Shown: piece after piece, positions 1 through 64,000 of the stretch
How positions within the stretch are numbered: position 1 is the stretch's first letter
How the letters are laid out: each line of letters starts with the position of its first letter
Origin: Heliopora coerulea
Taxonomy: Eukaryota; Cnidaria; Anthozoa; Scleralcyonacea; Helioporidae
Assembly: GCA_030142905.1 (NCBI GenBank)
Contig: JASJOG010000157.1
Location: 394,001 to 458,000, forward strand
Direction: 5' to 3'
Length of the DNA: 64,000 nt
Position numbers and translations under genes: made by a program
The notes under the pieces: generated by a model
What the model was told of the DNA's origin: nothing
The model's input: only the letters and a program-made list of their open reading frames with translations
Databases searched by the model: none

Positions 1-515
1 TGGGTGATGCCCTGATGGTGTGGAAAGCCCAGCTGTTTATTCATTCTGTGGCTGCTTTTGGCGTTGCTCAGATCTGGTACCTCCTAGCGTTTGGTTTGCA
101 ACCTCTCTGTTTGAAAACAGGGCTTTTTTTTTTGGCGTACGGTGCGTCCTTTTTCTGGTTCTTGTATCCCCAGTTGAAAGGCATCATGGTTGTTTGCGTC
201 GCTATTTATTCGGCTTTAATCATGGGCATGTGCTGGCGAGCTGTCACGCGCCTACAAATCGACGAGTTGTGGAAATGGAACAATATGTGTGCTTGTGGTG
301 GAGCTCTTCTCTTCGCGTTCTCCGATACTTTAATTGCATTTGATAAATTTTACGCTCCCATTATTTATCGCCGGGCCCTGGTCATGACCACGTACTATCT
401 GGGACAACTTGGTATCGCCATGTCTACCTGTAAACATAACATAAATGATGTAGTCCTGAATCTTAACCCGGAAACCTGCAAAAACAATTGCCTTCAAGAG
501 TATAAGAAAGAATAA
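1..515 (+). CDS. TMEM86-type lysoplasmalogenase, 3' part (5' end outside window)
   Basis: The frame is open from the first bases (residues GDALMVWKAQLF) through the stop at 513-515, so the true start lies upstream and this is the C-terminal part or last exon. About 170 aa are visible. They contain several hydrophobic segments and the YhhN-family signatures SDTLIAFDKF and VMTTYYLGQ near the C-terminus. The family hydrolyses the vinyl-ether bond of lysoplasmalogens and sits in internal membranes as a multi-pass protein. The tail after the last membrane helix (about 25 residues, Lys/Glu/Asn-rich) is not conserved. The stop overlaps an AATAAA-like sequence at about 510-516. Family membership is clear; TMEM86A and TMEM86B cannot be told apart from this fragment. 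Confidence 0.85.
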   Translation, partial: GDALMVWKAQLFIHSVAAFGVAQIWYLLAFGLQPLCLKTGLFFLAYGASFFWFLYPQLKGIMVVCVAIYSALIMGMCWRAVTRLQIDELWKWNNMCACGGALLFAFSDTLIAFDKFYAPIIYRRALVMTTYYLGQLGIAMSTCKHNINDVVLNLNPETCKNNCLQEYKKE

Positions 516-1754
516 ATAGGTTCATTCTAGACGCATTATTCCAAAGGTGTGCTGTTATTGTATAAATATTGTTTTCATGTAACTATACTTTTTCTTTATG
601 TGAGGCATACATTCACTGGTTAATGCATGGTCACATGACATGTTACAAACTTTTGGCCTTTAAAGTACTGGTCAGCGGGCGACAATTTTCGATCAGAGAG
701 CATGCAACGTAGTTCTGTACGCTCGTGCTGGTGATGAAAGCATGCCTGACTGAAGCGATGTTTACTGCTTGTTCTTGTGTTGAGACCGTTACAGGATGAT
801 GCAGTGTTGTTGACTGTGCTCACAACAATGTCGATACTTTTTCCAAACTTATTGGCCGTTTATGTCCTGGGGGCTTTGAAGAGCAAAAATCTCGCATATA
901 TTAGTGAAAAGCAAAGCTGTAGTATATAAAGAATCACCAAACAGCTGGTGGTGTGAAGAAACAGAAATTGAATTACTTGTAATCTCGATTTTACTTTCGG
1001 CGTCGACTCGCGAAAATGTCAAGACACGCTCATGTTAAATCTCACAGCTTCTCTCGGGACCAGTCATTGAGAGTTAAGTGTTGAATGTAGCGTTGTATAT
1101 ATGGACGTCACGAGTTCCAGTAAAGACCTCTCGCTATCCAGGACAACTTTGTATTTTTACCACAATCACTGCACACAGCTGTATAAATGATGTCTGGAAT
1201 ACTGACGTAGAAACTTGCAAACATCATTACCATTAGGAGTATATATACATATACATATATATAAGGAACAATAACAGGGACTCGTTCTGGACATGTATTG
1301 ATTTACTTAGTTATTTTATTAGCATTCTAATAGTTTACAATTTTCTATATCGTGCTACAACTATTTAACTCTAAGGCTTGATATTGATGTTGTATTATTT
1401 CGGAGAATTTGATATTGCTGATGTCTTGAAATTTCACCAGTGTACCAACTGTGTGCATGGCTATTGCAGAAGATCATTGTTATGTGCAGTATTATGAAAT
1501 TATTTTGTTACAATTATGTATCGCTAAAGCCTGATCGTGACCAGGTATTATTTGGGGCTAGTTGGTATTGCCATGACAATCTGAAAGCACAGACTAAGTG
1601 ATATTGTGTTGAGTCTTTATCAGGAAACCTGTAAAAGCAATTGACTTCAGGATAGTACGGGAAAATAGCGGGAATGGATTGTGGACGCGTTTCAACGATG
1701 CTGTCCATGCTACCATTATTTATATATAATTTGTCATAAAGTTTATGAAATTCA
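516..1754. other. Non-coding stretch downstream of the TMEM86-like gene
   Basis: AT-rich, with only short ORFs that show no protein-like composition. It contains a TATA-type dinucleotide run near 1240-1262. It is probably 3' untranslated and intergenic DNA; I see no RNA gene or recognisable element. Confidence 0.5.
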
Positions 1755-1757
1755 GTA

Positions 1758-1975
1758 CTCAATGGTCAGAGCGTCTCACCGGTCATCAGAAGGTTGCGGG
1801 TTCGATCCCTGTCTGGGGTTCAGAAATTGTTTTTCTGAGGAAAGAGCTGGACGATCATTCATCTATCATCGCATGAACTACCATGACTGAGATGGTGAGC
1901 TATGGTACAAGTTCGACATATTTGTGATCTAAGCGGAAGCTACTATATGTTAATAATGATAGTGATGATATTTAT
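1758..1975 (+). repeat. tRNA-headed SINE/foldback family, partial copy
   Basis: It opens with a tRNA-like head: an A-box-like CTCAATGGTCAGAGCG, then a B box GGTTCGATCCC, then TCTGGGGTTCAGAAAT. The same head recurs near 3000, 32300, 37660 and 63720. The body (ATCATTCATC, then ATGGTGAGCTATGG) also matches those copies. It is not a functional tRNA, because the acceptor stem and the first part of the A box are missing. Confidence 0.75.
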
Positions 1976-2163
1976 ATTTTACAAATGTGAGAGCTTGGAG
2001 ATATCTTGAGAAATTTTAAAGTCTCAAGATATCTAAAACTTCTTTCTCAAATTAACGATTAATACCATTCTACTATGCGCTAGGGATAATAAAATTTCAT
2101 GAGAAACTTTAAGAAATTTTAAAACCTCAAGATATCTCCAAGCTCTCACACTTCTAAAATATA
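1971..2163. repeat. Foldback element with GAGAGCTTGGAGATATC arms
   Basis: The left arm (ATGTGAGAGCTTGGAGATATC) is matched in reverse by the right arm (GATATCTCCAAGCTCTCAC). A second internal pair (GAAATTTTAAA/TCTCAAGATATC) lengthens the hairpin. The arms are related to the ends of the tRNA-headed copies, but this copy has no tRNA-like head, so it looks like a short derivative of that family. Confidence 0.75.
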
Positions 2164-2285
2164 AATTTCAATATGTTTTCAATAAAAATTTTTTAACCTA
2201 GCGACGTGGAACGTTTATGAACGAATTCCTACTGGGGTAGGAAATAGAGTGTAGATTAAGTTGAATGAATTTTCTGGGGTCAGGC

Positions 2286-2523
2286 TCGTACATTTTAAGA
2301 CCAAACCGGGACCTATTGTGAAAACGCAACTATTTGGTCTCCGGCTCGGAATCGAACCAGTGATCCAGTGAATTTAGTGCAGTGCTCTGCCATTTGAGGT
2401 TTGGAAACTACCTCAGTTGGTCGAACGCTGAACCAGATTCATGGGATCGCAGGTTCTATTCCCAGCCTGTCGCTTAAGGGATGGATTTTCCGCAACTTCA
2501 CAATATTGGGTCTTAAAATGTAT
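2286..2523. repeat. Inverted-repeat element with tRNA-like segments in both directions
   Basis: The outer arms are CATTTTAAGACCAAAC and GGGTCTTAAAATGTATG. Inside lie a minus-strand B-box-like segment (GGAATCGAACCAGTGATC) and a plus-strand tRNA-like segment (CTCAGTTGGTCGAACGCTG, then GCAGGTTCTATTCCC). The arrangement parallels the palindromic tRNA-headed element at 2834-3127 but belongs to another sequence family. Confidence 0.6.
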
Positions 2524-2833
2524 GTTTCTGAATCACAAAATTTACTTTCACTTAATATAGGCTCCATGTGATGTAGCGCAAAGTTGGAAGTGCTTAATAT
2601 CCTGTTGGCTAAGTTTCTTTAAAGTTAATATCATTAATCTTATTTGTTAAATTAGACATCGCGACAGGCTGTGAAACTGGACACCGTTTATACTCACAAA
2701 GCTTGTTCATAAATAGTGTTGTACTCAATGTTTCATTGTTCTTGTAATTAGATATTGGGTATAATTATTTACTGTTGAGGAATCTGTCATGCGCAGAGAC
2801 TGAGTTTGTCCGACAGAGTGAACGTATCAGTTT

Positions 2834-3127
2834 AATGTATGAGAAACGCGAGAGCTTGGATATATTAAGGTAGATGAACGATCTTCAAGCTCGATACTCA
2901 GAAAATGATTTCTGAGCCCCAGACGGGGATCGAACCTGCAACCTTCTGATGACCGGTGAGCTCACCATCTGAGTCTCAGTAGCTCAATGGTTAGAGCGTC
3001 TCACCGGTCAGAAGGATGCGGGTTCAATCCCCGTCTGGGGCTCAGAAATCATTTTCTGAGTATCGAGCTTGGAGATCGTTCATCTACCTTAAATATATCC
3101 AAGCTCTCACGTTTCTCAAACATTAAA
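2834..3127. repeat. Palindromic tRNA-headed foldback, complete copy
   Basis: The ends are TGAGAAACGCGAGAGCTTGG and CCAAGCTCTCACGTTTCTCA. Each half carries a tRNA-like head, minus strand at about 2920-2965 and plus strand at about 2975-3045 (TAGCTCAATGGTTAGAGC, GGTTCAATCCC). The two halves meet head to head. The clean outer ends match the insertion boundaries that can be deduced for the copy at 63296-63812. Confidence 0.8.
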
Positions 3128-3275
3128 CTGCTTCAATCTCTACCAGAGTGAACGTATAATGTGAACGAGCTGAAAAATATATGGTTTTAACTTTAAAAAG
3201 ATAGATACAGTCTCATCGATTGTGCCCTAAGTAAGTTGTGAACCAGAGCAGAATCCACGAAAGTTATGCGACATT

Positions 3276-3560
3276 TGGTCCTTCGAGCCAGACTTACTAG
3301 AGCGTAAAGAAAGACAAGACATGACAGACCAGTTCAAGAAAAAGATACGAATACGTGCTAGACACCGAGCCTTTGTAAGGAAAACACTGGCAGACCTGGA
3401 AAATAATCGAATTCATCGATAAGGAGGAATGGGTCAGGACTGTCAACTTGAAATCCACCCTGGAAGAACAGCATGAAGCGATGAAAGAACTAGATCGAGA
3501 CATATCGGAGCTTCTGTCAGACAAAGAAGCTGTGAACGAGGAAGTAATCGAATGCATGGA
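3276..3560 (+). pseudogene. BEL/Pao-like gag N-terminal fragment, frameshifted
   Basis: One plus frame reads RIRARHRAFVRKTLADLE before a stop. A shifted frame continues KEEWVRTVNLKSTLEEQ, then HEAMKELDRDISELLSDKEA. This charged coiled-coil pattern (Arg-rich start, then repeated Leu/Lys/Glu heptads around ELDRDI-LL) resembles the N-terminal region of BEL/Pao-type retroelement polyproteins. No protease or RT follows, so this is a stranded fragment. The family call rests on pattern memory and could be wrong. Confidence 0.4.
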
Positions 3561-4009
3561 ATAGTGTTCAATAATGGTCGTCTGTTGGCGCTATTGAATG
3601 CCCTTTGATACAAATAATTACTTATGTATGCCAGTGATGTTACGATACAAATATCTTTAATGCGTTAATGAGTGTCGATTCAATAAAATGAATGTATATT
3701 CACGTTAATGAGTTCGAAGTTGCTGGTAATGATTGTGCACTTTGTGGTAATGATCAGCAAAAAGTGTATTTGTTTAGAGTTGCTAGTCGTGATCAAGAAC
3801 CAAGAAGACAATTAGAAATATTGACGACCAGCGAGACATTCATCCTCAACGCGGGTTGAGAAGGAGATACGTGAATAGGAGACGGATAAAATGCCCGAAT
3901 TTGAGAGTTTACGCAAACACTGCGGCGACGTCTACGGTAATGCGTTCTTACAATAGAAATTTTCCTTTCAAACAAACGGAATTAATAATTTATAGTCAGT
4001 AGAATATTT

Positions 4010-4480
4010 TCAATAGCGTCCACTTTTACGCAGTATGTCGTAATGTATGATAGGATGAACATATTCTAAAATATCGGTTGAGCAATAAGTCATTAAGATC
4101 AAGTTTGAACGATAATGGGATAAAACTATCAAAGTTGGTAAAAAGTCCAGTAAAAGTGGATTTTCGATGAACAGAAGTAGAGAAGCCAGCAATTCGTCTA
4201 ATGGAAACATCTAAAAATGGTAAACACCTGTTAACCTTGGACTCACTAGTAAATTTAATGTTACAGTGTTTTGGATTTAAGTAATTAAGAAAAGCTTGAA
4301 CGTAGTCTTGGGATTTGAAGATAATAAAACAATCATCAACATATCGTCGGAAATGAAGAGGTTTAAATCCAGGTGGGCAATTGTCTAACCATGTGCATTC
4401 GTGAGAAGATAAAAAATTATTGCCAAACAGTGGACCAAGAGGGGGGAACCCAAGGCAACACCGTCCACCTGTTCGTAAAG
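4010..4480 (-). pseudogene. Penelope-like element reverse transcriptase fragment
   Basis: Read on the minus strand, the segment gives the Penelope RT order: QVDGVALGFPPLGP (normally a GVAMGSPLGP-type motif), then SSHECTWLDN, then FRRYVDDCFIIFKS containing the YxDD catalytic motif. Next come FLDVSIRR and TGLFTNFDSFIPLSFKLDL, the signature after the palm domain. Frame changes and a stop after about residue 150 interrupt it, and I could not find an intact GIY-YIG endonuclease downstream. It is a dead 3' portion of a Penelope element. Confidence 0.85.
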
Positions 4481-5124
4481 GTGGCCATTAAAAAGAAATG
4501 AAATTATCACTTCCGTTCCTCTTGCCTTATTTTAATTCTCTCCCTCCTCTACTTGTCTCGTCTCATCTTTCACCTTCCTTATTCTCATTGGCTTTAGTCT
4601 TAATGTGATACCTTTTGCAAATATAATTAGCTTAATATTTCGATCTGTTAATTACTTTGACAATGTTGCGCGTCGCCAACGAAACGTCAGTGAACGTCTA
4701 TTAGAAGTGAACTAAAGAAGCGTGATGACATGACATCTCCGAATTTTGAGCTGGACTCCCATCTTCATTTTACGTAGTGACCTACTTGTTAGAGAATGGG
4801 TCTGGTGTAGAAAGATTTGCACCACCAGCTGTAGTCCCAACTTCGCTGAAGACTCACTGCTCTGCGAAGTAGGCAACTTGTTTCAGGGATCCAATTACGT
4901 CACCTTACATCTGTGAAATTCGAGTCACACATTAATTCGATGTATTTTCGAAGCTCTTTTCCATGTAGTTCGAACAAACCTTTTAAATGTCCTGGCAACA
5001 GGTTTCAATAGCAGCTGTATCTTTTACCCAGAGATGATATGTTTAACAAGAAGTTATTATTTTACGACCTAAACAGTCTTTAGTGGATTAAATTGATTCG
5101 ATGTATTTCAGTAGCTCTTTTCCA

Positions 5125-5542
5125 CAGTGGTGTAGTCCTGGAACTTTAACAAGGGGGGCTCACCAACACAGTGTCCTGAACATCTGGGGAGGTTAGAAAA
5201 AATGATAAACTTGAAAAATGCTATTTTTTTTATTTTTGGTAACAGTAATTCTGTAATTAAAATTTAACAGTGTTTCTGTGTTTCTAAAAGGTAAAATATT
5301 AGGAATACAATTGCCACGATCAGTACTTGGGCGGCACATGTTATGGCCGACTAGAAATTACTGAAATCATTCTTGCTGGAAATGAGTGAATATCTTTACA
5401 TAAATTTCACAGAACATTCAAACATGATTAAAGTTACACAATCTGCAGAAAAATATAAAGGGGGGCTCAGCACCCCCAAATTGCCATGGAATTTTAATAA
5501 GGGGGGCTCAGCCCCCCTGAGCCCCCCTCCACGACACCCCTG
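5125..5542. mobile_element. hAT-type MITE with 8-bp target duplication
   Basis: The termini are CAGTGGTGTAG and CACGACACCCCTG, imperfect inverted repeats of the CAG...CTG type. The 8 bases before the element (CTTTTCCA) and after it (CTTTTTCA) differ at one position, as expected for an old 8-bp hAT target duplication. The interior has no coding capacity. The 3' part has G/C-rich steps built on GGGGGGCTCAGCCCCCC. Confidence 0.65.
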
Positions 5543-5741
5543 CTTTTTCAGGTAGTTCAAACAATTCTTTTAAACGTCCTGGCAACAGGTTTCAGTAGCA
5601 GCTGTATCTTTTACCAAGAGATGATATGTTGAACAAAAAGTTATTTACGACCTAAACATTCTTTAGTGGACACGATACCTGATATATTATATAATACGTT
5701 ACAGTTGCCATAATATAGTATTACAACGCTGTTTTCATCAG

Positions 5742-6563
5742 TCAGTCTTCTGAAATGATCTTACGTTCAATCAGGAATCGTAAGAGAACAAGAACGAGCG
5801 CAAAAACGTTCTTGCTGATAAAAATTGCTGCGTCACGATCAAACTTAAACCACAGAACAAAACGCAGCACCAGGAAGCCGACATTCATGACTACTTGAAA
5901 AAAAGTATTGATACAAAATGTCCTCTTACGAAGCTTGGCGTCGGAACCGTCTTCTTCAAACTTAATTTGGAAGAGCTCTACAAAGGAGGTTAGAAAGAAT
6001 GCACAAACAAAACCCAGAATCGAGAACTTCATGGATTTTGGTACCGCATTACTTTGCATCGTTTTAGTTCCAGTCACGTTAGCTTCTAAGGTATTAGCTT
6101 CTCGTGCATCTTCTAGCAAAACCTCAAGCATCTCCATTCCATCGAAGAGGTCCAACGTTGCTGTGAAATACCGTTCAGTAAGAACATTAGCTTTGTCCGA
6201 AACTGAATTCAACAGCAGCAGCATCTCCGCTGGGGCAACACATAGCGTCGTCTTTAGTACATTCGATCCAAAAAAGATGTCGTTGTCGAGCTTGTTTTGT
6301 ATGACTATCTTACCAAATATGATGGCCACCATAACTGTTAACACAAAAGCATATAGAAGCCATACAAGCCAGAAACGCTGGATAAGAGTATCCCTACACA
6401 GAATTTTAGCCCATGCAATTAATATCGCGGCATGAAAAGCTAAAAGCCCGTAGTAGCCGTAATTTCCTTCGTACTGCACAGGATATTGTACCAACAAAGC
6501 CCCCTGAGCAACCAGAAAAACCCCGAAGAAAATTCTGCTGATACGTCGAAGCTTTAGCTCCAT
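5742..6563 (-). CDS. TMEM121-like multi-pass membrane protein, single exon
   Basis: A complete intronless ORF of 273 aa. Hydrophobic segments lie at roughly residues 9-28, 38-55, 64-88, 105-118, 180-200, 218-240 and 247-264, so it is a multi-pass membrane protein. It shows two blocks I associate with the TMEM121 family: a TATLDLFDGMEML-type block between the helix groups, and AAIFISKNVFALVLVLLRFL near the C-terminus (the family has AIF-x-KN-x-ALA there). Its length is close to that of TMEM121. The function of the family is poorly known. The ORF on the opposite strand (5908-6435) is a shadow. No enzyme motif or signal peptide is evident beyond the first helix. Confidence 0.65.
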   Translation of the reverse strand: MELKLRRISRIFFGVFLVAQGALLVQYPVQYEGNYGYYGLLAFHAAILIAWAKILCRDTLIQRFWLVWLLYAFVLTVMVAIIFGKIVIQNKLDNDIFFGSNVLKTTLCVAPAEMLLLLNSVSDKANVLTERYFTATLDLFDGMEMLEVLLEDAREANTLEANVTGTKTMQSNAVPKSMKFSILGFVCAFFLTSFVELFQIKFEEDGSDAKLRKRTFCINTFFQVVMNVGFLVLRFVLWFKFDRDAAIFISKNVFALVLVLLRFLIERKIISED

Positions 6564-8149
6564 CCTGTATGCGAAGACGAAGTAAACTATTCGCGGAATG
6601 ACGTCATTAGACTTTCTTAAGAATTTCCCAGAAGATAGAGTTGGAATTCCTAGTATCTAGGAAACATCCTGATGCTTTTACCCAGATCTCGTACGCCATA
6701 TACAAAGATTTATTATTTCCGTTCAATTTCCTTGTCGTTACTCTGTACATGTTGCATGTTTATTCGTTGGCTTGCCAAATGATTATCTTAAGAACTTGCT
6801 GTTTTCGGCCAAGTGACATGTTAATATTTCGTCTGAGGTCTTAACTACGGATTTACACGAGAAATATCAACTTACACTTGTAAATCATGGACAAGACCAT
6901 TTTGCTTCAAAGTCAAAACAAGTGAGATTAACATTACTTTTATTCTACCGTCCAGGCATATTAATTCTGATTTTAATGCAAGGTACATGGTGCCAAGCGA
7001 ATTCCTATGTAATCACTTATTAGTATCCGTGGTCGCTTGTATATGCCTCAGTATTCTGCTCATAGTTTCTCGTTATGTCACCGGCCTCCCAAGTTCCATA
7101 ATTTTCATAGCTGAAGATGTATAACACGAGAAGTTAAGAGACCTTTCTCTATACTATAACGTAGAGGGAGACGTTATTACGCATTATGCAAGAGCGTACT
7201 CAAGCCTTAAATCCTAGGCTTAGAAATTACAAAAGAGAATTTACTTACATCTTAAATCAGCTGTTGAAAACTTCAAATATAATCAAATTTTAATCAAAGT
7301 GCTTGCACGTGGATGAGAAGAAAAGGGTAAGCGTTTGGATTGTTGGTGATAATACAGCGACATTTTAATTGTGTATATATAGAGGTGAACAAGCCTTCCC
7401 AATAGGGCAAGCTCTTTTTGCCGAGATCTCGCCTACTTGTGAAATCCCTTGTAACATTTGTTTTCGTTTACATGACAGGAGGGCCAGCAGTCCAAGGAGA
7501 GATCTCGAAATTGACTACCCGAGATCCCGCCAAGAAAGCCTGGAAATCAGTGCTTCTACTTTGCTAGAACGAAATTTCCTCCTTTTAGCCTGATATTTCC
7601 GTTTTCAATTCAAAATTTCCTTCAAATTTCCTTCACAATTTAACGTAAAATTAACGATGTCTTTCGCGTTGAAATCGACGAATCATTGCTCTGTCGCGTT
7701 GGATCGAGGCAGGGTTTGGTCCTGGAAGGCTATGAATGAAGCTGTTTACCAGTGCGTGATGATTTTTGGGAATAGACGAGCTCAAGGCATTGAACTTTGA
7801 AAAGATTGAAACAATACCTGGAAACTGTATTTTGAAACCATCGTGGAGGCTGACATGTAGGTCAATTTGCAGGTCATCCCAGTCCCCTACGAGATAAAAC
7901 ACACAACCTGTTTTGAAAAACTTGACCCAAATTTCGGATTTTTTTGACAGTTTTCTTTTTTATTCTTCGTAAGTAGAGGAAAATGTCGGTAGGATTGCAT
8001 ATTTGTCAGAATAAACTGTCAACAAAAAGTAAAGGTTCAATACAATTTTTTTCCACGCGTGTTTTTGACCTACATGGCTGCCCCCATGTCGGCTTCATTC
8101 AATTGTGAAGCCTGGTACTACGGGGTTATCGTTTCAGTCTTCTTAGAGT
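6564..8149. other. Intergenic stretch, probable promoter side of the TMEM121-like gene
   Basis: No supported gene. Short ORFs here lack domain motifs. Near 7600-7640 there is a run of AATTTCCTTCAAATTTCC-like units that also appears near 12500-12560 and, inverted, near 36240-36360, so it is a dispersed simple motif. Confidence 0.45.
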
Positions 8150-8540
8150 TCAATGGTTCAAGGTTACGGGCGCCATGTTGCAAAGGGGGTGAAGAAGCTG
8201 AAGCGAGCGCGGCTACAACAATGTCTTCCTACTAAGTGAAAGCGCAAATTAGGTGTGGTCTTTCGTTAATTTTCAAGGTTTTTCGTCCCGTCATTGTATT
8301 TTTATTGGTCGATGGTTCTGACAGCAATAACGATCAAAGATGCCCAAAATTTGTCGTCAAGAGATCACATGTATTTGCAGATGATTAGGTATCTATAACC
8401 GAAAGCTTTGTCAGAGCTTTGAAGTAAAGCCTCTGGAGATATCTCAAAAGGACAGAAAGATTTTAAGCCTGGAAAAACCATGCCAATATTCGATGGCCGT
8501 CGAGCAAAAGAATACCCAGTGCCAAATCATTCATGACTTA
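8150..8540 (+). repeat. Left copy of an inverted duplication with THAP-related sequence
   Basis: Blocks such as GCAAATTAGGTGTGG, TTAATTTTCAAGG, TTGGTCGATGGTT, AGCTTTGAAGTAAAGCC and AAAAGAATACCCAGTGCCAAA recur in the same order on the minus strand at 10680-11312. This copy is diverged and lacks the CSYHF part of the THAP block. It looks like a decayed exon-bearing duplicate. Confidence 0.6.
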
Positions 8541-9336
8541 ATCAGAGTGACAAGATGGGCCATTTGCTGTTCGTCCTTATCAAACTACATGTTGTTTAGA
8601 GGAATTCGGCCATCTGTGTCGTTAAAAGGTGGAAATTCCTGAAGTTTAGTGGTTTTGCGTACATCACCTTACAACTTGGTAGAGTTTGAACATTTATTTT
8701 TGTCAAGAAGTGAAAGATTTTATTTTAAAGCAGTTATCTCTATTGAGCCGCAAAAGGAGACTTTTTCGTTTGAGGACTTATTCGGGAGGACTGTTGTTTT
8801 CAAGATCTCTACTGAATTACAGTAAACTTCTAATCGTAAGCCCCAGGCTTTTATTTTTAAAGGACTTCTTTTGAACTTATCTGACCTAGTTACTTTTATT
8901 TTGGAGGAAAATTATGAATGTCAAAATACAATAAGCGATTTATATCTATATGATAATAATATAAAATAATGGGTTGACTTTTAGGGACATTAATGTAAAC
9001 TGAGGAATTTTTTCGTTTAACCGTAAAGGGCTTTATTATATGGCTGAGTTTGCCATCCGGTCTGTGCGCAAAATGACGCACGCTGATTGGCTGCCTAGCC
9101 GTACAATAAGTTTTTCGTACAGACCGGCTAGTTTTGGCGGGAAAATTTCCGAGTTGATTTGACGAAAACAAACCAGATTCAGCTACGTTTTATAGACGAT
9201 TTATAAAAACAAATTACGGAAAAAGAAGTTGAACGTTCTCAACTATAATTTTAAGCAGAAAACTAAATGAATAGATACCAAAAACCACGATGTAACATAA
9301 AAACAAGCAAGTAAACCTAATCCGCTAACTCACGAA
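8541..9336. other. Unassigned non-coding stretch
   Basis: AT-rich with no supported gene. Around 9050-9135 there are short inverted motifs (GCCATCCGGTCTGTGCG and CGTACAGACCGGC) related to the hairpin at 9786-9878, so part of it is probably an old foldback repeat. Confidence 0.4.
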
Positions 9337-9696
9337 CAGGGGTGGATCTAGGATTTTGGAAGGGGTGGTGTCCAGGCAATTCGTGAGGGCACAATAATGT
9401 GGGCAGACTATGTAAGGACGTATTTTCAGTAAATTACAAAAATGTTGATAAGTAGCAATATATCAGGTTAATCCTAATGACAAGAAGCTATTGGACTTGT
9501 TAAATTTTATGTACATAGGCCCCACATTTTGTCACTTTTTTGTTAGGAATTCAGCTTCACAACATCAAATCTACATAGAGGGACTATTTTCACAACTGAA
9601 AATGTGGTCTAAAAATTTTGGGATGACTTTTTAGAGGGGCACTTTGAAAATTAAGGGGGTCCGGACACCTTGGACACACCCGTGGATCCGCCACTG
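9337..9696. mobile_element. MITE with CAGGGGTGGATC / GATCCGCCACTG termini
   Basis: Left end CAGGGGTGGATCTAGG, right end CGTGGATCCGCCACTG; the ends are inverted complements apart from a few changes. The interior is non-coding and has GGGGTG and GGGGGTCCGGACACC steps near the termini. ACGAA occurs on both outer flanks, but I cannot fix the target duplication length. The CAG...CTG ends suggest the hAT group. Confidence 0.65.
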
Positions 9697-9785
9697 ACGA
9701 ACTCAAAGCTTCATTAAAAGCGATGAAAAAAGGATTCAAAAGCCATATTATGAATTCCTTTTTAATCTCGTTTGTTCGATCAGTA

Positions 9786-9878
9786 CGGGAAAGTATTTTC
9801 CCTCGGTTTTTTCCTCACAGACTTCGCTCCTTCGTCGCTCGGTCTGTACGAAAACCTCAGGCAAATACTTTCCCGTAA
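9786..9878. repeat. Short hairpin repeat
   Basis: The arms CGGGAAAGTATTT and AAATACTTTCCCG, with inner pairs GGTTTTT/AAAACC and ACAGAC/GTCTGT, enclose a loop with TTCGCTCCTTCGTCGCTC. Probably a small foldback element. Confidence 0.6.
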
Positions 9879-10179
9879 AGACCTCACACTCGGTTAATAA
9901 GTAATCATTATATTCTGAAGGGCTTAACATATCGTATTATGGGGGCTTATTACAAGAAGTTTATGGCATATGAAAAAAGAAACCATGACCAGTACTAATA
10001 GAGAATGTGGTAAGCGTTTATTCATATAAAATACCCTTCATATCTAACATTGCTGCTTTTATATTTACCAATGAAATGTTAACTGTACGGAACATTTTGT
10101 TGACGTGCCGTGATCTTGAAGCGGAAGGCTATAAATCATAACCTAGTTACTTCAAGTCATAATTATATGTACAAAATAT

Positions 10180-10280
10180 CTGACTGCCCCAGCCGGGAAT
10201 CGAACCCAAGGTCTCCCAATCTACTTATCGGTGCTTTGACCTCTGAGCTACTGAGACACGGCTAGGAGAGTCAGAAATTT
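10180..10280 (-). repeat. tRNA-derived SINE head, minus strand
   Basis: On the minus strand it reads GTCTCAGTAGCTCAGAGGTC (A box) followed by CTTGGGTTCGATTCCCGG (B box) and a GGGGCAGTCAGA tail. It resembles, but differs from, the head used by the foldback family at 2834. The acceptor arms do not pair, so I call it a SINE head rather than a tRNA gene. Confidence 0.65.
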
Positions 10281-10531
10281 TCATATATACTAGTCCTGAA
10301 GTCTTAACCGCACGAGTAGAAGTAAAAATTCTTGCTCTAAAGACATTGCTATTACTGGAGCAGACTTGTTTGGCAAATATTTGAAAGTACTTGGGGTTGC
10401 ATCATTTTGGAAGACTCCTGAGGTTTATTTTCCTCCGCATGTGCTTTGTTTTGACAGAAAACCACTAAAACGAAAACTTGAAAGTGTCAGTACTTTGAAG
10501 ACCGGTTAAAATGTGACATCAAATTCTCCGG

Positions 10532-10747
10532 TTATCTGCGCAAATTTAAACAATGGATGTTCTTTATCATACACAGAAACTTCCTTACCACCTTCAGAGC
10601 GACTAGCAGACAGTAGCCTGTTTTCGACATTTGTGAGCGATTAAGTTTCCGCCTATTTTTGAGAAACGGTTCAGTAACGAATAATTTTGGCATTGGATAT
10701 TCTTTTGTTGGCCGACCATTCTTGAAGTGGTAGGAACATACTATCAT
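10532..10747 (-). pseudogene. THAP-domain fragment
   Basis: The minus-strand ORF of 71 aa starts IVCSYHFKNGRPTKEYPMP. This matches the second half of a THAP zinc finger (CSxHF, then G-x-PT-x-x-P-x-P). The first Cys pair and the AVPTIF-like end are missing, and what follows is Lys/Arg/Leu-rich without a recognisable domain. There is no partner exon with a C-x(2-4)-C start nearby in frame. The segment lies inside the right copy of an inverted duplication, so it is most likely debris of a THAP transposon or gene. Confidence 0.55.
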
Positions 10748-11312
10748 GATCTTTCCTGCCTTAAGCTCTTTCTGTCCTGTTGAGATACCTTTACGGGCTT
10801 TACTTCAAAGCTCTGGCAAAACTTTTGGCCATAGATACCAAATCATCTGCTTCGTATATATTTATTTCCATCTATTGGAAAACATTTAATTATTATATTT
10901 TATTAAATTTTTAATGTACATATTTTCTAATTTTTAGTATATTCGTAATTATTTAAGTCAAGTTGAGGGCCACAAGGAAGAATACAAATATTTTTTGTAA
11001 TTGTGTTACCCTCGTTGAATAAAGTTTATTGGTATTGGTTTTGATACATGTGATCACTTAATGACCAATTCTGAGTATCTTTGTTGGTTATTGCGTTCAG
11101 CAAAACAACAGCGATGCTTTTATTCCATGGTGAAAAAACCATCGACCAAAAAAAAAAGACAATGACGGTACGAAAACCTTTGAAAATTAACGAGCCACAC
11201 CTAATTTGCACTTTCACTTAGTAGCAAGACATTGTTTTGGTCTCGCTCGCTCCAGCCTCTTTGCCTCTTTGCAGCATGGCGCTCGTAGCCTTGAACTCGA
11301 CTGTTGGAAGGT
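10680..11312 (-). repeat. Right copy of the THAP-related inverted duplication, with a later insertion
   Basis: Read on the minus strand, it follows the order of 8150-8540. Between ATCACATGTAT and GCAGATGATT it carries about 170 extra bases, beginning CAATAAACTTTATTCAACG and absent from the left copy. That extra stretch looks like an AT-rich SINE or LINE tail inserted after duplication. Confidence 0.55.
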
Positions 11313-11661
11313 GGACATGTAGTTTTCTGGTGGACATACAAACAATAATGAATTTCCTAATACCTAATAAGTTTTTACATGTCCCTCGAAGTCAAACCTA
11401 ATGCCAAAACATGTCAGATTTACGTACCACAAATAATTTACGATGACAATTGCCAATTATCGGTATACATAAAGTACCTTTACTTTTCTGTTTTTTATAT
11501 CTACTGATATCTCTATCAAGTTAGATGAATTATTTTTTTATTTTTGAAGTTTGTTTATTAAACGAATACAAACTAGAATTATGTATGTTTTGACTTGTAG
11601 TTTTACACCAGCATCGACACAAATGTGAAATCAAAAATTCAGTAAACATAACAGCATAAAA

Positions 11662-11857
11662 AATAACACAAAAGCCGAAAAATGTCGTTCTTTAGCTTGA
11701 TATTCAAGTAACAACAAAAATGGACGCAGCAATTGTAGGGATATTTCGAGAATGACTCTGAAATAGTGTCGAAATATCACCACAATTACTGCGTCCATTC
11801 TTGTTGTTACTTGGATATCAAGCTACAGAATTACATTTTTCGGCTTTTGTTTTATCC
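11662..11857. repeat. Foldback element (long palindrome)
   Basis: Left arm AACACAAAAGCCGAAAAATG, right arm CATTTTTCGGCTTTTGTTTT. Inner arms TAGCTTGATATTCAAGTAAC/GTTACTTGGATATCAAGCTA and ATGGACGCAGCAATTGTAG/ATTACTGCGTCCAT pair almost throughout, around a short centre near 11758. No coding content; a classic foldback MITE. Confidence 0.8.
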
Positions 11858-11977
11858 TTTATAACAGTATAAATCTGACAAGATCATGAGAACATCCCTA
11901 ATTCCAGCTCCTAATATATTTAAAAATGTTGTTAGAGTCACCGAATAGATTTTTTCTTTCAAGACAAATAGAAACAG

Positions 11978-12075
11978 TTAACCCTTTCCTGTCCAAAACG
12001 TCTCACCTTGACGACTAAAAATCGTCTGGCCTCGGCCATAGTAAAATACCAAAGTTAGGTATGGACCGGAAAGGA
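11978..12075. mobile_element. Short MITE of the GTCTGG/TTAACCCTTT family, copy 1
   Basis: A unit of about 100 bp bounded by TTAACCCTTTCC and CCGGAAAGG, with central GACGACTAAAAATCGTCTGG and AGTAAAATACC. Related units lie at 21034, 28812, 30829, 31430 and 54519. Confidence 0.55.
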
Positions 12076-14677
12076 ATAAAACAATTCTGCTTTAACCTTA
12101 CTGAAGGACATTCCAGTACTATAAACGATTCTCGACTCACATTCGGTGATATCTATATCTTGGTAAAAATAAAGAAACAATAAAATGAAATTCACTGCAA
12201 ATGACGCAAACAGATCTCCCAAACGGTAAATTCAATTTGTGATTCTTTGTTTCTAACTGATTGCGCTTCTGCCAGTTATCGGCTCACAGAAATTACGTTT
12301 AAGTGACGCGGACTTTTTTCGCGGTCTTCCGCAAGCAATCGTGCCAGAATTGACGACGTTATACCTTATTCTTTGTGCAACGTCAGCTGCATTTACTCCT
12401 ATACACAAATTAATTCAGTAGATGATAACCACGTAATGTTGTACTGCAATATCCTTCGACATTTGACACAAAATTGTTTGCAGTAAGGCAAAGTCTTCAG
12501 AATTCCCTTAAAATTTCCCTAAAATTCTCAAAAAATTCTTCAAATTTCCTTCGAAAAGGAAATTTCCTTCAAAGCGGAAGCACTGCTGGCAATTTTCCAC
12601 GTAAACACACTCAGAAGGGCCAGCCTTCCTTAGCAGGCTGCAAAAAATTAACGAACGCATGCGCACTAGATCCTATCCTGGTAAAAGGGCAAGAAATTTC
12701 CCACGTAAAAGTGAGGTGAAATTCAGCCCCCATACTTGAGCAAGAACAACCAAGAGAACTGGCTCGCTTCCATATAAACTCTCCCTTAGGGTTTCGTCTG
12801 GAACTCACGAATGCAAAGTTCTAAAACGATTGAGGTCCTTTCCTGAACAGTGTCGTCAGTAAATTTTTATCAATGTAATTGTTAATCAGTGTTATTGATG
12901 GTCCCAGTTTCTTGGTTATTTCCAAGTTTCAGCTGATCTAATGATTGTTTAACGGACCTGGCTTCAAACCTTTCTTGACTAGGGGGAAGTGCCCGCGCCG
13001 AATTTAAATGTATATTTCCCAACAATCGTTAAAGTTCTTGAACTGAGATTTTGTGACGCTTCCTAAAAATATCTCGGCTTTATGAACGGAAAAATCGTAA
13101 AAAATCATTTCTCAAAAAAACTAGTGATAGAGCAGTGGCGTATGAAGCTAATTAAACGTGGGGATGGGGGGGGGGGGGGGTTGTCTAACGAACAAAGTTT
13201 TAGTTCAGGGTGGGCGCTTTTACGTAAATGTTTTCATAGCCTCGATTGTTAACAATGATGGGACAATACTTGCAGTAATACTTTTATAGTAAAACACATT
13301 TCATGTTTACAAGAAAGGAATGTTTCAGTGGATTACTAATTTGTCAAAAGACTAAATACAATTATTAGACGTCGTAGCTTTTTAACTCTTATGAGTGACA
13401 CATTTATCACGAGTTTCAACGGCATCTCCGCCCAATTCTAAATTATTGTGAAGTATCAACCATCTTTGAAATATGTGTAGCACATTAGATTTTTAAATAT
13501 TTTATATTTTAACTTTAAAATGAAAATACGTGCAATGGGAAAAATTAGAGAAAACGTTGCATAGTGTTACCATTAGTTGTGACACCCGTCAAAACTGGGT
13601 TTTACAATGACTTTGAAATAAAGTTGTTTTAGGACCGTGATGAGTTCCGTCTTGTTTTATACCTTGAATATTCAGTGAATATGTTTCTTGCTTCATGAAA
13701 CATAACGTTTAAGACGAATGGAGAACGTCAGATTCCTGTTGGCCATCTGCCGTGAATATGTGAAAGCAATTGCGTTGCCTTCTTAGAAGTTCTTATCCAC
13801 AAGAAATGTGATGGAAGTTTCCAGTGGAAACTTTTCAAAGACAACTCACACAATTCGTTCTGAAACCTCTTCTGCAGTTTACGCTATTCGACAGATGCTT
13901 GAATTGACTTGTCTTGGTAATGATTACGTGAATCAAAAGGTATAATATTATTTCCTGAGTGTTCATACTATAAACTGTTTTCGTTTGATATAACGCGACC
14001 TCCCAGTAATAACTCTGTCCATATTTTTTTCGAAAGCTCAAATAAACCGATTGTTCAAGTTCACGAGCGGCAAACGAGGGAACAACCGTGGTCACGTGGT
14101 AATTTCAGGTTTGCTCTTCGGCCAAAACGCGAATCCTCAACCTTCCTTACGAGAGCAATTTTTCTCGTCAATGATCAGGAAAGAACCCAATACAACAGAT
14201 AATATAATATAAAGAAAATGATTTATATTTAAATCAATTATATCTTAGACTATTGACCTATATTTGGCCCACACTTTGATACCATATGTCTTTCAAATAC
14301 TTATATTTTTATACACTACAGCTATATTATATAAACACGATCTTAAGTATATTACTTTAAAATATATTAACGATTTCTTTTGGTAAATTTTCCACAAAGA
14401 AGAGTACCCAGGATTTTAATAACTTTGAATCCAAAGTCAAAGCTAACTGGATAACACGTAACAAACAAAAAGTTGCCCTTTCGTAGAAAAAATTTTGAAC
14501 CACGGTTACGTCAAATCAAGAGCAGTTGAGCCAAAATACTGTGTGTTACTTTTGAGGTCTATTTTTATGCAAAAAAAAAAAGAGAGATTTTTGAATTAGT
14601 TGAAAGAGCAACTTTAAGACTGTAGCGAAACTAGGTTTAACTGGCGCACTGATTATTATTATTAGTAATTAGTTATA
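12076..14677. other. Non-coding region downstream of CFAP20DC
   Basis: No supported gene. It includes a poly-G tract around 13165-13180 beside a GCAGTGGCGTATGAAG motif, which looks like one end of another CAGTGG-type MITE. The last few hundred bases before 14678 are probably the 3' untranslated region of CFAP20DC. I see no canonical AATAAA immediately after its stop on the minus strand. Confidence 0.45.
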
Positions 14678-14850
14678 CTAAGCTAGTTCATAGTATTTGT
14701 GTGTTTTAGGGTCAAAATAACAGTTTAAACACGGATCATACAGCAAATCCAATTCTTCTTCCACTTCTTCACTTTGTTGTTTTGAACCATCTGGTGACTG
14801 AAGGATATGTGATGATCTGGAGTGACGTATTGGTGACAAAAGTGGCTCAC
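14678..14850 (-). CDS. CFAP20DC: CFAP20DC exon 7 (terminal)
   Basis: Acceptor ACTAAG before GTGAGCC; 2 nt complete the split codon, then 57 codons to the TAG at 14678-14680. It encodes an acidic linker (QQSEEVEEELDLLYDP) and the conserved C-terminal CYFDPKTHKYYELA. Confidence 0.9.
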
Positions 14851-17800
14851 CTTAGTAAAATATTAAATAAACACTTCATGTCAGCGAGGCTGTTTAACAA
14901 TGGGATGAAAAAATCGTTATGTAATAACAAGATAATATTTTAAGAGATTTCTTCAAATAATTCTTACCCCAATCTACCCCTACCCTACTTCTTAATCCTT
15001 CATGTAATCAAAAACTTGAGTGCTACGTGAGCAGTTCTCTCGCAAAGTAGAAGTTTCGAGGTAGTACTCTGCCAAAAATTGAGAACTCGAGGTACTGGTT
15101 TTTCGAGCAAAAGCTGTTCATCAGAGAAAATTGCGAGGTGAAATATATAACACTGGATGTTATGCAGAAAAAAAAATACAATTAATGGCAAGAAAATCTT
15201 ACTTCAGTTACAGTGGTGGTGCCAGATATTCCCCGACGCAGGGGTTAACGTCCCCGACAGGGAGGCTAAACCAGAGGGGCCAGGACAACGCTTTCTTTAT
15301 AATTTCCTTATTTGAAGGTAGATAACATGTTATTTTTCGCAAGAATAATCGCAACAACTCACTAGAAATAGTTAACTTCTAGATTTTACAAGAAAATAAC
15401 AGTATATTATCTTTCTCGGTTAAATCAACTACAACTGCTCAAAGTTTGTACAGTATATAAACTTGTTGTCATCAGTGAAAATTCCTCAACGAATTGTTAA
15501 TTTTTCCCCGACAGGGGTGTTGTATTCCCCTCTGCCCACGCTCTGGCGCCACCCCTGTTCAGTTATGTCTGAATGATTGCTTTTCAATACGATAATCCTA
15601 TATATGGTGACTGCAGTTAACTCGACAGTCGCCACCTACTTAACGAAGCGAATATCCCGAAATTCAGATGAAGTAACACAATGTCGAAGTAAATACAACA
15701 GAGGATAAAGTGATCAGCGTTGGAAAGGCGTCAAACAAGCCTTCTCATTCTTGAGAAGAACCATGCACCAAGAGCATGCTCATAAATAACCTGGGATCTA
15801 AAATCAAGTATTGAAAATTCGATTTCCTCAAGGCCTTACCTAACCAAGCTGGAAGACTCTGGGAACGAGAAAACCCATCGAAGGAATTTTTTTACACTAA
15901 TTTTGTTTCCCTTCGTTTTATGTGAGGGTTGAGCTTTGTCGGAATACGTCGGAAAACGAAATGATCCCGGAACAATTAGTAAAATTTAAAAGAATTCAGA
16001 AATACTGTGTGGCATACAAGCGCCCTAAATTGCGCGAAGATGGCAAGCAAACGGGGAAACAGAGATTGCCAAGAAGTCACCATTACAAGTAACACTGGGG
16101 AAAGTACTCTCTGAGTTATTTTGGACCCTATCTTTGGAATAAATTCGAACCAATTGATGGAGTAAAACAACCATCAAAGCTTCAGAGACAGCATTAAGAA
16201 GAAAGACCCTACACTTTTGATAGATAACTGTCAAAACTGTTACCTGTGCTGTTAATAAGGTACTTTTTTCAGACTGTAATGTTTTAAATGTATTTTATCC
16301 CTTACTTATTGGGATATCATCATTACAAGTAATGTATTATTAGTTAGTAATGATGATAGTAAAGACTTTTAAGGATTTTATATTATTACATAATAATATG
16401 ACATCCTTAAAAATCTTTACTATCATCATTACTAATAATAATCCAATAAAAAATAAAATAACAAAACTAATAAAAATCTATTAAATTCTTTTTTTAATTA
16501 TTTTTATGTAGTTTCTTAAATGATGTCTAATGTCATATTTAATGTACATAGAATTTTGTTGAACAGTGTCTCCAATTAGTTTTCCAACGCTAGATACCAT
16601 TGACACCTAAATAAAGTCATTCATTTATTCAGTGTCACCATATCGTAGCAATCGCAACAGGTAACGCATATGTCGAACCAACCGCTGTTCATCTCAGTCC
16701 ATTTAGCTCAATGGTTTGAGCGTCTTAGTAGGCACTATGATGGAACAACTGAGACCAGGTAACCGTGTGGAGATTGGGATTGGAAAATTAAGTATTTTAT
16801 TTACTTGATATCCTCTCACCTAAGATTGAGGACAATCGTGAAATGTCCTAAGATTCAAAATTATCCTGAATGTTATGGTTGGGATTAGGATTAGAGTTAG
16901 GATTTGGGTAAGGGTTAGCATTAGGGTTAAGATTAGGCTCCTAACCCGAATTCTAACTCTAATTCTAACCCCAATCCTAATCCTAACAGTTGACGTATAA
17001 CTCCTAGTGACATTTTGACTCAAGCCTCAACGATTTTTTCCAAAACGTTATCAGATAAATAAAGTATTTAATTTTCCAGTCTCAGTCTCCACACGGTCAC
17101 CTGGTCTCAGTGGTTCCGTTCTAGTGCCGACCGAGCGGCTGAGCGTTTTTCCGGTGATCGGAATATAGATGATATTGAATCCTAGTATATAATCATGTAA
17201 ATAGCACTCTGAAAATGTTTTGCGCTCGACAACGAAACGTCACACTTTATCAAAATTTTCCAACTTTATACTTGCTGGGAAACCCCCCGGAATTTTTTTC
17301 CAAATGTAGTGTTGAAATAACTACGTTTTAGAATACTTGTTGTAAAATTTCCCGGGGAAGCATGCAAAATGCTGTATTTCTATCGCAAGGTCCCCCCTCG
17401 AAATTCTGTTCCGCCACCCCTGACTTGTGGTTACAGCTGTTTTACGAAGATTACGCTGGGCATTGGCATTCCTTTTAAGATTTCTATTTCCGCCTGACGA
17501 GTCAAATGCCGATGTACTGAAGAGTTTTCTCTTCATTCAAAACTGCATCTAGGGTGCCGCTTTCCCACTCTAGTGGAAACCATAACAACGACACTTACCG
17601 ACATTGCCTTGGTTGGAGTTTGTTAGATTTATTGGTGGGCTGAAGACGTCGCAATAGTCACGCGGATTAATTGAAATCGTGGCAGTTAAATCAGGTTCAC
17701 TTCCAGGTGGCTAATGGAAAACAAAATCATCTTGTGTTACTATCGTTAAAAATGGCAGAAAAATAAACAGGGGAAATTTAGGGTAAGGATAATATCCGTA

Positions 17801-20800
17801 AGTCTCCAGACTTAGTTCAGTCAAACTTCACGATGAGACAGCGGGTATTTCAGAATCGTTCTCACAGTAACACGGAGAGAAATTTTCAACTGAATGAAAC
17901 AAATAAGGTTACTAACTTTTAACCGAGTCAACCTATTTACCTGGGGTGTTATTTTTTTCAAATTCAGCTCTGTTCCTGTGATGGTTTCCGATCGCAATTA
18001 ATGAGCTGTCATATTCGAGAACGGGCTTTTAAACTGTTTTCGGATTGCCATGCAAATCTTAATGCATCACTGCGTGCGTAATGACATTATTTTACGGTTA
18101 TGGCGCCAAACGCTTTCAACATTTCGTTCAGCACCTTTCAACATTGATGAACGATGAAAAATCTCTTTACAAAATGAGCGTGAGACTTTAACTTACTTTC
18201 ATTTCATTTTGATATTTATTTCCTTTAAGGTTTTGAGGTGGTGTCCTCCAAGTGCTAAACGTTGTGTCATCACTGCCATCAGAAAGTGCATCGTGATCAT
18301 CACCCACATCATTACCCACAATACCACTGGCATCTGTAGTGATGTTTTTCATGAGGTTTCCATGGCTACCATTCAGTGAGTCTTCCAAACTTTGTTGCGT
18401 TTGATTGAAACTGTTACTGCTATTCGATGTGTCAAATCTCCAGGAGCTTGCACTTGATTGGTTGACAGTGGCTAAATGTGTGTCAGATTGGTAGTTCTGG
18501 GCATCGTACCCATTTTCCTTGAGTGGGGAAGGAATCTAGCAAGGAAAGAAAACATTACGTCTTCTTCATGTTTGTCGTATTTTGAATTAACTACAGCAAG
18601 AAACAATGCCAAGATTACTGACATAAAGAGAGAGAAATAGCTATTTGATCAACCATGAGGAAGTGACAATTTAAACGTGAAAATTTCTGTCCAACACAAC
18701 CCACGAAAAAGAGCCTTGTATCGTTCGTTCATACTCCGTGTAGCTTATCCGACGGATACGTTCTTTCGCGTAAACACTACCAACCATGTCTTGAATAACC
18801 AATTTTAAGTTCTATCTGCCAGATGCATTCACTTTATAAACGTTAGTGTGATACAACGTTTTCGGCCTCTGAGAAAAATCGTGTTTTATCACACGTAAAT
18901 ATTTTTACATGTGAAGATACGATATTTTTATGTGTACAGATATTGGTTTAACGATCCAATGAAAAGCCGCGTAAGATATTTGATTAGGTCAATCAGATCC
19001 AATGCTTTATAATTCGTATCTCGCTGGCGGTTTGTTGATTTCAGTTTGTTTGCCGGACATTCATTCTCTGCCAACAAAACGAGCTTTTCTGAGAGCAAAA
19101 CCATACAAAAACGTTCCAGATGGCTAATCCTCATTTTATGTACAATAAATTCCATTATGTATAATATAGTAAATATAATAAATAAGTATAATAAATTCCA
19201 TATCTCCGTGCGCCCACGAGTTATTCTGTATTGCAGTTGTTCAAGGCATGGATAACGTTGTCTGCTCATTAGGAGTTACAACTCAGATAAGTTATACGGG
19301 CTAAGAACAAACGACTCCTGATAAACAATATTTAATACTAACGAGGAAAATAGGTAAGGTACGGCAGAGGTATCGCCGGCAGTTGGAGTTATAAGGAAAC
19401 CAGGATTTATGTAGGGCCAATGGTTAGGAAATAAAGAAGGAAGTAACTTACAACATTTGACTGGAGTTTGATCAAACTCTATCGTTGCAACACACTCTAC
19501 GGCTAAAAAGTATCACTGGCACTTTAAGGTGGCTCCATCGAGTTTTCTATTTTATATGCTACAATTTTACTGTCTTTACTTATGGGTGTTTCTAACTTCA
19601 AAATTTGTATAAGTTGGGGCAAAGAACATCTGACTTTAAAAGAACTACAGAGACATATTTCACGCATGTGGAAGCTTAGAGATATCAAGGATGATAGACG
19701 AACGTTCCTCAAGCTTGTACTTCAGAAAAACAATTTCTGAGCCCCAGACAGGGATCAAATCAGGCCATCAGAAAGTTGCGGGATTCTATAAAGAACCCAT
19801 TCAACTCAAATCGTAAAATCCTCAACAAATTGCATCGGTCAATAGTGCAAAAGTTTATGCCTGTTAGTTTTTCACGATAAACGTTTAATTATCCTATGTG
19901 GAAACACAGCTTGATAACAATTCCATCCATCATGAACTAGAAGCAAGATGAAGGTTATCTGGGAATGAATCAGAAATTTACTGCTAGGGAAATGGGTTCG
20001 TATGGTGCGTAGCTGTATCGCCTTTATCTGCTGCAGACATGTCTACCATTTTAGCCAATTCCACTTACTTCTTTTAACATACTGCTTCGAATGCTTTGTC
20101 TCAGATGATGATGAAAAGGCATTGGAGAGTGACGAGGACTTAAACTTGAGTGAAGTAGTTTCCGTATACCGTCTTCATCTTCACGTGATTCATCATCTGC
20201 AATAGAAGCCACAAGAACATCTGTGAAAATCAATATATTCTTTATTATTTTTAGAAATACCTTCATGTTTTCTGAAATTTTTTTTCATGTCTTCTGTATA
20301 CCATTTATCTTTATTTTTATCTTAATTTATTTTATTTAGCTTTGCTTTGGTTAGAGTGAGTATTCTAGGCAAGTTACATGGCCTGGAATACCGCGACAGT
20401 TAAAATCAATTACTGCGGATCCAAAAATACTAATTACAAGATAATTATTTTATCAAGATACCGTTACGACGATTCTGGTCATTTTGAGAGCAATACAGCG
20501 ACGCAGTTTTTGGAAATCGGGGCAAAAACCATCACAAAAAGAGCAGATATAAAACTTCTCTTAAAAAGGGCAGGGGTCGCGACCCTCCAAACCCCTCCCC
20601 CCCTATAGTTGCAACTCTGGTACAGTTTTTCCAGCTACCTTTGTGAAGTAAATACTGATTAAGCCGGAGCAAGGTGCGTCGTGGAAAGTACTTGCCTGAA
20701 GATTTCATACCCCTCATCGCTTCACATGCGCAAAAAAGACCGAATGCACAAACATTTCCTCATTGAAAGAAAGTAAGGAAGGTTAATAGTTTATTTCACA

Positions 20801-23800
20801 GCTTTTGCTTTATTTTCTTTTTGGTTTGTAGCAGTGTTCTCGTCATAAAATTTTGTAGTTTCCCGTAAATAATTAAATTTAGCGCAAACCAAACAATCCT
20901 AATCAAGCCTAGTCAAATTGGCAATAAGCATTTCATCAATGTACCGTAGACATTCCCCCCATGAACATTCTTGGAGATTAAGATAAATTCAATAAATTTA
21001 ACCTCCTGATAAAAAGGTGTCCGCCCAAACGGATTAAACCTTTCCTGTCCGAGACGTCTCCCCTTGAAATGACGAGTAAGATCGTCTGCATCAGACAGTA
21101 AAATCAAAAAGTCTGGTAAGGCCCGGAAAGGGTTAAAGTTGTCAACTGATCTTGACTGAGTATTTCGCATCAAAATTGGTAACAGTCTAGAAGAGCTTTC
21201 GTCAACATCGAGATTCAGTTGATGAAAACGACAAAAAAACGCAGGTTACATTTAGAAATTCCACAGTATTTTCTATTGAATCCTGAACTGCTATTTTTTT
21301 TTTGAAAAGTTTACAATCTATCCGTTGAAATGTCATCTAACTGACATTAAAAGAAAATATTTGTTTATGGTAAGGTTTGCACAAGATAAAAACTTAATGA
21401 ATGGATTGTACACCAACTTAACCAAATTGAACTTATTAAGGTTATTTTCAATTACTCGTGTTGCTACGGCAGCAGGAAAATCCCTTAATATCATCCTTCC
21501 ATGTTGAACTCCAAGCATCATCATCCTTCCCTAATAAATTTGGAGCTATGGTGCACAACCATTCACGAGTAATGTCCAAGGAAGGCATGACAAGCAAAAG
21601 ACCAAAGAAAACTGTGTTATTTAACTTAAGGCACAAGAGATTTTAGTTCACAATTAACCTACACTGCCGAAGTCAACTGAAAAATGTTGACTCGAGCGGG
21701 ATTTGAACTCGCACCTTCAGGATACCGGTCCGCCGCTCTACCTGTTGAGCTATCGAGTCCACAGGGATTGGAGGCGAGTTTTTATCCAATAAAAGTGCAC
21801 GAGATATTCTCGCGACAACTCAACGCTATCCATGAGGATGGATGTGCAGTGTTTCAATTCTATTTCAGAATCATCCTCAGGGTATTATGAAACGATAACT
21901 TTACAATTAACCTACACTGTATCCCGGTATCCCGAAGGTGCGAGTTCAAATCCCGCTCGAGTCAACATTTTTCAGTTGACTTCGGCAGTGTAGGTTAATT
22001 GTGAAGTTATCATTTCATAATACCCTGAGGATGATTCTGAAATAGAATTGAAACACTGCACATCCATCCTCATGGATAGCGTTAAGTTGTCGCGAGAATA
22101 TCTCGTGCACTTAAATTGGATAAAAACTCGCCTCCAATCCCTGTGGACTCGATAGCTCAACAGGTAGAGCGGCGGACCGGTATCCCGAAGGTGCGAGTTC
22201 AAATCCCGCTCGAGTCAACATTTTTCAGTTGACTTCGGCAGTGTAGGTTAATTGTGAAGTTATCGTTTCATAATACCCTGAGGATGATTCTGAAATAAAA
22301 AGAGATTTTAGCGATAATTAACGCCAATCCAGGAGTTCAGTCGAACCTTGGTCTGCTGCAGATGCGGATATTTCTTTAAATGTTGGGGAGAAAAGCTCAA
22401 CAGGTGTACAACAACAGACCTAAACAAGTTGGAGAATCTAAATTTGATCATGATGCCCCATGTTCTGTGTTCAGTTCACAAACAAATCTGACGTATAAGA
22501 ATTGATGTTTCCTGCGTTTTTGAGATACCGCCCTGACCACTGAGCTATAAACACTCAGTTGGACAACGAGGGTTACAAATGTATCCAAAGTAAAAATAGA
22601 GAAAGGTATTTATATTGGATCGACTAAGCTGTTCTCCCTATAGGTCCACTAAAGGCCATCCCTCATAGGTCCAGAGTCATTACAAGAGGTAAAACGGGGT
22701 ACGGGAACAAAGACCTGTGATGTTTGGTGGAGTCAAACTGAACAGCATTCTTCTCACATGTGAACGAAGTTATTCTAATCAGACACTTGCACGGGGTCCA
22801 AATCGAATCCTACTCACAGAGGTGACAGGCCCGTGCACAACCATTGTGCCACTAACACTCTACTGTTGGTACTGGTTCGATTGATCGACTCGTGGGCAGC
22901 CTAATCAGTAGCCTCGGAATGTCTGTAAGTGTGGATCAATTAGAATGAATTGGAAATAACTTAAGAATGAAAATTGATATAGGATTGTAAACGTCATTCT
23001 TCGTCATTTTAAACTCCCTTTAAAACAAACATTAAATTATTTTCATGATATTCCTACTTTAGCAGTGTCCGTTTTAAGGTGGGCTTAGGAATTTTATTCT
23101 GGCTTACGTTGCACGTTTTCATGGATCAGCAGAAGTAAACGAATAAAGTTGCAGTGGGGTGATCCCAAAGGCAAAAATTCGTAATAAACAAAAAACAAAA
23201 AAACACTCAATAGCTGTGTTTTGCATCCAAAAACTAAAATAAAACAATAACAATTAGAATAACAATAACAATCAAGAACAAAAACTTGCAATCACAATAA
23301 ACAATAATAATAAACAATAACAATAAAATCAACAATAATAGCTACAACAACAATAACAACAACAATATTAATAATAATGATAATAATAAAATATTAATGT
23401 CTGGCAAAGCCGCCTCCTCGCGCTGGATTAAAGCAGTTTTGGAGCAGGGTCAATCAGAAGGCGCCCAAAAGATCTCTCGATCATGACTCCATTGGTAGCT
23501 AAAAACAAGTTAAATGTCCAACCCAGGGTTACATAGAAGTGCTCGTATATCACGACGAGAGTAATTTTGCATCAATAGAACTATAACTACTTACCTGACA
23601 GTTTACGAAAGTCATCCTCAAATGACGCTCCTCTATTTCTGGGTCCATCACTCTTACCAGCTTTCCTCTCATCATTGTCCATCAAATTGACTATCACCTC
23701 TGGAACCGACTCAACAGGCGAGATGTCCTCATCAACAACAGGCGAACCAAATATTTTCTTTTTACCTGAACGTGGTGATCGAGGCCTGGAGGCAAATGTG

Positions 23801-26800
23801 AACACAGAATTATCACTGGTCAACGCCAACACCTTCGGCTTATTAAAGCTGACGTGATTTTCATTTGGTAACTCATCATTATTATTTATATCACCACTGC
23901 ATCGGTTTTCCTTTTCCAATAACTCATTTGTATTTTCATTTTTGTTTTCATCAGTATTGATTTTCCCGGAAATTGATAGCCTTGGAGGATAATTCTGATA
24001 GTTCTCCGTATTTTTAGGCAACTGCTGAATGTCATCGTTGGATACAAAAGACGTTCGTTTTTGAATTCTTTTCTCATCATTGCCTGAATTACTAGTTCTA
24101 GAAATATTCTCTTTTTCATGCTTGTCTAAAGAAGCATATTCGTTCTTGAAATCCGTATTTAGCGGCTCAGAAGTCGTCGAAATTGTCTTACTACGGTTCG
24201 TAAGATCATCAGAAATTTGTCTCACACTAACGTTGTACGAATTCAACACGTTTTCCTTGTTTAATATATCAGAATTATTTGGTAAAATATCGTTAAGAAC
24301 TTTTGTGGATGGGTCCAAAATGGCTGTTTTATCGGAGTTGTTGTTATTCAGACTGCCTTTACGGGAATCCTTCACAGATAACTTTAGACTAGTATCTTGA
24401 GAATTACTTGCAATTTCGGATTCATCAAAAGTTTTTGATGATTTATCATCCTGATCGGTCGTTTTTGCGCCAACATTCCTCACTTTACCTGGTTTACCCG
24501 ATTTAACCCTAACTGGACGTCTAACTTTACCCGCAGAACTAGTTCTAGGCGGACGAGGTTGAATGGACGCCTGATTAGCATTCACTGATTTTGTCGACGA
24601 TTCGTTAGTGTCGCTATGTTGTAGTGCTCCTTGGCTTTCTTTTTGTTTTAAAGATTGCTTCTCCTTTGGTTTGACCATTTCTTCTCCAGCTTTACCGAGG
24701 TCTGGAACGGAATGTCCGAGCTTACTTCTTGAATGCGATGAACGTGTAGTGCGAACTGCCTTGCCAGCGGTATTTTCATGAGTATCTTTAAGTCGTATAT
24801 GAGGCGGTATAACAACCTTCGAACCAAACGCGATGTGTGTTTGCACTCCGTCCTGTCGAGGGGTTGAACTATCGTGAGCTGCAGTAACGGAGGAGGGAGA
24901 ATTCGGTGGTTCGTCTTGGAATCTCTTAGCCAGTTTGCCGTAAGACAAAACCTATTACAGTAAAAGAATTCGATTGGTAAGGTCGCTTTTTACGACACCT
25001 TTGTGTAAGTCTTTCTCAAAAGGTAGTGACGGGAATTTTACCCTCAACCGTACCCACTGTCTGAGGCAAATGTTCGGCTTTGAAATTCCGCGCTGTGATT
25101 GGTCTAACTACAGTGCTGATATATGTATGATAAAAATTAGTGGAAAGATACAATATTTCTTCAACTTCGTGTCGTTGTTTTCTAGCTATCCGTTCTAATT
25201 CTTGAATAAAATTTCAATCGTATGACAGAAATGAACGATCATCGTGTCGGGGAATTTCGCAAAAGAGCACCCAACTTAGATTCGTTGTTATCAACGATCA
25301 CGCCGTTCTTCATTTTCTCTGTATACAGTAGCCAAAACGTTGTCTTTACCTACATATATCTCACTCTGGGGTCTCCTTTAAGCGGTTTATCAGAAGTAAA
25401 ATTCTGAATTGAATTCTACTGGAATACACATCAAGATTTTGGTACGAAAACCTTCATGTTTCAACGTTCGTCTTTACTATTTGGTAGTAGAAACATGGTT
25501 TTCCTTAGGCAAATTTATCGCATTTTCTTTTCGAATTCTCACTCCTTTGTTATATTACACCAGTTCATATAATTTAGAGGCTTTTCGCTTTATGCAGTTC
25601 GATATATCATGTTAAGGTGACTAAATTACACTCAAAATCCTATCGTTAAATTTTCTGACACGGCGTTACCACCAGGTTCATTTCGTACTCGGAGACGTGG
25701 ACTGAAGTTTATGGCACAGAGCAATATCCGAGACTGTCATCCCGTACCCTAATCGTAACCCTAACCCTTAGTAAGTTTCAGTGACGTAATCCGGTCCACG
25801 CTGTTGGAGGTCGGATAATCGAAGATGTACCGACAAACTATATATAACATGCTCTTGTGGTGTACGTCAAAGTAGACTTGCTATACGGATTGCATTCATG
25901 TACCATTTTCCTTCCTCATAATTTTTTTTTCAGAATACGAAGTCTACAGTTCATACAAAAACATTGCAACATAAGCGAGAGAATAATAAGATAAGTTCAA
26001 AATAAGAACTTTAATAATCCATGTCGCTGAAGTAAATCAGTAAGTAACTCGAAAAACTTGATCAGAAATCGTCAAAGCAGTTAGAGGGAATTTCGTACAA
26101 GAATGTTTACTGGACAATAGAGAAGGAAGAGTATTCCTTTCCTATTTCACCAATAATGTACCGACGATTTGCTCGGACGTACCGATAGATTTGGAATGAT
26201 CATGGCTGAGGCGGATATGCGTCCCCCGGCCCCCTACTGGTTACGCCACTGGTAAGTGTCCGCTGAACTGCACTCCAGCCGGAACATATGCAGATCGTTA
26301 AAAATTACTGACTTGAAAAGCGTCATTTCAATATCGAGCTAAGGTCTGGAGTCTGGGCCAGCTTTGGACAAACATACAATACCGTAAACTTCAAACAGTT
26401 CTAAATGTGAACGGATTGACATAATAATCGCTCAAAGTTAAATAGGTATATACAAGGTAAAACGTAAAGGTTAAAATATTAAAAAATATTAAAGTCGATA
26501 CGTTTTCGGCAGTTAAATCATCATCAGAGTAAAAACAAAAACTGAACTGTCTGCTGAAATGTGTGGTATTAAGTGTTAAGGGGAACAACTGGATTCGTTA
26601 AGCAAAAGACCCCACCTCTGAATAAATAATAAAAATGTTATCTTACCTAGTTGTTTCCTTTGGGGATAACGTGACACTTATAAATACTACGCACTACAAT
26701 GGACATTTCAGCTTTTTTCACCCTGATGATGACGAATGTAGAAAACGTTTGGACTTTAATATTTTTAATATTCAACCTTTTGTCTCAGGGCCAGAAATTT

Positions 26801-29800
26801 ACGATCGTCAAATCGTCAGAAATTGCCAAAATTTAACACTGACTACCAAATCTCAGAAGATGGTTATCCAATTGGACGACCATTTTTCAAGCTGTCAACC
26901 TCTCCGAGAACTGATATCAAGACCAAACAAATCATAATTTCAGTTCGAGATATTGGTAAGTGAAAAAGTACAAATATACAACCAGCTCATTCGTTATGAA
27001 ATGATTCGTACATACTGCTCTGAAGGTTTTTATTCTCAGTCATCTTGTTTTGCGTATTACCGCTGAGCAGTAACACCCAAACTTGGCAAATAGTTTTCAT
27101 CTTGGGCACCTAGATATGAAAAGATGGTTGCGCAATGGGCAACCTACTTAAAAATTAATTTCGATCCCTTTACCTTGTATATACCTATTTAGTTATATAT
27201 GTAGTTTGTGTGATCACGTGTTGAAAACTACGCATGATTAAACATAATCAAAGTTTTGTTAACCTGCGTAATTGGACGAACATCAGACGTTGTCGTCAAC
27301 TGCAGACCTCTAGGAAGTGGTTCGGTTTTGTCATACGAAGTGAAGTTGTGGTCATCGCTTGAGTTATCTTCTGGTGGAACTTTCAAGGTAAAAACCTTCT
27401 TCACTCTACAGTTCGCCGTCAATGTTATGCTTTCCAAAGCGCGGAAAGTTTGTCCACTGAAGGTTTCACCAACTAGCGAATTGAGATCCAGACAGAGATT
27501 GAGCCATGTGCCCAAGCATAACACGGTCAGCGGAAACTTGGCATGTAGCGGAGTGACAGTGATATCCTTCTGGCTCAATGAGAAAAAAATACGGCGCTTG
27601 TTCTGCGCAAGGTCGGTGACTCCTAGCTCAAAGGAAAACGAGTGTCCAAGTGGGATAAATATCTGAAAGACGAGAAACTTCTGAAGTAAAAACAGCGTTT
27701 GTTTCTCGTCTTTTGGAAGTTGGATTTTAGTAGTAGTTGGCTCGCCTTCTAGGATGTACACGTAACTCTTTACGTCTTTGTCGTATTGTTTATGAATGTT
27801 TGCCGAATTACCGGTGACGCGGCATTTCTTGGAAATGGGGTCTCGTCCTTGAGCACTGAATACCTCCACGAACGGTCCGCCCTAAAAAAAGCCCACATAA
27901 AACATCAATGAGATTTAACATTACCAATCACTACTAGACTTGGACAACGTTAAAAGGGCCTTTTTTAACTATGTAACTGGGGGGCTCGTCCCCCCTACCC
28001 ACCCACATGGCCCCTCTAATCGGTGATTTTAGCTCTCTGGTACAATGTCTCTCTTGAAATGTATAATTGTAAATTAAAAAGAAAGTCGATTTAAGAACAT
28101 AAAAGACTTGAATAATTGACAAAGCAGCACCACGTAGCATGTTTTGATGTAATATGGTGCATGGCTTACACGTTGCATAGGCAAAATTAGTTAAACAAGT
28201 TAACTATTAATTACCTTAATTACTGCTATGTACGTCATTATCTGTTAAATGTCCGTAAAAATTCAGAGAGGCGACAGAAATTCTCCAACGCAAGGACCAA
28301 CATCTCTGACAGGGGATAAACCAGAGGGGCCAGGATCACGTCCGCTTTATTATCTTTTTACAATCACCATTTGAAGGTCGAAAACATCGTGCTATTTTAA
28401 GCAAGAATAATCGCAACAACTGACTAGAAAACAGTAAATTTTCAGATTTGACATGTAAAAGTGTCTATCATCTATGTTGGCTAAATCAAGCACTCATAGT
28501 TTGTGCAATACATAAATGCGTTATCATCAGCGAAAATTCCACGACAAATTGTTAACTTTTCCCCTACAGGGGAGGTAAAGTACCCCGATGGGGGGCAGCA
28601 ACCCCCCTCAGTCCCCCTCTGGCACCACCTCAGGTAAAAGTAGAAGTGAAAACCTAGTTCTCTCTGAGCGTTACCGTCAACTGTTCCCTACAGTCAATCT
28701 CCACTCCAGCATGAATTTGCTACTAACAGTGGACAATTCCAAAATTTCAAACCCTAACTGTGGACAAGGAGCATCATCATGTAACTGTCACACACACATC
28801 GAAGATGTTTATTAACACTTTGACGTCTGAAGACGGCAATTGTCGTCTTTATTAATTTTACTCTGGCTAACGCCAGACGGTTTTACTCATCAAAGAGGAA
28901 ACCCCATTAGGTTTCAATAGGTTAACTGGTCCCCTTGTTATCAAAACAAGGTCCCTTTTGGTGACAGACAACCCTCTCCGTACGAAAATAGTTTAAAAAT
29001 GACCCTGAATGCTAAGGACAAGATGATACAGCAATACCTGCTGTCTACCACGTATCCGATCTAACCTATGTCATCCTGGTGTATTCGATCTAGCTTATGT
29101 CAACGTAATTCGCGCTTTTGATATTGGCAGCTTACTGTAACGGTCAAAACAAATCACGAAGATTGCACGATAAATTTCTTCCACTTTTGTACTTAAAGTT
29201 TTAGAACTTGTCTCATTTTTGCAGGGAAAACTTTCTGTTTTGCAACAAATTGTTCATAAAACAGACTTAAATCTTGCGACTGGATAGTACCATCAAAAAA
29301 ATCTTCATCATGGTTGAAACGTGATTCTGGGCTCGCCTTTAAGATAACCTGGACCGTAAATAAAGTATTCAAGCCCCTCCTACACCCAGTATTCCAGTTT
29401 AAATACTTTATCGGGAACATAATTAATCAAAGTTAACAGGGACATAGTTGCTGGCCAGCGGCATCTAATGGGCACATGCTCAGATGGGGTACGGTACCAT
29501 ATTACACGATTTGCGCTGCCTACTTCCCTTTGCCTCCTTGATTTCGCCACATCGAGTTGCTTTGCTACCCACCTCCCCATCGGTAGGTGGTAGGTTGGGT
29601 GTTCTTGTCTTGGGGTTTTCTCCAAGATGTATTAATTCCACAGATTATTCAGAGCGCTGCATGCCAGGGGGGTTGATCCGTGCTTTGTTTGCCAGGGTTA
29701 TCCCCTTATTTGCTGTTGCTCATTTTGCAAGAATTGCTGTTTGCTTTGCTATGATGGCACCTACCACAATCTCAATACTGACAAGTTAAATGGTCATAAA

Positions 29801-32800
29801 TTGATGCAGAGGTGATGCCTGAGAGGGCAGGAGCTACAGTAACCCTTTTAGCAGGTCCATCATCAGGCAAAATTTTAAAAATTTGAAAAGAACCTATGGA
29901 AGACTCCTTGTCATGCTTCAAAATTATCCCAAGTGAGGAGCAGGGCATCTTAATTAAAGGCAAAATATTAGTGCCCAGCACAAAGAATGAATTCAAATAA
30001 AGTCACTGAATAAACAATTTATCAAATTAATTATTAATTTTAATGTTTTGCACCTTGCATTTTGCAACATAGTCAGAGTATTATGGTGCAATTGCATTAC
30101 AAAATATATATTTAAATAAAAATGTCAGATTATATTACAGAATATATATTACATTACAGAATATATATTTAAATAAAAATGTCAGATTAGAATCTGAGTA
30201 ATAGTGGAAGTAATTTAGAGAAAATTCAAATTAACAAAGATGATGGGATGGTTCTATGATTAGCATTCTGAGTGGGTTTGACCTTGTAAATAAAGAGCTT
30301 TTTTTCCCAGAAAGTTTTGATGGAGAAAAACAGGAGGAAAAGATTTTAAAGACATCAAGAGATACAGTGTAACCAGTTTTGGGAAGATGTGGTCTGTTTC
30401 TAGAAAGGGAAGCAGTTACATATTTACTTACTATTAAGGGCAGAGAATCCCAAATGATCAACATGATATAAAAAATATCTTGTAATGAAATCTCAAGAAA
30501 CACTGTGACACACATCAAATGGGTAAACAGGTTACCAATTGTAACCTAATAATCTTTTTGAGAGTTTGAAGTTTCTTGTGATAATGTTAATTCAGAATAA
30601 TTTATTAGTGTAAATGCTGAAAAAATGGTGGATAAATGCTAAATTAAACAAGTCTGTCAAGAGAAAAAGGAATAAGATCTATAAATTACTAAATACTGTG
30701 TAACCCAGTGAAAGCAGGTCAAAAAGCCATAGCAACAAGTGATTTGAACATCAGGAAAAGTGAGCATAGAATTAGAGTGTGTTTCAGGAATAAATGTAAT
30801 GTTACAAACATGGGATAATGGTAATTTATTAACTCATTAAAGGGCAGGATTTATCCCTTTGATGGGTAAGATCATCTGGCACTAACCACACTAAAATACT
30901 AAAGTGCACCCTTGTCCCTGAATGAGTTAACCAACTTTCATTGGGCTACACAATATTTAGTAGAAACTTAATCGAGTACTATTGCAAATGCTGCATTCTG
31001 ATTGGCTATGCTACTTGCTATCAATCAATGAATAGACAGTGAGTAGCAAAAATGGCTTCTGCCTCTCGTTTTTGTGAAGTTTCTGACAACAAAATAGATT
31101 GCCTACTTGAAAGTGCAATCCCAGAGAAGATGAAAAATGTTCTTTGCAAAGTGTTTCTACTAAAACAATTAGATTATTTGCTCTTGATTTCTATGAAGTG
31201 ATAGTTGACGAGGGCGAAGACTGAGTCAACTATCACCTTGTAGAAATCTCAAGCTCATAATCTAATTGTAAATTAGTAATTTATACATTTTATCCCTTTT
31301 TCTGTTGAAAGACTGGTTTTGTTTATCATTGACCCATCAATTTTTTCAACATTTTCTCCAATTACAAACATTAATTAAAATTCTTACAAGGAACTTCAAA
31401 CTTTCAAAAAGACTGTGAGGTTAATCTACCTTGATAAGGAGTAGGGCTCATTTCTTGGGCAGATAAAATCATCTGGCATTAACCACAGTAAAATACTCAA
31501 GTGTGTCCCTTAATGGGTTCAGACAATTAAGAAATACTGGGATATACTTAGGTGAATGTAAAAGTGAAATTATAATGTAAAATCAATAAAAATAGTGCTG
31601 CAAAAGTTAAAGGGCACTTCTCAATCCAGTCTTCCTCATGATAAGATGAGAAAAAGTTAGCAATACAGGAGCTAAGGGGTGAACCCATAACCACCTCACT
31701 GAGATGTTCATAAAAGGAAATTGTTAATTAAAATAAAAAATGATAGTCTTTAACATCAAAGTTGAAGCATAAATGAATTATGATTATACCTGATTATATC
31801 TAGTACTAGAACGTAGGTGAAAAGATGAGAAATACCTAAACTGGGAACACTTCTCAAATATAATCAAAGTAACTTTAATTACATAACTGCATGGAGGCAG
31901 AATCAAACCCTAGTCACAGTGGTGAGTGACATGTGCTCTACCACTGTGCCACCAGCACCCCACAACCAAATTACAATGTTTGAAGCCACAGTGTAATTTT
32001 ATTAGGTTTTTCACAATCAAAAATACAATAAACAGCAGGTAATTTATGTTCAAAAATACTTTGTAAATGAACCATTCATGACCAAGTTTAGCAGAGGCTT
32101 ACATTAGCTATAATACATGCTAGTTTCCTCACATATGATTCATCTTATTGCTTCCCTCTGGAAGGAGAAATATCTGAGTTTGTTTTTTTTTTTAAGTAAT
32201 ATCTGATGAGGTAAGGTAAATTAACAATCTTCAAGCTCTATACTCAGAAAATGATTTCTGAGCCCCAGATGGGGATCAAACCCGCAACCTTCTGATGACT
32301 GGTTAGATGCTCTAACCATTGAGCTACTGAGACTCAGATGGTGAGCTAAGGTGGCAGCCACTATATAGTAATGATGGTTGAAGCAGTATGATGTTTGAGA
32401 AATGTGAGAGCTTGAGTATATTAAGGATATATCTTGGATATATCAAATAGATAGAGCTTGGATATATCATATTCAATATATTGGCCAACATGAAGGGGGG
32501 GGGGGGGGGTGCAGTGAAAGTTCCTAGAAAGAAATTCCAACCAAGGAGAAAGGTGTGGAGGCTGAATGATGAAAATATGTGAAGGCAATTCCAGGGTAAA
32601 CTGGTTCTGGGGGAGGTGGGGGACAGTGATGTGAATGTGGTATGGGAGAAGACAAGAAATTGTTTGTTGAATGCAGCAAGTGAGGTATGTGGATGGACAA
32701 AAGGACCACCTAGGCATGAGCAAACATGGTGGTGGAATGAAGAAGTTGAGAAGAAGGTGAATGAGAAGAAGTCAAAGTTCAAAGCATGGTGTCAGGCAAA

Positions 32801-35572
32801 GGGTACTGCCACAGAAAAGGCAGTGTTGAAGGAGTATGTAGCAGCAAAGACAATTGTAAAGGAAGCAGTTGCTCAGGCCCAGCAGCAGGAGACAAAGAGA
32901 TTAGGAGAAAAGCTCAACACAGAAGAAGGGCAGAAATCTGTGTTCAAGATTGCAAAGTAGATGGTGATAGAAAGGCAGGATATGGTTGGAGTGAACTGCC
33001 TGAAGGATGAGAGTGGAAATATAGTTGTGAAACTGGAGGTGATAAAGAAGAGATGGAGGGAGTATATGGAGCAACTATTGAATGTAGAGAATGACTGGGA
33101 TGGAATTGTAGAATGTGGGATAGTTGAAGGACCAAGAGAGCTTATCACAGAGATGGAAGTAGAGAAGGTGATAAGGCAGATGAAAAGTAGGAAGGTAGGG
33201 GTGAAGATGACGGAGATCTGCAATATGGTAGTGGACAAGGAAAAGATACAGAGGGACTGGGAGCTGAGTACCTTTTTACCCATTTACAAAGGGAAAGGTG
33301 ACCCATTGGAGCGTGGGGCATATAGGGCAATAAAGCAGTTAGAACATGGGATGAAGGTATTTGAAAGGGTTGTGCAGAGAAGGTTGAGAGGGAAAGTAAA
33401 TGTTAATTGCATGCAGTTTTGATTAATGCCAGGGAAGGGGATGACAGATGGAAGCTTTGTGATATGACAGATGCAGGAGCAGTTTCTGGCAAAAAAGGGC
33501 CATTGTTGATGTATTTGTGGATCTGGAGAAGGCATTTGATAGCATACCAAAAGAAGTGGTTAGGTGGGCATTGAGGAAGCTGGAGGTTGAAGAATGGCTG
33601 GTGAAAGCAGTGATGATAATGTATAAGAAAGCAAGAACAATGGTGAAAACAAAGCATGAAACAGTGAGGAATTTGAGGTGAAGGTTGGGGTACATCAGGG
33701 ATCTGTTCTGAGTCCATTACTGTTTGTGGATGTGACGGAGGCACTGATGCAACACATTAGGGAGGGACTGCCATGGGAACTGTTATATGCTGACAATTTA
33801 GTTCTTATGGCTAAGAGCATTGAGGAACTTAAGCGGAAAGTGCTGCACTAGAAAGAGTGCATGGAGGCAAAAGGGTTGAAGATGAACATCAATGGTAAAA
33901 CAAAGGTGATGGTGTCAGGGAAGAATTGTGGTGATGTTGAAAGATTGGGGAAGTGGCCATGTACTGTATGTGGAAAAAGTGTTGGGAGCAATTCTATCAG
34001 ATGTACGGGATGCAGTGGATGGGTACACAGGTGATGCTCAGGTGTGAAGGGCTCTCTGGTTAGAGCTGAAGATATGTTTGTGTGCAAGATGTGTGAAAGA
34101 GCAGGTGATGAAGAGGATGGGAATGTGGAGGAGAGCTTGGATCTGATAAATGGGGTTCACTTTGAGAATGTTGGAAAGTTTTGTTACCTGGGTGATATAC
34201 TGAATGGGGGTGGAGGAGCAAATTCTGCATCCGTGGCAAGGGTGTGTTGTGTGTGGAAGAAGTTTAAGGAGTTATCAGGGATCTTGAAAAGGAAGGAAGT
34301 TTAAACTAAAGGGGAAGCTGTATGTGACATGTGTGAGGAGTGCTATGGTATATGGAAGTGAAACGTGGGCCATGACAGCAGAGCAGAGTGAGAGATTGGA
34401 AAGTATGGAGATGAAGATAGCAAGATGGATGTGTAGTGCATCACTGAGGGATAGAGTCCCGAGTTCAGAGCTGAGGGAAAGAATGGGGATTGAGTCAGTG
34501 TCTGATGTTGTGAAATGGAATAGGTTAAGGTGGTTGGGACATGTGCTGTGGAAGGATGATGATGATTGGGTGAAAAAGATCATGTCATTTGAGGTGGAAG
34601 GTAAGAGAGGATGGGGAAGGCCAGGGATGACATGGAGCCAGGTGGTGGAAAGGGACATAAGAGAGTGTGGGTTAAAAAAGGAAGATGCAAAGGAGAGGGA
34701 GAGGTGGAGGAAACTGCTGTGTTGAACCATCAGCCAACCCCTGGGTAAGCAGGAAAAACGTCTGTAAAACGACTGTTGTTGTTTTTTTGGGGTGTTTTTT
34801 TGTTATATATTATATTACCAGACTTCTGTCAAACAGTCTGGAAAGCAAGTCTTTGATGCTATTACAGTTTAACTAGTAATATATTCCATTTAAGTTGCAT
34901 CCCAAGAATGTACATTAAAATTCTTCAGAAGTTACCGTCATTTAAAATTCATTCATGAGTGAAAATTTAAATGTCTAATTAATAAGAAGGAGGAAACGAT
35001 ATGACATTCTATTATCCTTGCTCCTTGTCCGTGGACAAGATATGGAGCTTCACGGTCAAGTTATTGAGTTTTTACTATAATTTTCAATTCGTCATCTTGG
35101 GTTAACTGTTGTTATTTTACATATTGTAATTTCGAAAATGTTTACTTTTCCTCGTGCCTAAGTTAAAACGTCCGGCAAGAATTATGAAACCCTAAGATCA
35201 AAGCAGTTTCGCGAGAGTAATAGAGCAATATTTTCATCAGAGTCCAAACCTGAAAGAAATTCAACACTTTGATGAAGGTTTAGTTTACGTCAACATGCTT
35301 GCGAGAGTTAAACCAACCCGCATCTCATATTAAATCGTTTACCCTTAGCAACGCCGAAACCGTTGACATTGTGCTGTATATTATCATATTTAAATGTTAA
35401 AACCCTCCAGAATTATTGTCATATGAAGTAAGTTATACATTTTCGCACACTAAAGGGGTTACCGTTGACAGTTTAAACGCCAAGAGTGAGAGCAAGATGA
35501 ATCACACGTCCAGAAAACCATCAACTTTAGCCATGCAAAATTTTACGATACCTGATATTCGCCTTTGAACAT
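14678..35572 (-). CDS. CFAP20DC: CFAP20 domain-containing protein (C3orf67 homologue), complete seven-exon gene
   Basis: Seven minus-strand coding exons join in frame: 35552-35572, 27264-27881, 23595-24951, 20069-20220, 18197-18535, 17599-17710 and 14678-14850. All introns are GT-AG. Exon-junction phases run 0,0,1,0,0,1 and the coding length is 2772 nt, giving 923 aa. Residues about 8-190 are the CFAP20 domain (GGPFVEVFSAQG, then VYILEG, IQLPKDEKQ, FIPLGHSFSFELGVTDL, TPLHAKFPL). The conserved HIAFGSKVV block follows in exon 3, then a long Ser/Asn-rich disordered region, and the protein ends [22 protein letters not shown]. The start, this tail and HIAFGSKV match what I recall of vertebrate CFAP20DC, which is shorter (about 690 aa). 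CFAP20 itself is an axonemal inner-junction protein; the role of CFAP20DC is not settled. Introns hold many repeats. Confidence 0.92.
15211..15557. mobile_element. hAT-type MITE with perfect 8-bp target duplication
   Basis: Ends CAGTGGTGGTGCCAGA and CTCTGGCGCCACCCCTG. TTCAGTTA occurs immediately before and after the element, a perfect 8-bp target duplication. The interior (GAATAATCGCAACAACTCAC, GTTGTCATCAGTGAAAATTCC) matches the copy at 28268-28632. Non-coding. It lies in CFAP20DC intron 6. Confidence 0.85.
16305..16447. repeat. Palindromic foldback
   Basis: The arms AGTAATGATGATAGTAAAGA and TCTTTACTATCATCATTACT flank a centre of TATTATTACATAATAATA, with AAGGAT/ATCCTT pairs between. It lies in a CFAP20DC intron. 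Non-coding. Confidence 0.75.
16690..17150. repeat. Inverted tRNA-like repeat with a degenerate TTAGGG core
   Basis: Left part TAGCTCAATGGTTTGAGCG, then GAACAACTGAGACCAGGT and GTGTGGAGATTGGGATTGGA. Right part TCTCCACACGGTCACCTGG, TCTCAGTGGTTCCGTTC and GCGGCTGAGCG read as its reverse. The centre (about 16875-16985) is a run of GGGATTAGGATTAG-type units switching to CCTAACCC-type units on the same strand. Degenerate interstitial telomere-like sequence inside a palindrome; non-coding. Confidence 0.6.
17599..17710 (-). CDS. CFAP20DC: CFAP20DC exon 6
   Basis: 112 nt from acceptor CATTAG to donor GTAAGT; enters in phase 0 and leaves in phase 1. Encodes PPGSEPDLTATISINPRDYC and a Pro/Asn-rich end. 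Confidence 0.85.
18197..18535 (-). CDS. CFAP20DC: CFAP20DC exon 5
   Basis: 339 nt from acceptor TTGCTAG to donor GTAAGT, phase 0 on both sides. Encodes a Ser/Asn/Asp-rich low-complexity segment including DDHDALSDGSDDTTFSTWRT. No folded domain. Confidence 0.85.
19660..19785 (-). repeat. tRNA-headed foldback family, truncated copy
   Basis: GTGGAAGCTTAGAGATATC, then ACGTTCCTCAAGCTTGTACT and TTTCTGAGCCCCAGACAGGG match the left half of the element at 2834-3127; the rest is missing. In CFAP20DC intron 4. Confidence 0.6.
20069..20220 (-). CDS. CFAP20DC: CFAP20DC exon 4
   Basis: 152 nt from acceptor TTTTCACAG to donor GTAAGTGG; phase 1 in, phase 0 out. It is the only segment found between exons 3 and 5 that reconciles their phases. 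Encodes an acidic stretch (ADDESREDEDGIRKLL) followed by SPRHSPMPFHHHLRQSI. Confidence 0.85.
21034..21136. mobile_element. Short MITE of the GTCTGG/TTAACCCTTT family, copy 2
   Basis: TTAAACCTTTCCTGTCCG at one end and CCCGGAAAGGGTTAA at the other, with GACGAGTAAGATCGTCTG and CAGACAGTAAAATC between. The ends are inverted complements. In CFAP20DC intron 3. Confidence 0.65.
21655..22305. repeat. Head-to-head and tandem units with a tRNA-like core
   Basis: A unit of about 300 bp occurs once on the minus strand (21655-21905) and then, partly duplicated, on the plus strand (21925-22305). Its core is tRNA-like: GACTCGATAGCTCAACAGG at the 5' side, GAGTTCAAATCCCGCTCGAG at the 3' side. GACTCGA and TCGAGTC can form a perfect 7-bp acceptor stem and the D and T arms are plausible. 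The anticodon arm pairs poorly and the same flanks (ACCCTGAGGATGATTCTG) recur, so I treat it as a tRNA-derived repeat. Confidence 0.75.
22620..22860 (-). repeat. tRNA-derived SINE, copy A1
   Basis: Plus-strand CTGTTCTCCCTATAGGTCC, GTTTGGTGGAGTCAAACTG and a right end ATCGAATCCTACTCACAG...CATTGTGCCACTAAC. Read on the minus strand this is a tRNA head (A box GTGGCACAATGG, B box GGATTCGATT) followed by the body. It shares its body with 35905, 44915 and 53990. In CFAP20DC intron 3. Confidence 0.7.
23235..23397. repeat. AAC/AAT-rich low-complexity tract
   Basis: Interrupted runs of CAATAA, ACAACAACA and AATAATAAT. No coding content; in a CFAP20DC intron. Confidence 0.8.
23595..24951 (-). CDS. CFAP20DC: CFAP20DC exon 3, large disordered exon
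   Basis: 1357 nt; acceptor TAATAG before GTTTTGTCT, donor GTAAGT. It opens in phase 0 with VLSYGKLAKRF and soon reaches HIAFGSKVV, the family-conserved block. The remainder is Ser/Asn/Lys/Asp-rich and likely disordered. No AUG is needed here because the exon is internal. Confidence 0.92.
26395..26770. repeat. Inverted pair of Penelope-terminal-like sequences
   Basis: The left arm (minus) and right arm (plus) share CTTTAATATTTTT, a CTGATGATGA block and GAAAACGT. The minus arm reads CTCTGATGATGATTTAACTG, then CCGAAAACGTATCGAC. The plus arm reads CCCTGATGATGACGAATG, then AGAAAACGTTTGGAC. The layout recalls terminal repeats of Penelope elements that carry hammerhead-like motifs, but the GAAAACGT spacing is not canonical. 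It lies between CFAP20DC exons 2 and 3. Confidence 0.45.
27264..27881 (-). CDS. CFAP20DC: CFAP20DC exon 2, CFAP20 domain
   Basis: 618 nt (206 codons), phase 0 at both ends; acceptor TTTTTTTAG before GGCGGACCG. The donor is CAG before GTTAAC, a slightly unusual but valid GT donor. The exon contains nearly the whole CFAP20 domain. Confidence 0.9.
28268..28632. mobile_element. Second copy of the 15211-type hAT MITE
   Basis: Interior blocks match 15211-15557 (GGGGATAAACCAGAGGGGCC, GCAAGAATAATCGCAACAAC, GTTATCATCAGCGAAAATTCC) and the right end is CTCTGGCACCACCTC. The left end is eroded, so no target duplication is visible. In CFAP20DC intron 1. Confidence 0.75.
28812..28925. mobile_element. Short MITE of the GTCTGG/TTAACCCTTT family, copy 3
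   Basis: TTAACACTTTGACGTC at the left and GGTTTCAATAGGTTAAC at the right, with TTTTACTCTGGCTAACGCC and AGACGGTTTTACTCATC between. It is inverted relative to copy 1. Confidence 0.55.
30829..30930. mobile_element. Short MITE of the GTCTGG/TTAACCCTTT family, copy 4
   Basis: TTAACTCATTAAAGGGCAGG and CCCTGAATGAGTTAAC are inverted ends; the core has GGTAAGATCATCTGGCAC and ACTAAAATACTAAAGTG. The best-preserved copy, with symmetric TTAA ends. Confidence 0.65.
31430..31515. mobile_element. Short MITE of the GTCTGG/TTAACCCTTT family, copy 5, partial
   Basis: Contains GATAAAATCATCTGGCATTA, then CAGTAAAATACTCAAGTG and CCCTTAATGGGTTC. The left end is eroded. Confidence 0.5.
31893..31972 (-). repeat. tRNA-like SINE head, minus strand
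   Basis: On the minus strand GGTGGCACAGTGGTAGAGCA (A box) is followed by AGGGTTTGATTCTGCC (B box). It resembles the head of the SINE at 53990, without a clear body. Confidence 0.5.
32213..32413 (-). repeat. tRNA-headed foldback family, near-complete half
   Basis: CAAGCTCTATACTCAGAAAA, TGAGCCCCAGATGGGGATC and CAACCTTCTGATGACTGG are followed by a minus-strand A box (GCTCTAACCATTGAGCTACT). The right end GAGAAATGTGAGAGCTTG matches the family terminus. Confidence 0.75.
32575..34725 (+). pseudogene. Non-LTR retrotransposon (LINE) ORF2, 5'-truncated and decayed
   Basis: The successive plus-frame blocks are TWWWNEEVEKKVNEKKSKF, then FLPIYKGKGDP, VDLEKAFDSIPKEVV, VGVHQGSVLSPLLF, and WELLYADNLVLM. 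The last is the RT catalytic box, with YADD changed to YADN. A Cys/His cluster follows (WPCTVCGKSVGSNSIRC, GCSGWVH, VCKMC). The C-terminal block is YGSETWAMTAEQ, RWLGHVLW, WGRPGMTW. At least six frameshifts or stops separate these blocks and no endonuclease domain remains. It sits in CFAP20DC intron 1 in the antisense direction. The clade is not assigned. Confidence 0.88.
34733..35551. other. LINE tail and proximal CFAP20DC intron 1
   Basis: After the LINE stop there is CCAGCCAACCCCTGGGTAAG-like tail sequence and a T-rich stretch (34785-34805). From there to the first exon I see nothing recognisable. Confidence 0.4.
35552..35572 (-). CDS. CFAP20DC: CFAP20DC exon 1, 21-nt coding start
   Basis: ATG TTC AAA GGC GAA TAT CAG followed by the donor GTATCG. 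MFKGEYQ joins in phase 0 to GGPFVEVFSAQG, the form expected for the CFAP20DC N-terminus. The exon sits 7.7 kb upstream of exon 2. Its short length makes it the least certain exon, but the residue match and phase are both right. Confidence 0.8.
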
Positions 35573-35904
35573 CGCTGAATTAGGTTTCAGATATCAAACT
35601 TTTACATTCTGTCCTTCCATGGAAATACCATATGGGCAAATTGCCTTTATTTAAGGCGGTTTTATCGCCAAAATCGACACTCAACTTCGTAAATTATAAT
35701 TTTCATGTACAAACAAAACGGCACTATACAAACGAATCAAGTTACAGCCGGCGTTTTGTCACGGGAGATGTTTCCCTAAGAGTCATCCTCTCCTCGTGCC
35801 TGGTTTAGAAGTCATTCAGTAGATAAAGTTTAATTTTAAACTGCGTGTACCACAGTTTGAAACTAAACTGTAGCTGCATCAAGGCTACCTTGGTCACAAG
35901 TGTT

Positions 35905-36045
35905 GTCCAGGTTGACTATATCAAGCATCGCAGGTTTTTTCCGGGCACTCCGGTTTCCCCCTGCAGTAACACTAAACCCATGAGGGGTAACCCCTCACTT
36001 TAGGGAGGGTTGCATCAAGTAAAAGACACCTCCTTAATTATCTCC
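35905..36045 (+). repeat. tRNA-derived SINE body, copy A2 (opposite orientation)
   Basis: GCATCGCAGGTTTTTTCCGG, ACTCCGGTTTCCCCCTGCAG and TAACACTAAACCCATGAGG are the reverse complement of the body of the SINEs at 22620, 44915 and 53990. The tRNA head is not clear here. Confidence 0.6.
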
Positions 36046-37628
36046 CCAATCACAGAAGGTCCTACAAGCCCCAGCTGGTGAATAGAAACTGCGTGTGAAA
36101 ATTTCGAGTTGACAGTGATACTTGACATAAATGTTTAACTAGAACTTTGACCCCAACCTTTGGATTAAAAGGTCAAACTATCATCAAATGTGTAGGATAG
36201 TGGATACCGGAAGTACGTAAAGTTATGATTTCTTGAAGTCAGTGCTTCCACTTCAAAGGAAGTTTCGAGGAAATAAAGGAAATTTGAAGAAAATAAAATT
36301 CCAAAGAAAATTTGAGCTTTGTTTTGCGAATTTGAAGGAAATTTCAAGGAAATTTGATCGAATGAGCATTTTTAAAATAATTTTATTTGTAATGTTGATG
36401 TAGCTAATGTTGACGTTAAATGTCGGGAGGTTGTGTCACGATTGCAGGCGGAAGACACAAAAATAATCCGAGCAATTTCTGAATGACTTCCCGGAATGCA
36501 ACCATCATGGAAGTGCCCTAATGTTGTGAAAAGGATTGGCAACAGGAGAACTAAGTATTTTACATGAACAACTTCAATTTACACGTCTTAACTAGCAGTT
36601 GTACACCAATAGTGACAGGTTTGTGAAGTGACCTGATTACCTCGTTTAAATAAAGTTTATTTGAATTTGAATTTTAATGGCCGGTTCCCCTCATACATCT
36701 GACCATTGTCAGAATGCCTTTCGAAGTCTTGTTTGTAATGTTAGTCGGAACAATTGTTTTTCCATTCACGTTGGGAATTAAATTTTTGCATGAAAATGAA
36801 ACAACCACTAAGTGTTCTGGCAGTTTTATTTAGCTGACATAATAAGAGGAATCAACCATTGACAGTTTGGCACTCTAAACCCCTATTTTTTCGAATATGA
36901 CCGTTTATGTTAGGACTGTCGACAAAAAATTTCATTTTGAATTACCGTATTTTCTGTACTTAACCCACTGGAAGCTTAATTTTTTTTTTTCAGCGTTTCT
37001 GGACTGGGGACTTATTAGGAGGGGATGATTATAAAAATAAGTATAATAAATCATAATAACATAAATATATTATAAGGACAAATATACCCACTTTCAATAA
37101 ATGATCGTGTTTCTGCATAGAACGTTGTCTCTTGATTTTTGATGAATAAAAGTACCCCTGTTATGGGTGGAGGGCTTATTTTTTCTGCGCTACTGAACTG
37201 GGGGCTTATTAAAAAGGGGGAATAAAGTCAGGCTGAGGGCTAAATAGAGGAAATACAGTATTTCCAATTTGCCATAATTTGTCTTAAAAGACAAGTGACG
37301 TGAGATAATATGACTATAGATTAACTGAGTTTTTGAACAAGGATTAACAACCGCCAAAACGATTTCTGGTGCAATCTTCCTATCCACGGTATACTGGGGT
37401 TCTGGTAATTGCCGTGAACGCGATCGTAAATTACTTATATTACAAAAATCTAACTAGCTTTGCTGTTACGTTTGAACTTTGAAAAATATATAAAAAAGCC
37501 CCCAACTTATTAATTATTTGGAAATTTATTATGTGTATGTATGTCCGTGAGGTTACCACATATCCTCCTCAGTCCACAAAGATCACTCCACTAATTTGTC
37601 CAAGTCATTGGTCTAAGTGTTTTTGTTT
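36046..37628. other. Intergenic region upstream of CFAP20DC
   Basis: No supported gene. It includes AAATTTGAAGGAAATTTC-type units (36240-36365). Between about 36945 and 37265 lies a possible MITE with ACCGTATTTTCTG and GAGGAAATACAGTATTT ends and internal GGGGCTTATTA blocks. Confidence 0.45.
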
Positions 37629-37772
37629 TAGCTCACCATCTGGGCCTCGGTAGCTCAATGGTTAGAGCGTCTCACCGGTCATCAGAAGGTTGAGGGTTCG
37701 ACCCCCGTCTGGGGCTCAGAATCGTTTTTTGAGTACAGGGGCTTGACAATCATTCATCTCTCTTCACTGGAT
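37629..37772 (+). repeat. tRNA-headed foldback family, half copy
   Basis: AGCTCACCATCTGGGCCTCG, GTAGCTCAATGGTTAGAGCG (A box), GGGTTCGACCCCCGTCTGG (B box), then TGAGTACAGGGGCTTGAC. Highly similar to the plus-strand halves at 2975 and 63690. Confidence 0.8.
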
Positions 37773-37808
37773 ACTTCACTGGTCTAAGTACCACAGTATT
37801 TGAATATG

Positions 37809-37991
37809 GCTTCGTAATATAAAGATCAGAGCCCAGCTCAGAATGCTTAAGTGTATCGCCATAGTGAAAGAGGCAAGTCGAAAAGTTTTAAAACATGTTT
37901 ACTGACGTTTTAAAACCTTTCGACTTGCCTCTTTCACTATGGTGATGCACTTAAGAATTCTGAGCTGGGCTCTGATCTTTATATTACGATT
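37809..37991. repeat. Long near-perfect palindrome
   Basis: The arm TAATATAAAGATCAGAGCCC...CGAAAAGTTTTAAAAC is matched by GTTTTAAAACCTTTCG...GGGCTCTGATCTTTATATTA around a 12-base loop (ATGTTTACTGAC). Only a few mismatches in about 80-bp arms. No coding content; probably a foldback element. Confidence 0.8.
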
Positions 37992-39542
37992 ACGCTTTCC
38001 GTCCGGAAAATCAATAGCCATGAATATGCCTCGTTTCAGTTCCACAGCACTACGACCGGCCTTGATCAGAGCTAGTCGAGCAATGATTTGTTAATTCTAA
38101 CAAAGAAGTTTCTTCTTGTCAAAGTTGAAGCACTGATAGAGGTAAGCAAAGCACAACATTTCACAGAATTAAAGCGCTGGATTATTGTAAGTAAGTGAAT
38201 TCTTCCTGCTCCTCAGTTTGTGTACAGTCAGTTTGGCTAAATGTAGCTAATATTTAAGGAAAAATTATCCAAGACTGTCCGTTCGTATCCTAAAGCTTAA
38301 AAAGCAGGACGTAGGATTGATATACTCTTAAACGTATGAGTGATTGTGGGAAAAAGTTAACCATTTCGCTGACCTCAAGGTGAAATCACATTTGGCAATG
38401 TTGATACTATAGCCACTGTTTTAATGATACTAATCATTACCCAAACTCTAACCTTAATCGTAGTCCTTTTTAAATCTCATTGTCTTAACTTTAGAGCAAT
38501 TTTAAATCGAACATTCCTCTTCAGAATTCAAATGAAATGTCAGTGTGGGCCCAACTAAATAACGTTTTCTAAGACAGTGTAGACAAGGAATGAATCCGTG
38601 TATGTTTCTACCAGACTGCAAAGTTTTGCTTGTAAGGGAAACAAGTTTTCTCCCCGATTTCCAAATTTATCTGCTTTGTGTGTTTTCAGGGCAATTTGAA
38701 ATTTTCTTGCTAAATTTTTGTTTGTTGACGAGTTCACGTTCTATGGATTGCCTGATTGTTTACCTCTACAAATAAATAAATTTCCTAAATCTGTCGTGAC
38801 CCTTCGCTTATTTGGACATCAATGACTAGACACTGTTGTTCGAAACCATTACATTTTCCTCATTTAAGAATGCCTTTAAAATGCAGGAAATCTTAGTGCA
38901 TGATATAATTGATGGTATTGAAAAGTGTGGTGGCTGTAGATTTGACCACAATGCTTTGAAAAATGAAATAATTCTAATGGCAAACAAAGAATGTTCAAAA
39001 TGACATAGAGGTATGTTATTATGAATACAGGTAAAAACCTTTGAACCAAGTTTAAGCTTTTTAGAATCATTCCTTTCATACAATATACTGTAATATCATT
39101 TACATGTACATGAAATAAGTGCAAAGGAGTAAGGTTTATTGTATAAGTGCCTGTCTATTGGTATAGTAAATTATCTCATATGATTCTTTGTCATGGACTG
39201 TTTGATGACTGAGTGACATACATGTACATTGGCATAGGTAGGATTTTCCTAAGAGGGGAGGGGGGATCATGCACTCACTATGGGCTCACAGCAGGCTACA
39301 AGTGCTAAAGGGCCAGTTATTTGGCATGACCTTGCTCTGGGTTAACTCTTGTGACATAAAGTATTCAAAAGGAAAGATCCCTTTTGGTAAATAATAACGA
39401 GTATGTCAATACATGTCTAAATTTTTAGTGCTGCATAGTAAGTGCAGAGAAGGCCATGGCACCGTTTCACCCCCCTATAAATACATGTATGTGCCAGCCA
39501 GTGTATATGAACAATATTATTGACTATAATTTTTAACATGTA

Positions 39543-41134
39543 CAGGTGTGCTCATAAGTTATTGGACAACCTGTTTTTTACAGATACAGTACGTAATGGA
39601 TGCTCCAGGAGGAGGACATTGACTTTTCTCGTAACAGAATTTGAATCTTATTTAGAAAAAAATATCTTTTATTGTTAGTTTCGATATAAATGGCTACATA
39701 TAATAGCATACACTTTTGATTATGCACATGCACACAACATAAGACACACTTCAACCAGTATTTCGTGTGCCCGCCTCTGGCCTGAATTACAGCCTCTAAG
39801 CGTCTTGGCATTGAAGCGATGTACTTAAGAAGATCATCAGTGGGATAGTTGTCCCATACTTCTTTAATTTTTTTAAACAAGTCATCAGCGCTAGAAAGAA
39901 GCGGCTTGTCTAACAGTGCCTTTTCGATTGTCCACCAGATGTTCTCTAGAGGATTCAAATCGGGGGATTGGGCAGGATGGTCCAGCACATCGAAATCATT
40001 TTGCTCTAGAAAATCACAATTTTTTTTAGCGGTGTGGACAGGCACATTGTCTTGCATAAAAATAAAAAATTTCCTCCCACCCTGGTGTGTCATGTTGGGT
40101 GCCATTTGGTGCCCCAGAATGTGGTAATAAACCTCTGCATCAACCTTTCCTTCTATCCTTTTGAGTTTTCCTATCCCACCAGCACCGCTTACTCAGCCCC
40201 ATACCATTATTTTTCCTCCTCAATGTTTGACAGTGGGTTTCAGACACTCCTTTCTAAACTCTTCACCTGGTCATCGTCACACATACAGTTTACCACAGTT
40301 TGGAAAAATTATAAAACTGCTTTCATCTGACCACATGACTTTGTTCCACTCCTCAGTTGTCCAGTCCTTCTTTGACAAAGTGTACAACAAACATGCTTGT
40401 GCATTAGTCTCGCTTATCAATGGCTTTTTACGTGCTACCCATCCATTAAGATTAGCATTACCCAAATGCCTCTTGATGGTAGACAAAGACAACTCTGTTC
40501 CTTCTTGTATAAGATACCGTCTGAGCTGAGGAGCAGTTTTAAATCTGTCCCGTTCACTTGATCACACTAAGGCTCGGTCTTGCCTTGGTGTGGTTTTCCT
40601 TGGCTGTCCCGTTCGTCTGTCGTTCTGTTCTGCCATACTTCCTGTCTCCCTATACTTCACCCATAGATTTGATACAGTGGAAGGACTGCCCTTGCATCGT
40701 GAAGAAATCTGTCTGTTGCTCAACTGACCTTCTTACTTTAATAAAATAACCCACCACTTGGTCTCCTCTGTTAAACATTTCCCAGCTGCAGTCTTCTTCA
40801 CATCTTTCTTGAGTTCCTTGGCTAGATCATCTTGTGCACTAAGTTGAAATTCGTCTGATTTTTTGAAATATTTAAATCAAACATGCAACTGCTTTATTGT
40901 GGGAGGTCAACGAATAAAAACAGTAGGACAGATGTGCATTATTTGAACTGTCCCACAATTGGAAAGCTATAGTATTGAGCTATAAAGTATTACAGTAAAA
41001 CATTATTGGAATGAAGTTTACCGTATCAAGTTCAAATCCTAAGATGAAAAAAACGTTGTTTGCTGTTCCTAGAGCTTGCATAAGGGAATATATCTGTAAA
41101 AAACAGGGTGTCTAATAACTTATGAGCACACCTG
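39543..41134 (-). mobile_element. Tc1/mariner element, full length, TA target duplication
   Basis: Inverted ends CAGGTGTGCTCATAAGTTAT and ATAACTTATGAGCACACCTG, each flanked by TA. Length 1592 bp. The second direct-repeat copy has an uninterrupted site (AACAGGTAGAAC near 63922), confirming both ends. It carries one minus-strand transposase gene, now broken. Confidence 0.93.
39578..40860 (-). pseudogene. Tc1 transposase, broken
   Basis: On the minus strand the blocks occur in transposase order. First come the helix-turn-helix remnants CKGSPSTVSNLWVKYRETGS and GQPRKTTPRQDRAL, then RRYLIQEGTELSLSTIKRHL and KDWTTEEWNKVMWSDESSF (first catalytic Asp). KFFIFMQDNVPVHTAKK (second Asp) and AQSPDLNPLENIWWTIEK (DDE triad end) follow. 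The first half ends in a frameshift after FPNCGKLYV; in-frame stops interrupt the IMVWG-VSGAGG region and the linker. The last 175 codons read openly. It cannot make a full transposase. Confidence 0.9.
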
Positions 41135-41191
41135 TAGAACAGTCAAAATTTTCAAAAGTCATGTCCTCAGACTTCCTGTCCAGATGAACTT

Positions 41192-42332
41192 ATTTGCCAC
41201 ACAAGAATTTTACCAACATTTCAAATTTTCTGTGTTGAAATAAAATTTTTTAACAGACTGGTGTTTCTGCCACATCACAGGGACACAGGAGCTATTTACT
41301 ATTATAATAATAATTTGTTTTATAACCAAAACTCCTTTTAAGCTTGTATGACATGATGCATGTCTCTGATGTCTTTCAACATTGGGATAGATCAAACCAG
41401 TGACATAACCAGAGAATGTGTGATACCCAGATATGGGAAGCACACTAATTAGAGGGGCCAGGGGCATCCTCCCCTGGAAAATCTTTGTATTCTTGGGTCT
41501 TTGAAAGGGTATTTCCTGCATTTTGAGGGCACCATTGTTGTATTTTAGGCTGCAGTGTCAATATTGTCTGATTGACTTCAAATTTTTAGTGACTGATTCA
41601 GAAAATTTGTGTCAATGACTGCCTGATGAGAGGGAGGAAAGCCAGCTAGGTGACAAAAGCATGTATTTTTCAGTTGAATATACTATAGATGTTTTGGGAA
41701 ATGCCCATGTTCGAGCTGATGCCCAGGCCTGGGCCAAGTCTGACTGCACTGCTGAATCAAGAACATGGCCTAAGAGGCTGCAGCTCTGTCAGAAGCCCAT
41801 TCATGTCTATCCATAATGAAATGCCAGAAATATTGAATTACATATAAAATACTGTACTGTAAAGTAACAGCTGTTTGAATTACATCTAATGTCACACCTG
41901 GTTGGTTTCTGAGAATGGCTTATACCAGGGTTTACAGGGAGGAGGTAGACTACTGTTGAGACACCTGGTTTTTGGAGGATTGCACATGTAAGGTCTTTAG
42001 TTTTCATCCAGTTGTGGCCCACTTTAAGATTGGAGAGCTTGGATTTCAGGTAATTTGAAGGAACTGTTGATGTTTGTGGGTTCATGGCTGAGTTTATGGA
42101 TTCTTTAAATCATTGTGTGGTTAAAAGTACTAGTTGTTGTCCAAGATCTTTACAGTGTTTCAACTGAATGCACAGCATTTTAATCAACAATAGTCTGCTC
42201 TTTTCCTGTTTTTTGTATGTCCATTTTTACTACCAGTTGATGTTCCCTCTGTTCAATTGTTCCAGTGTGCATTTTGTTTTGCCTATAATCTATTATGTTT
42301 GTTGATTCTCAGTTGATTATTTGCACCATATA
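41192..42332. other. Intergenic stretch
   Basis: No supported gene. A fragment near 41400-41510 (GACATAACCAGAGAATGTGT, GGGGCCAGGGGCATCCTCCC) looks like a MITE end of the G/C-rich type seen elsewhere in the window. Confidence 0.4.
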
Positions 42333-43005
42333 CACAGGCAGTCAAAAAGAACTGCTCACCAACAGGGCTGATAGTGATATTAAATAACATTATCACAGAA
42401 CACCAAAACACTAAAGATAAGACTTGAAACTATAAATGAGGAAAAATTTAATAGTTTGTGGGCCCTCCTCTGGCCTTGATGACAGCTTTTCTTCTGCTAG
42501 ACATGCTGTCGATTAAATTAACTAAGAGTTTGCATGGAAATCCTTCCCAGGTAGCATTGACAGCTGTCCATAGTTCTTTCTCATTTATCAGTTGCTGTTT
42601 CTTCAAGATGTCACTGACACTTCTTTGACTGCAGCCCACTGCTCAAACAGCAATCTCTCTTTGTGAGTAGCCTTCCTCTGATAATGCAAGCACCTTCCCA
42701 TGATTTTCAAGACTTATCCTTGGTTTTGGACCCATAATCTTTGCACCTGGCCTGAGGTTCTCGCTGTACCAATTGTTCGAAGTGATGTTCTGCTAAATTC
42801 AGAAAAGACCACACCTTCCCTTGAAAACTGCTTAAAATGGCAACAAATCCTTATGAAAATTGGGGAATATGCCTGTGGGAAACATGTGGGAAATAAAGTG
42901 TTCTGGCATTGAGGTTAACTACAGTCTTTGGTGCTGGTTGTGAGCAATGGTAATCCTTCACTATTCAAAAAGTTGAGCTTGAGCAGTTCTTTTTGACTGC
43001 CTGTG
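42333..43005 (-). mobile_element. Internally deleted Tc1/mariner derivative
   Basis: The inverted ends CACAGGCAGTCAAAAAGAAC and GTTCTTTTTGACTGCCTGTG are flanked by TA; the element is 673 bp. The minus strand encodes transposase pieces only: GPKPRISLENHGKVLALSEE and SQREIA (helix-turn-helix region), VGCSQRSVSDILKK, then directly NEKELWTAVNATWEGFP and LIDSMSSRRKAVIKARGG (extreme C-terminus). The catalytic DDE core is absent. The ends differ from those of the Tc1 element at 39543, so it belongs to another subfamily. Confidence 0.88.
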
Positions 43006-44914
43006 TACAACATTGTTTTGATGCTTTAGTAGGATGGGGTCTATGGATTTGGTAAGGAGTTTGCAGATTGTTGAATGATGTAGTTGTGGGAACCTGTACC
43101 ATGAATGTCATGGTTTTGCTGTGTTCTGCAGTTTTGGGAGTTGTAATTTCAAGTCTGGATCATTGCTGCCCTGAAATGGGATGATGCAGACAGCTTTTAT
43201 GACATGTTATTGCACAATTAACAAACTTGGTATGTTCCTTGTTGTACATAGGTACTGGTAACGTCAAACACTTCAACTGGATATTACAGCAAATACTTAC
43301 AGTAGCTTGTCAAGACAATTTTGTCACTTCACATCCAGTTGTGAGGTCATATTCTCATTATGAGAACCTCTAAGTAAAGTATTCCCCGGTTGAAGCATTT
43401 CATAAGTCATAGTGGAAGGGAATGCTATCATCCAAGTAATTATATTGTAGAATTGTAGGGCCGCCTCTAAATCATTTAGTCCAAAAAAATTAAGCTCTGT
43501 TAACCTGAAAATTAAAATAGCTTACAACTTTGATGAAACAATGAAGTTAACACTCTAAAGTCATTGCAAGTTTGTGCACTCTGGATGCTTTGCAGATTTC
43601 CTTTGTGATTTGGCTGACAAAACAATCTTGGCCTACTGGAAAGGTTAATAGTCAATAACTGACCTTGAGATGGGGATAATAAAAAGTGTTGTTACTGCAT
43701 TTAAAATAATAAAAGAATTTTATAAATTTTATTATGATACTTGGTCCCTCTCAAATGTCTTTTATTTCTGTGGCCAATGCATCTTTGATTAAGATTTTGC
43801 TCAATTTGTGCTTTGCCTCTCTGCGTTGCTTCGGAGGTTGATTTTATTATCATTTGTTGGGAATGCCTCGTGCACTGCTGCCAACACAATGTAGTTGTCA
43901 CAATTTTCTTAGATAATACACTGCACTCACTTCGATAGGCCAGAACCGTTTGTATTATAATTGAATGTTCTTGCGTAATGTTCCTTATCACTTGTTACAT
44001 TTGAGTTATGATTAAACCGACAATTTATCACATTGGTACATGTAGGCCAGAAGTGAAAAAACATCTGTTGAAAATATAAGGGGAAAAGCTCAGCAGCTTT
44101 TCATGTTGAACGTAATTATGAAGTTACTAATCAGGTATTTAAAATCTTCAAAAGAGCAACAGTGTTGTTAGCTGGGACAACAAATCCGGGCATTTTATTT
44201 AAGAAATGACGTAAGAAAAGGAATACGTTTTAGAATACGTATTACGTATTAATTAAATACGTTTTACTTTTTTATTCTTTTAAGTGTTTGTTTGATATAT
44301 TCTAATTCTTGTTTTAAACGATGAATAAGATATTCCAATAATTAAATGCCAAATTAAGCAATGTAAGTTTTACCGATATTTTCGTTGAATATATATGGAT
44401 TTGCTTGTATAATACTAATTGATTTTTTTCCCTTAGTGATTTGTAGTTTTGTAATCTGTACTTAATAGACACGCCCTATTGGGAGATGAACTGCTTTGTA
44501 AATATTTTATTCTATATTCGTGAAATAGGGTGGTGGGTAAATAGTTAAATTCATAACAATGATAAATATTACTGGTAATAATAATGAAAAAAAAGCTTCC
44601 ATGAAGCTCACTCCAGCAAAGGCTCTTCGTTCGAAACGTCACTTTCTTGTCAAGTAAGTTTTGGGAGTTTCCTGAACTATTGGGCTTTCTACGTTTTTGA
44701 GTTACCTTGTCCCGTGGCTTGAACTCTATCCTGGCGGCTTTTCAGTATTTTAATCAATCATAGGCTAGATGATATTACTCGTCAATGGGAGAGCTGCAGT
44801 CACAATAGGGCTAAAAGCTATCCCACAAACTCTTTCATGACATTGGTGATCTTTTGGTTAAAGAAGTGCCTTTATTTAAATTGAATAGTTCAATCAGCTA
44901 GCTAAGCAGTTCTA
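43006..44914. other. Intergenic region upstream of the kinase gene
   Basis: No supported gene. Near 44580-44650 there is a CTCTTCGTTCGAAACGTCAC motif and a GAAGCTCACTCCAGCAAAGG block of the kind found at Penelope termini, but no RT. Any 5' exon of the kinase gene could lie here; I could not identify one. Confidence 0.4.
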
Positions 44915-45075
44915 CCTAGAGGTCCAGTAAGTGCCACCCTTCATGGGTTCAGTGTTACTACACGGGGAAACCTGAGTACCCATAGAAAACCTGCGATACT
45001 TGGTGGAGTCAAACTGGACAATTTTACTCGTCTTTGAGGAGGACGACCATCAGGAAAGACTAAAATGAGGGGTCG
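44915..45075 (-). repeat. tRNA-derived SINE body, copy A3
   Basis: GTTCTACCTAGAGGTCCAG, TTCAGTGTTACTACACGGGG, AAACCTGCGATACTTGGTGG and AGTCAAACTGGACAATTTTA match the other copies. The tRNA head is lost. It lies about 240 bases before the kinase ORF. Confidence 0.65.
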
Positions 45076-45314
45076 TGCTAACCTTTCATGTGAAAATTAG
45101 ATTTGATCTAAATCCAAACAATGGCTCATTTTTATGGGAATAGTTTAACCCCTACAGGTCTCTTTCTAGAGCAATCGAATAAGAACAAAGGGAAATGGCT
45201 CAGAGGTCTCAAATCTTATGCACGATAGGGTCAAATGCAAGACCTTACTGGGCTAACAATCTATATGACGTATAATGAGCTTGAGACGTCCGGTTCATAT
45301 CTAACCTATGCCGT

Positions 45315-46251
45315 ATGTTTTATAGAAATATTGATGCTGGCCATTTTTTATACATGATGGAACAAATGGAGAAATTTAAAAAGTATAGAGAAAAGTTAAA
45401 GTTGCTTAAATCAAAAACTGACGTTGAAATTGTAGGACCTGTAAAAACGTCATTCGCTACTGATGATTTTATGATCGGCCAAGGAAGCTTCGGTACTACC
45501 GTTTTTCTTGGGTTGGATGATAATGACAATCCTGTAGCCGTCAAACGTATCTTAACTCAAACAGCTGCATGTTTAGTAAAAGTCGAAAAGGAGGCGAAAC
45601 TCTTGGACTTACTGCAACTAAATAGATCAAAACATATTGTCAGTTATCGGCACTTCGAAAGTGGGAATCCTTTCTCGTATCTCATTCTTGACCTTTGTGA
45701 GGAAGACTTAGCAGATTTTGTGATGAGTAATAGCAAAGATTATCTTCAACGTCAGGGTCCAGTTATCATCAAAGAAATTTTGACTGGATTACGTGCATTG
45801 CACTCTGGAGCAAAAAAAATTCTTCATATGGATTTAAAACCTGAGAATATCCTTGTTGACTGTGATGGTCACATGCGTCTGGCTGACTTTGGACTCAGTC
45901 GAATATTAGACAGAGATCAGACAAGTCTTCAGACGGGTAGCAAGGGAACACCAGGATGGATGGCGGCTGAATCTCTCCCGAAACAAGGAGAAAAGCCACG
46001 GTTCAAGAGAAAGTCAGATATTCAAGTCGTTGGCATGATCAGCTTTTATGTTCTTACGCAAGGTTTACATCCATTTGGGGATGTCAATCATCGCACTGCT
46101 AATATTCACGATGGTAAACCGGTTGATTTAAAGGAATATTTGAACAATTCCGCTGCGAGAGAATTCATATCTTGGCTGATTCAGCATGACCCAAAAGACA
46201 GACCATATGTGGAAGATGCACTTGAACATCCTTATGTGAAGTGGAACCCGG
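45315..46251 (+). CDS. Kinase exon (IRE1/RNase L-like)
   Basis: The glycine loop GQGSFGTTV is at residues 55-63, VAVK lysine at 77, ILHMDLKPENIL at 169-180 and LADFGLS at 189-195. GTPGWMAAESL takes the place of the APE segment and KSDIQVVGMISFYVLTQGLH follows. That last string and the GW-MAAE pattern are hallmarks of the IRE1/RNase L group. The HRD arginine is methionine (HMD); the catalytic Asp, Asn, DFG and Lys are kept, so phosphotransfer is plausible. The N-terminal 45 residues are Lys-rich and may be coiled coil. An acceptor-like TTTATAG at 45319-45325 suggests this could be an internal exon. Confidence 0.9.
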
Positions 46252-46561
46252 GTACTAACATTTCGCTATTAACATAGTATTAAATAAAATGCGTTGTACT
46301 GTAAGTACGTAAACTTAGTCGACGTTTAGTTTTAAAAATTACTACAAGTTATTAAACAGAGATGGAGGTAGAGGCAGAGGCAAGGACACAGACTGGGAAA
46401 GAGACAGGAACAAAACTTGTGACATGAACAGGAGCAGAGGGAGAGAGGGAGAGGGAAAGGGAAAAGGAAAGCGAGAGAGAGAGGGAGGGACGGAGGGAGA
46501 GAGGGGGAGAGAGGGGGAGAGGGGGAAAGAGGGAGAGGGAGAGAGAGAGAGAGAGAAAGAG

Positions 46562-46594
<33 letters not shown>

Positions 46595-49297
46595 GAAGAG
46601 AGAGAAGAGAGAAAGACAAAGCTTTATTTAACTGCGGTGTTACATTAGTTTACTAATTGCTTTACATGAAAGCCGTATAAATGACTGTATTAAGTGATTA
46701 ACGTTGTAAATTACGTTATATTTTAATATATATACATATATATATTAATATATAACATAAAAACATATATGAAATATTATTACTATATCAATTATTGTTA
46801 CTATATTAAATACTAAGTATTATTACTATATTAAAATATTGATAAATCAAAGGTGACACCAACCATGGTTTACTGTTTTATGATTCCTAACAGAACTAAA
46901 ACGCGTCCAAGAAAATGATCGTTTAGCCGAACTGAATAGATCAGATGTCTCCGAAGCAGACCCAAGAACTCCAAGAAACCAGAATGATAAAGTAAGAATG
47001 CGGCTGATAAAAGTTGTAGTGGAATAAAATTGTTTGAGCAGTTTTTATATGTAGGTTGTAGGTTAACTACCAGTAGCTAATGTTACGTTTTTGCGAGGCC
47101 GCACCCACGTGATACGATTGTTGCAATGGGGTTGTTCGTTTTGACGTATCTGATTACTTCACTAGAGTTTCCTCAACGTATTGCTACATTGGTGAGCGAA
47201 TCAAAATTAGCAATTCCGTCCTTTAGACAAGATATCATACTTCAGGACGAATACACACACATAAGACAATCGTATTGTCCAAATGATGCCAAAGTGGACT
47301 ACTCTAGGCTATTCTTACGGCATATCCGACGTATAAAAAGTTGAAGTAAAATACTAAAATTCAAACGAAAGTGTTAGCCTAGCCACAACCGTAAAAGAGG
47401 CGAGGAAAACACAGATGATAAAAAAATGTAAAACTTAATAAAAGGGAAGTTGAAATCCAACCAACATTAACTGGACGTGAACCCTGAGTTCTCGCTGGAA
47501 TGGCCATCGCACTAGCCACCGTAAACTGCACAATCTAACCAAGCAGAATTATTTTTCGAGCGGAAAGCTACTTATCATGCTCCACACCCTAGCAAATATA
47601 CCTTACTAGTAGGCTTAGGAAGCATTTATGGCTATCCTTACGTCGCCATAACGTTCGTTAAAGCGTTATAACTATTTCGAAGAGAATTGTCTTATCTTGT
47701 TAAAGCCACTTCATTATTCTTTCACCGTAGACAATATGGGAACCAAAGACTGATGAAATTAAAACTGTGATTGGGAGTCGCATACCTGGTCGAACCATTC
47801 TTGATCGCTTACGTCTTCAATTTAAAAATGAAAAACGACCTGGTGGAGGTGGAATAACGTCCTCTAAAAGAAAATCAGCTCCCGCAAGGTTTCGTGATTC
47901 TGAAGGTGCGTGTACTACAACAGAAAAATCAGTGTGGTTAAACCTTGCGTTTGTGTCAAATCCCAAACCTGAAACCTTCACGTAACAAGAATCATGCTCT
48001 TGTTGACGTTCGCTGCTTCGTGTGCAGTTTTGTGTGTAGCATCAACGTAAAAAGCTCTTTTCATTCTTTCTCATTAATTTATTTGATATAAAAACTGGTG
48101 TATTTTTCTGTTTGAAGCCTTACAAGTACAGAACAGTGCCGTTGAATAGTTTTAGTCATAAGACAGGTGATACAGACATTTAGCGATGTGTGTCTAGAAA
48201 TACGGTTTTAGTTTGAATAGACTATAAGGAGTTCTCCAGAGGAAAATTTCAACATATCCTTGGTACGGTCAAAAAGATAACTTTGTGTGAGCTGTGTTGA
48301 ATCTAACGCACAAAACATTTCAGGTATTGACAGTATACGGCAAAAAGAGCCTGACGCTGTCCACTTGCATAAACACTAAGCTTAATTCTTCCCAGAAATT
48401 GCGTTAACGTATTTTTTAACTCCACTGATGTCTCTTAAACGGCCGCAAATTATGCCTGCTCTAAAACTAAAAATTTATCCCCCTTAATTTAATTTAGTTA
48501 ACTTTATTTTACGAGGGTAACTGATAATTGTTCTTACAAACTGAAAAACTACTGGCCCTCAAATTACACTACTATAGAGTAATATAAAAATATTAAGAGC
48601 CTAATATTCACATGGCCATAAATTACTTGAAATTTTTTTTTCTTTCATAACAGTTCCCTCACAGGTCCTACAGAAAACAAATATTGTTCGCCCTTCCATA
48701 ATGTTATACAGTCATAAAACCGAGGAAAATGTATTACTTAAAGTCTACCTAGCTGACATCACATCGCACACTTGTGACGTTATGGTAAATTTTGTGAATG
48801 GTGATTTACAACTGATTGGTCGTTTGGCATCAATGATTCTGGCCAAGGGAGGTCAGGAGATCCAACACGATTGCGACAAACGCCGAAAAAGTAATGGGCC
48901 TTTGAAACCTGGAGAGTGTTTCGTTGGAGTTCCAGGAAAGCTACCTTTTAAGTGTATCATTCACACTTCAAGACCGCGTTGGCACAGCGGTGACCAAGAT
49001 AGACAGAAGAAAGAATTAGAATTGGCATGTGAAAACATCTTTAAAAGTGCAAGGGATAGGAAAACAATTGCATTTACCGCCGTTGGTTGGTCAGTCGATG
49101 CATATCTTTGTGCTAACGTGATGGGAGAAGCTGCATTAAAATTTAGCGCCACGACCAGTAGCAAACATGCTTTACAAGAAATTCACTTTGTTGACAAAGA
49201 TCAAGTAACTGCGGCAGCCTTCGTAAACGAAATTATGAAAATGTTTAAATTGAAAGCGACATATGACGAGACTTACATACAACCAGAAGCAAAGTAA
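45315..49297 (+). CDS. IRE1/RNase L-like kinase joined to a macro domain (four-exon model)
   Basis: Exons 45315-46251, 46894-46991, 47731-47905 and 48654-49297 join with junction phases 1,0,1 into 1854 nt (617 aa) without a stop. Residues 50-310 are a protein kinase domain of the IRE1/RNase L type. Residues 313-419 form a basic linker; 420-617 are a macro domain. No KEN ribonuclease domain is present, unlike true IRE1. The second exon has no ATG and is open in only one frame, which demands an upstream exon ending in phase 1. The kinase exon offers such a donor (CCGG before GTACTA) just after the domain end. Against the fusion, the kinase ORF continues 8 codons to its own stop (46275) and an AATAAA follows at about 46285. 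Alternative termination or two separate genes remain possible. The true 5' start may also be upstream. Confidence 0.6.
46425..46620. repeat. GA-rich microsatellite
   Basis: Purine tract of GAGAGG, GGGAGA and GAAAGA units about 190 bp long, followed near 46720-46760 by an AT dinucleotide tract. Any ORF across it is an artefact. In intron 1 of the kinase-macro model. Confidence 0.9.
46894..46991 (+). CDS. Linker exon of the kinase-macro gene
   Basis: 98 nt from acceptor CCTAACAG to donor GTAAGA; 2 nt complete a split codon, then 32 codons beginning LKRVQENDRLAELNRS. Charged, no domain. Phase 0 out matches the next exon. Confidence 0.6.
47731..47905 (+). CDS. Linker exon 2 of the kinase-macro gene
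   Basis: 175 nt from acceptor CACCGTAG to donor GTGCGT. Encodes WEPKTDEIKTVIGSRIPGRT, then a basic GPxxG/Lys-rich stretch (NEKRPGGGGITSSKRKSAP). Phase 0 in, phase 1 out, matching the macro exon. Confidence 0.65.
48654..49297 (+). CDS. Macro domain exon
   Basis: From acceptor CATAACAG, 2 nt then codons to the TAA at 49295. Macro-domain pattern: VYLADITSHTCDVMVNFVNG, DLQLIG (where the usual GG is GR), AKGGQEIQHDCD, GPLKPGE, GKLPFKCIIHTSRPRW, IAFTAVGW and EIHFVDKDQ. The family binds ADP-ribose or removes it from proteins; the closest feel is the PARP9/14-type macro domains. The loss of one loop glycine leaves hydrolase activity doubtful. Confidence 0.88.
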
Positions 49298-51196
49298 AAT
49301 TCCATCTAAAACACTCTTTGCAGCCTTCTGCGATGGTGAGGATATTAAACAGGTGGTAGGAAGACTTTAAAAGTACGATTTACGCGATACGATTGTAGCA
49401 CACGGCTCCTTTCCCTGGCGTATGCGATTAAGTCTTAACAACACCATTCCTGCGTACGATTTGTTCGCAATGTTGCAACACTTCCCGCCGACACTTGTGA
49501 CTGAATTGTATACGTGAGAAAGATCACTTGCAACAATCGCACCGTGCTAATCAGCGCTTAAAGCATATGACTCGAAAGTTAAGTTTGGTTTATTTGAAGG
49601 AATATTTGAGTTGATAATTAGATGTGTTTACAGCTCTTCCATACCTCTTCTGAGAGTCCACAATAGGTTTTTCGGGACGAGGGTTAGCATTTATTTTGGT
49701 AACGAGAAACGAGATGTAAGGGAAAATAATGGATGAGATCCGGGATTTGAGAAAGCCGTAGGACGCGAAATTAACAAATATTATACATTCAAACTTCATT
49801 CTTGTTTCTTATTGGTCGACTTCACCAGTTGATTCTCAATGTCCGGTGTTACAGGAAATTTGTCCCCCTATAATTTTTATGCATAAATAGCTCATTTTGA
49901 GCTACCTCTGTCTGTTAACTTTGATAAAACATTAATGTTTTATTAATCAATGCTTTATCCGCATTTACAAATGTTGATCAAATATTCATTTCTTTTGAAT
50001 TTTCTTCATGAATTATTAATGAATTTGATAATTATTATTATTAGCAGTAGTGTTAGTATTATTAGTTTACTGTAATTATAATTACTAATACTGAACATTG
50101 GGCCAACTTAAACCTTTGAAATTAATTACATGTAATGGAACAAGTAGTACAATACTACTGTTCAACATACTCAGAATCCTTGCAATGTCACTGCCTGATG
50201 TCACTGACAAATATCCGCAAAATGCAGAGACATGTAAAAATGTAGAACATATTCCCAAAGTGTTTGACGTCAAATAAAATTTACCGTAAGAGACTGAGTT
50301 TCCATCTTCTTACAGTCAAAATGCAAGTTGCCATTTCATTCATACCATTTATAAGTGGTTTATTGACAACTAAAAACCTCATTTTTGCATCAAGTTGGGT
50401 TCTAGGTCACCAGCAGGGGGGGAAAGCCAAAATGTAAAAATGTTCCAAGCTTTGAATTGGCACGGTTTGGCGGGAAATTGATCTGGATAAACAATTGATC
50501 CATTGGACAAATGAAATAACAAAACAGTTTAACTGTGGAATATTTCTATAGGATCATTTCTATCGTTTTGGCTCTTCCTTGATACATGCTTATGATGATG
50601 TCATAAGCTTGCCTGATGTCATCCTCCCCCCCCCCCCCACCTTCTTTGCTGATAAAAACTAACAGCTCCTAAACTGAGTATACATTAAGAATTGGCTATG
50701 CTGTGCAAAGATTACAAAAACAAAAAAATGTTTGAGAAAGAGTTCCGTTAGGCCAGACCAAGTTGATTATGTGTCACTAGCATTTGTCCAACTCATCATG
50801 TTGTAAAGGAAATAAAACAAAAAATTACCTAAAACTCATGATTATTTTGGTCATGAGAGTAGAAAAAGCTAGCTTATCTCACCGAGGTAAAATCACTGAG
50901 TGGTGATAAACTGACACATGTTCTGCTTTGATACAGTGACAGATTTTATACCTAAACTATCTGAACAAAACATAATTAGACAGAAATTGCTGTAAAATCA
51001 GTATTCTCTATTCAGGATGGATGCTTTTGAAAGCAAGGGCCAAAGAAGGATAGAGATTTTTTGGTTTAGTTTTTTTCCAATCAAACAGCCAAACCAACTA
51101 TTCAAATTTAGGAAAGAATATATGCTGATCAAAATTGACTTGCTCTGGCCTATTAATTAAAAATAGCTCTTCAGTACATAAATGGGCTGAAACAGA
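49298..51196. other. Intergenic stretch
   Basis: No supported gene. AT-rich with ATTATTATTA tracts near 50025-50080 and a poly-C tract at about 50627-50638. The 3' end of the Harbinger element probably lies in its right part, but I could not fix a terminal repeat. Confidence 0.4.
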
Positions 51197-52508
51197 TCAG
51201 GATGAGGTTAATTGGTTTGGAAAGTGTTCCTTAATGTAGGCAGTTATAACATTTCTGACATGCTCTCCTTCTGCAGAATTGTATGAAAAAATTCTGTCTG
51301 GAGCAATGTTTGGTTGCACTTGCTTGTCATACTCCATTTGTCTTTGTAGGTGATCATCATCCAGCTTAATGTTATTGCTTTCACAAAAGTTATGAAGAAC
51401 AAAACATGCATAAATAATTTGTGAAACATTTTCCAACTTCATATCAATTGGCCTATTTCGGATCTGCCATCTTCCTTTCAAGCAGCCATAGGCAAATTCT
51501 ATCTGGTTTCTTGATGCTCTTAGTAAATTGTTAAACAATACTTGCTCATTTGTTGTGCAAGTTGTAAACTCCTTTATACAGTGAGGTAGTAAGCTATAAG
51601 CAGGATCTCCAAGTAGCAAAACTGGAACCTTGTCAAAACCTGGAAGACGTGATCTGTACAATACAGGAAGTGTACCATTTCTAAACATGCAATTAATACG
51701 CGAGTTGCTGAATACTTTAGCATCACGCACACTCCCTGGCCACCTGCAATCTACATCAATAAACTTCCCCTCGTAGTCACAGATTCCCTGCACGTTGAGA
51801 GTACTTCATTTTGTACGAAAAAAAATCATGAGAATTTTCTAAAGGCTGTTGAATAGGCATGGGTGTCCCATCTACACACCCAAATGTTTGGGGGAAACCA
51901 TGTTTAGATTCAAACTTTATAACAAGCTCTCTCATTTCTTCCTCGGCCTTGGGCAATCTAATATACTTTGGACCAAGAATTAAGCTCAAAGCTTGGCAGA
52001 CTTGGTTAACACTCACTGAAACTGTAGATGTGGCAATCCCAAAGGCATTAGCTGTCATACTCAAAGATCCCATATCTTTTAGACAATACAGAGTCAAAGC
52101 TAGCTTTTATTCGGCCGAAATGGCAGTTCTGTTTGATGATTTTGGATCTGGGGATATGTAAGGCCTCCGTTCCTCCAACAGCTTCATAAACAGCGGCCTA
52201 GTCATTCGCAGATTTGCAGACCATTCCTCCTCCATGAGGTGACCCTGCCACAAGTTTATCCACCATCGACCTGTCCTCCCTTGTTTCTTCCAATAAGCAC
52301 GAGCCTTTCGTAGGCCAGTACGCCTTCGTTTGGCACGGCAGATAAATTCATTTTGTGTCACTGAACATTGAGCGACCAGCATTTCCTGTTGATTTTGGAA
52401 TTGTAAAAGCAGCGCCATGAAAATGTCAGCAGCTATTGACAAAACTGCAGCCAAACTTGAAAGTAAAACTAGATGTTTACCACCATAGTTAATAGAAAGA
52501 GGAGACAT
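51197..52508 (-). pseudogene. PIF/Harbinger (HARBI1-like) transposase, one nonsense codon and one frameshift
   Basis: Minus strand from MSPLSINYGG (52506-52508) to a stop at 51197. It is colinear with HARBI1-type transposases: an N-terminal basic region, WSANLRMTRPLFMKLLEERR, a TLYCLKDMGSLSMTANAFGI helix-turn-helix, TFGCVDGTPMPI (first Asp), LLLGDPAYSLLP (second Asp) and RNQIEFAYGCLKGRW (Glu). The catalytic residues are all present. A TAA interrupts after RTAISAE (about 52107), and a short frameshift separates FFSYKMKYS from VQGICDYEG (about 51785). Otherwise the reading is clean, so inactivation is recent. It diverges from the C2H2 gene at 52666. Confidence 0.9.
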
Positions 52509-52665
52509 GGTTTGGAAGGTCGGCAAACTTCAGAGACCCACGTGACCTTTTCGGATACGATGTTGAAGCGGTACATCACGTGACAACGAAGGTGCACAAA
52601 AGTGATATTTACAACAAAGGTTTAATAGGAGCGAGAAGGACAAACAGTGAGTTTTTGAATAATTC

Positions 52666-53937
52666 ATGGCTTCAAACATCGAATCGACATCGGCTTTGGT
52701 ACAAGAAAGTTCGGAAGGGGTTACGGGAACTTCTTTGTCCATCGTTGACGACCAATTTGCAAGTACGGTCTTTTTGATCGAGGCACAATCGGACGAAGTC
52801 GAAACCGAGGTTGAAGACAGGATCGAAGAGGTGTGTATTTTTGTCCTTCCTTGAGATAATATGGCACAAAATTTTCAATTTCTGACTTTAGTTGTTATTG
52901 TTTTGTGACAGATGGAAGGTTTGAAGCAGTTTCCTTGCCCCCATTGCGAGAAAATTTGCAAATCGAAGGGAGGATTGACCAACCATATTCAAAGGATGCA
53001 TGCTAACGAAGGCAAAGCAATTGAATCTGGTGTTAAGATCCCCGTGTTAACTTCCGAGGCAGTCGACAATATGCTGGCAGACATCAGAAGCAAACTACAT
53101 GAAAGCCAACTCTATGATGAGAATACACTAGCCGAAGTTGATAAGCTGCGACCAAGCTCTTCATTTTATGAGGAGGCGATCAAACTATTTATGGACTTTG
53201 GGAAGAATCTCAGTCAAGATAAACTTTTAGAAAAGTTCTATGGGAATATGTACAGCGAATGGAAAACGTTTTCTCCACCTTCCATGGATACCAAGTATGT
53301 ATTCCTGGTTCTTATTCATCTCCCCGAGAAACTTGTTAATTTTTATAAGCAGAATACCTCAGTGAAGGAAAACACCCAGGAATTTGCTCAAGATCTTCAA
53401 GCAAGGGAGTTGGGCCCATTGTCATACATTGCTGGTTACTGTATTCATACATTATACAGAAAGAGCAAAAAATCTGTGCATTGGAATTCAGAGAGGAGCC
53501 AAGAAATAAAAGCACTTTTAGTTTCACTAAAATATGAGAAGTCAGAGGATGAATTTGTGGCATCAATTTCAAGAGGAGGGCTGTGGGCACCCAACTCTAC
53601 TTTGGTCAACATTTTTAAAATTGCAGAGCTGGTATTTCGAAAACATTGTGTGTGTGAAAGTGAGAAAAGTTTACCAGCAGACAAAATGTTGGCAGATGTG
53701 TTGAGCTCTCCTGAAGTTAAAAGTCTGTGGGAAAGTGCAACAACAAACTGTTTGCATCCAGTTTCAGAAGAGTGTTTGAACCTCTGTCTGGAAAATATTT
53801 TAACACTTTATATTCGTGTCAGATGTTTTTCACATGCTAAAGACATCATAAATAAATATAAACTTAAGGCAAAGCAACAGAAGGGAAAAGGTTTAAGAAC
53901 TGAACTGAAAAGAAAAGAGGCTGATAATGGACAGTAA
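52666..53937 (+). CDS. C2H2 zinc-finger protein of transposon type, two exons
   Basis: Exon 1 52666-52830 (55 codons, acidic end DEVETEVEDRIEE), donor GTGTGT. Exon 2 52912-53937 from acceptor TTGTGACAG, phase 0. Predicted length 396 aa, no stops. One C2H2 finger near residue 61 (CPHCEKICKSKGGLTNHIQR then MH). Downstream is a conserved-looking segment with LSYIAGYCIHTLYRK, SISRGGLWAPN and AELVFRKHC, and a Lys-rich tail. AGYxxxxL plus RGGLW is a pattern I associate with proteins encoded beside DNA transposons, but I cannot name the family. No DDE triad is visible. It is divergent from the HARBI1-like gene (start codons 158 bases apart) and convergent with the THAP gene at 55272. Confidence 0.75.
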
Positions 53938-53989
53938 GACTAAACTAAACTAAACTAATGTTATTTATACTGGATAACTCTATCAGTTA
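53938..53989. repeat. TAAAC short tandem
   Basis: ACTAAACTAAACTAAACTAA directly after the C2H2 stop. Confidence 0.6.
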
Positions 53990-54225
53990 TGGCTAAACTG
54001 TTCTCCCTAGAGGTCCAGCAAGGGCCATCCCTTATTGGTCCAGTGTTACTACAGGAGGAAACCGGAGTACCTGGAGAAAACCTGCGGTGTTTGGTAGAGT
54101 CAAACTGGAAGCACTCTTCTCATGTGCAGCCAAGGTAAACTTTTAATGGGACAACTACACAGAGCATGAGTCGAACCATGGTCGCAGAAGTGAAAGGCAT
54201 GTGTGCTAACCACTATGCCATCAAC
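53990..54225 (-). repeat. tRNA-derived SINE, copy A4, most complete
   Basis: The body GCTAAACTGTTCTCCCTAGA, AAACCGGAGTACCTGGAG and AAACCTGCGGTGTTTGG is followed at the right by a minus-strand tRNA head (A box CATAGTGGTTAGCACAC, B box ATGGTTCGACTC). Thus the SINE runs on the minus strand from about 54225 leftward. Confidence 0.75.
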
Positions 54226-54306
54226 AACAACACTCACCAACAACAACACTCACCAACAACAACACACACCAACAACACACTCACCAATAACCAACACCCA
54301 CACCCA
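54226..54306. repeat. CAACAACACTCAC microsatellite
   Basis: Tandem CAACAACACTCAC and related units, then CACCCACACCCAC. It may derive from the SINE tail. Confidence 0.85.
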
Positions 54307-54518
54307 CATGATTGTGCTGTGTAGGAAGTGCAAAATGATAGATCAAATGGTTAATAAGGTTCTAAATTGCTGATATTTTTTGAATGAAATACTGACATTT
54401 TGAGCAAGAGCCCTTTATCAGAGTAAACTGTGAGGGGAAATAGAAAGAGGAACCTATATATGTAGTAATTTTATGATGTAAGAAAGTGGATGGCCAATCA
54501 ACTGTAATGGAAGGAAAT

Positions 54519-54585
54519 TATTTTACTCTGGCTAATTCCAGACGATTTTACTCATCAAGGGAGAACCCTCATGTAATGGTAACTG
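54519..54585. mobile_element. Short MITE of the GTCTGG/TTAACCCTTT family, copy 6, partial
   Basis: ATTTTACTCTGGCTAATTCC then AGACGATTTTACTCATC, the core of the family in the orientation of the 28812 copy. Ends eroded. Confidence 0.5.
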
Positions 54586-55271
54586 CTGTAAAAATACACA
54601 GATATAATACCATGTAATAGCATTCTGACATTGCACATGTATATCATAAATAAATAGAGACAATTGCCTGTAAAAATATGAAGTGAAATTTATTTTAAAA
54701 ATACATAATTTTATTCTATAATATATATACATCAATACAGATAAATTATTCAAGTTCTTTTTTTTTTCTATTTCATCAAACCAGTTTTAAGTGGATTTCA
54801 TTTGTCCACAACCCTCCTCCTTTATCCAGGCTTGGGACCGGCTGTGTTTATGACATTAACACAGGCAGAGTTAAAATTGTTTGATGATTTTGGAAAAGAT
54901 AATACTTTACACTTGTTCTATTCAATCAACCAGAATTAGTTTCAAAGAAATTTGTTGAAAATAAAAGCTGCACCTATAACCCCAGGAGGGAGGCAGGAGG
55001 GTACTATCACTTGCCCAATGTGAACCCTCAGACTAGTGGAGGGAAGGAGGTGTCCTACTCCTCCATTCTAGGCTGGCTCCAAAGCAAAGCCTAGCCACTG
55101 CCCATAATAGTAGTTCATACTTATTAAATAGTTTATATGTACATAACACTCTATTTTACTATTTACACCAAATAATTAGAACTTTAGATCAAAAACATAA
55201 AAATTGTAAGCCGAATATGAAAGGGGATAAAGTTGTTCACTTGCTTTTACGTTTAGGAAGAGGCTCATCAC
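54586..55271. other. Non-coding stretch between convergent C2H2 and THAP genes
   Basis: AT-rich with no supported gene. 54970-55100 has GGAGGGAGGCAGGAGGGTAC-type sequence. It presumably holds the 3' untranslated region of the THAP gene. Confidence 0.4.
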
Positions 55272-55801
55272 TCACACTGTACCATTTATACTTTCTATCA
55301 CCTTGATGCCTTCCAGCCACATTTCCTTTGGCGAGGGAGGTTCAAAATTTTGAATTAGCCGTCGAGGTGTCACTGGACTAGACTCCACACTTTTCGTTGG
55401 CAAATTCAGCGTAGGTACAGCTTCTGGCAATCGTCTCTTGCGGCTTGAAACTGTATTAAACAACAAAATACTTATGAGTTTTAATTTATTCAAGGTGTGC
55501 GTACTCGACAACACAGAAACGCCACAGTTTGTGCTATACAACTCCAAACACACCTTGCTTTATACTTACAGTTTTCAATAAATCTTTCCTCAAAATGATT
55601 TTGGCAAATATGAATTCTTCTTTCTTTGATTTGCCTTCGTAAATCAGCGTTTACTTCACGGTTTCTACAAACGACCTTGATCCACTCGTCACCAACATTC
55701 GTTGATTTCTCATCGTCACCAGCTGGGATCTTAAAAATACTAATTCCCGAATTCCTTCTGTTTGTTCCGCATCCAAATATCGAGCAATTGGCGCCGGGCA
55801 T
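55272..55801 (-). CDS. Small THAP-domain protein, two exons
   Basis: Exon 1 55570-55801 starts MPGANCSIFGCGTNRRNSGI and ends in the donor GTAAGT (phase 1). Exon 2 55272-55450 from acceptor AATACAG ends at TGA. Joined length 136 aa. The THAP finger spans residues 1-78: C6-x4-C11, FKIPAG, a W at about residue 36, and ICQNHFEERFI (third Cys, His). The remainder (LPEAVPTLNLPTKSVESS, then PRRLIQNFEPPSPKEM) is short, so the protein is little more than a DNA-binding domain. No stops or frame breaks. It probably binds the element's own ends or promoter, by analogy with THAP transposons. Confidence 0.8.
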
Positions 55802-56385
55802 GCTTCTGATTTGAATATAAGAGCGTGCACTGAACCGTAAAATACGGTGACCTTAGCTGTTTTCTCTCTATTGCTTTTGTCGCTTGTGCACCTTCGTCAT
55901 CACGTGATAGCCCAAAAAACCAAACAATAACATATTTGATCATGCGCAGGCGGACATACGGGAACTTGGTCACATTCGGGTCTTTTGTAGCCTAGCGACC
56001 CCAAGCGCCGGTGAAAACAAGCCGAACTTCCACTAGCTTGCGTTTACATGGCCGCCGTGTACATACATGCGACATCCGATCTCACTCAAGAAATATTTAT
56101 AACTTACCCTAAATATGCCAAAGAATTGTGTTGTAGTACGGTGTCACAACCATAATTACTGTACAGACAAGAAGAGGTCGTTTTTGGAGTTTCCAAAAAG
56201 GCACAAAAGCCCAGAGAGACGGAATAAATGGCTTGTGGCGATCAAACGAGTCAATGCAGATGGTACCCACTGGAGTCCATCGAAATTCTCTACAATTTGT
56301 TCAGATCATTTTGTGACAGGTAAGTAAAATAAAGTAAATGGTTTGAACCTGGGAGAATCGTGACATGTTTGAGGAAGTTGATCGT

Positions 56386-56558
56386 CCAGGTTAGTGTAGT
56401 CTTGAGAAAGACTGTTGGTTGAAGTGACTGACGTTTCGACAGCCTTAGCGGCGGTCATCTACAGATGACCTTTTTGACTCTGAAGATGACCGCCGCTAAG
56501 GCTGTCGAAACGTCAGTCACTTCAACCAACAGTCTTTCTCAAGACTACACTAACCTGG
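56386..56558. repeat. Perfect 75-bp inverted repeat with hammerhead-bearing arms
   Basis: The arms 56386-56460 and 56484-56558 are exact reverse complements (outer ends CCAGGTTAGTG and CACTAACCTGG) around a 23-base spacer. Each arm holds GTCGAAACGTCAGTCAC, a sequence typical of Penelope-element termini. It lies in the intron of the THAP transposase gene. Confidence 0.9.
56475..56519 (+). ncRNA. Minimal hammerhead-ribozyme-like core (Penelope type)
   Basis: TGACT (stem I) is followed by CTGAAGA, matching the CUGANGA core. A stem II comes next (GAC-GCC...GGC-GTC), then GAAA, ACGU and AGTCA, which pairs with TGACT. The cleavage position would be after GUC at 56514. Stem III is only the self-complementary ACGU without a loop, the arrangement described for minimal hammerheads of Penelope elements that act as dimers. 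The left arm carries the same 3' half on the minus strand, but its CUGANGA is altered (CTGTAGA). Activity is unproven. Confidence 0.6.
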
Positions 56559-59354
56559 TAAGTAAAATATTAATCATGATATCTTAACAGGAATAAATTC
56601 AGTAGTTGCTTTAGAAATGAAGACAAAAGGTTATGTGTGTGTGTAGATCTAAACAAAGAATATATCGGGAAGCTAATTACCAAATACCATGTTCACGAGA
56701 GTTAATTGAGGAGTAACATCAATTACATTAATTGCCTTCCAGTCCCATGCATTCTGAGCGATTTTAACACAAAGGCGTACGGGAAAATCTGGGAACTTTG
56801 ATGTTACAAAATTTGTATCTGTATTTGTATTTGAAGCCAACCGAGATAATGTGGATGTGCAAAGATCAAAGTTCTGACAGATGTAGGTTGTCTTTGAAGT
56901 TGGTAGTGTCTGTTTAACAATAGTTTCTGGCATATTGTTCCATTCATTCAATCATTGATGTAACTCCGAATGATTGGTTGTAGTAGTTAGTTCTGCCGGA
57001 CAGTCTACGGCAAATACACGTATCATTATTTTCGTTGTTTTCAAATGCAACATCATACAACTTTTCCAAAATCGCATGGATTGAACCCTGGTTCCTGGTG
57101 CATTTTAGTTCTTAAGCATGATTTTAATAAAAAAAAAAAAAAAAAAAATAAGGAATATTTTCCTGTAAATCATTTAATTTTCAGTTGATTCACAAAATTT
57201 TCAAAATTTCATGCTTGCAACTACTTTTTCAAGTCTTGTTTTTGCTTGTTTTGTGAAAAGTTTAATGTCGCAAAAATCCCAATTCTTTCCAAACCGTCTG
57301 TTTATAAAAATTAAACCCGCAAACATTTCTGGTTTTACAGTATTAAATTTGCTTTTCTATAGCCAGTGGCACCCTGAGAAGAAGGATTTCCTGCTCCTCC
57401 AGGAAGGGGAGGAAAGAAATATTAAAAGGTTAAAAGAGAAAGGGAAAGAATGTTTATAGCCTTTCAATAATGATAATTTTATGCGTGGTGACATTTTGCT
57501 GACCTGAAAAGTGATAGTTTCAAGGGGCTTCGCCCATGACCCCCCCAAGGGGCTCAGCCTGACTGTAGACCCCGGGTAAGGGATCCACCCACTGGATCCC
57601 CCTTGTCATTCTTCCCCCCCCATTGGTGGGAGAATATTTGAAATATAGGGCCTAGTAAATTATCAGTGATTTTTTTTAGTACATCTTTGACAACATTCAG
57701 TCATTCTGAACTTCCTTTTTATCCTTCCAGGACAACCTTCAAAAGATCCAGTTCATCCTGACTATGTTCCATCAATTTTTCCGCATATACCATCAAGCAA
57801 AGACACAGCAGACAAACACTTGAAGCGCTACAAATGCACCATGACTTCATCTTCAAAGCAACTTGGCCCAAAATGGTTGGCATTTGACAGTAAGGCCCCT
57901 GGTGTGACCGATAATGGTGATCTTGAACATAACAGTGTATGTAGTGCTAGTGATAATGACAATGATGAGGTAGATCAAACAACTAGTCCTACAAATGAAC
58001 AGGATCCACAACCTCTACCAAGTACACCCGGAAATGATACTGATGCCAACTTGCAGCAGCTACTTAATGAGCAAAAAAAACTAAATGAACAGCTTAATGA
58101 TTACATAAGGATGCTGCAAGAAGAGCTTGATATGGCCAGGGAAGAAGTTAGCAATTTGAAAAGAGATGGATAAAGTTCGATTATCAGTATCAAGCATAAG
58201 AGGTGACAACATGCGCTGTAAATTTTACACTGGGATAACATGGACTGTTTTTGAAAAAAACTTACAATTTCCTGGCTCCTCATGTGAAGGCAAAAACTAA
58301 AAACAGTCTTCCATTTATGGACCAATTTTTTCTAACTTTAGTTAGACTGCATCTTGATCTGTCTTTTGAATTGCTAGCCTATCTGATTGGGTGTGGCAAG
58401 TCCACAGTGAGAGATTACTTTTGGAAGTGGATCGACATCATGTACGCAAAGATGAACTTTCTAGTGTGATGGCCCGACCCGGAGACCATCATAATCAGCT
58501 TGCCCCCAGAATTTAAGGAGAAGTTTCCTCATTTGACATCAATTATAGATTGCTTCGAGTTGTTCATTGATTTGCCAGGGAATCTCCTCACACGGCAGCA
58601 AACTTACTCAAACTATAAGAAACACACTACTGTCAAGGTTTTCATCTCATGCAGCCCTCTAGGTGCCATTAGTTACCTGTCACTGGGACGGGGTGGCCGG
58701 GTTTCAGATATAGACCTGGTGCGACAGTCCGGTTTCATTTCACCTACCTGACACAGACCAGGTGATCAGATCTTAGCCGATCGAGGTTTCCCACTTAAAG
58801 ATGACTTTGCTACTTTGTGCAGTGCCGAGTTAGTAATCCCCTCTTTCACCAAAGGCAAAACACAATTGTCTGCAAAGGAAGTGGAAACTTCAAGGGAGAA
58901 ATCTGCAATCAGGATCCACATTGAGCGAGTTATTGGACTTCTCAAGAACAGGTACACCATTCTTCAAGGAACCCTTCCCATTCAGATGATAAAGTCACTG
59001 AAGGATGAGGCGGACACAGCCGATCTTGCCAGTATTGATAGGCTACTAACTGTCTGTGCTGTACTTGTTAATTTGGGACCAAGCATAGTCTTTAAGGGAT
59101 AATGTACAAATAAAAGACTTAAGACTTGGAATTCTTGAATTGTCAAATTTTTAAAGATGATTGTTTTCTCATCCTTGTGCATTGGATTGTATAATTTCTC
59201 AACAAGTAATTAATACAGTTATTAACCTATAATCAACATTGGTATTAAACACATGTACAGTCTATAATAAATCTTATGAAGACTTCAATACAAATCTTAT
59301 TAACTGTAGAAAACTTCCATTCTTAGAGGAAAGAAACTTTATTGGACCAAAGCT

Positions 59355-61640
59355 TTACTTTTGCTTCTTGCAGTCCTTACAATACCAGTTATTCTTAGGT
59401 ACAGTCTTCCTCTTTGGTCGTACACACGCCAAATGTATCCATCCATTGTGTGGACACTGAAGGCCATCACAACCAATCATAACCTCACTACCGTCCCATG
59501 GCCTCTTACAATAACAGTATATGTCCTCATCTGTTGCTGGATGTGTGGGTTTTTTAAAGCTTTCAACAGCCCTAGTGAGGAGTTCTCTTACAACATGTTT
59601 CTTCCAAAATGCTTCTAGCTTTGGAAGTAGCTCATCTAGAAAGTCTTGATCTTTGGGGATGTTACATGCAATAAACCCATCGTTAAGTTTTACTAGAAAC
59701 AGGCACTGGCCAATATCATATACTTCCATTTGAAGCTGGACCTGCGTGTAATATGTATGATCATTCCTCAATGTCCCTCCATAAACATAACTAGATTGAT
59801 CATTCCAAAACTCAGTGCATTTCATGTGGCGGGCTGAATAGGGACACTTTATTTCCACAACAAACTTCCCATGGCACTCGCATGTCACAATACCATCAGC
59901 TGTTGCTGACAGCCACGGCCTATTAGTGGCAACCTTCATTCCAGTTTTGTGTAGTCTGCCATTGACGTGTTCCTTCTGTACTTCCCTTTGAAAGAGTTCA
60001 AACACAACCTCTTCATTGTCTCTGCCATATTTTATTGATGCAGCATTGATCGGCTTTGCACTCATCGTGGTGATACCTTTGATAACTGACGGGGCCGGAT
60101 TGTCCTGGTTCGTCTTTGAAACAGTTTGTGCAAAGGAGGCTGTAATGTGGCCTGGGCGCTGTTCGTACCATACAGTGCTTTGGGACTGAGTACGTGTTTG
60201 TTCTTCAAGGAAGTCAACTTCGTCCACAGAAACTCTCAAGTCACTACACACTTGATCCACCTTCGATGACAACTCTTCTTCAGAAAGTCTTGCATTTTCC
60301 TCACTGTATAGCGCTCGAAGTGGCATTGGCAGCTTGACCACTGGCTTGACAACACGCCGACATCTAAATACCTCTGCTGTTTCACCAAAAAGTGATAACA
60401 CAACTGGTGCCGGTTCTTCTCCTACCAAACTTTGTAGAAACGAATGCTGATCCTCTCCTGACGATCCATTGATGTTGCTGGTGCTGCGCGGTTTTCTTGC
60501 ATTGGCGACGACACATGCCACTGCTTTATAGCCATAAAAGCAAATGTCCTTGATTCTTGCAGGCTGCACTTTGGACGTGAAGAAATTATTCCACTCGCAT
60601 GGCTTGCTGGTGCACATCATAGTGGTCACCCCCAACCGAACGGCCGCTTCAGTCATAAACAGTACTGCTGCAACGTGAGAACAGGATTCACCTAACCTGT
60701 GAAAAGAACAATACATAAATTTACAAAATAAAATTAGTATTGATACTAAAGTAAGTCAGGTGTAATGGTTTATTTTATATTTTGTAGAGAATGAGCCGCT
60801 GCCACAATTCTATTAAATTTTGAAAATGTTTTCTATAAAAAAATATATTGTTGGCCTTTCATCAATAGGAGGGAGGCAATTTATTTTATTGGGTGTGGCC
60901 TGATTGGCCTCAAGGTTTGCAAGATCTCTGCACTACAAAATATGCATTTATCTCTGGAATAAATTTTCTGAAATTCTTGGCATTACCCTGCCATGCAAGT
61001 ACAATGTCCAGCGAGAACTTCTCCATCCTTGTTAGTGGCAACCCATGGCTGGTGGCTTGGGTCATTGGCTCTCTGAGATGGTCGCACATCTGCTCTAAAA
61101 ACAATAGACTCATGTTCTGTGATGTGATGACGTACTGCACCGACGAAACCTGCAGTGAAGTAGCGATGTGCTTCAAGTGACCGGTAGTTTTTCATTGCCT
61201 CATGAGTATGGACTCCTGAAATGAACAAAATAATTGCCATGTAAACGTGTGTAAAATATAACCCGATCAATAGCCTTGTCCCCCACTTCACACCGCCAAA
61301 CGTGATATCTTGATTAGAAGAAACCCCATATTTTTTCTTATAATCCCAGTGAAATTTCTGTGTTTAATCACAGCTATAGTTTGTACACCAGAATAATTAC
61401 TGATACATAAACAAAATAAAATTTACTTTCACTTTGAAAAAACATGAAAAACTTACCTGCAGATGAGATCAAATACATAACAAGATCGGGAAATTGTACG
61501 TCTGGCCACTGCGTAGGTTCGTCTACCCAAGCATCTGCTGGTAGACGAAAGGGACATTCTCTCAGCCCTATTGCCGCTAGTTTCGCGTCATATCGCTTCC
61601 TAGCCTCGATAGAGAGACTGTCTATATAATTATATGACAT
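59355..61640 (-). CDS. SWIM-YqaJ-PHD protein of the ISL2EU element, three exons, intact
   Basis: Exons 61457-61640, 60987-61215 and 59355-60696 join in frame (1755 nt, 584 aa; junction phases 1 and 2). It starts MSYNYIDSLSIEARKRYD; an in-frame ATG at 61676 could add 12 residues. A SWIM zinc finger crosses junction 2 (GHCTCMAG joined to LGESCSHVAAVLF, CxCxnCxH). The middle part is a YqaJ/lambda-exonuclease-like domain: WYEQRPGHITAS, AASIKYGRDNEE, WLSATADGIV, FVVEIKCPYSARH, YYTQVQLQMEV. These contain the acidic D...E-x-K and Q residues of that nuclease fold. A C-terminal PHD finger follows (YCYCKRPWDG, MIGCDG, CPHNGWIHLACV, WYCKDC). Its likely role is processing DNA ends during transposition. 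There are no stops, in contrast to the partner transposase. Confidence 0.88.
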
Positions 61641-61828
61641 TTCAGAAGAATAACGAAAAAAAATCGGTATAAACACCTAAAAATAGGTTACAAAATTTCG
61701 CTGTCGAACACAATATGGATGCCGGTGAAGAACGCGGTTTGTTTTCACCGGCAAGCCGATTGCCGTCACGTGACTAATGACCTGTGACGTAGTTCCGCCC
61801 CCGGCTATTGACTATGATCAGACCAAAC

Positions 61829-63980
61829 CGAGCAATGATTTGTTAATTCCAACAACAAAGACATTCTTAATTTGATGATAAATCATGAAGGAAGTTCCAG
61901 TATTGTTGCATGAAATTTTGGACTGAAAAAGGTAAAAACAATAAAAAGAGGAAATCTCGTCTTGTCGAAGTGGAAGCACTGATAAAGATAAGCAAAGCAC
62001 AACATATCAAACAAATTCAAAGCGCTGGATTACTGTAAGTGAGTTCTTCCTGCTCCTCAGTTTGTGTACTTTCAGTTTGGCTAAATGTTGTAGCTAATAT
62101 TTAAGCAAAAATTATCCAGGACTGTCCATTCGTCTCCTAAAGCTTGAACGGCAGGATGTAGAATTGATATACTTTTGAATGTCCGAGTAACTGTGGGAAA
62201 AAGTTAAACATTTCGCTGACCTCAAGGTGAGATCACATTCGGCAATGTTATTTATCCTATGGACACTGTTTTAATGATACTAATCATCACCCAAACTCTA
62301 ACCGTAATCGTAGTCCTTTCATAAATTCCATCATCTTAACTTTAGAGTAATTTTAAATCGAACATTCCTCTTCAGAAATCAAATGAAATGTCAGTGTGAG
62401 CCCAACTAAATAACGTTTTTCAAGACAGCTTAAACGAGGAATGAATCCGTGTATGTTTCTACCAGACTGTAAAGTTTTGCTTGTACGGGAAACAGATTTC
62501 CTCCCCGATTTCTAAATTTAGTCGCTTTGTGTATTTTCTGGGCAAATTGACATTTTCTTGCTAAAATTTTTGTTTGTTTACAAGTTCACGTTCTTTGGAT
62601 TGTCAGATTGTTTATCTGTTCAAGTAAATAGATATTTCCTAAATCGGTCGTGTCTCCCTGCTTATTTATACATCAATAACTAGATAGAATATACTCTTTT
62701 TCGAAATCATTGCATTTACCTCATTTAAGCATGCCATTAAAATGCTGGAAATCTTAGTGCATGATATAATAATTATAATTGATGGTATTGAAAAGTATGG
62801 TGACTGTAGATTTGACCACAATGCTTTGAAAAATTAAATGATTCTGATGGCAAACGAAGTATGTTTAAAATGACATACAGGTATGTTACTATGAATGCAG
62901 GTAAAAACCTTTAACCAAGTTTAAGCTTTTTAGAATCATTCCTTTCATACAATATACTGTAATATCATTAACATGTACATGAAATAAGTACAAAGGAGTA
63001 AAGTTTATTGTATAAGTGCCTGTCTATTGGTATAGTAATTTATCTCACATGATTCTTTGTCATGGACTGTTTGATGACTGAGTAGCATACATGAACATTA
63101 GCATAGGTAGGATTTCCCTTAATGGGGGATTTATGCAACCACTATGGGCTCATAGCAGGCCACAAGTGCTGAAAGACCAGTTAATTCGCATGACCTTGCT
63201 CTGGGTTAACTCTTGTGACATAAAGTATTCAAAAGAAAAGATTCCTTTTAATGAATAATAATGAGTGTGTCAATTTCATACATGCCTAAATTTTTTGTTT
63301 AATGTTTGAGAAACGTGAGAGCTTGGATATATCTTAAGAGAGATGAATGATCATCAAGCCCTGTACTCAGAAAAACAATTTCTGAGTCCCAGATAAGGAT
63401 TGAACTCACAACCAACTGATGACTGGTGAGATGCTTTAACCATTGAGCTACCAAGACTCTGATGGTGGGGTAAGGTGGAAGTTCGATATATGTGTGTGAC
63501 CTAAGTGGATCCCCATCTGGGGCTCAGAAATCGTTTTTCTGAGTACAGGGCTTGATGATCATTCATCTCTCTTAAGATATATCCAAGCTCTCACATTTTT
63601 CAAACATTAAACTGCATCAATCATTAATATATAGTGGCTTTAGCTTAGGTCACACATTTGTATTGAACTTGCACCTTAGCTCACCATCTGAGTCTTGGTA
63701 GCTCAAAGGTTAGAGCATCTCACTGGTCATCTGAAGGTTGCAGGTTTGATCCCCGTCTGGAGCTCAGAAATCGTTTTTCTTAGTACAGGGCTTGATGATC
63801 ATTTATCTCTCTTAAATTTTTAGTGTTGCACAGTAATTGAGGAGAAGGCCATGGCACCATTTCACCCCCCTATAAATGCACGTATATATGAACAATATTG
63901 TTGACCATAATTTTTAACAGGTAGAACTGGCAAAATTTTCAACAAGTCATGTCCTCAGACTTCCTGTCCAGATGAACTTC
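61829..63980. repeat. Direct repeat copy 2 (carrying a tRNA-headed foldback)
   Basis: Aligns with 38078-41191 after removing the insertions. It has an extra segment of about 80 bases near 61850-61940 and an extra ATAATAATTAT near 62765. It lacks the Tc1 element, showing the pre-insertion site. The alignment runs nearly to the window edge. Confidence 0.85.
63296..63812. repeat. tRNA-headed foldback insertion with target duplication
   Basis: TAAATTTTT occurs at 63287-63295 and again at 63813-63821, while copy 1 of the direct repeat has it once (CTAAATTTTTAGTG, near 39419). The insert is 517 bp, beginning TGTTTAATGTTTGAGAAACG. It holds one minus-strand tRNA-like head (about 63385-63455) and one plus-strand head (about 63695-63765: GTAGCTCAAAGGTTAGAGC, GGTTTGATCCCCG). 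The centre contains a second TIR-like block, so it may be two elements joined. Confidence 0.85.
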
Positions 63981-64000
63981 TTTCTTGTTGTCTCTGGCAG

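Follow-up and report, generated by a model that had tools for sequence, protein, structure and literature searches.

The window, by which we mean the whole 64,000-nt stretch of Heliopora coerulea DNA analyzed here, carries four exons on the forward strand (45315-46251, 46894-46991, 47731-47905, and 48654-49297) with a joined length of 1854 nt. All four have AG/GT boundaries (donor only for exon 1 and acceptor only for exon 4), and the joined frame comprises 617 sense codons followed by TAA, which bears out the phase-compatible exons and 617 stop-free codons of a preliminary description of this DNA. Domain matches well above chance were obtained for Pkinase (E 2.3e-41) and Macro (E 1.1e-16). 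Exon 2 (98 nt) is open in a single frame, for which one base must come from upstream (phase 1). This open frame starts at 46884, behind an in-frame TGA, and no ATG precedes the acceptor; thus, exon 2 lacks a start codon and requires an upstream phase-1 donor, as had been proposed. For exons 2-4, a chance joining of random ORFs was considered but could be dismissed, since these are conserved, in-frame pieces of spliced type. The exons lie in copy 1 of a repeated segment (38105-50500); its matches are interrupted by insertions, and as the query stopped at 50500, the segment extends at least that far.

Kinase exon and its 3′ end

The kinase exon (45315-46251) begins at an ATG (45315) or behind an acceptor (45325) and runs to a phase-1 GT. 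Its best PDB match was IRE1 (E 1.8e-32); the first 16 rows were all IRE1 at 116-110 bits, and the next kinase followed at 77 bits. In the alignment to IRE1 structures, the HRD motif reads HMD. The domain search found no KEN domain (PF06479) in the kinase ORF, and together with the PDB search this upholds the preliminary assignment to an IRE1/RNase L-type kinase whose exon is devoid of KEN. When KEN was searched in the paralogue loci, only L032 fell below E 1; the KEN-like stretch of this exon, recognized by eye, retrieved nothing better than E 4.6 when used as a query on C65:384001-510000, the contig region around the window. The kinase is under constraint, with a dN/dS of 0.27 between copies 1 and 2. 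Upstream, a tentative first exon of the kinase gene at 44601-44653 (forward strand) reads MKLTPAKALRSKRHFLV and ends in a phase-2 donor, CAA/GTAAGT (score 5.6, same site in all three copies), whose phase fits, by eye, the AG at 45324-45325. Inspection by eye of the upstream ORFs of at least 110 aa in the window revealed neither ankyrin repeats nor a lumenal sensor, although short exons could escape at this size limit.

Beyond the proposed donor, the kinase ORF continues to its own TAG (46275-46277), and an AATAAA follows at 46283-46288; this read-through tail (46252-46288) would be the end used if the kinase were a stand-alone protein. The donor itself, CGG/GTACTA in copy 1, scored -1.78 and ranked 17th of 73 GT sites in 45320-46893, and its counterpart in copy 2 scored 0.42, as judged with a weight matrix not trained on this species. 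As the five other phase-1 GTs in the kinase ORF that score above -2 all outscore the proposed copy 1 donor, the phase match alone is weak evidence. The donor was also outscored in copy 1 by all four alternative start exons with phase-1 donors: 45065-45089 (forward strand, MRGRANLS, donor CAT/GTGAAA, -0.04 in all three copies), 46289-46304 (0.89 in copy 1 and -2.43 in copy 2), and 43181-43229 (2.26) and 39021-39030 (3.97), both present in copies 1 and 3.

Copies 1 and 2 differed at 20 of 760 positions within the domain (45471-46230), at 2 of 21 in 46231-46251, and at 6 of 26 in 46252-46277; conservation between them drops around 46251. The exon end was further examined in 111 relatives (from 120 listed of 860), of which 59 could be parsed. 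A glycine stood at the third to sixth residue after the kinase domain end in 43 of the 59, and in every one of these it was followed by T, K, M, N, E, or I, each encoded by a purine-first codon, as expected of a G/GTR donor read into an intron. The pattern was missing in the other 16, including P0177, which has an earlier Gly followed by Gln. At the paralogue loci of the Heliopora genome, G/GT was present at that place and phase in 11 of the 20 fetched (GTAAG in eight), and a twelfth fetched locus, L020, read T/GT at the kinase exon end. The exon end at the donor therefore looks conserved in many octocoral relatives, which strengthens the earlier view that the kinase exon supplies a phase-1 donor directly after its domain, although the donor of copy 1 is weak.

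Three copies with RRM and macro domains

The preliminary description treated a single unit. The kinase, exons 2-3, and macro exon in fact occur three times on contig C65 with order and strand unchanged, the window holding copy 1 and the other two lying outside it; the triplication and an RRM array just beyond the window had gone unnoticed. Copy 2 contains eight tandem modules of exons 2 and 3, one of them broken, while copies 1 and 3 have one module each. Copy 2 has in-frame stops in its last exon 3 and in its macro exon, placed between the array and the macro domain. Copy 3 has lost half of the kinase together with the donor, the kinase being cut into a GA-rich tract that matches 46365-46620 of the window (a low-complexity tract with limits set by eye, within what is presumably the first intron). 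Exon 2, exon 3, and the macro exon of copy 3 nevertheless have open frames. Private changes of copy 3 were 2 synonymous versus 10 nonsynonymous in the kinase and 7 versus 12 in the macro domain; macro changes of copy 1 were 3 versus 11. Copies 1 and 3 differ by no stop and no frameshift in exons 2-4, whereas their alignable introns carry six indels in 1347 bp, five of them not multiples of three, a rate that predicts about 3.4 frameshifts for the 917 bases of exon. Copy 1 has a 51-nt in-frame gap relative to copies 2 and 3 at 48682-48683 (forward strand), which removed the RRM end; P0001, a protein from another assembly, is free of this gap.

Judged by profile matches, exon 2 (46894-46991), exon 3 (47731-47905, 175 nt, holding the first part of the domain), and the start of exon 4 (48654-49297) constitute a PARP14-type RRM, so the domain order of a joined product would be kinase-RRM-macro. 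The match of copy 3 exons 3 and 4 to RRM_PARP14_3 (26.9 bits against a Pfam cut-off of 24) spans the exon junction, and exon 3 of copy 3 alone gave no RRM match in Pfam. The array unit reached 24.7 bits against the same cut-off, and an array RRM also matched the PARP10 structure 2dhx (E 0.006); the window's own RRM exons remained below the cut-off (16 bits, E 0.012). The two short exons previously placed between kinase and macro domain are real, but their RRM identity had been missed.

Across the ten C65 copies of each module exon, window included, splice sites and frame were kept in 10 of 10 for exon 2 and 9 of 10 for exon 3. The nine intact exon 3 copies measure 175, 178, or 184 nt, differing only by multiples of three. 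The RRM exon changes fast: in 10 of 11 unit pairs, exon 3 had more nonsynonymous change than the divergence of its flanking introns would give, a significant excess (P 2e-2 to 1e-8). This comparison scores every difference within nonsynonymous codons, relies on an approximate site fraction, and includes pairs sharing units. The near-identical pair B/B2 had no such excess. Recombination with older modules could add to the exon 3 excess over introns. Codon tests for positive selection were not significant for the second part of exon 3 (dN/dS 1.4-1.75, P 0.06-0.18) or for exon 2 (dN/dS 2.4, P 0.19).

Exon 4 comprises the RRM end, one PARP14-macro1-type macro domain, and the TAA stop, and no ART domain was found in it. 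In the alignment to PARP14 macro1, the loops are degraded: loop 1 keeps the Asn and reads IGRLA in place of YGGLA, and in loop 2, SGVFGFP is replaced by the shorter GWSVDAY with loss of the glycines. According to PMC10221186, hydrolases combine Asn/Ser and Gly in loop 1 with hydrophobic and aromatic residues in loop 2, and the macro domain departs from these criteria. That it erases ADP-ribose is unlikely, as loop 2 is shortened and devoid of its glycines. The macro dN/dS between copies was 0.33-0.63. Structure prediction, which the preliminary description had proposed for the joined protein, covered the macro domain only, gave a mean pLDDT of 47 from two sequences, and was not used.

Possible joining of the kinase and RRM-macro exons

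Our preferred reading, held tentatively and at somewhat less than even probability, is that a KEN-less kinase exon is spliced to a truncated PARP14-like RRM-macro gene in this triplicated octocoral locus. We infer that the kinase exon is joined to exon 2 through an exon end common to much of the kinase family, in which case the copy 1 product would be a kinase-RRM-macro protein. The fusion put forward in the preliminary description is plausible on the grounds of the 617-codon frame, the conserved exon end, and the common layout of the three copies, but the weak copy 1 donor, the higher-scoring alternative start exons, and the defects of copies 2 and 3 count against it, as do the 16 parsed relatives lacking the Gly pattern, the Dendronephthya gigantea proteins that end shortly past the kinase, and the lack of RRM or macro relatives in the 20 fetched loci. 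Macro was present in none of the 120 matches listed (of 1333) to the joined protein, and no kinase-macro protein was noticed in search listings of the open-licence literature.

If the parts are joined, the RRM module or modules might recognize a ligand that changes over time, the simplest candidate being RNA that is foreign or marked; ligand binding would gather the kinases and lead to activation in trans, and the macro domain would not be an eraser but a non-catalytic scaffold or reader. A more specific version, in which the sensor of the kinase is a tandem, in-frame expandable, diversifying array of PARP14-type RRMs with a catalytically dead macro domain, seems unlikely. The variable parts of such an array receptor would be the module number (one to eight, one of the eight broken) and the second RRM half.

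It is also quite possible, though again short of an even chance, that two neighbors were duplicated together, namely a kinase gene ending at TAG 46275 with its poly(A) signal and a separate RRM-macro gene that begins in an upstream start exon. The in-frame TAG and AATAAA directly after the kinase favor two genes, as do ten of ten Dendronephthya gigantea ankyrin-kinase proteins that stop at the kinase, the open RRM-macro frames of copy 3 despite its broken kinase, the weak donors of copies 1 and 2, and the phase-1 start exons at 45065-45089 (three copies) and at 43181-43229 and 39021-39030 (copies 1 and 3). These start exons are, however, short, with weak or moderate donors. The simple terminal-exon reading taken from the D. 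gigantea proteins is weakened by the Gly/purine pattern and by the drop in conservation near 46251: most parsed relatives have a donor-like pattern at the kinase exon end, and copies 1 and 2 show little conservation in the coding tail past 46251 (6 of 26 positions differ).

Decay of a larger immune gene cluster, with the 617-codon frame of copy 1 a chance survivor that yields no stable product, is improbable. Every copy does carry a defect (the 51-nt gap in the RRM end of copy 1, the two stops of copy 2, and the truncated kinase of copy 3), and nonsynonymous changes predominate in the copy 1 macro domain (11 versus 3 synonymous). Yet the dN/dS values of the kinase (0.27, copies 1 versus 2) and the macro domain (0.33-0.63), the intact exons 2-4 of copies 1 and 3 where about 3.4 frameshifts were expected, and the gap-free P0001 sequence speak against mere remnants. 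We regard as very improbable that the kinase exon is mainly spliced to another downstream exon, with the RRM-macro part serving this gene only as an alternative 3′ end. No RRM or macro relatives (E 0.01) were found in the 20 fetched loci, which extend about 6-7 kb beyond the kinase, so that paralogues with good donors would need a different splice partner; no alternative partner was identified, and in the window, exon 2 is a phase-matched downstream exon.

Significance and comparison with known systems

The kinase and RRM-macro exons may form one new kind of immune signaling protein. If joined, they would represent new wiring between kinase signaling and the PARP14 arm of antiviral defense, and if the RRM-array reading is true, an invertebrate immune receptor coupling RNA recognition to kinase output; no earlier description of the domain order kinase-RRM-macro was found in the searches made here. 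Even if they are not joined, the RRM array, whose units are in-frame in length, keep their splice phases, and show an excess of amino-acid change, offers a testable case of a cnidarian RNA-binding immune gene that is built of repeats and diversifies.

IRE1 and RNase L share the IRE1-type kinase domain with the locus. They carry a KEN nuclease and an HRD motif, whereas the exon at the locus is devoid of KEN and reads HMD, and a lumenal part was not identified. Closer in sequence is the ankyrin-kinase family of D. gigantea (annotated as 2-5A-dependent ribonuclease-like and similar), with kinases about 43-50% identical; these proteins have N-terminal ankyrin repeats and end 3-17 residues past the kinase (10 of 10 fetched), and kinase-only relatives from the same species, such as P0013 and P0019, were also among the listed matches. 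The macroPARP group (PARP14/DTX3L/PARP9) resembles the locus in having a PARP14-type RRM followed by a PARP14-macro1-type macro domain, in the same order. Unlike that group, the locus has one macro domain with degraded loops and an immediate stop, no ART in exon 4, and possibly a kinase in front.

Exon structure and the PARP14-type RRM

The four plus-strand exons of the window set (copy 1; kinase exon 45315-46251, exon 2 46894-46991, exon 3 47731-47905, and exon 4 48654-49297) were checked base by base, and all the proposed boundaries were AG/GT. The phases across the join were 1, 0, and 1, and the joined frame ran for 617 codons, as the preliminary description had proposed, up to a TAA. The genome comprised 429,824,877 bases and 769 contigs. 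For Heliopora coerulea, the published assembly, built from PacBio HiFi reads, measures 429.9 Mb, also in 769 contigs (PMC10267220).

A complete protein kinase domain was found within the first exon by profile search, and its nearest solved structures were IRE1 kinases, which bears out the kinase type assigned earlier. The sequence retained a glycine loop, the VAVKR lysine, and DFG, with HMD where HRD is expected, so the kinase may be active. The two short exons were present and in frame as described, but do more than link the domains: together with the first part of exon 4, they matched the PARP14 RRM, the match in copy 1 being weak (16 bits against a cut-off of 27; E 0.012). A PARP14-type RRM was also matched by an array unit (24.7 bits) and by exon 3+4 of copy 3 (26.9 bits; Pfam cut-off 24 for both). 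Exon 3 of copy 3 by itself gave no PARP14 RRM match in a Pfam profile search; the match of the copy 3 pair runs from exon 3 into exon 4, in support of their splice.

Copies on the contig and related kinases

The contig (C65) carried three copies of the set, all on one strand. Copy 2 (C65:460169-480933) comprised a kinase with 97% DNA identity to that of copy 1, then eight exons 2 and eight exons 3, and then a macro exon; its eight exon 2+exon 3 units, which lie outside the window at C65:461673-479550 (loci L009, L010, and L012), were of several types, mostly ~1.46 kb repeats, two being lengthened by insertions. In copy 3 (C65:491589-497529), the kinase breaks off after 571 nt, and exon 2, exon 3, and the macro exon each occur once. 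As exons 2 and 3 together measured 273, 276, or 282 nt (91, 92, or 94 codons) with phase 1 at both ends, units can be added in frame. Frame and splice sites were kept in 10 of 10 exon 2 and nine of 10 exon 3 copies; the broken exon 3, adjoining the copy 2 macro exon, had a deletion and a stop, and that macro exon had a stop ahead of its macro domain. Copy 1 had a 51-nt in-frame gap before the macro domain; P0001, a protein of other origin with 94% identity, lacks this gap. The shortening of the copy 3 kinase is unlikely to be an artefact of assembly, because P0148, likewise a protein from another source, has a copy-3-like kinase that also runs into a GA repeat, without the copy 3 frameshift.

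Minus-strand features in the window were Tc1/mariner-like transposase pieces recognized by eye (39578-40561, in a part of copy 1 unmatched in copies 2 and 3), a DDE_Tnp_4 transposase (51197-51805) with a candidate continuation in the adjoining frame up to 52529, a CECR6/TMEM121 family gene (5742-6656), and a gene with a YqaJ-type exonuclease domain and a PHD finger slightly below the cut-off (59355-60755), which probably belongs to a mobile element.

The genome contained at least 134 PF00069 matches, many of them clustered (contigs C16, C25, C29, C200, and others). Nineteen of 20 hand-picked kinase loci matched the window kinase, and L034 fell outside the family. The L032 kinase exon also bore a KEN-like stretch. 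A paralogue kinase was followed, after ~3.4 kb, by a 978-aa open frame with a P-loop-like stretch (L030:6068-9001); this frame had no Pfam match at E 0.01 and, judged by eye, may resemble SAMD9-like proteins.

Proposed splicing of the kinase exon to exon 2

We tentatively read the kinase exon as spliced from its phase-1 GT after 46251 to exon 2, with a probability not far short of an even chance. That the kinase ends at its own TAG (46275-46277; AATAAA at 46283-46288) and the RRM–macro exons form a separate gene with its own start exon is a real possibility, which we rate only slightly lower. An exon end at 46251 is favored, and two genes disfavored, by the kinase ends of relatives and by the divergence of copies 1 and 2. 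Among the matches listed, 111 new relatives (from 120 listed of 860; not independent of each other) yielded 59 parsable ends, 43 of which had Gly at the third to sixth residue after the kinase domain. The residue next to this Gly, always one whose codons begin with a purine, was T (13), K (13), M (7), N (6), E (3), or I (1), and the tails beyond it were short and variable. The other 16 included one KEN-bearing protein and several D. gigantea proteins; P0180 reads NGM, which would fit, and P0177 reads HGQ, which would not. Genomic DNA had G/GT in phase 1 at the kinase end in 11 of 20 fetched loci (L016, L017, L018, L019, L021, L022, L023, L024, L028, L030, and L031) and T/GT in L020. Copies 1 and 2 differed at 20 of 760 positions in 45471-46230 and two of 21 in 46231-46251, versus six of 26 after 46251 up to the stop and 10 of 73 beyond the stop.

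The weak donor at 46251 (−1.78 in copy 1 and 0.42 in copy 2, on a weight matrix not specific to this species) argues for two genes. On the same matrix, four candidate start exons outscored the copy 1 donor, at 45065-45089 (−0.04, all three copies), 46289-46304 (0.89; −2.43 in copy 2), 43181-43229 (2.26, copies 1 and 3), and 39021-39030 (3.97, copies 1 and 3), so an independent RRM–macro start is possible; all the candidate start exons from the scans are small, which counts against it. Two genes would also accord with the broken copy 3 kinase beside open RRM–macro exons, with the stops in copy 2, and with D. gigantea ankyrin-kinase proteins, which ended 3-17 residues past the kinase in 10 of 10 read, picked from ankyrin-bearing matches. 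No Macro domain occurred among 120 listed of 1333 matches to the joined protein, which points the same way; the missing kinase–RRM–macro order is weak evidence, as spliced proteins of octocorals may be scarce in the database searched.

Sequence change and comparison with PARP proteins

Nonsynonymous change in exon 3 was compared with intron divergence in the same units for 11 unit pairs, which share units and are not independent. It exceeded the introns in 10 pairs, including A/B (0.21 vs 0.06, P 2e-7), B/W (0.29 vs 0.10, P 5e-8), and W/D (0.23 vs 0.09, P 1e-5), the weakest being A/W (P 0.02); the nearly identical pair B/B2 had no excess. We read this as probable diversifying change in the second part of the RRM; a parsimony codon test, taken alone, was not significant. 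The dN/dS was 0.27 between kinase copies 1 and 2 and 0.33-0.63 between macro copies. The copy 3 kinase looks relaxed, because private changes in its N-lobe stood at two synonymous to 10 nonsynonymous, the corresponding ratios being 2:3 in copy 1 and 2:1 in copy 2.

PARP14 is described as fast-evolving, often duplicated, and antiviral (PMC13224862). For the joined protein, we infer a possible role as an RNA-sensing immune kinase. An array unit also matched the PARP10 structure 2dhx (E 0.006). Exon 4 encoded the expected macro domain, nearest to PARP14 macro domain 1; by the hydrolase criteria of PMC10221186, one glycine is missing from its loop 1 and the motif from its loop 2. Of the reading or erasing of ADP-ribose suggested for it, erasing is therefore unlikely.
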